The notes under the pieces: generated by a model
The model's database searches: none
What the model was told of the DNA's origin: nothing
What the model saw: only the letters and a program-made list of their open reading frames with translations
Part shown: positions 1 to 48,652 of the stretch, piece by piece
Layout of the letters: each line of letters opens with the position of its first letter
Position numbering within the stretch: the first letter of the stretch is position 1
Position numbers and translations under genes: made by a program
From: Gammaproteobacteria bacterium
GTDB taxonomy: Bacteria; Pseudomonadota; Gammaproteobacteria; Tenderiales; Tenderiaceae
Length of the DNA: 48,652 nt
Assembly (NCBI GenBank): GCA_016200485.1
Contig: JACQEP010000007.1
Coordinates: forward strand, 1 to 48,652
Reading direction: 5' to 3'

Positions 1-148
1 GGCGAATAGGGCGGGAGGCCAATCTACAGCACAGGCTCTGGTTAAAAACCAGTCCTCAGGAGCGGACGGCCTTCCCGGTGAAGCGTGTAATCTTACTTAA
101 CCTCCTCAACAACATTTTCATTAAAATCGATCATACAAGGAGCGGCGT

Positions 149-1399
149 ATGACAACCGCGCACGCCTTGGAACAACATCTACTGGAACAGATCGTCACCC
201 GCGACAACCTTACCCGTGCATGGAAGCGCGTGAAGGCGAACAAGGGTGCGGCCGGTGCAGACGCGATCACCGTGAAGGATTTTCCGACATGGGCCCGTGA
301 GCATTGGCCGAACATCAAAGCCCAGTTATTGGCCGGTGACTATCAACCGACCGCGGTCCGCCGCGTATGGATACCCAAGCCCAACGGCGACAAACGCCCG
401 TTGGGCATTCCATGCATTGCGGATCGTGTCATCCAACAAGCCATCGCGCAAGTGCTAACACCGATCTACGAGCCGCTGTTCAGCGACCACAGTTACGGTT
501 TTCGACCCGGTCGAAACGCGCATCAAGCCGTCAGGCAAGTGCGCGAAGACATCCGCTCAGGGAATCGCATCGTGGTCGACATTGACCTGGCGGCATTCTT
601 CGACAGCGTCAACCATGACGTGCTGATGCGGTTGCTTGCAAAGCGCGTACGGGATAAACGTGTGTTGAAGCTGATCGGACGGTACTTGCGTGCAGGCATC
701 GTTATCGAAGGTGTGAAACATCCCACGCCACTCGGAGTCCCCCAGGGCGGACCACTTTCACCGTTGCTCGCCAACATTATGCTGCACGAACTGGACGTTT
801 ACCTGCAACAGCAGAACCGTTCGTTCGCACGCTACGCCGATGACTTTGTCATCTGCGTCAGAAGCGTGTCGGCAGCGCGGCGCGTGAAAGCCAACGTCAC
901 GCGGTTCCTCGAGAAGCGTCTAAAGTTGCGCATCAACGATGACAAGAGCCGAATCGTACCGAGCAAGCAGTTGGAGTTTCTCGGGTTTTGTTTCCGGGGA
1001 ACAAAGATTGCGTGGTGCGATAAGGCGCTTCTGCGTTTCAAGCATCGTGTTCGCCAACTCACCGGACGTTCGTGGGGCGTAAGCCTAAATTATCGCCACC
1101 GCGAACTTCGGCAATACATCACGGGTTGGATGAACTATTTTTCGCTATCGGAATACTACCGGCCGATCCCAGAACTCGATGAATGGTTACGGCGGCGCAT
1201 GCGGATCAGCCATCTGGTGAGTCTTGGTGTCAGCCTGAAGGAAGCGATCAAAACTGGCGTCAGCTCGAAAGGGCCCTACGCCATGTCGCGCACACCGATC
1301 ACGCAAATGGCGATGAACAATGAGTGGTTAAAAGCACAGGGCTTGGTGTCGATCAAAGACCAGTGGGTACGTTTTCATTATCCTATTTCAACCGCCTAG
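149..1399 (+). CDS. Group II intron reverse transcriptase/maturase
   Basis: The intron-encoded protein, 416 aa, which helps splicing and copies the intron RNA into DNA at the target. The reverse transcriptase palm is clear: VVDIDLAAFFDSV near residues 142-154 holds the first catalytic aspartate, GVPQGGPLSPLLANI lies at about 196-210, and YADD sits at 229-232. A maturase (GIIM) domain follows at about 315-355 with the pattern RELRQYITGWMNYF. There is no HNH endonuclease domain after it, which fits class C introns. The start ATG at 149 follows an AAGGAGCGG ribosome site at 137-145. The last codons (ACC GCC TAG) are also the first bases of domain V, so coding sequence and ribozyme overlap. All expected motifs are intact, so it may be active. 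Confidence 0.95.
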   Translation: MTTAHALEQHLLEQIVTRDNLTRAWKRVKANKGAAGADAITVKDFPTWAREHWPNIKAQLLAGDYQPTAVRRVWIPKPNGDKRPLGIPCIADRVIQQAIAQVLTPIYEPLFSDHSYGFRPGRNAHQAVRQVREDIRSGNRIVVDIDLAAFFDSVNHDVLMRLLAKRVRDKRVLKLIGRYLRAGIVIEGVKHPTPLGVPQGGPLSPLLANIMLHELDVYLQQQNRSFARYADDFVICVRSVSAARRVKANVTRFLEKRLKLRINDDKSRIVPSKQLEFLGFCFRGTKIAWCDKALLRFKHRVRQLTGRSWGVSLNYRHRELRQYITGWMNYFSLSEYYRPIPELDEWLRRRMRISHLVSLGVSLKEAIKTGVSSKGPYAMSRTPITQMAMNNEWLKAQGLVSIKDQWVRFHYPISTA

Positions 1400-1459
1400 T
1401 GCGGACCCGCATGCTAGGTGGTGTGGGGAGCGCCGGAGAAATACCGGCGCTTACCCGAT
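1391..1459 (+). ncRNA. Group II intron domains V and VI
   Basis: Bases 1391-1422 form a domain V fold: a 9-bp lower helix (ACCGCCTAG with CTAGGTGGT, one G-U pair), a two-base bulge TG on the 3' side, a 4-bp upper helix (TGCG with CGCA) and a four-base loop GACC. The CGC at the 5' side sits where the catalytic triad is expected. Bases 1423-1459 form domain VI with an AGCGCCGG/CCGGCGCT stem and flanking GGG/CCC pairing. The unpaired adenosine used for branching is probably in the 3' strand near 1453, but this was judged only by eye. Confidence 0.8.
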
Positions 1460-1466
1460 TAGACCT
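1460..1466 (-). other. attC core site remnant interrupted by the intron
   Basis: Directly after the intron the + strand reads TAGACCTCAC, and with the intron's last T it reads TTAGACCTCAC. The same 11 bases occur in inverted orientation at the other end of the cassette, at 1745-1755 on the - strand, as part of the core GTTAGAC. This is what is expected if the intron split the RYYYAAC core (GTCTAAC on the - strand) at the start of the cassette's attC site. The rest of attC would lie beyond the intron's 5' end, outside the window. Confidence 0.65.
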
Positions 1467-1738
1467 CACAGGTCCTCCACCTCAACGCGACCGAACTTAC
1501 CCGTGAGCGCCTCAACGAACAAGCCCAGAAACGCAAAGTATTCGCCAGCGCGCTCAGAGCGGACTCCCTCAGCGACTAACTCGCAGTCGAACGTGAACGG
1601 TGGTTGATCAGGCAAGTGGGAGAAGACGAAGAAATCGCCGCGGTCCTCCAGGACGGCGACGGTCGAAAGCTCGCGGAGGAAGGCGCGCACCTCGTCGGCG
1701 GACTGGTGTTTGAAGCGGAAGGACTGATGCAACCCCAT
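1466..1738 (-). CDS. Integron gene cassette ORF, unknown protein
   Basis: A 90-aa protein with no recognised family. It begins MGLHQSFRFKHQ and is acidic near its C-terminus. No signal peptide or membrane helix is visible. Its placement is that of a first integron cassette: the ATG lies 11 bases after the core site GTTAGAC (1750-1756, - strand). The stop codon lies directly before the attC core remnant, and it is read in the opposite direction to intI. No ribosome binding site is visible, which is common for cassettes with a very short leader. Expression would depend on a cassette promoter in attI or intI. Cassette proteins of this size are often toxin, antitoxin, immunity or acetyltransferase-like, but nothing here supports a choice. 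Confidence 0.7.
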   Translation of the reverse strand: MGLHQSFRFKHQSADEVRAFLRELSTVAVLEDRGDFFVFSHLPDQPPFTFDCELVAEGVRSERAGEYFAFLGLFVEALTGKFGRVEVEDL

Positions 1739-1749
1739 GTTTTCGTGAG

Positions 1750-1871
1750 GTCTAACTTAAAGTAGACATCCTAAAAGACGTATTGCAATACGTCAACGCG
1801 CATCCTAAACTGTATTCTTGGATTAATCGCATATTTGAAATCAATCAATTACTCTTTTTTAGTACATCCTA
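1750..1871 (-). other. attI: attI-like recombination site and intI leader
   Basis: The sequence between cassette and intI. The core GTCTAAC (1750-1756; GTTAGAC on the - strand) fits the GTTRRRY rule. With TAGAC at 1763-1767 it forms an imperfect inverted pair like the simple site of attI. Further toward intI there is a perfect 18-bp palindrome (1777-1794), and the octamer CATCCTAA occurs three times (1767-1774, 1801-1808, 1865-1872). Direct repeats in attI bind integrase in class 1 integrons, so these are candidate IntI sites. The assignment rests on position and core match and is inferred. Confidence 0.65.
1777..1794. repeat. Perfect 18-bp palindrome upstream of intI
   Basis: GACGTATTGCAATACGTC is a perfect dyad lying about 78 bases before the intI start and 20 bases from the attI core. 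It could be an operator for a dimeric regulator or a structural part of attI. It does not match the LexA box. Confidence 0.8.
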
Positions 1872-2855
1872 ATGCCAAAAATAAATACTTCTTCCCCGGC
1901 GCCGCGCTTGTTGGATCAGGTGACCGCCAAAATCCGTCTAAAACACTACAGTATTCGTACTGAGCAGGCGTATGTAGATTGGATTAGACGATACATTAAA
2001 TTTCATGGGGTACGCCACCCTTCTGAGATGGGGGCGCAGGAAGTGGAGCGGTTTCTGACGCATTTGGCGGTGGAGGGCAAGGTGGCGGCTTCGACACAGA
2101 ATCAGGCGAAGTCGGCGATATTGTTTTTGTACCGTGAGGTGCTGGGGCAAGAGTTGCCGTGGCTGGATAATGTAGAACAGGCTAAGGCGCCGAAGCGTTT
2201 GCCGGTGGTGTTGACGCGGGAGGAAGTGCATGGCGTGTTGTCGCGGCTGTCGGGCCATTATTGGCTGATGGGCAGTCTGCTTTACGGCGCGGGTTTGCGC
2301 TTGATGGAATGTGTGCGTTTGCGGGTGAAGGATGTTGATTTCGGCCAGCGGCAGATTCTGATTCGTGATGGCAAGGGTTTCAAGGATCGGGTGACGATGT
2401 TGCCGGAGGCGTTGAAGGTGCCGTTGCGTCAGCATCTTGAACAAGTGAAAGCGCAGCACGCGCAGGATTTGGCCAAGGGCGGTGGTGGCATCTATTTGCC
2501 ATACGCGCTGGAAAAGAAGTATCCGAACGCGGCGCGGGAATGGGCCTGGCAGTATATGTTTCCAGCGAGCGATGTTTCAGAAGATCCGCGTAGCGGTATT
2601 GTGCGGCGTCATCACATCAATGAACAAAATTTGCAGCGAGCGATGAAGCAGGCGGTGCGCGACGCAGGTTTGAGTAAGCCAGCGACCCCGCATACCTTGC
2701 GGCATTCATTTGCGACGCATTTGCTGCAAGGCGGTTATGATATTCGCACCGTTCAAGAGTTGTTGGGTCACGCAGATGTTTCAACGACGATGATTTATAC
2801 CCATGTGCTGAATCGCGGTGGCAAGGGAGTGTTGAGCCCGTTGGACGGATTGTGA
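1872..2855 (+). CDS. intI: Integron integrase IntI
   Basis: A tyrosine recombinase of 327 aa that inserts and excises gene cassettes at attI and attC sites. The N-terminal SAM-like DNA-binding domain covers about residues 14-98 and the catalytic domain about 110-320. Catalytic residues are R143 (in [12 protein letters not shown]), H274 and R277 (HTLRH), H300 (LLGHAD) and nucleophile Y309 (MIYTH). The IntI-specific extra segment is present at about 213-250, including [17 protein letters not shown] and [11 protein letters not shown], separating it from XerC/D. The frame is intact. It is transcribed away from the cassette, as in typical integrons, and stops 13 bases before mnmE. No clear LexA operator is seen. 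The start ATG is the one at the end of the third CATCCTAA repeat. Confidence 0.95.
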
Positions 2856-2868
2856 TCAGGGCGTTGCC

Positions 2869-4215
2869 ATGTCGTTAGTGATCGATACCATCGCTGCCAT
2901 TGCAACGCCGCCCGGCCGTGGCGGGGTCGGCATCGTGCGAGTCTCTGGCCCGCGCGCAAAAGTGATTGCGGAAGAAATGCTCGGCACTTGCCCGCCGCCA
3001 CGAGAAGCGAAATTATTACCCTTTAAAGATGCCGATGACAGCGCCATTGATTACGGCATTGCACTCTATTTTAAAGCGCCCCACTCCTACACCGGCGAAG
3101 ATGTGTTGGAATTGCAAGGCCACGGCGGGCCGGTGGTGATGGATTTGTTATTGCAGCGCACGCTGGTGCTGGGTGCGCGTCTGGCGCGGCCTGGCGAATT
3201 TTCAGAGCGCGCGTTTCTGAATGACAAGCTTGATCTGGCGCAGGCGGAAGCAATTGCCGATTTGATCGATGCGAGTTCAACGCAAGCGGCGCGTTCTGCG
3301 CTGCGTTCGTTGGAAGGTGAATTTTCGGCGCGAATTCATTCGCTGGTGGAGCAGCTGACGGAGGCGCGGATTTACGTTGAGGCGGCGATTGATTTCCCCG
3401 AAGAAGAAATCGATTTTCTGCAAGACAGTGATCTCTCGCAACGCATTGATGGCATCGTTAACGAAATGAATGCCGTGACGGCCGCGGCGCGACAGGGAAG
3501 TTTATTGCGCGAAGGCATGCATGTGGTGATTGCCGGGCAACCGAATGCGGGCAAGTCGTCATTGCTCAATTGCCTGGCTGGGCGTGAGGCGGCGATTGTG
3601 ACTGATATTCCCGGGACGACGCGTGATGTGTTGCGCCAGGAAATTGTGATCGACGGTTTGCCGTTACACATTATCGACACCGCAGGCTTGCGTGAATCCG
3701 AAGATGTGGTCGAGAAAATCGGTATCGCCCGCGCCTGGGACGAAATCAATCGCGCCGATCGCGTGTTGTTGGTGGTGGATGCGCGCCAGGGCGTAACGTC
3801 TGCCGACCGCGACATCCTCGCCCGCTTGCCGGAGCGGTTGCCGCTGACGGTGATTTATAACAAGGTGGATCTTGCGGGTACAGCGCCGAGTGAACGGCGC
3901 GGTGAGCTTGGCACTGAAATTTTGCTTTCAGCGTTAAGCGGTGCCGGCATTGAATTATTGCGCCAGCATTTAAAAGAAAGCATCGGCTATCAGGCCAGTG
4001 AAGGCAGCTTCATCGCCCGCCGCCGCCATCTGGATGCTTTGCAGCGGGCGCATACACATATCGAAACCGCCCGTACCCAACTACAACAGCGTGCCGGTGA
4101 ACTGCTGGCCGAAGAATTACGCCAGGCGCAGCAGGCGTTGAGCGAGATTACGGGGGAATTTAGTTCCGACGACCTCTTGGGGCGAATTTTTAGCAGTTTT
4201 TGTATTGGGAAGTGA
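2869..4215 (+). CDS. mnmE: tRNA uridine-5-carboxymethylaminomethyl modification GTPase MnmE
   Basis: MnmE works with MnmG to modify U34 in the wobble position of several tRNAs, using GTP and a folate carrier, in the cytoplasm. The protein has 448 aa, close to the usual 454. The N-terminal folate-binding domain covers about 1-118. The inserted G domain shows the P-loop GQPNAGKS (223-230), the IPGTTRD switch region (247-253), DTAG (270-273) and an NKVD specificity motif. The C-terminus ends in FCIGK, with the conserved cysteine. It follows intI by 13 bases and has only a weak ribosome site (CAGGGCG), so it may be read partly from intI or from a promoter inside intI. It is separated from mnmG by about 14.8 kb. 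Confidence 0.98.
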
Positions 4216-4296
4216 TAGTTTGCGGCCATTAGCAGCTTATTGGCAGAAATTAGCGTCAAATTCGACGAAATTCGCTAGCGATAAGTTTTAATCAAT

Positions 4297-4325
4297 ATTT
4301 ATCAATTTTAAAGAAGTTGATAAAT
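4297..4325. repeat. Inverted repeat downstream of mnmE
   Basis: Arms ATTTATCAA (4297-4305) and TTGATAAAT (4317-4325) with an 11-base loop. There is no T tract, so termination is uncertain. Confidence 0.55.
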
Positions 4326-4336
4326 GGCGCTCAAGT

Positions 4337-4371
4337 CTTGCAAATTGTAAATTCAATTGCCAATTTGCAAG
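4337..4371. repeat. Inverted repeat downstream of mnmE
   Basis: Arms CTTGCAAATTG (4337-4347) and CAATTTGCAAG (4361-4371) form an 11-bp stem with a 13-base loop. Function unknown. Confidence 0.6.
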
Positions 4372-4404
4372 GCAAGGAAAAAACAGAAAATTGATCATAG
4401 TGAT

Positions 4405-4433
4405 GTAGGGGCGGGTTTAAAACCCGCCCCTAC
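4405..4433. repeat. REP-like palindrome
   Basis: GTAGGGGCGGGTTT and its complement are separated by a single base, a 14-bp near-perfect hairpin between mnmE and a convergent gene. Related palindromes beginning GTAGGG occur at 14707-14734 and 36098-36127, which suggests a dispersed family. It may also act as a bidirectional terminator. Confidence 0.7.
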
Positions 4434-4443
4434 CGGAAAATCA

Positions 4444-4812
4444 TCATTTGTGCTTCATTGTGTCTTTACATCCTTGAGATAGATCGTCTTCATGGTCTTT
4501 CATGCACTTGAGCATGCGCCCCTCGCCCGGATCTACATCCTTGCATAATTTGGCGGCGTCATCTTTACAGGCCTCTTTTGCTTTTTCCATGTGTTCGTGC
4601 ATTTTCTTGCCCTTTTCTTTGCACGCAGGCGATAAATCGGCCTCATGTTCTTTCATGCATTTCATCATGCGGCCGTCACCGGGTTTGATATCGGCGCAGA
4701 GTTTTTTGGCATCTGCCTGGCAGGGCTTGTCTTCCTCGGCAAAGGTCATTTGTGACGTGCCAAAACCCAGCAATGCGATTGCCGATAAAAGGGCTAGTTT
4801 GTGCTTGAGCAT
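4444..4812 (-). CDS. Secreted Cys-rich repeat (GLG1/FGFR-type) protein
   Basis: A 122-aa protein with an N-terminal signal peptide (about residues 1-25, ending near TFA). Two copies of a cysteine-rich unit follow, each with the pattern LC.D..PG.GRM.KCM..H..DLS..C, at about 30-65 and 80-118. This matches the Cys-rich FGFR/GLG1 repeat family (PF00839) known from Golgi proteins and found in some bacterial secreted proteins. The region between repeats is rich in lysine, glutamate, histidine and methionine. It is probably periplasmic with disulfides, and the Met/His/Cys content would allow metal binding, which is inferred only. It stands alone and is read divergently from the NlpC/P60 gene with a 120-base gap. 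Confidence 0.75.
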   Translation of the reverse strand: MLKHKLALLSAIALLGFGTSQMTFAEEDKPCQADAKKLCADIKPGDGRMMKCMKEHEADLSPACKEKGKKMHEHMEKAKEACKDDAAKLCKDVDPGEGRMLKCMKDHEDDLSQGCKDTMKHK

Positions 4813-4920
4813 TTGTAGTTTTCCTAGTTGGTTGTGGGCAAAAGAGGTCGGTGTTCACGCCTAAGCTTGCCAGTATTGGGATGTTGTTGGCTAGGGGCCG
4901 CAAATTTCCTCGCATTTCAT

Positions 4921-4926
4921 TATAAT
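4921..4926 (+). promoter_or_regulatory. Consensus -10 box (TATAAT) next to the start codon
   Basis: TATAAT lies six bases before the ATG at 4933. If used, transcription would start at or near the start codon, giving a leaderless mRNA. No good -35 is seen 17 bases upstream, and no ribosome site lies before the ATG. Confidence 0.4.
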
Positions 4927-4932
4927 GCGCCT

Positions 4933-5502
4933 ATGAAATTCACAACGTTGGCCATTCAATCACCAAAACGCCGCGCAGGGCTGGTGCTGGTGCTGACCCT
5001 GCTTGCCGGTTGTGGCATCCTGCCTCCGTCGGAAGAGATGAGTCTGGATGAGCCGATGCCAGATGCGATGATCTCGGCCCCCTCTTCGATCTTGGTGCCG
5101 GAGCCAGTTATTTTGGCAATGGGGATGCTCGATGTACCGTATCGCAGGGGTGGTAATACACCAAAGGGCTTTGACTGCAGCGGCTTGGTGTATTACGTCT
5201 ATCGTCAATTGGGTGTGCAGGTGGGGCGTAGCGCGCAGGAACAATTCCGACAGGCGCAGCCGGTGACGGCGGATAATTTAAGACCGGGTGACCTGGTGTT
5301 TTATCGTTTGCGAACGAAGGCGGTGTCGCATGTTGGGATTTATGCCGGTGAAGGGCGCTTCATTCACGCGCCATCACATGGTAAGCGTGTAAGTTATGCG
5401 TTGATGGCGGAGCCGTATTGGCAAAAGCGTTTTGCCGGCGCGGGCCGCTACTCTTCAGCGGTGGCGTTTAATCACATGCTGCGACAGTGGCAGCCACTGT
5501 AA
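4933..5502 (+). CDS. NlpC/P60 family lipoprotein, peptidoglycan endopeptidase
   Basis: A 189-aa envelope enzyme of the NlpC/P60 cysteine peptidase family, relatives of which (MepS/Spr, NlpC) cut peptide bonds in peptidoglycan. A lipoprotein signal ends in LTLLAGC (acylated Cys27). The catalytic domain spans about 58-178, with nucleophile C82 in FDCSGLVYY, H133 in VSHVGIYAG and a third polar residue H145 in IHAPSHG. The start was placed at 4933, not at the longer upstream frame, because the lipoprotein signal begins there and a TATAAT box lies immediately before it. The gene is followed by a strong hairpin and stands apart from its neighbours. Confidence 0.9.
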   Translation: MKFTTLAIQSPKRRAGLVLVLTLLAGCGILPPSEEMSLDEPMPDAMISAPSSILVPEPVILAMGMLDVPYRRGGNTPKGFDCSGLVYYVYRQLGVQVGRSAQEQFRQAQPVTADNLRPGDLVFYRLRTKAVSHVGIYAGEGRFIHAPSHGKRVSYALMAEPYWQKRFAGAGRYSSAVAFNHMLRQWQPL

Positions 5503-5523
5503 ATTCCAATGAAAGTTAAATGA

Positions 5524-5542
5524 CCACCGGCAAAGCCGGTGG
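5524..5542 (+). terminator. Terminator-like hairpin after the NlpC/P60 gene
   Basis: CCACCGGC and GCCGGTGG form an 8-bp stem with an AAA loop, followed by CTTATT. The T tract is short. Confidence 0.6.
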
Positions 5543-5554
5543 CTTATTGGGTGA

Positions 5555-5569
5555 GCGCCTCAAAGGCGC
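5555..5569. repeat. Short GC hairpin
   Basis: GCGCCT and AGGCGC with a CAA loop, 12 bases after the terminator-like hairpin. The pair may form a tandem REP-like unit. Confidence 0.5.
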
Positions 5570-5612
5570 GTTAACACCGTGAGCCATCTAACGATGGCCC
5601 GCAACATAACGC

Positions 5613-5758
5613 TTTATCCCCTCCTCATGGTCATGAGGAGGGGTGCCCGCAGGGCGGGGCGGGGTGGTGTGCGTGACGAACCACACACCCGTGAACTTTT
5701 CACCCACCACCCCGTCGCTACGCGCCACCCCTCCTCCTAAAAAGGAGGAGGGGATAAA
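5613..5758. repeat. MITE-like cruciform repeat, 146 bp
   Basis: Outer arms TTTATCCCCTCCTC (5613-5626) and GAGGAGGGGATAAA (5745-5758) are perfect complements. Each arm also begins its own hairpin: 5618-5643 (12-bp stem, GT loop) and 5729-5753 (11-bp stem). Inner segments GGGGTGGT near 5670 and ACCACCCC near 5706 pair as well. The whole can fold into a three- or four-way structure. Open frames on both strands through it are by-products of this symmetry. It has no transposase and no relation to the flanking genes. Confidence 0.75.
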
Positions 5759-5867
5759 CCAATACGTCGACCGCCGCACCGGTCAAACTTTTATGAGCCC
5801 TCCGGCAAAGCCGAGGTTTACCTTTAGTTAATTAATCCGTAAGGGTGATTTCATGAATCACCCCGGT

Positions 5868-6170
5868 TTATTCATCCTCTTCTTCAAGATCATCCTCGGC
5901 ATATTTGCGCATTGCTGCCAGTTCCGCAGGATTTAAATGTTTGCGTTGGCAGGCGGCGAGCTGCTCCGGATCGCGAATAATGCTGCCGACCTTGTGAATC
6001 CAGGCTTCGAGCTGGGCATCGCGATAGCTGTAGTCATTGAACGTGAAATTCAGCCAGCCATAACCATCGCGGGCGGCAAAAATTTCGGGGGCCATGTCGA
6101 TGGGAAACACCTTTCGCACATGGTTTTCCATGGCTTCGGTGGCCAACGGGCGCTGCGGTTTGTCGCTCAT
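5868..6170 (-). CDS. Small acidic hypothetical protein
   Basis: A 100-aa protein not recognised. It starts MSDKPQRPLATEAMENHV, has a central segment with many aromatic residues (DGYGWLNFTFNDYSYRD) and ends in a strongly acidic tail (DDLEEEDE). No signal peptide or membrane helix is visible, so it is probably cytoplasmic. It is read divergently from the phosphoesterase gene with an 83-base gap. Length and composition suggest a genuine gene and not chance reading, but there is no functional clue. Confidence 0.6.
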   Translation of the reverse strand: MSDKPQRPLATEAMENHVRKVFPIDMAPEIFAARDGYGWLNFTFNDYSYRDAQLEAWIHKVGSIIRDPEQLAACQRKHLNPAELAAMRKYAEDDLEEEDE

Positions 6171-6253
6171 GCTGAGTTCCTTGAACTTTAAAGACAGTAA
6201 TCGTTATAGTTAGCGGACTCTAATATCTAATAATTAGGCCTGCTCTCGTCTTT

Positions 6254-6721
6254 ATGTCAATGAAAATCGGCATTATCAGTGATACCCATGGGCTGATCCG
6301 GCCGGAGGCGAAGCAGGCATTGGCCGGCTGCGCCGCGATTTTGCATGCCGGCGATATTGGTGAAGAGTCGGTGCTGGCGGAGCTTGAGGCCATCGCGCCC
6401 ATGCATGCCGTGCGCGGCAACATCGATAGCGGCGCATGGGCGCGAAAATACCCGGCCACAGACCTGATCACCCTGGAAGGCCATCACTTCTATTTAATTC
6501 ACGATCTGGAAGAGCTGGATCTGGATCCTGTGGCGGCCGGCGTGGACGTGGTGATTAGCGGCCACTCCCATCGCCCGAAAATCGAGCTGCGCGCCGGCGT
6601 GTTGTATTGCAACCCGGGGAGTGCCGGACCGAGACGATGTTCATTACCGATCGGCGTGGCGCATATCTATCTGGCCGGGGGCAAGATGCGCGCTGAGTAT
6701 ATTGAGCTGGACGTTAGCTGA
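6254..6721 (+). CDS. YfcE/MJ0936-type metallophosphoesterase
   Basis: A 155-aa calcineurin-like phosphoesterase of the YfcE/MJ0936 family, which cleaves phosphodiesters with two metal ions. The metal-binding blocks are in order: DTH (SDTHGLIRPE, about residue 10), GD (LHAGDIGEES, about 33), GN (VRGNIDSG, about 56) and GHSH (VISGHSHRPK, about 95-98). The closing NPGSAGPRR motif near 119-127 is typical of this family. Full length, cytoplasmic. The physiological substrate is not known from sequence. Either ATG at 6254 or ATG at 6260 could start it, and neither has a clear ribosome site. Confidence 0.9.
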   Translation: MSMKIGIISDTHGLIRPEAKQALAGCAAILHAGDIGEESVLAELEAIAPMHAVRGNIDSGAWARKYPATDLITLEGHHFYLIHDLEELDLDPVAAGVDVVISGHSHRPKIELRAGVLYCNPGSAGPRRCSLPIGVAHIYLAGGKMRAEYIELDVS

Positions 6722-6730
6722 AGCGATATT

Positions 6731-8251
6731 TCAAGCGCGCTTGAGAACCGTTTCGCCATTCTCGTTCGGCTTGCCTTCGGTCTGGGTGTGGCGTTTTTCC
6801 AGGCGGCGCAAAAATTCGCCGAGAATAATCTGGTAAAGCTGATCTTTGATAATAAGATCTTCTACCCCGCCATCGATATTCGGGTTATCGTTAACTTCAA
6901 TAACATAAACGCCCTTGTCGTTTTGCTTGATATCGACGCCATAGAGGCCATCGCCAATCAGGCTCGTGGCCTTAAGTGCAGTTTTAATTACGTCTTTCGG
7001 CACGTCTTCAACAGCGATAGTTTTGTATTGGCCTTCATAACGCTTGCCGCTCTCGGAATAACGCACGATTTGCCAATGCTTGCGCGACATAAAATATTTG
7101 CAGGCGAAAATGATTTTCTTGTTGAGCACGCCGATGCGCCAGTCAAATTCCGTGTACAGAAATTCCTGAGCTAAAATCAATTCCGATTCTTTAAACAGCC
7201 TCTGTGCAATCTGGTGGAATTGTTCTGAGTTCTCGACCTTGAACACACCTTGGGAAAAAGAACCGTCGGGCATTTTCAATACTAGCGGATAACCCAGCAT
7301 TTGCTCTGCGGCGGGGATATCGTTTTTACCGACGATGGCGGTTTTGGGCGCAGGGATGCGGTTTGCCTCCAGCAATTCCGCAAGATAAACCTTATTGGTG
7401 CAACGGAGGATGGACTGCGGATCGTCGATGACGACCATGCCTTCATTCTCGGCCTTTTTCGCGAAGCGATAGGTGTAGTGATTGATGCGCGTGGTGTCGC
7501 GAATAAACAAGGCATCATATTCGGCCAGTCGTGCATAATCCTTTTTCTCGATCAGATCGATGTCGATGCCCATGGTGCGGCCAACACGAACCAGCGCGTT
7601 AAGCGCACGCTTGTTGGAGGGTGGCTGCGGGTCTTCAGGGTTGACGAGAATCGCCATGTCGAAACGATATTGCTTTGGATTTTTCGGTCCGCGCCAGCGG
7701 CGCTTAAGGTAGCCGTTGATCGCGTCAATAAACTGCGGCCATTCTGTTTCGCTGAGTTTGTCGATGGAATCCGGTTTAATTTCGGAGATGAGCCACTTCT
7801 TCTGGTGGCTGAATGTGATGCGCAAAATCGGGTACGGAAACATTTCAAAGATCTGGCGCGTCAATTCACTCAAGGCCGGATAATGACAAACGCCAAAAAA
7901 AACCGTGATCTCGAATTCCTTGATCGTGACGTGAGCGGTAATTTTTTTAAATCCCTTTTGCACGGCTTCATCAAGATAAGGCGCCGCCAGGCTGTACATG
8001 GCCTTGCTGCTCAGATCGAGCATGGTTTTGACCGAGGGGATCACCTTGTGGTTACGCGCCTCGGCAAGCAGTGAGCTGTAATAAGCGACCGATAAATATT
8101 TGTAGCTGCGGCACAGGTTGATGACCTGCACGTTCTTGAGCTTGAAGTATTCTTCATTGGTGAGGTAATCGTCGGCATCGACGACGGGGCACGGCGCATC
8201 CGGGAAAGACCATTTCTTTTTATTTTCAACGACAATTAACTGCGATGTCAT
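6731..8251 (-). CDS. RimK-like ATP-grasp ligase with RLAN N-terminal domain
   Basis: A 506-aa protein with a RimK-like N-terminal (RLAN) domain over about residues 1-190 and a RimK-type ATP-grasp domain over about 290-490. In the latter, YPLVLKMPDGSFSQGVFKV gives the ATP-binding lysine and glycine-rich loop, and YVIEVNDNPNID gives Mg-binding acidic and Asn residues. RimK enzymes add glutamate or other amino acids to proteins or small molecules through an acyl phosphate. The substrate here is unknown. It lies 15 bases after the GNAT-C39 gene on the same strand, so the two are probably one operon. This pairing is, to my knowledge, seen in other proteobacteria without an established role. The final 20 residues are polar and may be disordered. 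Confidence 0.88.
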   Translation of the reverse strand: MTSQLIVVENKKKWSFPDAPCPVVDADDYLTNEEYFKLKNVQVINLCRSYKYLSVAYYSSLLAEARNHKVIPSVKTMLDLSSKAMYSLAAPYLDEAVQKGFKKITAHVTIKEFEITVFFGVCHYPALSELTRQIFEMFPYPILRITFSHQKKWLISEIKPDSIDKLSETEWPQFIDAINGYLKRRWRGPKNPKQYRFDMAILVNPEDPQPPSNKRALNALVRVGRTMGIDIDLIEKKDYARLAEYDALFIRDTTRINHYTYRFAKKAENEGMVVIDDPQSILRCTNKVYLAELLEANRIPAPKTAIVGKNDIPAAEQMLGYPLVLKMPDGSFSQGVFKVENSEQFHQIAQRLFKESELILAQEFLYTEFDWRIGVLNKKIIFACKYFMSRKHWQIVRYSESGKRYEGQYKTIAVEDVPKDVIKTALKATSLIGDGLYGVDIKQNDKGVYVIEVNDNPNIDGGVEDLIIKDQLYQIILGEFLRRLEKRHTQTEGKPNENGETVLKRA

Positions 8252-8266
8252 GGTCTGGATTCAGCC

Positions 8267-9385
8267 TCATTTCCGGTTGCGGGCCTTGCTCTTTTTCCGT
8301 GCATAAATGATCACGGCGGCGCGCTGGCCACTTTTGCCATAGCGTACCATACGTTCGAAGTCTTTGATGGGAATTGGCATGTTGATGCAATCGATCACGG
8401 CCTTGCCCTCGGGCTGATCGACGAAGGGGTCATGGACGTAAATAAAGCGGTCGTCGATGCCGGTGACCACTACCCAATGCGGGGACTTTTCGCCGCAGAA
8501 GCGATAGGAGCTGATCAGGATCAGCGGAATCCCCCCAGCGTTAAATTTTTTGCGCAGATCGGCCAATGCCAGCGGGTGGTACTGGATCGGCAGCCGATGA
8601 TGATGCGCTTCCTGGATAAAATCTTCGTTGACCAGGCGGATGACTTCTTTCTTTTCCTCGCTGCGTACCGAGTCGACGAGCAGGAATTCGGCCTCATTGA
8701 CGTAGATTTCGGCATCGAAACCGCGATGATACGCAGCCAGGGCCAGCCCAAACGGGCCGCAGCCGCCGAGGCCGGAGGTCATGAAAATGGTGGTCGATTC
8801 GCGCCAGACGCGCAATTCGAGCTGGCGGTTGATCTCCATTTTCGGGTCGAGGGTCACCATGGCCATTAATAACGCCGCCGGACCGCAGGTGAAGTAGAGC
8901 GTCTGCTGATAATAAGGTACGCGGGTGACGGCGGGCTGCACGCCCGCAGCCAGCGTTTTTTCAAAGCGCAGGGCATCGGCGTGGTCTTCGTAATAATCCT
9001 GATAGGTGCCGATCTGGCGGTAACCCAGCTTGCGGAACAGTGACAGCGAGCTGGTATTGTCGACGCGGACTTCCAGCCGCAAGTAGGCGCAATCGTTATC
9101 CAGCGCCACCTTCTCGGCGGCGGCAACCAGCACCTTGCCCAGTCCGCGCCGCGCATGTTCGAACAAGACGGCGATCGAGTACAGTCGCGCTAAAGACGTA
9201 CCGCCATGGAACAGCACCATGACGTAAGCGATCAGCTTGCCATTTTCTTCCGCCACCAGCGTTGCTGCGTGACCCTTGGTCAGCATGTAACGAAAACTGC
9301 GGCGTGACATGCGGTCCGTGGTAAAGCAACGATCTTCAATCTCGACCAGCGCCGAAATGTCGTCAAGTGTCGCGGGGCGGATCAT
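8267..9385 (-). CDS. GNAT acetyltransferase - C39-like peptidase fusion
   Basis: A 372-aa two-domain protein. Residues 1-146 form a GNAT acyltransferase: the acetyl-CoA loop is in EHARRGLGKVLVAAAE (about 76-91), with NTSSLSLFRKLGY (110-122) after it. Residues about 155-350 resemble C39 papain-like peptidases, with Q161 (oxyanion), C167 in FTCGPAALL, H303 in SPHWVVVTG and D319 in VHDPF. C39 peptidases usually cut after a double glycine in exported peptides, but no transporter is fused here. The protein may therefore process or transfer onto a cytoplasmic peptide. It is the first gene of a pair with the RimK-like ligase, which suggests a modify-and-ligate or modify-and-trim pathway. Substrate unknown. 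Confidence 0.88.
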   Translation of the reverse strand: MIRPATLDDISALVEIEDRCFTTDRMSRRSFRYMLTKGHAATLVAEENGKLIAYVMVLFHGGTSLARLYSIAVLFEHARRGLGKVLVAAAEKVALDNDCAYLRLEVRVDNTSSLSLFRKLGYRQIGTYQDYYEDHADALRFEKTLAAGVQPAVTRVPYYQQTLYFTCGPAALLMAMVTLDPKMEINRQLELRVWRESTTIFMTSGLGGCGPFGLALAAYHRGFDAEIYVNEAEFLLVDSVRSEEKKEVIRLVNEDFIQEAHHHRLPIQYHPLALADLRKKFNAGGIPLILISSYRFCGEKSPHWVVVTGIDDRFIYVHDPFVDQPEGKAVIDCINMPIPIKDFERMVRYGKSGQRAAVIIYARKKSKARNRK

Positions 9386-9467
9386 TGAGGCTCCGAAAGG
9401 GCGATAGAAACGAGTAACTTAGCATATTAAGTGCCGGATACAGCCGGTCGGGAAACAAAAAATCATT

Positions 9468-9552
9468 CACCACAGAGGCACAGAAGGCACAGAGGTTTTG
9501 AAGGGGGCTTGAATGGTTGGCGCTTTCGCTGTGTACTCCGTGTCTCTGTGGT
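9468..9552. repeat. MITE-like inverted repeat, copy 1
   Basis: Starts CACCACAGAGGCACAGA and ends CGTGTCTCTGTGGT, with about 25-base terminal inverted repeats around a short centre. Related copies lie at 20947-21083 and 22773-22885. It sits between the divergent GNAT-C39 and argE genes. Confidence 0.85.
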
Positions 9553-9605
9553 AAATAATCGAAAAAATCTTGCTGCTGCCTCACGCTACAGCGCACAATA
9601 ATCAA

Positions 9606-10766
9606 ATGATTACGTCCACCCCCAATCTCAAAACCATGCTCCAGCAGCTGATTGCCACGCCGTCGATGAGCAGCGTGAGTCCCGAGTTCGATACCAGTAA
9701 CCGCGCCGTCATCGACCTGCTCGCCGGGTGGCTGGAAGATGCCGGATTCGCAGTCGAAGTCACGCCCCTGCCCCGCCAGCCACACAAGGCCAATCTCCTT
9801 GCCCGCTATGGCCGGGTGGATGAGCGCAGTCAGGGCCTGATGTTCGCCGGCCACACCGATACCGTGCCCTACGATGCTCATAGCTGGCATCACGATCCGT
9901 TCGTGCTCACCGAGGCCAACAACCGGCTTTATGGTTTGGGCGCGGCGGATATGAAGAGTTTTTTTGCGCTGGCGATTGAGGCGGCGCGCCGCTTTCGGCC
10001 GGAGCAACTTAAACAACCGCTGTTTATACTCGCCACTGCCGACGAAGAAAGCTCGATGGACGGCGCGCAATTGCTGGTCGAGCGCGGTTGTCCGCATGTG
10101 CGTTATGCCGTCATCGGCGAGCCCACCGGCCTGCGCCCCGTCAACGCCCACAAAGGCATCATGATGGAAGCGATCCGCCTCACCGGTCGCAGCGGTCATT
10201 CCAGCAATCCCGCGCTTGGCGTCAACGCCATCGAGGCAATGCATAAAGTCATGGCTGATCTCATGCAGTGGCGCGGTGAACTGCAAGCCAAACACCGCGA
10301 TCCGCGTTTTGCCGTGCCGGTGCCCACGCTCAATCTCGGCTACATCCATGGCGGCGATAATCCGAACCGGATTTGCGAACAGGCGGAATTGCATTTCGAT
10401 CTGCGGCCGATTCCGGGCATGGATCTCGACGACTTGCGCAAAGTGATTCAAGGCCGCATGCACACCTTGTTCAAAAATAGCGCGGTGCGCTGGGAAATGT
10501 TTTCACTGTGCCAAGGCACGCAACCGATGCACACCAGCGAACAATCGCCCATCGTCACCGCCGCCGAACATCACTGTCATCACAAAGCCGAAGCCGTCGC
10601 CTTCTGCACCGAAGGCCCCTACCTCACCCAAGTTGGCATCGACACTATCATCCTCGGTCCCGGCGATATCGCGCAGGCGCATCAGCCGGATGAGTTTCTG
10701 GCGCTGGATAAAATCGAACCGGCGGTGGAGTTGTTGGCAAGATTGGTTAGGAAGTTTTGTTTGTGA
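9606..10766 (+). CDS. argE: Acetylornithine deacetylase ArgE
   Basis: Removes the acetyl group from N-acetylornithine to give ornithine in arginine biosynthesis; cytoplasmic, M20 metallopeptidase family. Visible landmarks are H83 in AGHTDTVPY, D115 in GAADMKSFF, catalytic E147 and metal-binding E148 in ATADEESS, GEPTGL near 172, the dimerisation-domain signature GRSGHSSNP, and the final metal histidine in AHQPDE. With the ATG at 9606 the protein is 386 aa, close to the family norm. The open frame extends 12 codons further upstream, but that part shows no similarity. The start region overlaps no repeat, yet a MITE ends 53 bases before it, so the promoter may lie in or at the repeat. Confidence 0.95.
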   Translation: MITSTPNLKTMLQQLIATPSMSSVSPEFDTSNRAVIDLLAGWLEDAGFAVEVTPLPRQPHKANLLARYGRVDERSQGLMFAGHTDTVPYDAHSWHHDPFVLTEANNRLYGLGAADMKSFFALAIEAARRFRPEQLKQPLFILATADEESSMDGAQLLVERGCPHVRYAVIGEPTGLRPVNAHKGIMMEAIRLTGRSGHSSNPALGVNAIEAMHKVMADLMQWRGELQAKHRDPRFAVPVPTLNLGYIHGGDNPNRICEQAELHFDLRPIPGMDLDDLRKVIQGRMHTLFKNSAVRWEMFSLCQGTQPMHTSEQSPIVTAAEHHCHHKAEAVAFCTEGPYLTQVGIDTIILGPGDIAQAHQPDEFLALDKIEPAVELLARLVRKFCL

Positions 10767-10780
10767 AAAAATCGAAAATC

Positions 10781-10800
10781 CAACGCAAAGGCGCGGAGAA
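10781..10800. repeat. Half of a second repeat family
   Basis: CAACGCAAAGGCGCGGAG matches the complement of the element at 21893-21925. Only one arm is recognised here, so it may be an eroded copy. Confidence 0.5.
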
Positions 10801-10913
10801 GAACAAACAATTAGGAAAGATTCCCTTTTTTTCTCCGGAATCACTCCACGGTGTTACCGTCTTATAATTATGCTTATTGCCTAGAGGAGAGCAACTGGGC
10901 CATAATCAATCTC

Positions 10914-11162
10914 ATGAATTCAATGTCAAAATTGGCCTTTAATATAGATGAACCGTTTGAGCATCTTCCACATGCTCCGATCGTGGAAGCTGTCATTGAC
11001 ATCCGGTCTCGAGCGGCAGTGGTACTGGAAGAAACCGCTTTAAGAACCCAGCTGGAAACCAAACTTGGCGGCTACCAGTTTCTTGATTCGATTCAGAACA
11101 TTCAACACCAAGTAAATTTTCAAAACGGTGCGCCAGTTAATCAGGAGATTCAGCTAGCGTAG
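10914..11162 (+). pseudogene. Truncated TIGR04255-like gene
   Basis: About 82 aa remain, beginning MNSMSKLAFNIDEPFEHL. The stretch HLPHAPIVEAVIDIRSRA resembles the N-terminus of the TIGR04255 family, proteins usually of about 250-270 aa with unknown function. The frame ends in TAG inside the stem of a palindromic repeat (11160-11193), so the repeat appears to mark the point where the rest was lost. The frame opens 21 codons further upstream, but those codons look random. The family call rests on a short motif only. Confidence 0.55.
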
Positions 11163-11193
11163 CCTGGGTTTCGCTCTCGCTCAACCCAGGCTA
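11160..11193. repeat. Palindromic repeat ending the truncated gene
   Basis: TAGCCTGGGTT (11160-11170) and AACCCAGGCTA (11183-11193) form an 11-bp stem around a 12-base loop. It resembles common intergenic repeats of the form GTAGCCTGGGTT...AACCCAGGCTAC. It could also stop transcription of the lipoprotein operon that ends at 11213 on the other strand. Confidence 0.7.
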
Positions 11194-11212
11194 CATGCTA
11201 CATTTATTTAAA

Positions 11213-12229
11213 TCATGGAGCCGGGGCAAAGCTCAGCAAGGTCGCCCGCAATTCGCGTTGAAGCGTTTCGTTAATAGTATCCGTTAAACGTTGGCGGGCG
11301 CGCTCTTCAGTAGTCGAAGAAACTTTAAACGGCCAGCGTTGCACGCCCAGGCTTTTACCGTTTTTATCCAATAAATTCACTTCTACGGTGCCGCGTTGCC
11401 AGTTCCAGCCGCTTTCGCGCAGCGGTGGATCGAGTTTGGCGGCGGCGGTTAAACGATAGTCCGCTTTATCCGCATCGCTGACGGTAAAACCGGCGGCGGC
11501 AGTGGCCCCGCCCAAGATTTTTGGTAATTCAACAATGCTGTTGTCGGTTGTGCTGGTGGCGATAGTGACTTTGCTGAGCAACGCATCGCGGGTACGCACC
11601 AATTCTGCAAGCGATAAACGTGGTGGTATACCTTGACCGCTCGGATCGGCAACGCGCAACGAGGCTTGCACTGCAATACGATTCTGTTGAGCCTCTATCG
11701 CTTGTTGCACGCGGGCCGCTTTATAAAGCGGCTGCGACTCAACATTTGCCTGCTCCAGATGGTGGTTGGCAGAGTCATCGAGCGCCGCGATCTCTTGCTC
11801 GAACTGGCGTCGCGCTTTGTCGCGTTGCAATACGGCCAGCGCATGCTCTTGATTGCGTGCCGCATCGTGCCACAGTTCGGCGATCTCTACGCCCTGCAAG
11901 CTGCGCGAAGTATGCGCCAGCAGGCTGCGCGAAACCTGTTGCTCTAAAGATTGTGTGATGAGATCGCCTTGCGTAGTTTGTTCAAAGTGTTGGCTTTGCT
12001 GCGCCTGCTCCTGAATGGCGACCTCGAATTGTTTGGCGAGGTCAGCGCGGGCGCGATCCTGGGCATCGGTGACGGCGGGTGCGGTGCCGCGGCCAGTCAG
12101 ATAACGATCGTTGGGGTACTTCACGCTAACACCGTTAATCCAATCGGGAGCCGTGTCACGATCCGGCATGCCACTACATGCAGTAAGCGTTGCGCCCATA
12201 ACAATCACAGCAAATAAACGATGGTTCAT
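11213..12229 (-). CDS. LPP20-like lipoprotein, last gene of the lipoprotein operon
   Basis: A 338-aa outer-membrane or periplasmic lipoprotein. The lipobox is LTAC with Cys18. The segment PDWINGVSVKYPNDRYLTGRG, followed by a helix of the DAQDRARADLAKQF type, is the LPP20-domain signature, also seen in the first gene of the operon. The C-terminal part (about 200-338) is an added domain with repeated beta segments. It overlaps the upstream gene by 4 bases (ATGA), which indicates translational coupling. The function is not known; LPP20 proteins are named after a Helicobacter antigen. Confidence 0.82.
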   Translation of the reverse strand: MNHRLFAVIVMGATLTACSGMPDRDTAPDWINGVSVKYPNDRYLTGRGTAPAVTDAQDRARADLAKQFEVAIQEQAQQSQHFEQTTQGDLITQSLEQQVSRSLLAHTSRSLQGVEIAELWHDAARNQEHALAVLQRDKARRQFEQEIAALDDSANHHLEQANVESQPLYKAARVQQAIEAQQNRIAVQASLRVADPSGQGIPPRLSLAELVRTRDALLSKVTIATSTTDNSIVELPKILGGATAAAGFTVSDADKADYRLTAAAKLDPPLRESGWNWQRGTVEVNLLDKNGKSLGVQRWPFKVSSTTEERARQRLTDTINETLQRELRATLLSFAPAP

Positions 12230-13503
12230 TGCGATGCCCTCCGTATCAAGGATCGCGAAGCTGGCCAGTGCCAGGAGACAAAACGCTTTTTACCGGCAGC
12301 GATCTCGATATCATGCCATGTATGTTCGCCGCTAGTACCTTCCAGAGTTACGGTTAAGTCCTGTTTGCCGGGCGCGAGACGCATGCGGCCAATCAGAATT
12401 TGTTGCGGCAGCGTATACCAGGCGCGGGTGTCGGCCTGTTCGCTGACAAATCCGGCAATGTTCGCCACCATGCCGACGAGAGCGTTGTTCTTGCCCAGTT
12501 CATCCACGGTTTTACTTTTGACAGCAACGCGGGCGATGGTGCGAGCGATGATTTTCGGCATTTCAGCATCAAGTGCTGCCTTGGCATGACGGTCGAGCTG
12601 ATCACTTAATTCCGTGTTAGCCGTTGTTGTGCCAACCGCAAGCTGTGCACCATGGGCGGCAGGTTCGCGCTCTTCATAAAAAGGGATCGCAATGCGATAT
12701 AACTTGCCGCTCATCGGATCTTGCACGTTAAGCGAGGTTTCGTGTTTGCGCGGTACTAGACCATTAAAAATGATTAAGATCAGCTCGCCTTGTTCTTTAA
12801 CCTGTTTCTGTGTTGGCCACTCAGTCAACGAGAATTCTTCTTGCAGCTTTTTATTCTCATCCGTAAGTTTCAAGTATTGGGTGAGGCGTAACAAATCCAG
12901 TTGCAGCGCCAACGGTACGGTAAATCCATTGGCCTTATACGCCTCATAAGATTTGCGATAGGATATCAACGCATCGTCATATTCATTCCGCGCTTCAAAA
13001 ACCAAGCCAGCGAGATAACGGGCAAACGGAACTTCTTTATCGGGCATCTTATCCTTGAGCAAGACATCCAGTTGCAGGGCTTCAACGCGGGCGTCATCCA
13101 GCTTACCCAGCTCAAGATAGTTAAGGATCTTGACGCAATGCAGCATTACCAGTTCGAACGGCGGCGGTGAATAACTGCGCATGATGTCATTGATCGACGA
13201 AGCGGCGGCTTGTTCGCGGAGGCTGATGGCGTCCAGTTGCTCAGCAATCCCTTTCGCCTCTTCCAGCGTTGTGTTACTGCTTTCGAATTGGCCCTGCATG
13301 CGTAATAACATGCCCTTATCCAATAGTTGCAAACCGCGATTGCGATCACTGACCTGCCGCTGTTCCAATACCGATAACGCCTGTTCCGGTTGTTGCGCCA
13401 GCAATAATTTCTCCACCGGGTCTTCGGTGAAGCGCACAGCAGCGCACCCGCTCAGCAACAAGCTGGCGGCGACGCCCAGCGCAATCGCACGAACTACAGC
13501 CAC
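12226..13503 (-). CDS. COG3014-like lipoprotein with TPR-like repeats
   Basis: A 425-aa lipoprotein with lipobox LLSGC (Cys20). The N-terminal half is helical, with TPR-like units at about 28-200 (for example PEQALSVLEQRQVSDRNRGL). The C-terminal half is predicted beta-rich. The pattern resembles COG3014, a family of uncharacterised lipoproteins encoded beside lpoB-like genes. It overlaps the downstream LPP20-like gene by 4 bases and follows the lpoB-like gene by 3 bases, so the four genes form one transcript. The likely role is at the outer membrane with the LpoB-like protein, inferred from context only. Confidence 0.78.
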   Translation of the reverse strand: MAVVRAIALGVAASLLLSGCAAVRFTEDPVEKLLLAQQPEQALSVLEQRQVSDRNRGLQLLDKGMLLRMQGQFESSNTTLEEAKGIAEQLDAISLREQAAASSINDIMRSYSPPPFELVMLHCVKILNYLELGKLDDARVEALQLDVLLKDKMPDKEVPFARYLAGLVFEARNEYDDALISYRKSYEAYKANGFTVPLALQLDLLRLTQYLKLTDENKKLQEEFSLTEWPTQKQVKEQGELILIIFNGLVPRKHETSLNVQDPMSGKLYRIAIPFYEEREPAAHGAQLAVGTTTANTELSDQLDRHAKAALDAEMPKIIARTIARVAVKSKTVDELGKNNALVGMVANIAGFVSEQADTRAWYTLPQQILIGRMRLAPGKQDLTVTLEGTSGEHTWHDIEIAAGKKRFVSWHWPASRSLIRRASQ

Positions 13504-13506
13504 AAA

Positions 13507-14115
13507 CTACCAGCGGAACTTGGGCTTCGTTACAAATTTCTTGATCTTCTTCTGACCAACCCACACCTTGCGGTTATCAGCCATGCTGATGAGTGTCAGA
13601 TCAATCTGGTAATAACGGACTTGCTCGCGGCCTTCGGTGTCGAGGATGGTGTTGATCGTACCCTTGAGCATGAAATCGGCGCCGATCTCTTGACCCATGG
13701 CTTTGCGCGTAACATCGCTGGCATGTAGTTCCTGATCCTTGCGTTCTTCACGTACTTCTCCGCGTTCGGTCTTGGAGGCGACAAATTCAACTTTTCCTGA
13801 ATTAATAAGTTCACGCTCCATGTCGCCGACAAAGGTATTAACGTTAATATGTTCGTGGCTCAGATTGCTCACCTCACCGACGATGACGGCGGGCTGCTTA
13901 TGCTTCGCACCCGTGTATTCGCCGAGCCAGGCACGCGATAACACATCGCGAATCATTTCTTCAGAGACCAGGCGCGAATCGGTATCGTTCCATTCGCCGC
14001 TCAGATCTTTGGCTTCTGACACGTCCATGCGCTCGACGCTGGTGGAACAGCCGGTCAATATGCCGCCAATGATTAATGCGCTGCTGATAGTGATTACGGA
14101 AAAAACCTTATTCAT
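13507..14115 (-). CDS. LpoB-like penicillin-binding protein activator
   Basis: A 202-aa lipoprotein with lipobox ILTGC (Cys23). The C-terminal domain (about 55-190) follows the LpoB pattern: AVIVGEVSNLSHEHINVNTF, then ELINSGKVEFVAS, then GADFMLKGTINTI and YYQIDLTLISMADNRKVWVGQKKIKK. In E. coli, LpoB reaches from the outer membrane to activate PBP1b. This copy lacks a long proline-rich linker, and it sits in a lipoprotein operon and not beside a PBP gene. It may therefore serve a related but distinct partner. It overlaps the upstream gene by 4 bases. Confidence 0.82.
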   Translation of the reverse strand: MNKVFSVITISSALIIGGILTGCSTSVERMDVSEAKDLSGEWNDTDSRLVSEEMIRDVLSRAWLGEYTGAKHKQPAVIVGEVSNLSHEHINVNTFVGDMERELINSGKVEFVASKTERGEVREERKDQELHASDVTRKAMGQEIGADFMLKGTINTILDTEGREQVRYYQIDLTLISMADNRKVWVGQKKIKKFVTKPKFRW

Positions 14116-14678
14116 TTCTTGTCTCCTGCCAAGCGGTCAAAAATAGTGTCACCTTCACGCGTCAAATGGTCGCGCAGCCCCTGGTTCATTTCCTGTACCT
14201 TCTCCAACGTGTCTTTTACCTGTTTCATATCCAGTTCGGCGATGGAATACACAATATTGGTTTTTTTGTCGCGCCAGCGGCCGATGACCTTGGCGCCAGT
14301 AAGATTAACGCGACTCAGATTTGCGATATCACGCGAAACGGATTGCTGGGTGATGGTTGCGCCGCCGCTGGTGGCCGCTGTCGTATAGTCCTTGGACGCG
14401 ACATCAAGGTACGAACTTAAAATCCGTGCCAGCTCGGCACGTGCGCGGTCATCCGCGGTCGAGAGTTGCAAAGCATCATCGCCCATGGCTGGCGCCTGAC
14501 CGACGCCATGAAACAGTCGTCCGCCCTTGTCATTAAGCATTTGGGTGCCTTCATTGACCCAGTCCGGCGCGCCTTTGATATGCAAATCACTTTCGACTTT
14601 GGTTTTGCCAGCGCAGCCGGCCAAAGCCAGTACCACTACCGTCATCGCCAAAACAGTTTTGCTCAGGAACTTTGTCAT
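14112..14678 (-). CDS. LPP20 family lipoprotein, first gene of the operon
   Basis: A 188-aa lipoprotein with lipobox LALAGC (Cys22). The LPP20 domain begins at APDWVNEGTQML and continues through GRLFHGVGQAP and the helix STADDRARAELARILSSYLDV. It ends with beta segments such as GAKVIGRWRDKKTNIVYSIAELDM and a charged helix. It is the first of four genes read on the - strand down to 11213, with 4-base overlaps between genes 1-2 and 3-4. No promoter was recognised in the 150 bases before it, which also hold a REP-like hairpin and the divergent ATPase promoter. Confidence 0.82.
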   Translation of the reverse strand: MTKFLSKTVLAMTVVVLALAGCAGKTKVESDLHIKGAPDWVNEGTQMLNDKGGRLFHGVGQAPAMGDDALQLSTADDRARAELARILSSYLDVASKDYTTAATSGGATITQQSVSRDIANLSRVNLTGAKVIGRWRDKKTNIVYSIAELDMKQVKDTLEKVQEMNQGLRDHLTREGDTIFDRLAGDKK

Positions 14679-14706
14679 GATCGTATCCTCATCCGGATGT
14701 TAAATG

Positions 14707-14734
14707 GTAGGGACGATTCATGAATCGCCCCTAC
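14707..14734. repeat. REP-like palindrome
   Basis: GTAGGGACGATTCA and TGAATCGCCCCTAC pair over 14 positions with one mismatch. Same family as 36098-36127 and related to 4405-4433. Confidence 0.75.
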
Positions 14735-14780
14735 GATGCATCGTTGTGTTATCAATAACTATACAATAATTTCAGGAAGG

Positions 14781-14807
14781 TTGTGGTCTATGCTATTCAA
14801 ATATAAT
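14781..14807 (+). promoter_or_regulatory. Probable sigma70 promoter of the P-type ATPase gene
   Basis: TTGTGG (14781-14786) and TATAAT (14802-14807) with a 15-base spacer, 25 bases before the start codon. The spacer is short but the -10 box is perfect. Confidence 0.5.
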
Positions 14808-14831
14808 GAGCCCTTATTCTAAGGATAGACC

Positions 14832-17501
14832 GTGAAACTCCATCAGCTCAGTGTTGCTGAAGCGATTACCACGCTGCACAGTGATGCCAATGGTTTGGCG
14901 AGCACCACGGCCGCTGCCCGGCTGACGGAATTTGGCGCGAACACCATCCAGCATGCCCCGACGGCGTCGCCTGTGTTGCGTCTTCTGCGTTCCTTCACCC
15001 ACTTTTTTGCCTTGGTATTATGGCTGGCGGTGCTGCTGGCGTTTGTCGCGGATGGGTTACAGCCAGGTCAAGGCATGGGGCTGCTGGGCTATGCCATCCT
15101 GGGGGTGATTCTTATCAATGGCTTGTTTTCCTTCTGGCAGGAATATCGCGCCGATCAGGCGATCTCGGCGCTGGAAAAATTGTTGCCCAAACACGTCAAG
15201 GTTTTCCGTGATGGCGCAATGACGGAAATGGCAGTCGCCGAGCTGGTGCCGGGGGATGTGGTGGCCTTGGAGGAAGGCGATGAAATTCCTGCCGATTGCC
15301 GGGTCATTGAATGTTTTGGTTTGCGCAGCAATGAGGCGACGGTGACCGGCGAGTCTGCCGCGAAAAACAAACAAGCTACGTCCAGCAACGAAGAAGACCT
15401 GATGCAAAGCCCCAATATCTTGTTGGCAGGGACGACCGTGTTATCGGGTCAGGCCAAGGCCATTGTGTTTGCCACTGGCATGCATACGGAGTTCGGCAAG
15501 ATTGCGCATCTGACTCAAGGTGTACGACAGCGGCCTTCACCCTTGCAGCGAGAAATTATCCGCGTCAGTCGCTGGGTGGCGGGTCTGGCGCTGGCGTTGG
15601 GTGTGCTGTTTTTCATCATCGGTGAGGCGATCGGCTTGTCCTTCTGGGCCAATTTCATGTTTGCCATCGGCATCATCGTCGCCAATGTGCCGGAAGGATT
15701 ATTACCAACAGTGACATTGGCGCTGGCGATGGCCACCCAGCGCATGGCCAAACGTAACGCATTGATTCGTCATTTGCCATCGGTGGAAACCCTTGGCTCA
15801 ACGTCGGTGATTTGTACCGATAAAACGGGAACGCTGACTCAAAACCGGATGACGGTAAGACAAGTATATGTCGGTAATGAATTTATCGACGTTGCGCAAA
15901 CGGCATCACGGCCATTGCAGGCCTATCAGCATTTGTTTGAGGTGGCGAATTACTGCAATGAACTTAAATTGACGCGTAATCACGGCGAGATTCAGCCATG
16001 GGGCGACCCGATGGAAATTGCGCTGATGCAGTTTGGGAAAAGCATGCTCGGAGACCAAGCGTCGCCAGCACGTGTCGATGAAATTCCCTTTGATACAGAT
16101 CGCAAGCGGCAAACAACAGTACATCAAAGTGCAGAGGGGTTGATTGTTTACGTAAAGGGCGCGCCAGAAACCGTGTTGCCGCGCTGTAATCAAATACAAC
16201 AAGATAGCGATATAACACCAATAGCGACGGATTCACAGCAACAACTTACCGAAGCACAGGAACAGATGGCGGGGAAAGGCTTGCGCGTGCTGGCCTGCGC
16301 CTATCGCCGTATTCAACCAGGCTATGCGCGAGAAACGCTAGAGCAGGAGTTGATATTGGTCGGTCTCATCGGGCTTGAAGATCCGCCACGGCCCGAGGTG
16401 CCGGCGGCCCTGGAAAAATGCCGCCAGGCCGGGATCAGAACAATTATGGTTACCGGCGATCATCCGCATACCGCATTAGCCATTGCCCGTGAAATCGGAT
16501 TAGTGCGTACGGTAACGCCAGTGGTGATCACCGGCGCGCAACTGCGCCGCTTTTCGCCCACGGAACTGCAATTGGCGCTGGATGCTGAAGAGATAATATT
16601 TGCCCGTGTCGGGGCCGATCAGAAATTGCGTATCGTCACGGCGCTACAAGCAAAAAAAGAGGTCGTGGCCGTGACCGGCGATGGTGTCAATGATGCGCCG
16701 GCACTGAAAAAAGCGGATATCGGCATTGCGATGGGCGTTTCCGGTACCGATGTTGCTAAGGAAGCGGCGGACATGATTTTGCTTGATGACAATTTTGCCA
16801 GCATCGTCAGTGCCATCGAAGAAGGCCGCGCTGTATTCGATAACATTCGCAAGTTTCTCACCTATATTCTGACCTCTAACGTTCCTGAGATTATTCCCTA
16901 TCTTGCCTTCGTCTTATTCAAGATCCCGTTGCCGCTGACAATCATTCAGATTCTGGCGGTCGATCTTGGTACTGATATGTTGCCCGCGTTGGCGCTGGGT
17001 GCAGAACCACCACATCCTAGTGTGATGCAAAGACCGCCACGCCCCAGGCAAGAACCTTTGTTGCGCTGGTCATTATTATCACGTGCTTACCTGTTTCTCG
17101 GAATCATGGAAGCGATTGCGGCGATGAGTGCCTTTTTTTATGTATTGAATCAAGGGGGCTGGAATTATGGGGATTCACTCGCAACCACGACACCCTTGTA
17201 TTTGCAGGCAACCGCCGCCTGTCTCGGCGCCATTATTGTGATGCAAGTCGCCAATGTCTTTTTGTGCCGTGATGAGCGCGAAAGTTTCATGCGTTTTGGG
17301 TTATTTAGCAATCATCTGATTGTGGCCGGGATCGCGGTGGAGATCGGCCTTTTGCTGTTTATTATGTACACCCCTTGGGGCAACCAATTGTTTGGCACGG
17401 CGCCACTATCGATGGATGTGTGGTGGTTTATTGCGCCATTTGCCTTCGGTATGTTGGTTCTGGAAGAGTCGCGCAAGGCTTGGGCGCGACGCTCCCGTTG
17501 A
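14832..17501 (+). CDS. P2-type cation-transporting ATPase
   Basis: An 889-aa inner-membrane ion pump driven by ATP. Landmarks in order: cation-ATPase N-terminal domain (about 1-65), actuator motif TGES (172-175), TM4 motif VPEGL (286-290), phosphorylation site DKTGT with D330, and the hinge TGDGVNDAPAL. About ten membrane helices are present, six of them after residue 660. The context ANVPEGLLPTVTLALA matches Na+,K+-ATPase-like (P2C) pumps, so Na+, K+ or H+ is more likely than Ca2+; this is inferred. The start is GTG at 14832, chosen because AAGGAT lies five bases upstream. It converges with a Na+/H+ antiporter gene, so the pair may serve sodium or pH balance. Confidence 0.92.
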   Translation: MKLHQLSVAEAITTLHSDANGLASTTAAARLTEFGANTIQHAPTASPVLRLLRSFTHFFALVLWLAVLLAFVADGLQPGQGMGLLGYAILGVILINGLFSFWQEYRADQAISALEKLLPKHVKVFRDGAMTEMAVAELVPGDVVALEEGDEIPADCRVIECFGLRSNEATVTGESAAKNKQATSSNEEDLMQSPNILLAGTTVLSGQAKAIVFATGMHTEFGKIAHLTQGVRQRPSPLQREIIRVSRWVAGLALALGVLFFIIGEAIGLSFWANFMFAIGIIVANVPEGLLPTVTLALAMATQRMAKRNALIRHLPSVETLGSTSVICTDKTGTLTQNRMTVRQVYVGNEFIDVAQTASRPLQAYQHLFEVANYCNELKLTRNHGEIQPWGDPMEIALMQFGKSMLGDQASPARVDEIPFDTDRKRQTTVHQSAEGLIVYVKGAPETVLPRCNQIQQDSDITPIATDSQQQLTEAQEQMAGKGLRVLACAYRRIQPGYARETLEQELILVGLIGLEDPPRPEVPAALEKCRQAGIRTIMVTGDHPHTALAIAREIGLVRTVTPVVITGAQLRRFSPTELQLALDAEEIIFARVGADQKLRIVTALQAKKEVVAVTGDGVNDAPALKKADIGIAMGVSGTDVAKEAADMILLDDNFASIVSAIEEGRAVFDNIRKFLTYILTSNVPEIIPYLAFVLFKIPLPLTIIQILAVDLGTDMLPALALGAEPPHPSVMQRPPRPRQEPLLRWSLLSRAYLFLGIMEAIAAMSAFFYVLNQGGWNYGDSLATTTPLYLQATAACLGAIIVMQVANVFLCRDERESFMRFGLFSNHLIVAGIAVEIGLLLFIMYTPWGNQLFGTAPLSMDVWWFIAPFAFGMLVLEESRKAWARRSR

Positions 17502-17592
17502 CATCATATTATTTAGAACCGCTTTTTCACGCCACCATGGCCGAGGTCAGCTTGGCTGACACAGAGTTGTAACTACAAGTTGGCTTGGTGTG

Positions 17593-18858
17593 TTAGGGGT
17601 GGCTAGATGGGCCATCGGGTGCATACGTCGGCAGTTGTGATGGAATCATATGTTTAATCGTTGGCGCCTGGATCAAAATTGAAAATACTACGACGGCATA
17701 GGTAGCCGCCACTATTAGATCACGGTACGGACCGGTGGGAAGTGATAATGCTAATGCGATTGATACTGCCCCGCGCAGGCCGGCCCAAGTCAGAATTTTT
17801 ACTTCATAGGCCGTGTAGCCACGTTTGGATCCGACGAGAAGGGTCGGCAGCGACACGCTTGTGAATCGTGCCAGTAACACGATCGGAATCGCCACCAATC
17901 CAGCCAGTAAATGATCGTGAGTGAAGGTGAGGGCGAGCACCTCCATGCCAATCAAGACAAACAGAACCGCGCCCAGAATTTCGTCGATCAATTCCCAAAA
18001 TGCCTCCAGGCGTTCCCGCGATACCGGCGACATTGCCCGCTGGCGGCCATGATTGCCGATCACAAGACCGGCCGTTGCAATGGCAATCGGCGCCGAAACA
18101 TGTAACGCATCCGCCAGGGCGTAACCGCCCATCACCAGCGCCAGAGTGATCAGCACATCGATCTGATAATTATCGTTGGACTTGAGCATTACATAGCCCA
18201 ACCACCCTGCGGCCCAGCCGAAGATCAAGCCGCCTATGGCTTCGAGCGCGAATAACTTCAGCAGTTCATGCGGACTGGCGTCAGTGCGTCCGGTGGCCAG
18301 ACCGAGCAAGGCAAGAAATACTACCAGCGCCACACCATCATTAAACAGACTTTCACCAGCTATTCGGGTCTCCAGACGCTTGGAGATTCGCATGCTGCGC
18401 AACACTGACAGCACTACGACCGCATCGGTGGGCGAAATGAGGGCGCCAAACAGCAGGCAATAGATCAGGGGCAAATCGATATTGAGTAACTGCATTGCGC
18501 TCCATAGCAACAGGCCCACAATCAAGGTTGAGCTCAGAATGCCAATGGTCGCCAATTGCGATATGCCCCATTTTTCTTTGACCAAATCTTTAGAGCTGAT
18601 ATTGAGCGCCCCAGCAAAAAGCATGAAGCTAAGTAGTCCATGGAGGACTGTGCGGTTGAAATCAATGTGCTGAAGCAGGGTACGAGCCTGTTCCTCATAA
18701 TCCAGTCCCAGGCCATCCAGCGCCACTATCCCTAATGACATCAACAAGGCGATCAACATTACCCCGACTGCATTCGGCAAGCCGATATAACGGTGGTTAA
18801 GGAAGCTAAACACGGCTGCCAGCGTGATCAGCAGGGCTAGGATATTGAAGGTGGTCAT
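17593..18858 (-). CDS. CPA1 family Na+/H+ antiporter (NhaP type)
   Basis: A 421-aa inner-membrane antiporter with about 12 helices that exchanges Na+ (or K+) for H+. The family signatures are GALISPTDAVVVLSVLR (PTD at 143-145) and ESLFNDGVALVVF (N173-D174). An ND pair marks the electroneutral CPA1 branch, unlike the DD pair of electrogenic types. A conserved Arg in LTWAGLRGAVSIALALSLP lies near 366. The C-terminal tail is short, so a large cytosolic regulatory domain is absent. It converges with the P-type ATPase gene 92 bases away, and a short hairpin (GTCAGC/GCTGAC, 17546-17560) lies between them. Confidence 0.92.
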   Translation of the reverse strand: MTTFNILALLITLAAVFSFLNHRYIGLPNAVGVMLIALLMSLGIVALDGLGLDYEEQARTLLQHIDFNRTVLHGLLSFMLFAGALNISSKDLVKEKWGISQLATIGILSSTLIVGLLLWSAMQLLNIDLPLIYCLLFGALISPTDAVVVLSVLRSMRISKRLETRIAGESLFNDGVALVVFLALLGLATGRTDASPHELLKLFALEAIGGLIFGWAAGWLGYVMLKSNDNYQIDVLITLALVMGGYALADALHVSAPIAIATAGLVIGNHGRQRAMSPVSRERLEAFWELIDEILGAVLFVLIGMEVLALTFTHDHLLAGLVAIPIVLLARFTSVSLPTLLVGSKRGYTAYEVKILTWAGLRGAVSIALALSLPTGPYRDLIVAATYAVVVFSILIQAPTIKHMIPSQLPTYAPDGPSSHP

Positions 18859-19029
18859 GCATGAAAACTCAGGTTAAGGGGGCGAGCGTACTCGTGATTA
18901 GTAGACCGTACATCCGTTGCCTGAGTTCATTAGCAAATCACGCCCTATTCCCTTAAATATCCTCATATTTGGCTAGGACATTAATCTGAAGTAAAATAGC
19001 CGGTTCTTTCGGCAGCTTAAGTCAGGCCC

Positions 19030-20934
19030 ATGTTCCATCCAGATCAATTTGATGTGATTGTCATCGGCGGTGGCCATGCCGGCACCGAAGCCGCATTGGC
19101 GTCCGCGCGCATGGGCGCCAAGACCCTGCTGCTGACCCATAACATCGAAACCCTGGGCCAGATGAGCTGTAACCCGGCCATCGGCGGCATCGGCAAAGGC
19201 CACCTGGTCAAGGAAGTGGATGCCCTCGGTGGCCTGATGGCCCGCGCTACCGATCAGGCAGGCATACAATTCCGGATCCTCAATGCCAGCAAAGGCCCGG
19301 CAGTGCGTGCGACCCGCGCCCAGGCTGATCGCGCTCTATATAAAGCTGCCGTGCGGGCAGTGCTGGAAAATCAGCCGAATCTAACCCTGTTCCAGCAGGC
19401 GGTGGACGATCTGATCGTCGAAGGCGAGCGTGTCAGCGGCGTGGTGACGAAGATGGGCCTCAAATTCCGTGCTCGCACGGTAGTGCTGACCGTCGGCACC
19501 TTCCTCGGTGGCCGCATTCATATTGGCTTGCAGAATTACGAAGGCGGCCGTGCCGGAGATCCGCCCTCCAACGCCCTCGCCGCCCGTTTGCGCGAATTGC
19601 CGTTCCGCGTTGGCCGTTTAAAAACCGGCACCCCGCCGCGCATCGATGGCCGCAGCCTGGATTACAGCCAAATGGCCGAACAGCCGGGCGACAAGCCGGC
19701 ACCGGTATTTTCCTTCCTCGGCAACGCCAGCGAGCATCCGCGCCAGGTATCATGCTGGATGACGTATACCAACAGCCGCACGCATGACATCATTCGCAGC
19801 GGCCTGGATCGCTCGCCGATGTATACCGGCGTGATCGAAGGCGTCGGGCCGCGCTATTGCCCATCGATTGAAGACAAGATCATGCGTTTCGCCGACAAGG
19901 ACGCGCATCAGATTTTTGTCGAGCCGGAAGGTTTGAGCACGCACGAGATTTATCCCAACGGCATCTCCACCAGCTTGCCTTATGACGTGCAATTCGCGCT
20001 GGTGCGCTCGATGAAAGGGTTTGAAAACGCACATATCACGCGTCCCGGTTATGCGATTGAATACGACTACTTCGATCCGCGCGATATTAAGCCTTCGCTC
20101 GAAACCAAATATATTCACGGCCTGTTTTTTGCAGGTCAGATCAACGGCACTACCGGTTATGAAGAAGCGGCGGCGCAAGGTTTAATCGCCGGCATGAACG
20201 CCGCGCTGCAAATACAGGAACGGGAAGCCTGGTGTCCGCGCCGTGACGAGGCCTACATCGGTGTGCTGATCGATGACCTCAACACTCGCGGCACGCAAGA
20301 ACCGTATCGCATGTTCACCAGCCGTGCCGAATATCGTTTGTTGCTGCGCGAAGACAATGCCGATCTGCGGCTCACCGCGAAAGGTCGCGAACTTGGTTTG
20401 GTCGATGACGTACGCTGGGCGGCGTTCGAAACCAAGCGTGAAGCGATTGAGCAAGAACAACAGCGTTTGCGCGATACCTGGTTGCGACCGGGGCAGATTA
20501 CCGAAGAAGAATCGACGCGCGTCTTCAATGGCCCGCTGGCACGCGAATATCGTCTCGCCGAATTGTTGCGCCGGCCCGAGGTCAGCTATGCCAGCTTGAT
20601 GAGCTTGCTGTCTGCCGCCGGTCCGGGCGTGGCCGATGCCACCGTCGCCGAACAGGTCGAGATCCAGGCCAAATATGCGGGCTACATCGATCGTCAGCAT
20701 GAAGAGATTGAGCGCCAACGCCGTCACGAAGAGACCGCGCTGCCCACCGATCTGGATTACCAGGCTGTGTCTGGACTTTCCAATGAGGTTCGTCAAAAAC
20801 TGGCAAAGCAGCGGCCCGTCACTGTCGGTCAGGCGGCGCGTATCCCCGGCATCACCCCGGCCGCCATTTCGCTGTTGCTGGTGCATTTGAAAAAACGCGG
20901 TGTAACGCAGGCGCGATCAGCCTACAACGGATAA
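19030..20934 (+). CDS. mnmG: tRNA uridine-5-carboxymethylaminomethyl modification enzyme MnmG
   Basis: The FAD-dependent partner of MnmE in wobble-uridine modification; cytoplasmic. The protein has 634 aa (usual about 630). The N-terminal FAD fold shows [10 protein letters not shown] starting at residue 13. Cysteine 47 lies in [15 protein letters not shown], the conserved signature, and a second conserved Cys occurs in RYCPSIEDK. The motif [16 protein letters not shown] is close to residue 380. The C-terminal helical domain (about 550-625) binds MnmE and tRNA. The downstream gene rsmG is 175 bases away because a MITE-like repeat lies between them. Confidence 0.98.
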
Positions 20935-20946
20935 ACCTTCCTTTTT

Positions 20947-21083
20947 CACCACAGAGGCACAGAGTGCACAGAGTATTTGAATTTTCAAGAAGTTATGACC
21001 AGGAATCGATTTCTCTGCATGATGAAAATCAGTCCTGGAATAACGCCATGAATCTTCTCTGTGTGCTCCGTGTCTCTGTGGTG
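20947..21083. repeat. MITE-like inverted repeat, copy 2
   Basis: Terminal arms of 27 bases at 20947-20973 and 21057-21083 are nearly perfect complements, starting CACCACAGAGGCACAGAG. A nested inner pair (CCAGGAATCGATTT near 20999 and AAATCAGTCCTGG near 21027) gives a second stem. It lies between mnmG and rsmG and ends 25 bases before the rsmG start. Confidence 0.9.
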
Positions 21084-21108
21084 CAGCACTGGATTTCAGA
21101 ATAAATCC

Positions 21109-21735
21109 ATGGATCGTCAACAACTTAAAGAAGGCATCAAGCGTCTCAACCTCGATCTAAGCGAGGCCCGGCAGGAGACTCTGCTCGCCTATCTGGCGCT
21201 AATGGCCAAGTGGAATCAGGTCTATAATCTCACCTCGCGCCGCGATGAGAGCGACTGGGTACCGCGGCATCTGCTCGACAGTCTGGCGGCGTTGCCTTAC
21301 ATTAATGGATCGCGCATTGTGGATGTGGGCAGCGGTGCCGGTGTGCCGGGGATCGTACTGGCGGTAGCCAGCCCCGATCGGCAGTTCACCTTGCTCGACA
21401 GCAATGCCAAGAAGGCGCGTTTTATGACCCAGGTCGCGATCGAGCTCAAACTCGACAACGTCACCGTGATTAGCGGCCGGGCCGAGGCATTCATGCCGCA
21501 AACCGGGTTTGATAGCGTGATTTCGCGCGCCTTCGCCGCCGTGGGCGATTTTCTGCGTGTGGCAGGCCACTTGGTGGCGCCAATGGGCAAGCTGCTGGCA
21601 ATGAAGGGCGTATATCCCGCCGAAGAACTGACCCAGCTGCCCGCCGGATTTGAACTCGAGACGACGGAGCGCCTCGACGTGCCGTTCCTGGAGGGGGAGC
21701 GCCATCTGCTGATTTTTCAGCGGGTGAACAACTAA
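21109..21735 (+). CDS. rsmG: 16S rRNA (guanine527-N7)-methyltransferase RsmG
   Basis: Methylates G527 of 16S rRNA using S-adenosylmethionine; loss gives low-level streptomycin resistance in other species. The protein has 208 aa, the normal size. The SAM-binding motif is IVDVGSGAGVPGIVLA (about 65-80), followed by FTLLDSNAKKARFM and the typical VISRAFAAVGDFL segment near 137. The start is the ATG at 21109, not the longer upstream frame, because the extra residues come from the repeat. Next in the order is parA. Confidence 0.97.
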   Translation: MDRQQLKEGIKRLNLDLSEARQETLLAYLALMAKWNQVYNLTSRRDESDWVPRHLLDSLAALPYINGSRIVDVGSGAGVPGIVLAVASPDRQFTLLDSNAKKARFMTQVAIELKLDNVTVISGRAEAFMPQTGFDSVISRAFAAVGDFLRVAGHLVAPMGKLLAMKGVYPAEELTQLPAGFELETTERLDVPFLEGERHLLIFQRVNN

Positions 21736-21740
21736 TAAAT

Positions 21741-21822
21741 GTAGGGTGGGTTCGCTGCGATTTTGCGGCGTAATCTGCCAAGTATAATGTAGGGTGGGTT
21801 AGCCCGTAGAGCGTAACCCGCC
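21741..21822. repeat. Two tandem copies of a GTAGGGTGGGTT palindromic repeat
   Basis: GTAGGGTGGGTT occurs at 21741-21752 and 21789-21800. The second copy pairs with GTAACCCGCC at 21813-21822, and the first has a weaker complement. This repeat type is widespread between genes in many proteobacteria. Confidence 0.7.
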
Positions 21823-21892
21823 AAGCCGTCGCCAGAGGTGACACAATCAAAATGCAGAGCTCATAGACTTGACCCAAATTATTTTTAATTTC

Positions 21893-21925
21893 TTTGCGTC
21901 TCCGCGCCTTTGCGTTTTTGCGTTG
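21893..21925. repeat. Repeat of the TTTGCGTCTCCGCGCCTTTGCG family
   Basis: A segment of TTTGCG units around CTCCGCGCC, directly before parA. One arm resembles the complement of 10781-10800. Probably a remnant of a second MITE family. Confidence 0.5.
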
Positions 21926-21950
21926 CAAGATTAAATGTGAGTAACAGCCT

Positions 21951-22754
21951 ATGGCCAAAATCATCGCAATCACCAATCAAAAAGGCGGCGTCGGCAAGAC
22001 CACCACCAGCATCAATCTCGCCGCCTCGCTGGCCGCCACCAAGCGCCGCGTATTATTGATCGATCTCGATCCGCAAGGCAACGCCACCATGGGCAGCGGC
22101 GTGAATAAAGCCGCGGTTGAATTGACGAGTTGTGAAGTCTTGTTGGGCGAATGTTCAGCCGCACAAGCCAGCGTGCCCGCAGGCAACGCCGGATACATGG
22201 TGATCCCCGGTAATGCCGACGTCACTGCGGCCGAAGTGCGTTTGAAAGATCTGCCCGAAGCTCCACAACGGCTGCGTCAGGCGCTGGCCGAAGTGACTGC
22301 GAATTACGATTACATCCTGATTGATTGTCCGCCGTCGCTGAATATGTTGACGGTGAATGCCCTGGTCGCTGCGAATTCAGTGTTGATCCCAATGCAATGC
22401 GAATATTACGCGCTCGAAGGGTTGAGTTCCTTGCTTGAAACTGTCGAGCAGATCCGCGACAACTTCAATCCTGGATTGCACATCGAAGGTCTGTTGCGCA
22501 CCATGTTCGATAATCGCAATAACCTGACGACCGATGTTTCGAATCAACTGAGCGAGCATTTCGGCGATAAAGTCTATCGCACCGTGATTCCTCGCAATGT
22601 ACGCCTGGCGGAAGCGCCAAGTCATGGTCTGCCGGTGATGCAATATGACAAGGCAAGCACCGGTGCCGTCGCATACTTGGCATTGGCCGGTGAAATTTTG
22701 CGTAAGGAACAGGCGGCCGCATCCGCGCCAATGCGTATCGCCGAGCCGGCCTAA
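21951..22754 (+). CDS. parA: Chromosome partitioning ATPase ParA (Soj)
   Basis: A 267-aa ParA-type ATPase that moves ParB-bound origin regions and binds DNA non-specifically in its ATP form. The deviant Walker A is KGGVGKT (11-17) with signature lysine K11. DLDPQGNAT (about 40-48) and YILIDCPPSLNML (about 121-133) follow. The N-terminus is short, as in chromosomal ParA, without the extra HTH of plasmid forms. The extended C-terminus (KEQAAASAPMRIAEPA) is variable. It is followed by parB after a repeat of about 113 bases, so their coupling is looser than usual. Confidence 0.96.
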   Translation: MAKIIAITNQKGGVGKTTTSINLAASLAATKRRVLLIDLDPQGNATMGSGVNKAAVELTSCEVLLGECSAAQASVPAGNAGYMVIPGNADVTAAEVRLKDLPEAPQRLRQALAEVTANYDYILIDCPPSLNMLTVNALVAANSVLIPMQCEYYALEGLSSLLETVEQIRDNFNPGLHIEGLLRTMFDNRNNLTTDVSNQLSEHFGDKVYRTVIPRNVRLAEAPSHGLPVMQYDKASTGAVAYLALAGEILRKEQAAASAPMRIAEPA

Positions 22755-22772
22755 TTTAGAAACTAAACAAAT

Positions 22773-22885
22773 CACCACAGAGGCACAGAGTGCACAGAGA
22801 AAATCATAAATGAGACCCATAATTTGGGATCGGTACGACTATTCGCGCCAATTGCCCAAAGCTTTGCGTTCCGTGCCTCTGTGGT
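22773..22885. repeat. MITE-like inverted repeat, copy 3
   Basis: Starts CACCACAGAGGCACAGAGTG (22773) and ends CCGTGCCTCTGTGGT (22885), between parA and parB. The centre differs from copies 1 and 2. Confidence 0.88.
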
Positions 22886-22917
22886 AAATAGATAAATTAA
22901 ATTTTGGAATTAAAAAC

Positions 22918-23832
22918 ATGGTCGTAAAAAAACGTGGATTGGGCCGGGGATTGAATGAATTGCTGGCAGCGGCACGCCCCGCCGCCGCAACGGCTGAAGT
23001 TGTAACAACGGTATTGCCAGCAACAGCGCCCGTTGCCGAGCGTGAGTTACACACCTTGCCCGTCGATTTAATGCAGCGCGGCAAATATCAGCCGCGCGTC
23101 GACATGCACCCCGAAAGCCTGGAAGAACTCGCCAGCTCCATCCGCGCCCAAGGACTGGTGCAACCGATCGTCGTGCGCCCGATCGGTGGTGGCCGCTATG
23201 AAATCATCGCCGGCGAGCGCCGTTGGCGCGCGTCACAAATGGCCGGTTTGCAAGAAATTCCGGTGGTTGTGCGTGATGTGCCGGACCAAGCCGCGATGGC
23301 GATGGCCCTGATCGAAAACATTCAACGCGAAGATCTCAACCCCATCGAAGAAGCGCGCGCCCTGCAACGCTTGATCCTCGAATTCAGTCTCACGCATCAG
23401 GAAACCGCTGACGCGGTTGGCCGTTCACGCGCCGCAGTGAGTAATCTGCTGCGTTTGCTGGAACTGCACGACGAAGTCAGAACCATGCTTGAGCACGGCG
23501 ACATTGAAATGGGTCACGCCCGCGCCCTGCTCGCGTTGACTGGCGAAGACCAGCGCGCGGCCGCACGCAAAGTTGTCGCGCAAGGGTTATCGGTGCGCGA
23601 AACCGAACGCCTGGTCAAGCAACTGCAGGCCGAAACGGCCGTTGTCGCCAAAGCCGCAAAAGTCAGCGTCGATCCCGATATTCAACGTCTCGAACAATTC
23701 CTGTCGGAAAGTTTGGCTACGCAAGTGCAAATCAAGCACGGTCCCAAAGGCAAAGGCCAGTTAGTGATTAGTTACACCTCTCTGGATGAGTTGGATGGTG
23801 TGCTGGTGCGGTTGGGAAAGCCCGAGTTTTAA
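22918..23832 (+). CDS. parB: Chromosome partitioning protein ParB (Spo0J)
   Basis: A 304-aa CTP-dependent DNA clamp that loads at parS near the origin. The N-terminal motif KRGLGRGLNELL is the ParA-stimulating peptide. The ParB/Srx domain (about 40-130) has the box GGGRYEIIAGERRWRAS, and ENIQREDLNPIEEA follows. The HTH domain (about 155-185) includes THQETADAVGRSRAAVSNLLRL. The C-terminal dimerisation region ends with LDELDGVLVRLGKPEF. No parS site (TGTTnCACGTGAAACA-like) was noticed in the window. Confidence 0.97.
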   Translation: MVVKKRGLGRGLNELLAAARPAAATAEVVTTVLPATAPVAERELHTLPVDLMQRGKYQPRVDMHPESLEELASSIRAQGLVQPIVVRPIGGGRYEIIAGERRWRASQMAGLQEIPVVVRDVPDQAAMAMALIENIQREDLNPIEEARALQRLILEFSLTHQETADAVGRSRAAVSNLLRLLELHDEVRTMLEHGDIEMGHARALLALTGEDQRAAARKVVAQGLSVRETERLVKQLQAETAVVAKAAKVSVDPDIQRLEQFLSESLATQVQIKHGPKGKGQLVISYTSLDELDGVLVRLGKPEF

Positions 23833-23963
23833 ATTTTTCTGAATATAGGCCACAGCAAAAATAGTGATGCGGGCTATCTATTTATTGGGCATGCTGACAC
23901 TGTTTGTTGTTCGTCAACATGGTTGTGCTACGCTGAAATATGTTCGTAGTCCTGAGCTGCTAA

Positions 23964-25898
23964 TTACCAGTAGTACGAAATCGCGAGCTGTGACTCTCGT
24001 GCGATTTTCTCTTCAAAATTGAGCCGCACATCCCAGTTACGCGCAGTTCCAAAACGATTTTCCCATCTTGCCAGGCGGTAATTGGATCGAGAACCATTTA
24101 GGTAGGCTTGCTGGCCAAGAGAGATGTGGGATTTCCATCCAGGGATTGGTGAAGCAATCATCCCGATATGAGCGGCGATGCCAAAAGTATCGGAGTCCTG
24201 ACGTTTTGTTCGTGCATTGGCTTCTAACATCACAAACGTAACCATGTGGTTCATTAGGGTGGCGCTTTTTCCAATGCCACCCGTAATATTGGACACAAGG
24301 CAGTTCTCGCAAGAAAGATCTCGATTTTCTAGGCCAGCTTTTACTTTCCAAGCAATCCCTCCATCACCAGGAAGCGAAGTCCGGGAAGGGTTTAGTGTTT
24401 CTATGTTGATGATATCCAGGCTGCGTACGCTTAAACTTTGGTCAGAATATATTAGCCGAAGGTCAAGCATGCTCAACTGTGAATTCGGGTAACGGCCGGC
24501 ATCGAGATTGAGCATGTCATAATACGCAGGACGCCATCGTAGTTCGAACCCCGAGCCTAGTTGGTTGTTGTGATAAAATCCAGCACGAGTCATGCCGGGT
24601 CTTGGGTCAATGTGAGGAGGTTTGATGTCGGATTCGGGGTCAATTGTTACAGAGGTTTGTGGCGGTAATCCGGATCGCTCAAGTAATAAAGTATGCTTCG
24701 CTGCTTTGAATGAGGGATCGCTCTTGTTTGTGACTAAACGGAACTCGTAGTAGTCAATCAAGGTGTCGATGATTCTAACTTTGTCATCGTTAGAATTTTG
24801 TTGATAGCTCGGTGTAGTGAAGTTTAAGTTGTTGGCAACTAGAAATCTTACTTGAGTCTGAGACGATTCGGAAAGTTCAAAATACCGGTCAGAATAAAGG
24901 TTCTGACGCGATGGGATGCGGTGCACGTTGCTGACTAAGGGAGTTCCATTTCTCTCAATGGAAGCGAGTTTATCGAATATTACGGCGGGGACCTCCCATG
25001 GCCTATCATAGGGAACTAGTGGCGGCTCGATGACGAGATTAAGCAGTTCAGCCATTCGATAGGCGCAGTTTTCCTTTAAAAAATAATATGTAAATTTATT
25101 GCCGAGCAGCTCCCAGGCATGGGCAACGATTGCATCAACTTCGGCAGGAGATAATGAAAGCTCATATTCCCATAAGTCACGCATTTCGTTTTCAACATAT
25201 ATGTGATTGAGGCGATAAAAACGTTCATGTGAAAAACTGCCGTCATATCCGCCAAATACCCCTTTGAAAGCATATGCCAGACCATTCTCATGTTCGGGAA
25301 CGGTAGCGCCGTAGTTCACGCTTTCATCAAGGAGGTTGGTAGGTGCGATATTATTGTCAGTATTAAATTTTAAAAGAATGTGACCATAGAAAGAGGCCGG
25401 GTTGCTTAGGTAGCCGCTAGCAAAGACCAGACTTAAAGAATTTATGTTGCTGTGCAGTGCCCAATCTTCAAATTGATGACACGTTACCGAAGGTGGGTCA
25501 GCTGAGCTCCAGTCAAGCGACCGGCGTAACCACTGGTAGCGCGCGACAAACCGACATTGAGCATGTTTGTCAGGTTCGTCACCTGGAGAGGCAAAGAATG
25601 CCGCAATTGTTGCTTTTATTTCAGCGCTGGGATTTATCGTTCCTTCGGGGGATAAAAAGAAATCAGAAGATATGATTTCGCTGCGAACAGAATCGTGGCC
25701 TGATCCGGGATATTTATAGTGCAATAATTTTCGCCAATAGGGGTGTTCAGCCAGTTTTTTATCCTCAGCTTGCAGGATAAGTGTCGCAACCTGAGGAGCG
25801 AACCCCGATTCTTCCGAAGCCAAAGAAAGTGGAGTTACAAAGAATAATAAAGAAAAGCTTATTAGAGCTAGGCAGTAACGTTGCGGCAGATAAAACAT
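23964..25898 (-). CDS. DUF4105 (Lnb N-terminal domain) envelope protein
   Basis: A 644-aa protein with an N-terminal signal peptide (about 1-27). The middle part contains the DUF4105/Lnb N-terminal pattern: FASGYLSNPASFYGHILLKFNTDN (about 160-183) with conserved H, and later FTYYFLKENCAYRMAELLNL with a conserved Cys. This is the fold related to papain-like or NlpC-type cysteine enzymes. The C-terminal part (about 430-644) is rich in alternating polar and aromatic residues and ends in YYW, as in outer-membrane barrels. Periplasmic with an outer-membrane anchor is therefore likely. The substrate is unknown. It converges with parB, and no clear terminator lies in the 131 bases between them. Confidence 0.78.
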   Translation of the reverse strand: MFYLPQRYCLALISFSLLFFVTPLSLASEESGFAPQVATLILQAEDKKLAEHPYWRKLLHYKYPGSGHDSVRSEIISSDFFLSPEGTINPSAEIKATIAAFFASPGDEPDKHAQCRFVARYQWLRRSLDWSSADPPSVTCHQFEDWALHSNINSLSLVFASGYLSNPASFYGHILLKFNTDNNIAPTNLLDESVNYGATVPEHENGLAYAFKGVFGGYDGSFSHERFYRLNHIYVENEMRDLWEYELSLSPAEVDAIVAHAWELLGNKFTYYFLKENCAYRMAELLNLVIEPPLVPYDRPWEVPAVIFDKLASIERNGTPLVSNVHRIPSRQNLYSDRYFELSESSQTQVRFLVANNLNFTTPSYQQNSNDDKVRIIDTLIDYYEFRLVTNKSDPSFKAAKHTLLLERSGLPPQTSVTIDPESDIKPPHIDPRPGMTRAGFYHNNQLGSGFELRWRPAYYDMLNLDAGRYPNSQLSMLDLRLIYSDQSLSVRSLDIINIETLNPSRTSLPGDGGIAWKVKAGLENRDLSCENCLVSNITGGIGKSATLMNHMVTFVMLEANARTKRQDSDTFGIAAHIGMIASPIPGWKSHISLGQQAYLNGSRSNYRLARWENRFGTARNWDVRLNFEEKIARESQLAISYYW

Positions 25899-25912
25899 TG
25901 CGTGACCCTACG

Positions 25913-25951
25913 AAAAAACAAGAGCCTGTTGATGACATCAACAGGCTCTTG
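25913..25951 (-). terminator. Rho-independent terminator of the DUF3015-like gene
   Basis: CAAGAGCCTGTTGATG and its exact complement form a 16-bp stem around one base (25919-25951). On the - strand it is followed directly by six T (25918-25913). One of the clearest terminators in the window, placed 21 bases after the gene. Confidence 0.92.
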
Positions 25952-25971
25952 AACATACTAGGTTTCGCGAA

Positions 25972-26493
25972 TTAGAGGGCTTTACAGGCTTGGGTATATT
26001 CGCCTGAAACTTTGTTGCTGACCAGATTGTAATAGGCTTCTGCCTTATCTAAAGTGGTTTGCGAAGCGTATGACGGTTCGCGCATAGATGTGCTGAAATC
26101 TGTGCGGATGGAGTTGGCAATGGCAGGTTGTGCGGTTTTGTCACAGTCCATCATGCTAAGCATGGCGCGTATGTGCTTGCCATAACCTTTGGCAGTGTCT
26201 TCTTCAAGGCTGGCGTAGTTTTCATACACAAAACGAGCAGCCACAACTTGTTTGCCGCTACACTAATTGGGGGTTGATGCCCCTGAGGTTACGGCGGTAG
26301 TGCCCAGGTCCCAGATTACGTTCGAAGTTACGGCGGCCCATTTGGTCTCAGTAAAAATCATTGCGCCAATGCCACAATCCAGCCACGGGTTTTTCATCTG
26401 ACTTGGGGGGATGACGCCGCCCTCAGCGTGGCCAGCTACTGGTAGGCTCAACATCAATACCGAAATGGCAAACAATTTTTTTAAAGCTTTCAT
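25972..26493 (-). pseudogene. DUF3015-like gene interrupted by an in-frame TAG
   Basis: Two frames, 26263-26493 (76 aa, signal peptide ending AGHA) and 25972-26244, are in the same register and separated only by TAG at 26263-26265. Read through, the joined protein is about 173 aa: NPWLDCGIGAMIFTETKWAAVTSNVIWDLGTTAVTSGASTPN, then the stop, then CSGKQVVAARFVYENYASLEEDTAKGYGKHIRAML and on to the normal end. This matches the order of DUF3015 proteins, secreted proteins of unknown function. Only the single codon is abnormal; both halves and a strong terminator are intact. CAG to TAG would be a single change. A recent inactivation, a base-calling error or readthrough are the options. Confidence 0.8.
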
Positions 26494-26670
26494 GCAAGTG
26501 ACTCCCTCAGTAAATAAAAGTTAGTTTTTATATATAAATTGACAGTGCGACGGCATGTTAATTCACGCAAGTTTACTAAGTCAATCATTGCTTGAGCGGA
26601 GTTTGAGATTCAGATATCAAGAAGCCTCGATAGCAGACTGAGAAGGCAGATCACGTTTGCGTGATTTTAA

Positions 26671-26699
26671 TTGACCACCCCGCCCTATTTTTTTATACT
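26671..26699 (+). promoter_or_regulatory. sigma70-type promoter of the ATP synthase operon
   Basis: TTGACC (26671-26676) and TATACT (26694-26699) with a 17-base spacer, about 77 bases before atpZ. A small hairpin, ATCACG/CGTGAT (26650-26665) followed by TTT, lies just upstream. Confidence 0.75.
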
Positions 26700-26718
26700 G
26701 CGCCGCGCTAAGTGAGGG

Positions 26719-26748
26719 TTGCAGTGGCCGTTGGTCGCGGGCTATACT
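26719..26748 (+). promoter_or_regulatory. Possible second atp promoter
   Basis: TTGCAG (26719-26724) and TATACT (26743-26748) with an 18-base spacer, 28 bases before atpZ. Weaker than the first. Confidence 0.4.
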
Positions 26749-26776
26749 CACGCGCCTTCTTCGTGCGGGCCTCGGA

Positions 26777-26974
26777 ATGGAAAAGAAACAGGGTGCCGGT
26801 TTGCTCCTGATCGGAGTCGGAACCCACATGACGGCGATGGTCGTCACCGGGTTCGCGCTGGGATACGGGGTCGACACGTATTTTGAAACCAAGCCTTTGT
26901 TTATGTTGATATTCGGGGCGCTGGGTTTTGTCGGCGGGACACTGAAGGCGCACAAAATGTTAGTCAGGTTTTAA
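26777..26974 (+). CDS. atpZ: AtpZ/AtpI family small membrane protein
   Basis: A 65-aa protein with two membrane helices (about 8-30 and 38-57), matching the ATPase_gene1 (AtpZ) family found at the start of atp operons. Members are thought to help assembly of the c-ring or to take part in ion transport for it. The sequence GYGVDTYFETKPLFMLIFGALGFVGG shows the family's loop and second helix. It is the first gene of the operon, with a 1-base gap to the next. The ribosome site is weak. Confidence 0.75.
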   Translation: MEKKQGAGLLLIGVGTHMTAMVVTGFALGYGVDTYFETKPLFMLIFGALGFVGGTLKAHKMLVRF

Positions 26975-26975
26975 A

Positions 26976-27377
26976 TTGGACGTCGCCATCGCACAAGTGC
27001 AGGCCAATGCCCGCAAGGTATTGATTCTGCAAGTGAGTATCGCCGCCATTGTGGCCTTGGTGTTTGCCGTGATGACGGGTGGCTGGCAGGCGTTGTCCGC
27101 CTTGATCGGCGGTGGAATTGGTGCAGGTTCATCGTTGTTGTTGCGGCGCGGTGTATTGCGCGCTACCGAGATCGCCAAGAGCGATCCCAGGAAGAGCATG
27201 TTGACGCTTTATCTTGGTGCGGTGCAGCGGTTTTTCCTGGTACTGGGTTTGTTTGTGGTGGCACTGACCCTGTTTAAGTTCGATGCGCTGGCAACAGTGG
27301 TTGGATTTGGGTGTGCGCAACTGGCTTATGCGGTGGTGATGCGGACGAGTAGTCATCCGCAGCAACGCGCGAAATAA
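26976..27377 (+). CDS. atpI: ATP synthase subunit I (AtpI)
   Basis: A 133-aa membrane protein with four helices, a member of the ATP synthase I family that helps the c-ring assemble. Helices lie at about 17-33, 38-54, 75-98 and 103-120. The start TTG at 26976 is uncertain; a GTG at 26996 is in a different frame, so TTG is the best choice available. It follows atpZ by one base, so the operon has two assembly-type genes before atpB. The C-terminus is polar. Confidence 0.82.
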   Translation: MDVAIAQVQANARKVLILQVSIAAIVALVFAVMTGGWQALSALIGGGIGAGSSLLLRRGVLRATEIAKSDPRKSMLTLYLGAVQRFFLVLGLFVVALTLFKFDALATVVGFGCAQLAYAVVMRTSSHPQQRAK

Positions 27378-27390
27378 AAGAACGTTTTAA

Positions 27391-28260
<870 letters not shown>

Positions 28261-28325
28261 TCCAGCAATAGAGTTTGCGATAGTAATAACGGTTTTTTGG
28301 TTTTGATTTTAGTTTTTTTGTTTAA

Positions 28326-28631
<306 letters not shown>

Positions 28632-28671
28632 GCCCCATCAACTGACTGACTAAAGCCGAGAGGACCAAGTC

Positions 28672-29142
28672 GTGAATATTACTGCGTCCCTGTTCGGACA
28701 GATCATCGCCTTCGTGCTGTTGATCTGGTTCGTGAACAAGTTCCTGTGGGGGCCCGTGAATGGCTTGCTCAGCGATCGCCAAAAGCGCATCGCTGATGGC
28801 CTGGCTGCCGCAGAAAAAGGCAAGCATGAGCTGGAATTGGCCGAGAAGCGCGCACATGAAGCGCTGAACGAAGCCAAGGCCCGTGCCAGCGAAATCCTGG
28901 CTCAAGCTGAAAAGCGTGCCAGCGAAATTGTGGAAGAGTCTAAAGGTAAGGCTAAAGAAGAAGGTGACCGGATCAAGACCGCCGCTGTTGCTGAAATCGA
29001 ACAAGAAGCCAATCGCGCCAAGGAACAAATCCGGGCGCAAGTGGGTTCGATTGCAGTGATCGCCGCTAGCAAGATTTTGAGTCGCGAAGTCGATGCCAAG
29101 GCTCATGAACAACTGATCAAAGATCTGGCCGCCCAAATCTAA
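28672..29142 (+). CDS. atpF: ATP synthase Fo subunit b
   Basis: A 156-aa peripheral-stalk subunit. One N-terminal membrane helix (about 5-25, ASLFGQIIAFVLLIWFVNKF) is followed by a long charged coiled coil. The start is GTG at 28672, chosen because GAGAGGA lies 7 bases upstream. Size is normal. Confidence 0.96.
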   Translation: MNITASLFGQIIAFVLLIWFVNKFLWGPVNGLLSDRQKRIADGLAAAEKGKHELELAEKRAHEALNEAKARASEILAQAEKRASEIVEESKGKAKEEGDRIKTAAVAEIEQEANRAKEQIRAQVGSIAVIAASKILSREVDAKAHEQLIKDLAAQI

Positions 29143-29148
29143 GCTTAT

Positions 29149-29685
29149 ATGGCAGAGAAAACCACAATTGCACGTCCCTATGCGCAAGCGATGTTCGACA
29201 TCGCACGCGCAAAAGGCATATTGAGTAAAGTCGATCAGGCGTTGCAGCTCGCTGCAATCGGTGTGACTGACCCGTCGGTTGCCGCGTTGGTGGGTAATCC
29301 TAAGGTATCCAAGTCGAAGCTCGCGGAATTGATCACGAGCATCGGCGGTGCGGATGCCGGCGGCGAATTCAGTAACTTCATTCACTTGCTGGCCGAAAAT
29401 AGCCGTCTGGCGGTGTTGCCTGAAATCGCGCAGCTGTTTGCTCAATATCGCGCCGAGCAGGAAAGCACGATCGAAGCCGAGGTTGTATCGGCAAGCGCGC
29501 TCAACGATTCGCAGAAGCAGGCGATCATCGCCAGCCTCAAAAAGCGACTCGGCCGTGAGGTGACGTTGCAGTGTTCCACCGACGCAAGTCTGATCGGTGG
29601 CGCCGTGATACGGGCAGGAGATTTAGTTATTGACGGGTCGATCACGACGCAGCTGAATAAGCTGGCGCTCGCGGTTGCCCGCTAA
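29149..29685 (+). CDS. atpH: ATP synthase F1 subunit delta
   Basis: A 178-aa subunit joining the stator b subunits to F1. The N-terminal motif ARPYAQAMFDIARAKG is the family signature. The C-terminal block LIGGAVIRAGDLVIDGSITTQLNKL is typical. It lies 6 bases after atpF and 21 bases before atpA, consistent with one transcript. Confidence 0.96.
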   Translation: MAEKTTIARPYAQAMFDIARAKGILSKVDQALQLAAIGVTDPSVAALVGNPKVSKSKLAELITSIGGADAGGEFSNFIHLLAENSRLAVLPEIAQLFAQYRAEQESTIEAEVVSASALNDSQKQAIIASLKKRLGREVTLQCSTDASLIGGAVIRAGDLVIDGSITTQLNKLALAVAR

Positions 29686-29706
29686 CGTTTTTTAGAGGAT
29701 ACGCCA

Positions 29707-31248
29707 ATGCAATTGAACGCTGCTGAGATTAGCGAACTGATTAAAAAGCGCATCGAAAGCTTCGAAGTCAAGACCGAAGCGCGCACCGAAGGTACCGTGG
29801 TAAGTCTTAGCGACGGTATCGCCCGCATTCACGGTCTGGCCGACGTCATGTCCGGTGAAATGCTGGAGTTCCCAGGCAACACGTTCGGGATGGCGCTCAA
29901 TCTTGAGCGTGACTCCGTCGGTGCGGTAATTCTGGGTTCATACCAGCACATCTCCGAAGGCGCCAAGGTCAAGTGCACCGGCCGCATTCTTGAAGTGCCG
30001 GTTGGCGAAGCCCTGCTCGGCCGCGTTGTTGATTCGCTGGGTACCCCGATCGATGGCAAAGGCCCGATCGACACCAAAAAATCCGCTCCAATTGAGCAGA
30101 TTGCGCCTGGCGTATTGTGGCGTAAATCGGTTGACCAGCCGTTGCAAACCGGCCTCAAGGCCATCGATGCCATGGTGCCTGTCGGTCGCGGTCAGCGTGA
30201 ATTGATCATCGGTGACCGTCAGACGGGTAAAACCGCTGTCGCCATCGACGCTATCATTAATCAAAAAGGTACGGGCATTAAGTGTATCTACGTTGCTATC
30301 GGCCAGAAGGCATCTTCTGTCGCCAACGTAGTACGCAAGCTGGAAGAGCACGATGCGCTGGCGCACACCATCATTGTCGCTGCGACCGCCTCTGATCCTG
30401 CGGCTATGCAGTTCATTGCGCCTTACGCCGGTTGTGCCATGGGTGAGTATTTCCGTGACAAGGGCGAAGACGCGTTGATCGTCTATGATGACTTGACCAA
30501 GCAAGCTTGGGCTTATCGCCAAGTATCCTTGTTGCTGCGTCGTCCGCCAGGTCGTGAAGCGTATCCGGGTGACGTTTTCTACCTGCACTCGCGTCTGCTG
30601 GAGCGTGCGGCACGTGTTAACGCCGATTACGTTGAGCGTCACACCAATGGCGCTGTGAAAGGCAAAACCGGTTCCTTGACCGCGCTGCCGATCATCGAAA
30701 CCCAGGCCGGTGACGTATCTGCCTTCGTTCCGACCAACGTCATCTCGATCACCGATGGTCAGATCTTCCTCGAGTCCGATCTGTTCAACTCGGGCATCCG
30801 TCCTGCGATCAACGCCGGTCTGTCGGTATCGCGCGTCGGTGGCGCGGCTCAGACCAAGATCATCAAGAAACTCGGTGGCGGTGTTCGTCTCGACTTGGCC
30901 CAGTATCGTGAATTGGCGGCATTTGCCCAGTTCGCGTCTGACCTGGACGAAGCGACCCGCAAGCAGATCGAGCGCGGCCAACGCGTTACCGAACTGATGA
31001 AGCAGAAGCAATATTCACCGCTGTCGGTTGCCGAAATGGCCTTCTCATTGTTTGCTGCCAATCAGGGTTTCCTGGATGACGTCGAAGTGAAGAAAGTCGT
31101 TAACTTCGAAGCTGCGATGCACTCGTACCTGCGTTCGAACAACGCTGACCTGTTGGCGCTGATCAACGAGAAGGGCGACTTCAACGACGATATCGCCGCC
31201 AAGATGACAGACGCTCTGAAGAAATTCAAAGCAACCAGCACCTGGTAA
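29707..31248 (+). CDS. atpA: ATP synthase F1 subunit alpha
   Basis: A 513-aa subunit with a non-catalytic nucleotide site. The Walker A motif is GDRQTGKT (about 169-176). Conserved [27 protein letters not shown] and the arginine-finger region [12 protein letters not shown] are present. The size and all blocks match the gammaproteobacterial protein. Confidence 0.98.
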
Positions 31249-31263
31249 TCGGGGACCTTAGGC

Positions 31264-32130
31264 ATGGCAGTCGGTAAAGAGATTCGCGTCAAGATCAAGA
31301 GTATCAAGAATACTCAGAAGATCACCCGCGCCATGGAAATGGTCGCGGCGAGCAAGATGCGTAAGGCTCAGGAGCGGATGCGATCATCGCGTCCTTATGC
31401 GCAAAAGATTCGCAACGTGATTAATCACCTGGCGTATGCTCATCCTGAGTATCACCATCCTTACTTGCAAAAGAAGGATACGATCAAGCGTGTCGGACTG
31501 ATCATTGTGTCTACGGATCGCGGTCTGTGCGGTGGCCTGAACACAAATTCGTTCAAGACCGCTGTCGTGGAGATGCGTAAGTGGCGTGATCAAGGTGTTG
31601 AGGTGGATCTTTGTCTGCTGGGGAAAAAGGCCAATGCCTTCTTCAAGCGTGTCAGCAAGAACATCCGCGCCCAGGCCACCGATTTTGGCGACGCGCCGAC
31701 GGTAAGCCAGATCATCGGCAGCATCAAGGTCATGCTTGATGCGTTTGATTCTGGTGAAATCGATCGTATCGATCTGGTGTACAACGAGTTCGTCAACACC
31801 ATGACTCAGCAGCCGACGGCGGTACAGTTGTTGCCGATCCAGGCCGCCAAGCCGGAAAAGGAACTTGAGCACCACTGGGACTATTTGTACGAGCCTGAGG
31901 CCAAGGAAGTGTTGACTGAGCTGTTGGTGCGCTTTATTGAGTCACAGGTGTATCAAGGTCTGGTTGAGAACGTGGCCTGTGAGCAGGCGGCGCGCATGGT
32001 GGCGATGAAGGCAGCAACCGACAACGCCGGCGACCTGATCCACGAATTGCAGTTGGTGTACAACAAGGCGCGTCAGGCAGCTATTACGCAGGAAATTTCG
32101 GAAATCGTCAGCGGCGCGGCGGCGGTGTAA
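31264..32130 (+). CDS. atpG: ATP synthase F1 subunit gamma
   Basis: A 288-aa central shaft. The N-terminal coiled coil [30 protein letters not shown] and the C-terminal [40 protein letters not shown] are the rotor helices. The Rossmann-like middle part has [13 protein letters not shown] 54-base gap follows before atpD. Confidence 0.97.
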
Positions 32131-32181
32131 AAAACCAGCTCGGCGTATTGACCCCAGGTTTAACAGTAAAAGAGGAACTGA

Positions 32182-33570
<1,389 letters not shown>

Positions 33571-33589
33571 TTAGCCGTAGGAGATCGTT

Positions 33590-34015
33590 ATGGCAATGAC
33601 TGTACATGTCGACATCGTTAGCGCCGAGGCCGAGATTTTTTCCGGCCCGGCCGAGATGGTATTTGCCTCGGGCGTGATGGGCGAGCTGGGCATTTTGCCT
33701 CGCCATGCCCCGTTGCTGACCAAGCTCAAACCGGGCGAAGTGCGTGTCGTGCGGCCGGAAGGCGAAGAAGAGTTTTACTACGTCTCCGGCGGTATGCTCG
33801 AAATTCAGCCCCACGGCATCACCGTGCTGGCCGATACCGCTGTCCGTGCCAAGGATCTTGACGAGGCCTCGGCAATGGAAGCCAAGCAACGTGCCGAACA
33901 GGCGCTGCGCGATCAGCAAGGCGAAATGGAATTGGCCCAAGCCGAGCAGGAATTGGCCCAGGCCATGGCCCAGTTGCAGGCAATCCAGAAGCTGCGCAAA
34001 AAAGCTGGCCGTTAA
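33590..34015 (+). CDS. atpC: ATP synthase F1 subunit epsilon
   Basis: A 141-aa subunit with an N-terminal beta-barrel domain (about 1-85, with [30 protein letters not shown]) and a C-terminal two-helix domain that can inhibit hydrolysis. A stretch [19 protein letters not shown] forms the second helix. The terminator at 34041 follows. Confidence 0.97.
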
Positions 34016-34040
34016 TTAAGTTGTAAAATTAAGATGTTAC

Positions 34041-34073
34041 AAGGGGAAAGGTCGAGAGGCCTTTCCCCTTTTT
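34041..34073 (+). terminator. Terminator of the atp operon
   Basis: AAGGGGAAAGG and CCTTTCCCCTT form an 11-bp stem around an 8-base loop, followed by TTT and AGTTT. It ends the operon that starts near 26700. Confidence 0.88.
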
Positions 34074-34122
34074 AGTTTCGGCCGTTATAAGTAATTGGAC
34101 AAACATATAAGAGTTTTAGCGT

Positions 34123-34572
34123 ATGACGCATAAATACGAAGCCGAAAATTCGTTGATGTTGCCAAAGGAAGTGGCCTTGGTTCGTAATGATTGGCAGGTA
34201 GTACTGGGACGTGAAGAGGACTTTGGGGAACGCTTTTATCGTCACCTGTTTGAGTATGATCCGAACCTGGAAGCATTGTTTCACCGCAGTTTGGAGATGC
34301 AGGCCCATAAAGCGGTGAATATGTTCACTACCGCCATTGAAAGCTTGGACTCTCCCTCCCATTTGTTTCCCCCGTTATATGCCGCAGGTCGTCGCCATGA
34401 CCAGAATTATGGGGTGACCTGGGAATCCTATGCCGTGATGCAGCGAGCCTTCATCGAGACGATGAAAGAAATACAGGTGTCAGATTGGAATGAAGCGCAC
34501 GAAATGGCCTGGAATCGCGCTTTTATGCTAATCGCCGATGTGATGGCCGGCGCGATGCCGGATTTGGATTGA
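34123..34572 (+). CDS. Single-domain globin
   Basis: A 149-aa haem protein of the flavohaemoglobin-like globin group without a reductase part. The proximal histidine is H92 in GRRHDQNYGV. Tyr39 (B10) and Gln60 (E7) fit the distal pocket of flavohaemoglobin-type globins, which bind O2 tightly or handle NO. No FAD or NADH domain follows. It sits alone between the atp terminator and glmU, both on the same strand, with 107 bases before it. The role, NO detoxification or O2 binding, is inferred from the family. Confidence 0.85.
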   Translation: MTHKYEAENSLMLPKEVALVRNDWQVVLGREEDFGERFYRHLFEYDPNLEALFHRSLEMQAHKAVNMFTTAIESLDSPSHLFPPLYAAGRRHDQNYGVTWESYAVMQRAFIETMKEIQVSDWNEAHEMAWNRAFMLIADVMAGAMPDLD

Positions 34573-34662
34573 CGCAGCATGTCGAATCGATAAAGATAGC
34601 GGCCTTGCCATCGACGGTAGAATCGAGCGTAATTCCTCACAATCCTATAAAATACCTCACCT

Positions 34663-36021
34663 ATGTTAAGTGTCGTCATACTTGCCGCTGGTCAAGGTAC
34701 CCGCATGCGTTCGGCGTTACCGAAGGTGCTGCATGTGGTCGGTGACCGTCCCCTCCTGGAACACGTGATCAGCACCGCCCGTGAACTGGGTGCGGGAGAG
34801 ATCCATGTCGTTTATGGCCATGGCGGTGACGCCGTGCCCAAGGCCCTCGCCCATCTCAATGTGAACTGGGTATTGCAGGAGCAGCAGCTGGGGACCGGCC
34901 ATGCCGTGGCCCAGGCGATTTCCCACGTTAAAGGCGAGCGGGTGCTGGTGTTGTATGGCGACGTGCCCCTGATCAGCGCCGCAACATTGAAGCGATTAAT
35001 CGAGGCGGCGGGTAGCGAAGTCGGCCTGCTCACCGTTGAGTTGGACGACCCGACGGGTTACGGCCGCATCATCCGCGATGGCAGCGGCAAGGTGCTGCGC
35101 AATGTCGAACAGAAGGATGCCAATGCCAGTGAGCTATGGGTTCGCGAAGTGAATACCGGTTTTCTGACCGCCCCTGCCGCCAAGCTGTCTGACTGGTTGG
35201 GTCGCCTGCGTAACGATAATGCCCAAGGCGAATACTACTTGACCGATGTGCTGGCGATGGCCGTCGGGGATGGCGTGGCAGTGAATACCGCTGCTCCGGC
35301 CGATGTGCATGAGGTGCTGGGAATTAACAATAAGCGCCAGCTGGCGGAGATCGAACGTCACTATCAACGTATTCAGGCCACAGCCTTGATGGACGCGGGC
35401 GTCACCCTGCGCGACCCGGCGCGGCTGGATGTGCGTGGCCAGGTAAGCTGTGGTCGGGACGTTGAAATTGACACCAATGTAATTTTACATGGCAAAGTAA
35501 ATATAGGGTCAAATACAAAGATTGGCCCTAACTGCCTGATTATTAATAGTGTGATCGGTGATGGCGTGGAAATCCTGGCCAACACCGTGATCGAAGAGGC
35601 CGAGATCGGCGCCGGGAGTCGCGTCGGGCCTTTCGCCCGGATACGCCCGGGTACGGTGCTGGCGGGTGACGCGCACATCGGCAATTTTGTCGAAATCAAG
35701 AAGTCGACGGTGGGTCTTGGCTCCAAGATTAACCACCTAAGTTATGTCGGCGATGCGACCATTGGCAACCAGGTCAACATCGGCGCCGGGACGATTACCT
35801 GCAATTATGATGGCGCCAATAAACACCAGACGATTATTGAGGACGAGGTTTTTGTTGGCTCGGACTCGCAATTGGTTGCGCCGGTGACCATCGGCAAAGG
35901 GGCAACGATCGGAGCAGGTGCGACCATTACCAAGAACGTAGCACCGGGTGCGCTGGCGCTCAGCCGCACACCGCAGGCATCAAGGGAAGGCTGGAAACGG
36001 CCGACCAAAAAGAAAAGCTGA
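34663..36021 (+). CDS. glmU: Bifunctional GlmU (GlcN-1-P acetyltransferase/GlcNAc-1-P uridyltransferase)
   Basis: Makes UDP-GlcNAc for peptidoglycan and LPS. The N-terminal uridyltransferase part has LAAGQGTRMRSALPKVLH (residues 7-24). The C-terminal left-handed beta-helix (about 250-440) carries the hexapeptide repeats and the acetyl-CoA region GAGTITCNYDGANKHQT. It has 452 aa, the normal length, and a basic tail. It precedes glmS, which supplies GlcN-6-P for the same pathway. Confidence 0.98.
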   Translation: MLSVVILAAGQGTRMRSALPKVLHVVGDRPLLEHVISTARELGAGEIHVVYGHGGDAVPKALAHLNVNWVLQEQQLGTGHAVAQAISHVKGERVLVLYGDVPLISAATLKRLIEAAGSEVGLLTVELDDPTGYGRIIRDGSGKVLRNVEQKDANASELWVREVNTGFLTAPAAKLSDWLGRLRNDNAQGEYYLTDVLAMAVGDGVAVNTAAPADVHEVLGINNKRQLAEIERHYQRIQATALMDAGVTLRDPARLDVRGQVSCGRDVEIDTNVILHGKVNIGSNTKIGPNCLIINSVIGDGVEILANTVIEEAEIGAGSRVGPFARIRPGTVLAGDAHIGNFVEIKKSTVGLGSKINHLSYVGDATIGNQVNIGAGTITCNYDGANKHQTIIEDEVFVGSDSQLVAPVTIGKGATIGAGATITKNVAPGALALSRTPQASREGWKRPTKKKS

Positions 36022-36054
36022 AGGGCAGTTTTTCGCGACGCGAAATTTAGAGTC

Positions 36055-36075
36055 CCTTCTCCCAAAGGGAGAAGG
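36055..36075. repeat. Palindromic repeat between glmU and glmS
   Basis: CCTTCTCCC and GGGAGAAGG around AAA. A common intergenic repeat type. A second unit lies at 36147-36173. Confidence 0.65.
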
Positions 36076-36097
36076 TTAGGATGAGGGGATTAATGCT

Positions 36098-36127
36098 GTA
36101 GGGCCGATTCATGAATCGCCCACCTAC
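36098..36127. repeat. REP-like palindrome
   Basis: GTAGGGCCGATTC and GAATCGCCCACCTAC pair imperfectly. Same family as 14707-14734. Confidence 0.65.
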
Positions 36128-36146
36128 CTGCACCCTCACCAACCCC

Positions 36147-36173
36147 AACCCTCTCTCCCTTAGGGAGAGGGGT
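36147..36173. repeat. Palindromic repeat before glmS
   Basis: AACCCTCTCTCCCT and AGGGAGAGGGGTT pair imperfectly, 28 bases before the glmS start. Whether it affects glmS expression is unknown. Confidence 0.6.
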
Positions 36174-36201
36174 TGATCACGAATTTAAGGAGTACTACAG
36201 C

Positions 36202-38034
36202 ATGTGCGGCATTATCGGAGCAGTGGCAGAACGCGATGTAGTCCCGATCCTGATCGAAGGGCTGCGGCGCCTCGAATATCGCGGTTATGATTCCGCCGGG
36301 GCGGTGGTGATAGACGCGGAAAACCGTCTGAGTCGCGCCCGTGCCGTGGGCAAAGTCGCCGAACTGGCGGCCAGCATTCAGAAAAATCCAATCGTCGGTC
36401 GTACTGGTATCGCCCATACCCGTTGGGCCACCCACGGCAAGCCGAGTGAGAAAAATGCTCATCCTCATATCTGCCGCAAGACGGTGGCCGTGGTGCATAA
36501 CGGCATTATCGAAAATCACGAGTTGCTGCGCCATCAGCAATTGCAAAAAGGCCATAGCTTTACCTCAGAAACCGACACCGAAGTTGTAGTCCATCAAATT
36601 TATGATTATGTAAGTACAGGCAAAGATTTGCTGGCAGCGGTGCGCGCCACGGTGGATGAGCTGGAAGGTGCTTATGCCTTGGGCGTCATTGTTAACAGTG
36701 AGGCGGGGCGAATCGTGGCGACTCGCCGGGGTAGCCCGCTGGTGGTGGGTATCGGCATCGGTGAACACTTCATCGCCTCCGATGTGGCGGCGCTATTGCC
36801 GGTGACGCAACGTTTTATCTTCCTCGAGGAAGGCGATATTGCCGATATTCGCCGCGATAGTCTCACTATTTATAACGCTGCCGGTGAAGTCGTCGAGCGT
36901 CCGATCAAGGTTAGCGAATTAACGGCTGATGCCGTCGAGCGTGGCCAATACCGCCATTACATGCTCAAAGAAATTTTTGAACAACCACGCGCCGTGGCGG
37001 AAACGCTGGAAGGCCGCTTGGCGGGCGATAGAATTCTGGAAGCAGCCTTTGGCCCGAACGCCGCCGAAATTTTCGATAAGGTACAGGGCGTCCATATTAT
37101 CGCCTGCGGCACCAGTTACCACGCCGGGATGGTGGCGCGTTACTGGCTGGAATCGCTGGCGGGGATTCCATGCAGCGTCGAAGTCGCGAGCGAATTCCGT
37201 TATCGCCATCCTGTTGCGCGGCGTAATTCGTTAGTGGTTGCAATCTCGCAGTCAGGTGAAACGGCGGATACGTTGGCCGCATTGAATGAAGCCAAGAAGC
37301 TGGATTACGGCTGGTCACTGGCGATTTGCAATGTGCCGGAAAGCTCCATTGTCCGCGCTGCCGATCTGGTGCTGATGACCCGCGCAGGCCCGGAAATCGG
37401 CGTTGCCTCCACCAAGGCATTTACTACACAACTTGTTGCCTTGATGCTGCTGGTGATCGTGCTTGGGCGTCGCCACGGTATGTCGGCGCAGACTGAAATC
37501 AGTCTCGTGTCGCAATTGCGCAGCTTGCCGTCGAAGATTGAAAAGGTTCTGGAAATGAACGAACCGATTCAACATCTTGCTGAATTCTTCGCCAACAAGA
37601 ATCACGCGCTATTCCTCGGCCGCGGCACGCAATATCCGGTGGCGATGGAAGGCGCGCTTAAATTAAAAGAAATTTCCTATATCCACGCCGAAGCCTATCC
37701 CGCCGGTGAATTGAAACATGGCCCGCTGGCGCTGATCGATGCCGAAATGCCGGTGATCGCCGTTGCGCCGAATAATGAGTTACTGGAAAAACTCAAATCC
37801 AATCTGCAAGAAGTTCGCGCTCGTGGCGGTGAATTGATCGTGTTTGCCGATGAAGCATCGGGCGTTAAACCCGAAGACAATGTTCGCGTCATGTCGGTAG
37901 TCAGTACCGAAGACCCGATCGCACCGATTGTTTACACTGTGCCGCTGCAATTGCTGGCGTATCACGTCGCGGTGCTTAAAGGAACGGATGTTGATCAGCC
38001 GCGTAATTTGGCGAAGTCTGTCACTGTGGAATGA
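36202..38034 (+). CDS. glmS: Glutamine--fructose-6-phosphate aminotransferase GlmS
   Basis: Makes glucosamine-6-phosphate from fructose-6-phosphate and glutamine, the first step to UDP-GlcNAc. The protein has 610 aa. The N-terminal nucleophile Cys2 is in MCGIIGAV, and the glutaminase domain covers about 1-240. Two SIS domains (about 285-430 and 455-600) bind the sugar. The end [11 protein letters not shown] is the conserved C-terminus whose codons form the TnsD target of Tn7. The gene is intact even though a Tn7-like element sits 22 bases after its stop. Confidence 0.98.
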
Positions 38035-38056
38035 GTGATTACGCTGATAAAAATGA
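38035..38056. other. attTn7: attTn7 insertion site
   Basis: The 22 bases between the glmS stop and the transposon end. The five bases next to the end, AATGA (38052-38056), are the likely target duplication. The matching copy would lie beyond the window, so this cannot be tested here. Confidence 0.7.
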
Positions 38057-38124
38057 TGTGTAGTGATAAAAAAGTTTGTAATTAAGATATAAAGTTTGTA
38101 ATTAGTTTTATAAAGTTTGTAATT
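38057..38124 (+). repeat. Tn7-like right end with three TnsB-type binding repeats
   Basis: AAAGTTTGTAATT occurs three times, at 38071-38083, 38091-38103 and 38112-38124, spaced 20 and 21 bases, about two DNA turns. The Tn7 right end has overlapping TnsB sites of similar size. The tnsA promoter must lie here too, so TnsB could regulate its own operon. No complementary copy was seen elsewhere in the window. Confidence 0.85.
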
Positions 38125-38170
38125 TTGCCCTCATCGACTATCCTTCAATAATAATGCGTGGGGGGTGTCG

Positions 38171-39016
38171 ATGGGACGTCGTAGCCTTAGCAGCATGGAT
38201 GATTATTCGCGCGCCCTAAAGGATGGGCGAGGAATTGGTGTCGGTACTGATTACTTGCCGTGGCTCCGGGTTAATGACGTTTCATCCCACGGAAAATCAA
38301 CAAAAATTCAAGGAATTAAGGTAGAACGGACGCATCAACTTCTATCTGGAATTGAACTGAATTTTTTCTTGTACGCTGAGTTCAATCCGCGGGTCATCGA
38401 CATCAGGGAACAGTTCCCTCTTTTTCCGCTTGATTTGGTGGTGCGCGTGGCCGCCGAGGCTGGCATTCAATACCCCATCAACGCAAATTCAAAAACCCCC
38501 TCTGTCCTGTCGACCGATTTCCTGCTCACCTTAAAAGACGAAGACCATATCTCCTACCTGGCAGTTGCCGTAAAGCCCGAAGAGGCGCTCCAGGAGGAAA
38601 AAGTTCTGGAGCGTCTCGAGATCGAGCGGGTGTGGTGGGAAACGTTGGGAATACCTTGGCGGTTAGTTACAGAAAAGCAATTGAACCGGCAGGTTGCCGA
38701 GAACATTGATTGGATTTCGGATCCGCTGCGAGGCCGTAAGCGGCTCGCTCTTGGCGATGATATGGAGCAGATATTAGGACGTCTTGTCGCGCAAATGGAA
38801 ACGGGTATCTACGAGTGGTTGGGTTTGGTAGACCGATTAGCGGTTGGCATTGGACAGGATTCGAAACTGACCTCTTCCCTATTAAGGGCGGCACTTTGGC
38901 TTCGGCATGTAACCGTAAACCTCGACACGCCAATACAGAAGCAAGGGCTAATCGAAATCCTGAGCGTATCCAGCGACTGGACGGAGAACGAAAAAAATGG
39001 CGCAGTTAATTCGTAA
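38171..39016 (+). CDS. tnsA: TnsA-like transposon endonuclease
   Basis: Cuts the 5' ends of the transposon so that, with TnsB, the element is fully excised (cut-and-paste). The protein has 281 aa from ATG 38171 (Tn7 TnsA has 273). An alternative GTG start is at 38165; the ATG is preferred because the G-rich ribosome site at about 38160-38165 is better spaced. The restriction-endonuclease-like core is visible: E62 (SGIELNFFLY), D116 (STDFLLT) and K135 (AVAVKP), with the conserved DIREQFPL in between. A C-terminal winged-helix part follows. It overlaps tnsB by 20 bases. Confidence 0.93.
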   Translation: MGRRSLSSMDDYSRALKDGRGIGVGTDYLPWLRVNDVSSHGKSTKIQGIKVERTHQLLSGIELNFFLYAEFNPRVIDIREQFPLFPLDLVVRVAAEAGIQYPINANSKTPSVLSTDFLLTLKDEDHISYLAVAVKPEEALQEEKVLERLEIERVWWETLGIPWRLVTEKQLNRQVAENIDWISDPLRGRKRLALGDDMEQILGRLVAQMETGIYEWLGLVDRLAVGIGQDSKLTSSLLRAALWLRHVTVNLDTPIQKQGLIEILSVSSDWTENEKNGAVNS

Positions 39017-41138
39017 CTCGACCTGGGACGTGATTGGCGAATATGGGAAGTTGGCCGTGGGCCAATATCGGGTTCTGGAGATAACTCCGACTTTGGATTT
39101 GCTGATTGTGTTTAGACTTGATAACGAACAGCGAATGAAGCGCCCATCCAACGTTAGCCTAATCGAATTCGAAATGGGCATAAAGCACGAGCAGATAATT
39201 GAAAAAAACTATCCGATCCCGCGTGCAAAATTACTAGGTGACGCGGAGCTCCCAGATACATGGAAGCATCGTCGTGACGACAAATATGCACTCATAGCTC
39301 CACTTGTCGAAGATGATGAATTTTTGCGGTGCTTAGCCAATAGCGGTCGCTCACAGGCTATTAAGCCTCGCGCACTTGAGGTAGGCGTGGATGAAGTGGC
39401 AGTGTATCGCGCGCTGTCAGAGTATTGGCGTTACGGACAAACAACGAATGCATTAATACCTAAATACGCGAGTTGTGGCGGGCCAGGGAAGGCCAGAAAA
39501 TCAGAAAAGCCGTCGCGTGGACGGCCAAGGAAGCAACCAATTTTTGGCTTCAATGTGCGCATAGATCGAGCGGTTACAGAGGAAGATAAAAAACAGATTC
39601 GCAGGGCGATTGAAATCTTTTACATAAAACGAAATATCAAAAGCCTCAACAAGGTTTATGTTAAATACCTTGGCAAGTATCACAAATCAGAAGTTGAAAA
39701 AGCTGCTCTTGAAAGCCGGCCTCCGAATGTGCCAACAATAACTCAATTTCGCTACTGGCATAAAAAACAGTTCAATGCAGTGGATGATGAGCGTAAGCGC
39801 GTTGGGAAAGTATCATGGGATATGAACAGCCGTGCGTTGCTAAGTGGTGTAAGTGAGCATGTCAGCGGGCCGGGTGATTGCTATGAGATAGATGCTACAG
39901 TCGCCGATGTCTACGTAGTTTCGAAATACAATCGCAGTTGGGTGCTGGGGCGGCCAGTAATATACGTTATTGTTGACGAAGCGAGCCGTATGGTGGTTGG
40001 GGTTTTTGTGGATCTCGTCTATGCAAGCTGGAGTGCGGCTAAACAAGCATTGCTGAATGCCTTCCTTCCCAAAAAAGAGTTTTGCGCTCGCTACGGTATT
40101 TTGATCGAGGATGAAGATTGGCCTTGCCATCATCTTCCTCGTGGCCTTTTATGCGATCGAGGTGAAATGATTGGAAACATGCCAGAGCAACATTTGGCGC
40201 CTATGGGGATTAAGTTAAATTTCGCGGCACCAAAGCGGGCGGATTGGAAAGCTGTAGTCGAACGGCGGTTCGGGATAGTGAATAAAGAGGCATTGCATGA
40301 CCTAAATGGTACAACAAGAGGGAGGCCGAAAGGTCGAATGGATCCGGATCCAAAGAAGGAGGCCCTCCATACGCTCGACGAAGTGACAAAAATAATTGTC
40401 AAAGATTTTATTGGATTCAATAAGACACGGTTTATTGATGATTTGATAACGCCCGGATTATTAGCAGAAGATATGGAGCCAACTCCACTCAACTTCTGGC
40501 GTTATCATGTCTCAAAACACCTGGATTCGTTGTCGATAGTGGATGAAGACCAGGCACGTGCGGAACTCATGCGGGCGGAACGAGCAAGTATAACCGCGAG
40601 GGGCATTAGGGTTGGCGATCTTTACTATTCGTGCGCAGAAGCGGAGCGAGAGAATTGGTTCGCACTAACCCGCCTCCACGGGGAATATAGTGTGGACGCC
40701 CGTATTGATGACAGCAATTCGAGCCAAATATATATTCGAAGAGACATTCGCAGTCCTCTCGTGCGCTGTACCATTTTGCCTAGGGAAAAGCTATATGCCG
40801 ATCTGCATCGAGCTGATGTTATTTGGATGGCCGAATGGAAAAGAGATAAGGCAGAAGTAGGCTCAAGCTTGCTCGGGCGCGTTAGGCAGGCCGATGAAGT
40901 GGAAAAGCTGCGCGAAGTAGCTTTAGCAGATCGCAAGAACAGTATTGGTTCCCACAGTAAAACACCGAACAATATAACAAATTTACGTGAAACGAGATGT
41001 GAGGAGAAAAGATTGGCAGAAGTTGCGACCGCTGTTGAAGTACGGTGCATCTCAGAAGAAAACCGGAGTGAAGCTGATGTGGCTACTATGTCTAAATTGG
41101 CGTTAATTGAGCAGATTCTGAGTGAAAATGAACGTTGA
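38997..41138 (+). CDS. tnsB: TnsB-like DDE transposase
   Basis: Joins the 3' ends of the transposon to the target. The protein has 713 aa (Tn7 TnsB has 702). The RNase H-fold catalytic residues are D299 (CYEIDATVAD), D387 (LLCDRGEM) and E422 (AVVERRFG). Their spacing of 88 and 35 residues equals that reported for Tn7 (D273, D361, E396). N-terminal helices for DNA binding precede the core (about 120-260), and the C-terminal 200 residues are polar and probably bind TnsC. A GGAG lies 10 bases before the ATG. It overlaps tnsC by up to 17 bases. Confidence 0.96.
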   Translation: MAQLIRNSTWDVIGEYGKLAVGQYRVLEITPTLDLLIVFRLDNEQRMKRPSNVSLIEFEMGIKHEQIIEKNYPIPRAKLLGDAELPDTWKHRRDDKYALIAPLVEDDEFLRCLANSGRSQAIKPRALEVGVDEVAVYRALSEYWRYGQTTNALIPKYASCGGPGKARKSEKPSRGRPRKQPIFGFNVRIDRAVTEEDKKQIRRAIEIFYIKRNIKSLNKVYVKYLGKYHKSEVEKAALESRPPNVPTITQFRYWHKKQFNAVDDERKRVGKVSWDMNSRALLSGVSEHVSGPGDCYEIDATVADVYVVSKYNRSWVLGRPVIYVIVDEASRMVVGVFVDLVYASWSAAKQALLNAFLPKKEFCARYGILIEDEDWPCHHLPRGLLCDRGEMIGNMPEQHLAPMGIKLNFAAPKRADWKAVVERRFGIVNKEALHDLNGTTRGRPKGRMDPDPKKEALHTLDEVTKIIVKDFIGFNKTRFIDDLITPGLLAEDMEPTPLNFWRYHVSKHLDSLSIVDEDQARAELMRAERASITARGIRVGDLYYSCAEAERENWFALTRLHGEYSVDARIDDSNSSQIYIRRDIRSPLVRCTILPREKLYADLHRADVIWMAEWKRDKAEVGSSLLGRVRQADEVEKLREVALADRKNSIGSHSKTPNNITNLRETRCEEKRLAEVATAVEVRCISEENRSEADVATMSKLALIEQILSENER

Positions 41139-42297
41139 CGCAGAATTTGTAGAGGCGATATATAGACCAAACCCAATAGAAGCATTTGTGGGTAATCCAC
41201 TCATCGAGGCATTGCCGCCAATTCGTTCAAATGATGAATGGGTAAAGGCACTGTTTGTGATGCCAGCGTTGAAAAATGAAGTAAGGCGGCTTTCACCGGA
41301 ACAGCGGCTGGTGGCGCTGGTAGACCTTGAGCGATTTAATTATCCCCTGCCGGAATATATTGAACTTGCCAGGCGCATAGAATCTGCAATTTACAGAGGC
41401 TATTCAACGAAGAATCCATGTTTGCCTACGTCGAATCATTTTCTGCACTATCTCGATCCTGACGAAACTATGGTGCAACCACTATCAGGGCGGTTTGAGG
41501 CGCGGCCAACCGGACTTACTCTTGTCGGCCCTAGTGGGTCGGGCAAGACCCGCATGTTTGAGAGCATTTTGGCTCAATTTCCACAAATCATTCAACATAA
41601 AATCTATCAGGGACGCACCATGCCTATCACGCAAGTGGTATGGCTAAAGGTGGACTGCCCGGAAGATCAAAGTTTAGTCACATTTGCCGGACGTTTTCTT
41701 TCGGCGCTTGACAATGCGGTGGGTACGAATCTTTTTGAAGAAGCATTTAATGCACGCAACAATAAAGGGGTCGTCATTGAGAAGGTGATAAGACAGGCGA
41801 GGAATTATCGCGTAGGTCTGATTATATTGGATGAATTTTCCAACTTGAAACTCCCGAAGAAAGCGACCTCAGAAAATGTCCCGCTGTTGCTCAAACTGAT
41901 TCTTAACCTGATGAATGGATCAGGGGTACCCAGCATTTTTTGCGGAAACCCGGAGATGCTCGACGCTATTCAGTTGACATTAAAGACGGCACGACGGGCC
42001 GAAAATGGTGGTGTCATTGTGATGGGCCCTATGCTCCATGCGGTTTGGAATGCTCTATCAAAGTGGCTGTGGCCGCTGCAAGTAACTAGTCATGTGACAC
42101 CATGGAATGAAGATCTGGCCATGGTCCTTTATGAGGCAAGCCGTGGGCTAGTTGAGATAGCAGTACGTGGATTTTTTGAAGCGCAACGACTTGTGATAGG
42201 TTCTGGGGATGAGCGTTTGACAAGTGTTGCCATTCAAACTGGCGTTATGAATGCCATTCAATTATCGAACAAGACTCTCGATTGGAGTGTTAAGTAG
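41128..42297 (+). CDS. tnsC: TnsC-like AAA+ target regulator, short form
   Basis: Links target selection to the transposase, using ATP. The protein is 389 aa, clearly shorter than Tn7 TnsC (555). Walker A GPSGSGKT lies at 134-141 and Walker B LIILDE at 231-236. SIFCGNPEM is probably the sensor region. An upstream GTG at 41122 would add two residues. The short length is typical of other Tn7-like families and of TniB-type ATPases, and suggests that the C-terminal TnsA/TnsB contact region is reduced. Confidence 0.92.
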   Translation: MNVDAEFVEAIYRPNPIEAFVGNPLIEALPPIRSNDEWVKALFVMPALKNEVRRLSPEQRLVALVDLERFNYPLPEYIELARRIESAIYRGYSTKNPCLPTSNHFLHYLDPDETMVQPLSGRFEARPTGLTLVGPSGSGKTRMFESILAQFPQIIQHKIYQGRTMPITQVVWLKVDCPEDQSLVTFAGRFLSALDNAVGTNLFEEAFNARNNKGVVIEKVIRQARNYRVGLIILDEFSNLKLPKKATSENVPLLLKLILNLMNGSGVPSIFCGNPEMLDAIQLTLKTARRAENGGVIVMGPMLHAVWNALSKWLWPLQVTSHVTPWNEDLAMVLYEASRGLVEIAVRGFFEAQRLVIGSGDERLTSVAIQTGVMNAIQLSNKTLDWSVK

Positions 42298-42324
42298 AAT
42301 GTCATTAGCAGAAGATGGGCTCCA

Positions 42325-42660
42325 GTGACAACAGCGAAGGCCGCCGCAGAAAATCCACCGATGAGTGAAGGCGCATCTGATCGAAGAATACATGAAGGTC
42401 GGGGCAAACGAGTAGTGAGTGGATTACATGATCCTTTGCGTGTGCAGCATTCTGAGTTCTCCAATATTTTGGAACGACTCCGTTATGCGACAAGCCTAAT
42501 TCCGGCTAAGACTCAGCTAAATATACTGCGTGACACGGGTGGCGAAACGGGCGTGATGCAGAAACTCATTGAGCGAGGTATTGTTCTCGAAGATGCGATC
42601 AATCTGAATCCTAGTGAGATGTCTCGTGACAGGGCTGGATCGACATGGCTACCCCAGTAA
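42325..42660 (+). CDS. Small unknown protein of the transposition operon
   Basis: A 111-aa protein not recognised. It starts with GTG at 42325, or ATG at 42361 which would give 99 aa. The middle is helical (SEFSNILERLRYATSLIPAKTQLNILRDTGG) and the end is polar. There is no signal peptide. It lies 27 bases after tnsC and overlaps tniQ-1 by 16 bases, so it is part of the same operon. This placement suggests a role in target choice or in linking TnsC with TniQ, which is inferred only. Confidence 0.65.
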   Translation: MTTAKAAAENPPMSEGASDRRIHEGRGKRVVSGLHDPLRVQHSEFSNILERLRYATSLIPAKTQLNILRDTGGETGVMQKLIERGIVLEDAINLNPSEMSRDRAGSTWLPQ

Positions 42661-43904
42661 CGCCAATATGGGGAGAGAGCGTATATTCGGTGCTCACCAG
42701 AATTCACGTGCTAGAAGGTAATGCATCACCGCTAGCGACGCTCAAGGCTTGGACAGGTGTTCGTGGATACAAGCCGTTATCTGGGTTGCCAACCCATCTT
42801 GAGGTATTGGCAAAAGAACTATCTTTGCCAGAAGGACCAATGCGCCTTATTCGCGCGCACACTCATTTTCCCTTGTATGCGCACTTTCTAAGTGTGGAGC
42901 GACAAAAATTGCTAATAGCAGGGATGCTTCATGCTGGTGCGCCCAAGTCCCGTGTTGGTTTGTTGCGTAACTATATGGGGGCGTGTGATCGGCGACGATA
43001 TTGTCCAACATGCAATGAGTTAGACATTGAACGGCATGGGGTTGCACTATGGCGTAGAGAACATACGCTATCTGGAATCATGGTTTGTCCTGAACATAAA
43101 TCCCCACTGCTTGAGCTCAGTTCGTCAGGTCGATATGGAGAACGACACCTTGCGCTGCCGGGTTTAGGTGGCCGGGTGTCGATTCCCAACGATGATGGCG
43201 TAAAGAACCGGCTTAGCTACATAGCTAGAGAAGTTAAGATATTGATGGAGCGGCCAGTAACGGCTTTGATTAATGGATCAGTGTATCGCCGATTGTTTCG
43301 GGAGGTTGGCCTTGTAACAAAGAATGGCAGAGTACGACAAAGACGGCTGGAAAGATTGGTGGCTGAATGGATGCGACCTCTTGAAAATGCCGTTGGATTT
43401 GACAGGCTCGTAGCAGGCTTAAAATTGGAGAGAAGCTGGGTAGCGGAATTGGTCGATAGCAATGATGAGCTTCACCATCCGGTCAAACACATTATTCTCT
43501 GGGGTACGCTTGGGATCAATTCCAATGATGTTCTGAATACAGCTTCCGCCCTTGGCGAGCAATTGGAGCTAGCACTTGGAGCTTATAAGCCTATAGAGCT
43601 TACACGAGATCTTATTGAGGAAATTCTCACAGTGACAAAGTCATTTCGAGGAGCGGCAAAACTGCTTGATGTTGATGTTACGACATTAATGGTTGCAGCG
43701 GAGTCGAGCGGAATGAATGTCTCTCGACGTCCCAAAAAAATTACCTGTGAGCTACGTTCGGTTATCGCCGATGAACCACATTCCGTGCCAAGCCGCATAC
43801 TGGCGAGTCGATATAATGTATCAGTAGGCACCATAAACAGGATACGTCGAGCTTCAGGCTCGCGGAGCAAGCAGATTACGCTGGCAGGCCTTGAATCAAT
43901 ATAG
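42645..43904 (+). CDS. tniQ: TniQ-family target selector 1
   Basis: A 419-aa TniQ protein that is likely to choose a target and recruit TnsC. The N-terminal TniQ domain (about 1-155) contains the zinc motif C120, C123, C148 and H151, with the phrase RHGVALWRREHTLSGIMVCPEH between. The rest (about 200-410) is helical, ending in an HTH-like segment (about 375-400, PSRILASRYNVSVGTINRIRRAS), which could read DNA. It differs from TniQ-2 and is shorter than Tn7 TnsD (508 aa). Which of the two recognises attTn7 is not clear; see tniQ-2. Confidence 0.88.
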   Translation: MATPVTPIWGESVYSVLTRIHVLEGNASPLATLKAWTGVRGYKPLSGLPTHLEVLAKELSLPEGPMRLIRAHTHFPLYAHFLSVERQKLLIAGMLHAGAPKSRVGLLRNYMGACDRRRYCPTCNELDIERHGVALWRREHTLSGIMVCPEHKSPLLELSSSGRYGERHLALPGLGGRVSIPNDDGVKNRLSYIAREVKILMERPVTALINGSVYRRLFREVGLVTKNGRVRQRRLERLVAEWMRPLENAVGFDRLVAGLKLERSWVAELVDSNDELHHPVKHIILWGTLGINSNDVLNTASALGEQLELALGAYKPIELTRDLIEEILTVTKSFRGAAKLLDVDVTTLMVAAESSGMNVSRRPKKITCELRSVIADEPHSVPSRILASRYNVSVGTINRIRRASGSRSKQITLAGLESI

Positions 43905-44067
43905 TAACCACAGGAGCGTTATTTTGCGTATCTATCCTGCTGATAGTAATTAAGAAAACAATGGCACCATTGGAACTATTGATGTCATGCCTCGACAAAT
44001 CAATTTTATAAGGCCCAACGAGCAGAAATGGTCGAAATCCGTAAATGCCTAGTTGCGAGAGACTAGT

Positions 44068-45567
44068 GTGGCAAGCCTAGAAGAATTCGCCCCACTTCCA
44101 GACGAACATATATTTAGCATTGCTGCACGTTATCAACGACGCACTGGTTGCATTGGTGCTCGTCACACATCCGACAAGCTCTTCGGCAATCTAGATGATC
44201 ATCGAAAAGAGAAGAGTCATATCTGGGATAATTTCTTCTCATGCCTAGGCGTTCACTCGCTAACAGAAAAACTCGATTACATGTATAAGACAACTCTTCT
44301 TCCATTGGACTGTCTGTGGCGACATAAAGAATCCGTAGTCAGAGTTAACAAGGATTCGTTGTATCGGAATGATAATCCTTTAGGTAAATTCGGGTATCGA
44401 TTCTGCACTGATTGTGTATCGTCTGACATCGAGACATATGGTGTTGCATATTGGCATCGTACACACCAAGCCGAAGGAGTTGTCGCCTGTCCAATTCATC
44501 GAACGACTCTTAGAGCAAAGTCATGTTGTGCTAACAACAAGCTCGGGGGGGCTACTAAATTCGAATTGCCAAGTGACATGGTTCACAATCCAGGTGATTC
44601 GGTTGCGGTTGTCAGTGATGAGACAAGGTCAGAGTTGTCATGGATTATCGAGCGCCACGCAGACTTTTCCTCAGTCCTGCTGAATATTGACAGGCGCCTT
44701 GTTGAGCAAGGGTGCTGGAAAGTGATCAAGGACGAGCTAGCTAACCGTCACTATAACTGTCTTGTAGCACTGGAACAAGGCGTATTCTACGAAGCCTGGC
44801 AGCCATATGTAGAAGGGCTGAAGCGATTAGGCTCAGGATGCACGCTTGATATCTGCTCTCAACAGCAGGCCCATGGCATATTGGTGGGGAGCCATTCATT
44901 CTCAAATGGCGCGACACTGCTAGCATTTCTCTTCGAGAAACCGGAGCGATTTTGTGATGCATTAAGTTCGATGGATCCCCAGTTAGGTCGCCTAAATGAA
45001 ATAGACCGCTTTACCCTTCAAAAAATATCCTCTTGGATTGAGGCCGGTAAGTCAACGTATGAGATAGCACGCAGAATGTCGATTGAAGCAATTGATGCAT
45101 GGGCAATCATTCGATTAAATCACTTAGTGCCCAATGAAGTAACACATTGGCTTACTGATTCTAGAGTCGATAATATCGAGGCGCTGATTCTGGACAATTA
45201 TGAGCTTGAGACGGTGGCGTGCCAATTAAGTATAGGAGATAAAGATCTATCGAGATTGATAATAAAAACAGTTCGATTGCGTAAGGCATATCGTCGGGCA
45301 AAAAAGACCGGGTTAATGGCTAGGTATAAAATACGTATCTTGGATATTGCTATCTCAGAGGGGCCTTGTAAATATGAATATATTAGAACGCTAGAACCAG
45401 ATCTTTGTGAATGGGTTGAGCATCGCGATAAATCTTGGGTTCAGAGTTTTAAATTAACACTCAAATACCTGTATAACATGAGGTATAAAGATTACTTTAA
45501 AGCCAAATTCATTGGTAGATGTAAAGCTCTCAGAGAACTCGAGGAGCAGCCAGAACAATTGTGTTAG
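44068..45567 (+). CDS. tnsD: TniQ/TnsD-family target selector 2
   Basis: About 499 aa from GTG 44068 (TTG at 44053 would give 504), nearly the length of Tn7 TnsD (508). The N-terminal part has PLPDEHIFSIAARYQRRTG, and the zinc motif is at C113, C116, C141 and H144 (FCTDC and VVACPIH). The C-terminal half carries repeated HTH-like segments (about 320-440), as in TnsD, which binds glmS. On length and architecture this is the better candidate for the attTn7 protein, so TniQ-1 may serve a second pathway. The 148 bases before it hold no gene, and it may have its own promoter. Confidence 0.85.
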   Translation: MASLEEFAPLPDEHIFSIAARYQRRTGCIGARHTSDKLFGNLDDHRKEKSHIWDNFFSCLGVHSLTEKLDYMYKTTLLPLDCLWRHKESVVRVNKDSLYRNDNPLGKFGYRFCTDCVSSDIETYGVAYWHRTHQAEGVVACPIHRTTLRAKSCCANNKLGGATKFELPSDMVHNPGDSVAVVSDETRSELSWIIERHADFSSVLLNIDRRLVEQGCWKVIKDELANRHYNCLVALEQGVFYEAWQPYVEGLKRLGSGCTLDICSQQQAHGILVGSHSFSNGATLLAFLFEKPERFCDALSSMDPQLGRLNEIDRFTLQKISSWIEAGKSTYEIARRMSIEAIDAWAIIRLNHLVPNEVTHWLTDSRVDNIEALILDNYELETVACQLSIGDKDLSRLIIKTVRLRKAYRRAKKTGLMARYKIRILDIAISEGPCKYEYIRTLEPDLCEWVEHRDKSWVQSFKLTLKYLYNMRYKDYFKAKFIGRCKALRELEEQPEQLC

Positions 45568-45570
45568 CCA

Positions 45571-45844
45571 GGAAACCCAAATGTTCAAACTCACGCCAGT
45601 GAGACACCTTAGAAGTGCATTTGGTGTATGCAATAAGAAATAAATGCCATATAAATCATTAACATTTGCAGTGTTTAGGGATATGATCTTGGTAAACGAA
45701 AATAGAAAAAAGGAAGCACTCCTTGCCATCTATGGGGAATTTGGAACAAGAGGCCAACTTTCTCATTGACCAGCTGCTCTTGCGGGCGGGGTGATATGCT
45801 GACTCCCTTAATTGAACTGGCGTGCCATAAAGATTGCTTGCAGT
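45571..45844. other. Gene-free stretch between tniQ-2 and hsdR
   Basis: About 270 bases, AT-rich at first. No gene, repeat or strong terminator was recognised. It probably holds the hsdR promoter. It may also mark the boundary between transposition genes and cargo. Confidence 0.5.
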
Positions 45845-48646
45845 ATGACAAACACTGAAGCCCAAACCCGCAAAGAACTAATAGACAAGCAGCTTCAGTC
45901 GGCGGGCTGGGATGTCGGCGACCACACCCAAGTCGTTGCAGAGTTCGATATCAAAGTTGGCCTTCCCGAGGGCATACAAGAGCCGCGTACAAAATATGAA
46001 GGTCACCAGTTCAGCGATTATGTGTTGCTAGGAAAAGACGGTAAACCTCTGGCAGTGGTAGAAGCAAAAAAAACCAGCAAAGATGCAGCGCTGGGCCGAG
46101 AGCAGGCAAAACAATATTGCTACAACATTCAAAAAGGGCGGGATAGTGAACTCCCATTCTGCTTTTATACAAATGGTCTCGAAACCTATTTCTGGGATCT
46201 GGATAACTATCCACCGCGCAAAGTGGTCGGATTTCCAACCCGTGATGATCTCGAGCGCTTCCAATACATTCGCCGCAACCGCAAGCCGCTAACCCAAGAG
46301 CTCATCAACACGTCTATTGCAGGTCGTGATTACCAGATCCGCGCTATCCGCGCGGTACTGGAAGGCATTGAACAAAAGAAACGTGACTTCCTACTGGTGA
46401 TGGCAACAGGCACCGGCAAGACCCGCACCTGCATAGCCATGGTTGATGCGCTGATGCGCGCCGGCCACGCCGAAAAAGTGCTCTTCCTGGTCGACCGCAT
46501 AGCGCTCAGGGAACAAGCACTGGCAGCGTTCAAAGAGCATCTACCCAATGAGCCACGCTGGCCCAACGTCGGTGAAAAACTCATCGCCAAAGATCGTCGT
46601 ATCTACGTGTCAACGTATCCCACGATGCTCAACATTATTCGCGATGAGTCACAGCACCTGTCACCGCATTATTTTGATTTCATTGTCATCGACGAGAGCC
46701 ACCGCTCGATTTACAACACTTACGGCGAAGTCATCAGCTATTTCAAAACCACCACCTTGGGACTGACGGCGACGCCCACCGACATCATCGATCACAACAC
46801 TTTTAAGCTCTTTCACTGCGAAGACGGCATCCCGACCTTTGCCTACACTTTTGGGGAAGCAGTCAACAATGTGCCGCCATACCTGAGCAGCTTTCAGGTA
46901 ATGAAGATTCAAACCAAGTTCCAGATGGAAGGCATCAGCAAACGCACCATCTCGCTCGATGATCAGAAGAAGCTGCTGCTGGAAGGTAAGGAAATCGAAG
47001 AGATCAACTTCGAAGGTTCGCAGCTGGAAAAACAGGTTATCAACAAAGGGACCAACACCCTCATCGTTAAGGAATTCATGGAAGAGTCCATCAAGGACTC
47101 CAATGGCGTGCTGCCCGGCAAAACCATCTTCTTCTGTTCGACCAAGGCCCATGCCCGGCGTATGGAAGAGATTTTCGACGCACTCTATCCGCAATACAAA
47201 GGCGAGCTCGCCAAGGTATTGGTCTCGGATGATCCGCGTGTCTATGGCAAAGGTGGCTTGCTCGATCAGTTCACCAACAACGACATGCCCCGCGTCGCCA
47301 TCAGTGTCGACATGCTTGATACAGGCATCGACGTGCGCGAGATCGTCAATCTCGTTTTTGCCAAACCGGTTTACTCCTACACCAAGTTCTGGCAGATGGT
47401 CGGGCGTGGCACTCGCTTACTGGAAACCAATAAACCCAAACCTTGGTGCACTGAAAAAGACGTGTTCCTGATTTTGGACTGCTGGGACAACTTCGAGTAC
47501 TTTAAGCTCCAACCCAAGGGCAAGGAATTAAAACCACAGCTGCCTCTGCCGGTGCGATTGGTTGGCCTGCGCCTCGATAAAATAGAAAGAGCCATTGATA
47601 GCGGTCATCAAGACATTGCTGATCGTGAGATCACCAAACTCCGCAATCAGATTGCCGAACTGCCGCAAAACTCAGTCGTGATCAAAGAAGCTGCAACCGC
47701 ACTCAATAAACTTAAAGAAGAAAACTTCTGGATTAGCCTTAACCACCAGAAGCTGGAATTCCTGCGCGCCGAGATCAAACCTCTGTTCCGCACCGTATCA
47801 GAGGCCGACTTCAAGGCCATGCGATTTGAGCGCGACCTGCTGGAGTATTCATTGGCCAAGCTCAGCGAAGAAAAGGAACGGGCAGACACCCTTAAAGAGG
47901 GCATTGTCGAGCAGATCAGCGAACTGCCGCTCAGTATCAATTTTGTTAAAGCCGAAGAACAGCTGATCCGCGCCGTCCAAAGCAACCACTACTGGGCCAA
48001 CATCACAGAAGACGCCCTGGACGAGATGAATAACAAACTCGGCCCACTGATGAAGTTCCGCGAGCAAGATAGCGGCGGCACCGGCCCGGTTCACCTCGAC
48101 CTGACCGACATCCTGCATCACAAGGATTGGGTGGAGTTCGGCCCCCAGCACGAAGCCGTCAGCATCAGCCGTTATCGCGAAATGGTTGAAGCCCTGATCG
48201 CCGAACTCACTGAGCGCAATCCGATACTGGCGAAAATCAAAAACGGCAAAGAGATTAACGCCGCTGAAGCTAATGAGCTGGCCGAACTGCTGCATGCCGA
48301 ACACCCGCACATCACTGAAGACCTGTTGCGTCAGGTCTACAAAAACCGTAAGGCCCGCTTCATCCAGTTCATCCGCCACATCCTCGGCATCGAAATATTG
48401 AAAAGCTTCCCCGAAACCGTTAGTGAAGCCTTCGATCAGTTCATCCGGCAGCACACCAACCTCAGTAGCCGGCAACTGGCGTTTCTCAATCTATTGAAAA
48501 ACTTTATTGTTGAACGTGAAAAAGTAGGAAAGAAAGACTTGATCAACGCGCCTTTTACGGTTATACACCCGCAAGGCATACGGGGCGTGTTTAGCCCGAG
48601 CGAGATAAACGAAATACTCCAGCTCACCGAAAGTTTGGCTGCGTAA
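45845..48646 (+). CDS. hsdR: Type I restriction enzyme subunit R (HsdR)
   Basis: The 933-aa DNA-cutting and translocating subunit of a type I restriction system. The nuclease domain (about 1-150) has the PD-(D/E)xK-like residues D58, E73 and K75 (SDYVLL ... VVEAKK). The helicase part has ATGTGKT (187-193), DESH (283-286), GLTATP, and QMVGRGTRL (motif VI). The C-terminal part resembles the EcoEI-type R C-terminal domain. The start ATG at 45845 matches the family N-terminus; an upstream start adds 11 residues. Its base composition is closer to the backbone than to the tns genes, so it is likely a separate acquisition. It acts with HsdM and HsdS, expected just downstream. Confidence 0.95.
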   Translation: MTNTEAQTRKELIDKQLQSAGWDVGDHTQVVAEFDIKVGLPEGIQEPRTKYEGHQFSDYVLLGKDGKPLAVVEAKKTSKDAALGREQAKQYCYNIQKGRDSELPFCFYTNGLETYFWDLDNYPPRKVVGFPTRDDLERFQYIRRNRKPLTQELINTSIAGRDYQIRAIRAVLEGIEQKKRDFLLVMATGTGKTRTCIAMVDALMRAGHAEKVLFLVDRIALREQALAAFKEHLPNEPRWPNVGEKLIAKDRRIYVSTYPTMLNIIRDESQHLSPHYFDFIVIDESHRSIYNTYGEVISYFKTTTLGLTATPTDIIDHNTFKLFHCEDGIPTFAYTFGEAVNNVPPYLSSFQVMKIQTKFQMEGISKRTISLDDQKKLLLEGKEIEEINFEGSQLEKQVINKGTNTLIVKEFMEESIKDSNGVLPGKTIFFCSTKAHARRMEEIFDALYPQYKGELAKVLVSDDPRVYGKGGLLDQFTNNDMPRVAISVDMLDTGIDVREIVNLVFAKPVYSYTKFWQMVGRGTRLLETNKPKPWCTEKDVFLILDCWDNFEYFKLQPKGKELKPQLPLPVRLVGLRLDKIERAIDSGHQDIADREITKLRNQIAELPQNSVVIKEAATALNKLKEENFWISLNHQKLEFLRAEIKPLFRTVSEADFKAMRFERDLLEYSLAKLSEEKERADTLKEGIVEQISELPLSINFVKAEEQLIRAVQSNHYWANITEDALDEMNNKLGPLMKFREQDSGGTGPVHLDLTDILHHKDWVEFGPQHEAVSISRYREMVEALIAELTERNPILAKIKNGKEINAAEANELAELLHAEHPHITEDLLRQVYKNRKARFIQFIRHILGIEILKSFPETVSEAFDQFIRQHTNLSSRQLAFLNLLKNFIVEREKVGKKDLINAPFTVIHPQGIRGVFSPSEINEILQLTESLAA

Positions 48647-48647
48647 A

Positions 48648-48652
48648 ATGAC
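48648..48652 (+). CDS. Start of the next gene, cut by the window end
   Basis: ATG lies one base after the hsdR stop (TAA at 48644-48646). An hsdM or hsdS gene is expected by context, but only five bases are visible. Confidence 0.35.

Follow-up and report, generated by a model that had tools for sequence, protein, structure and literature searches.

A group IIC-attC intron, probably a relic, in the first cassette of a chromosomal integron, joined to the end of an IS110-family insertion sequence

The start of contig C7 carries what is, with a probability of about 90%, a damaged group IIC-attC intron, located in the attC site of the first cassette of a chromosomal integron and later hit by an IS110-family element. 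The window (the whole stretch of DNA analysed) is the first 48,652 bases of this contig, in a genome of 25 contigs. The 3' part of the intron occupies positions 141–1459 on the + strand; the preceding 140 bases are the left end of the insertion sequence (IS).

The integron in which the intron lies consists of three adjoining parts: (i) an integrase gene, intI (1872–2855, + strand), whose 327 aa product is an integron-type tyrosine recombinase (494 bits against TIGR02249, cut-off 265), (ii) an attI region between intI and the first cassette (1757–1871), and (iii) the first cassette itself. The 5' boundary of the cassette is a core site, G|TTAGACCTCAC, at the attI junction (1745–1756, − strand), with the GTTAGAC core at 1756–1750. 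The open reading frame (ORF) of the cassette (90 aa; 1466–1738, − strand) gave zero matches in searches of Pfam and NCBIfam. The same genome contains a second integron remnant on contig C5 (C5:1–1540; L116), in which an attI 82% identical to that of the window is not followed by intI, the first-cassette ORFs lie on the − strand, and the 3' half of an intron is present. At C11:56046–56614 lies another integron integrase gene, which is broken and contains several in-frame stops.

The intron-encoded protein is a reverse transcriptase/maturase (RT) of 416 aa (149–1399, + strand). It scores 401 bits against TIGR04416 and contains RVT_1 (PF00078) and GIIM (PF08388) domains; these three are its only family matches, as for a class C intron RT/maturase without an endonuclease domain. 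A YADD motif is present, and the best match in the PDB is the GsI-IIC RT (6ar1), to which nearly the whole protein aligns (392 bits). A close relative comes from a gammaproteobacterial metagenome-assembled genome, nzgw582 (JAHFRV010000005.1; hereafter L026), and its RT is 84% identical to that of the window. In a tree of a small sample of 13 RTs the two are paired (99/100), while the deeper order with respect to the integron introns is weakly supported. When 95 related genomes were searched at the DNA level, the intron had no more than weak relatives among them.

Neither the gathering thresholds of Rfam nor relaxed ones gave a match to a group II or any other RNA, and the 3' RNA domains were therefore examined by folding and by comparison with relatives. 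Both class C-type domains are found at the 3' end of the intron, on the + strand. Domain V (1391–1422, 5' strand ACCGCCTAG) has the sequence ACCGCCTAGTGCGGACCCGCATGCTAGGTGGT, predicted to fold into a hairpin of 13 pairs with a two-base bulge; domain VI is a stem-loop, GCGCCGG...CCGGCGC (1430–1450, stem 1430–1436/1444–1450), and TTACCCGAT spans from it to the 3' splice site at 1459. In an alignment of 13 relatives, 92% of the domain V/VI cells are paired, and both sides have changed in 7 of the 20 pairs. Double changes occur in 25 cells, compared with 7.5 in shuffles, and the covariation signal is gone when the pairing partner is shifted by one to three columns. The RT and the two RNA domains that a first-pass annotation had read from the DNA are thus borne out by profile score, folding and covariation. 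The same annotation had pointed out that the RT gene overlaps domain V with its final two codons and its stop, and indeed ACC GCC TAG (1391–1399) forms part of the domain V 5' strand, an overlap of 9 nt. The stop lies at the same place in the C5 copy and, in a disturbed frame, within the same domain V strand in L026. In more distant relatives (the plasmid introns, and also L010 and L011) the RT stop precedes domain V; the overlap is therefore a nine-base peculiarity of the small clade to which the window belongs, and its candidacy as a general or regulated feature was dropped.

The intron ends with CCCGAT|TAGACC at 1459|1460, and the nature of this border is revealed by the cassette beside it. 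An integrated cassette starts, past the G of the core site, with bases complementary to its own R'' box at the opposite end. Here TAGACCTCAC, the ten bases that follow the intron, is exactly the reverse complement of the visible cassette start (its first ten bases, 1745–1754), and the only other occurrence of this 10-mer in the 48.6 kb window is that cassette start. On the cassette strand, the bases abutting the intron read GTGAGGTCTA, while the cassette starts TTAGACCTCAC at the attI junction; the complementarity thus covers 10 bp as visible, or 11 with a presumed T. Positions 1460–1465 (− strand, GGTCTA) are accordingly the remnant of an attC R'' box, exactly complementary to the cassette start, which a 5' exon ending in GT would complete to GTCTAAC. 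The same relationship is read from the sequence at two other loci: on C5 the cassette starts TTAGCCG and the intron border reads CGGCTA, and in L026 the start is TTGGGCTTCA and the border TGAAGCCCA. Since the border complements the cassette start in all three, the intron is placed in the R'' box, on the bottom strand of the attC, and runs antisense to the cassette. The exact complementarity of the ten bases from 1460, which recur only at the cassette start, shows that the match of TAGACC to a core site is not chance. The first-pass annotation had placed the end of the intron at an integron core, in the orientation opposite to the cassette; with the border at 1459 followed by TAGACC, the intron on the + strand and the cassette ORF on the − strand, both statements hold. 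Complementarity between border and cassette start is a simple test by which an attC is recognised despite the loss of its other half.

The other half is absent here: 5' splice site, 5' exon and remaining attC are all missing from the window and from every contig of the genome. What they may have looked like is indicated by L026, where the intron is complete (2517–4350) and lies in an attC hairpin, TTGT|GTACG...CCGAT|TGGGC. Its 5' exon ends in GAAGCGGTTGT and its 3' exon starts TGGGC, the intron between them running from GTACGCCCAGCATGGGC to CCCGAT. The 5' junction reads GCGGTTGT|GTACGCCC and lies in an attC-like hairpin; the joined exons give GTTGGGC, and are predicted to fold into a long hairpin. 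ACAA, the complement of TTGT, occurs once in the 5' RNA of L026, at intron position 171. Introns in plasmid class 1 integrons share the GTACGCCC start, preceded by TTGT or CTGT, and end CCCGAT|TA. The intron family of the window, as seen in L026 and the plasmid introns, begins GTACG; the GUGCG-type 5' end foreseen in the first-pass annotation is in this respect incorrect. Its central proposal, a group IIC-attC intron in the attC site of a cassette, is supported by the IIC-type RT, the kinship with integron introns, the TAGAC 3' exon complementary to the cassette start and the complete attC 5' exon of L026. A genome search with the 5' part of the L026 intron returned only a degenerate, internally deleted copy of the family that retains part of domain I (C16:292019–292640). 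A further piece of the family, a 5'-truncated 3' fragment, lies at C4:1849–2041.

The L026 and plasmid introns agree with how group IIC-attC introns are described in the literature: they insert at TTGT/T of the R'' box, in the attC bottom strand, and point against the direction in which the cassettes are transcribed (PMC7923331; PMC4424553). Ordinary group IIC introns insert after transcription terminator hairpins (PMC4424553), and the window intron could in principle be one of these, situated by chance beside a TTAGAC sequence. This is highly improbable, given that the 3' flanks in the window, C5 and L026 are all core-site-like and lie beside cassette ORFs behind attI, and that the relatives of the intron are integron introns. 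A stronger contender, if still an unlikely one, concerns the route: the intron may have arrived in the attC when the integron was duplicated, or when intron copies underwent homologous recombination, rather than by retro-insertion. The second attI-like region and intron copy on C5, which share sequence with the window, speak for such an origin, as does a published recombination model cited in PMC7923331, whereby a gene and an attC are united through IIC-attC introns. However, the first cassettes of the window and C5 differ, and each intron border complements the cassette start of its own locus, which fits insertion into an existing attC.

The intron was originally drawn as extending from position 1 to 1459. 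The analysis supports this extent for 141–1459 and contradicts it for 1–140, which is the left end of an IS110-family insertion sequence with a predicted bridge RNA (− strand). The 1–140 sequence is repeated at six other contig ends of the same genome, with identity over at least 134 bp at C10e, C17s, C17e and C20s, and over 119 bp at two contigs that begin further inside the element, C1s and C25e. Each copy stops at CATACAAGG, beyond which the sequences are unrelated and consist mostly of REP-like palindrome ends. A stretch 74% identical to 1–140 also occurs in another genome (G257; L100), where the transposase downstream of it (344 residues, with PF01548 and PF02371) places this complete element in the IS110 family. 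Its right end (...CAGAGTATCTAC) matches contig ends C12s, C13s, C22s, C22e, C2s and C6e, where the coding part finishes RKLLHAIHGMLKDNKPFDNTRFYAIPA. The six unrelated contexts, together with the 74% identical left end beside an IS110 transposase, identify 1–140 as an IS110 left end; the characteristics of the family (a DEDD transposase and a long non-coding left end) are seen through the L100 element, with its left end and transposase, and through the matching right ends elsewhere in the window's genome. The transposase of the element at 1–140 would be expected beyond the contig, leftward, on the − strand. A plasmid search with the DNA of 1–146 gave no match. An IS110 element on C24 was considered as the source of 1–140 and rejected, because its ends differ.

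The competing view is that 1–140 is domain I of the intron itself, which would then be intact apart from the contig break. Contig breaks within introns are common, and motifs in 1–140 such as GCGAATAGGGCGGGAGGCC and GGAGCGGACGGCC may bear a superficial resemblance to group IIC domain I. This view is refuted by the copies at the six other contig ends, each of which runs to CATACAAGG and then into unrelated sequence, and retains next to no probability; the similar sequence in G257 is joined to an IS110 transposase, and the 484 nt of RNA that precede the ORF in L026 differ from 1–140. With 1–140 assigned to the IS, the part of the intron contained in the window starts at about 141 and shows almost no RNA ahead of its ORF, the 5' half being missing. 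Because the contig starts inside the IS, the 5' half of the intron and the rest of the attC would lie beyond it.

The junction between IS and intron, AGG|AGCGGCGT (138–148, + strand), lies just ahead of the RT start codon ATG, such that the IS interrupts the intron at the Shine-Dalgarno of the RT gene. A Shine-Dalgarno-like AAGGAG is retained there, while the L026 intron has AGTGAGGTCCGGCGTATG at this place. An 8-mer in the IS left end, AGGAGCGG as read on the + strand (58–65, feature on the − strand), recurs at the insertion flank (138–145). In G257, the place homologous to 58–65 reads AGGCTC, and so does the insertion flank. Such a repeat is what a target guide would give, but it is at most suggestive, because AGG belongs to the IS end itself, which leaves five informative bases here and three in G257. 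The two ends of the IS, as read from the sequence, fit a CT core. Many contig breaks in the genome are due to one IS110-family element, mostly at the ends of REP-like palindromes (CC|TAC); a REP-like palindrome of the kind targeted by this element elsewhere in the genome, GTAGGGGCGGGTTTAAAACCCGCCCCTAC, is present in the window at 4405–4435. The contig ends overlap by 141 bases, as in a k-mer assembler, which implies reads running from the IS end into the RT gene. Positions 1063–1203 of the window are shared exactly with contig C5; bases 1–1203 may therefore be a collapsed two-copy repeat, of which either copy could carry the IS.

The RT gene carries a second lesion. Relative to the C5 copy and L026, 39 nt are deleted in frame at 1203..1204 (+ strand), removing about CCYWKQWRWPRTK from domain X/D; the 13 conserved residues that are gone from the window RT are kept in both of the other copies, including the RT C-terminus preserved on C5. 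The deletion may well have cost the protein its maturase or DNA-binding function, and the window copy is, on the sequence, most likely a relic as far as mobility is concerned. Two possibilities would give the damaged copy a continuing role. One is that the IS110 insertion activates the RT gene by supplying a promoter or Shine-Dalgarno, the working RT then acting in trans on other copies. The restoration of AAGGAG a few bases before the ATG favours this, whereas the 13-residue deletion argues against it, as does the outcome of a scan of the + strand of 1–148, in which no sigma-70-like promoter was found; we give it little credence. The other, equally doubtful, is that the IS split the intron at domain IV and that the intron still works in pieces, by trans-splicing or through a junction-made RT serving other copies.

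The events that best account for the arrangement would be the following. By probable retro-insertion, a group IIC-attC intron came to lie in the attC bottom strand of the first cassette, entering at TTGT|T of the R'' box, where an EBS1 of ACAA would pair with an IBS1 of TTGT and the attC hairpin would serve as the recognised stem-loop. This insertion would have left the intron antisense to the cassette, parting the cassette ORF from the remaining attC. An IS110-family element, whose bridge RNA probably steers it to REP-like palindrome ends, would afterwards have entered a similar sequence just upstream of the RT start codon, and the RT would have lost its 13 residues of domain X/D. The outcome is three nested mobile systems: an RNA-guided insertion sequence in a retro-intron in an integron cassette site. 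The intron type is already known, and the window copy is a new, probably defective example of it. It is a further group IIC-attC intron from beyond the class 1 integrons of clinical settings, and both a second copy in its genome and a close relative show the same target.

One of the closest known systems is L026. It shares with the window domains V and VI and the location in the attC of the first cassette after attI; the order attI, first cassette, intron is also that of the C5 copy. Unlike the window copy, L026 is 5'-complete and without an IS, and its RT frame is disturbed near the C-terminus. The IIC-attC introns of class 1 integrons (S.ma.I2 type; plasmid copies L105, L106 and L107) have RTs about 50% identical to that of the window and, as in the kind to which the window belongs, start GTACGCCCAGCATGGGC, end CCCGAT|TA, use a TTGT|T-like target and lie antisense to the cassettes. 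The window copy differs from them in residing in a chromosomal integron, in having its RT stop codon inside domain V, and in the loss of its 5' half (to the IS110 insertion or beyond the contig end) and of 13 RT residues. The GsI-IIC RT is likewise a group IIC RT/maturase, but keeps the QWLQWKRVRTR segment that the window RT is without. Finally, the element at 1–140 is akin in its insertion behaviour to IS621, a member of the IS110 family whose targets are REP elements (PMC11208160). With IS621 and other REP-targeting kin it has in common an IS110 transposase, a long non-coding left end and insertion at the ...CCTAC ends of repeated palindromes (PMC11208160); it is distinct from IS621, and one of its copies here landed in an intron.
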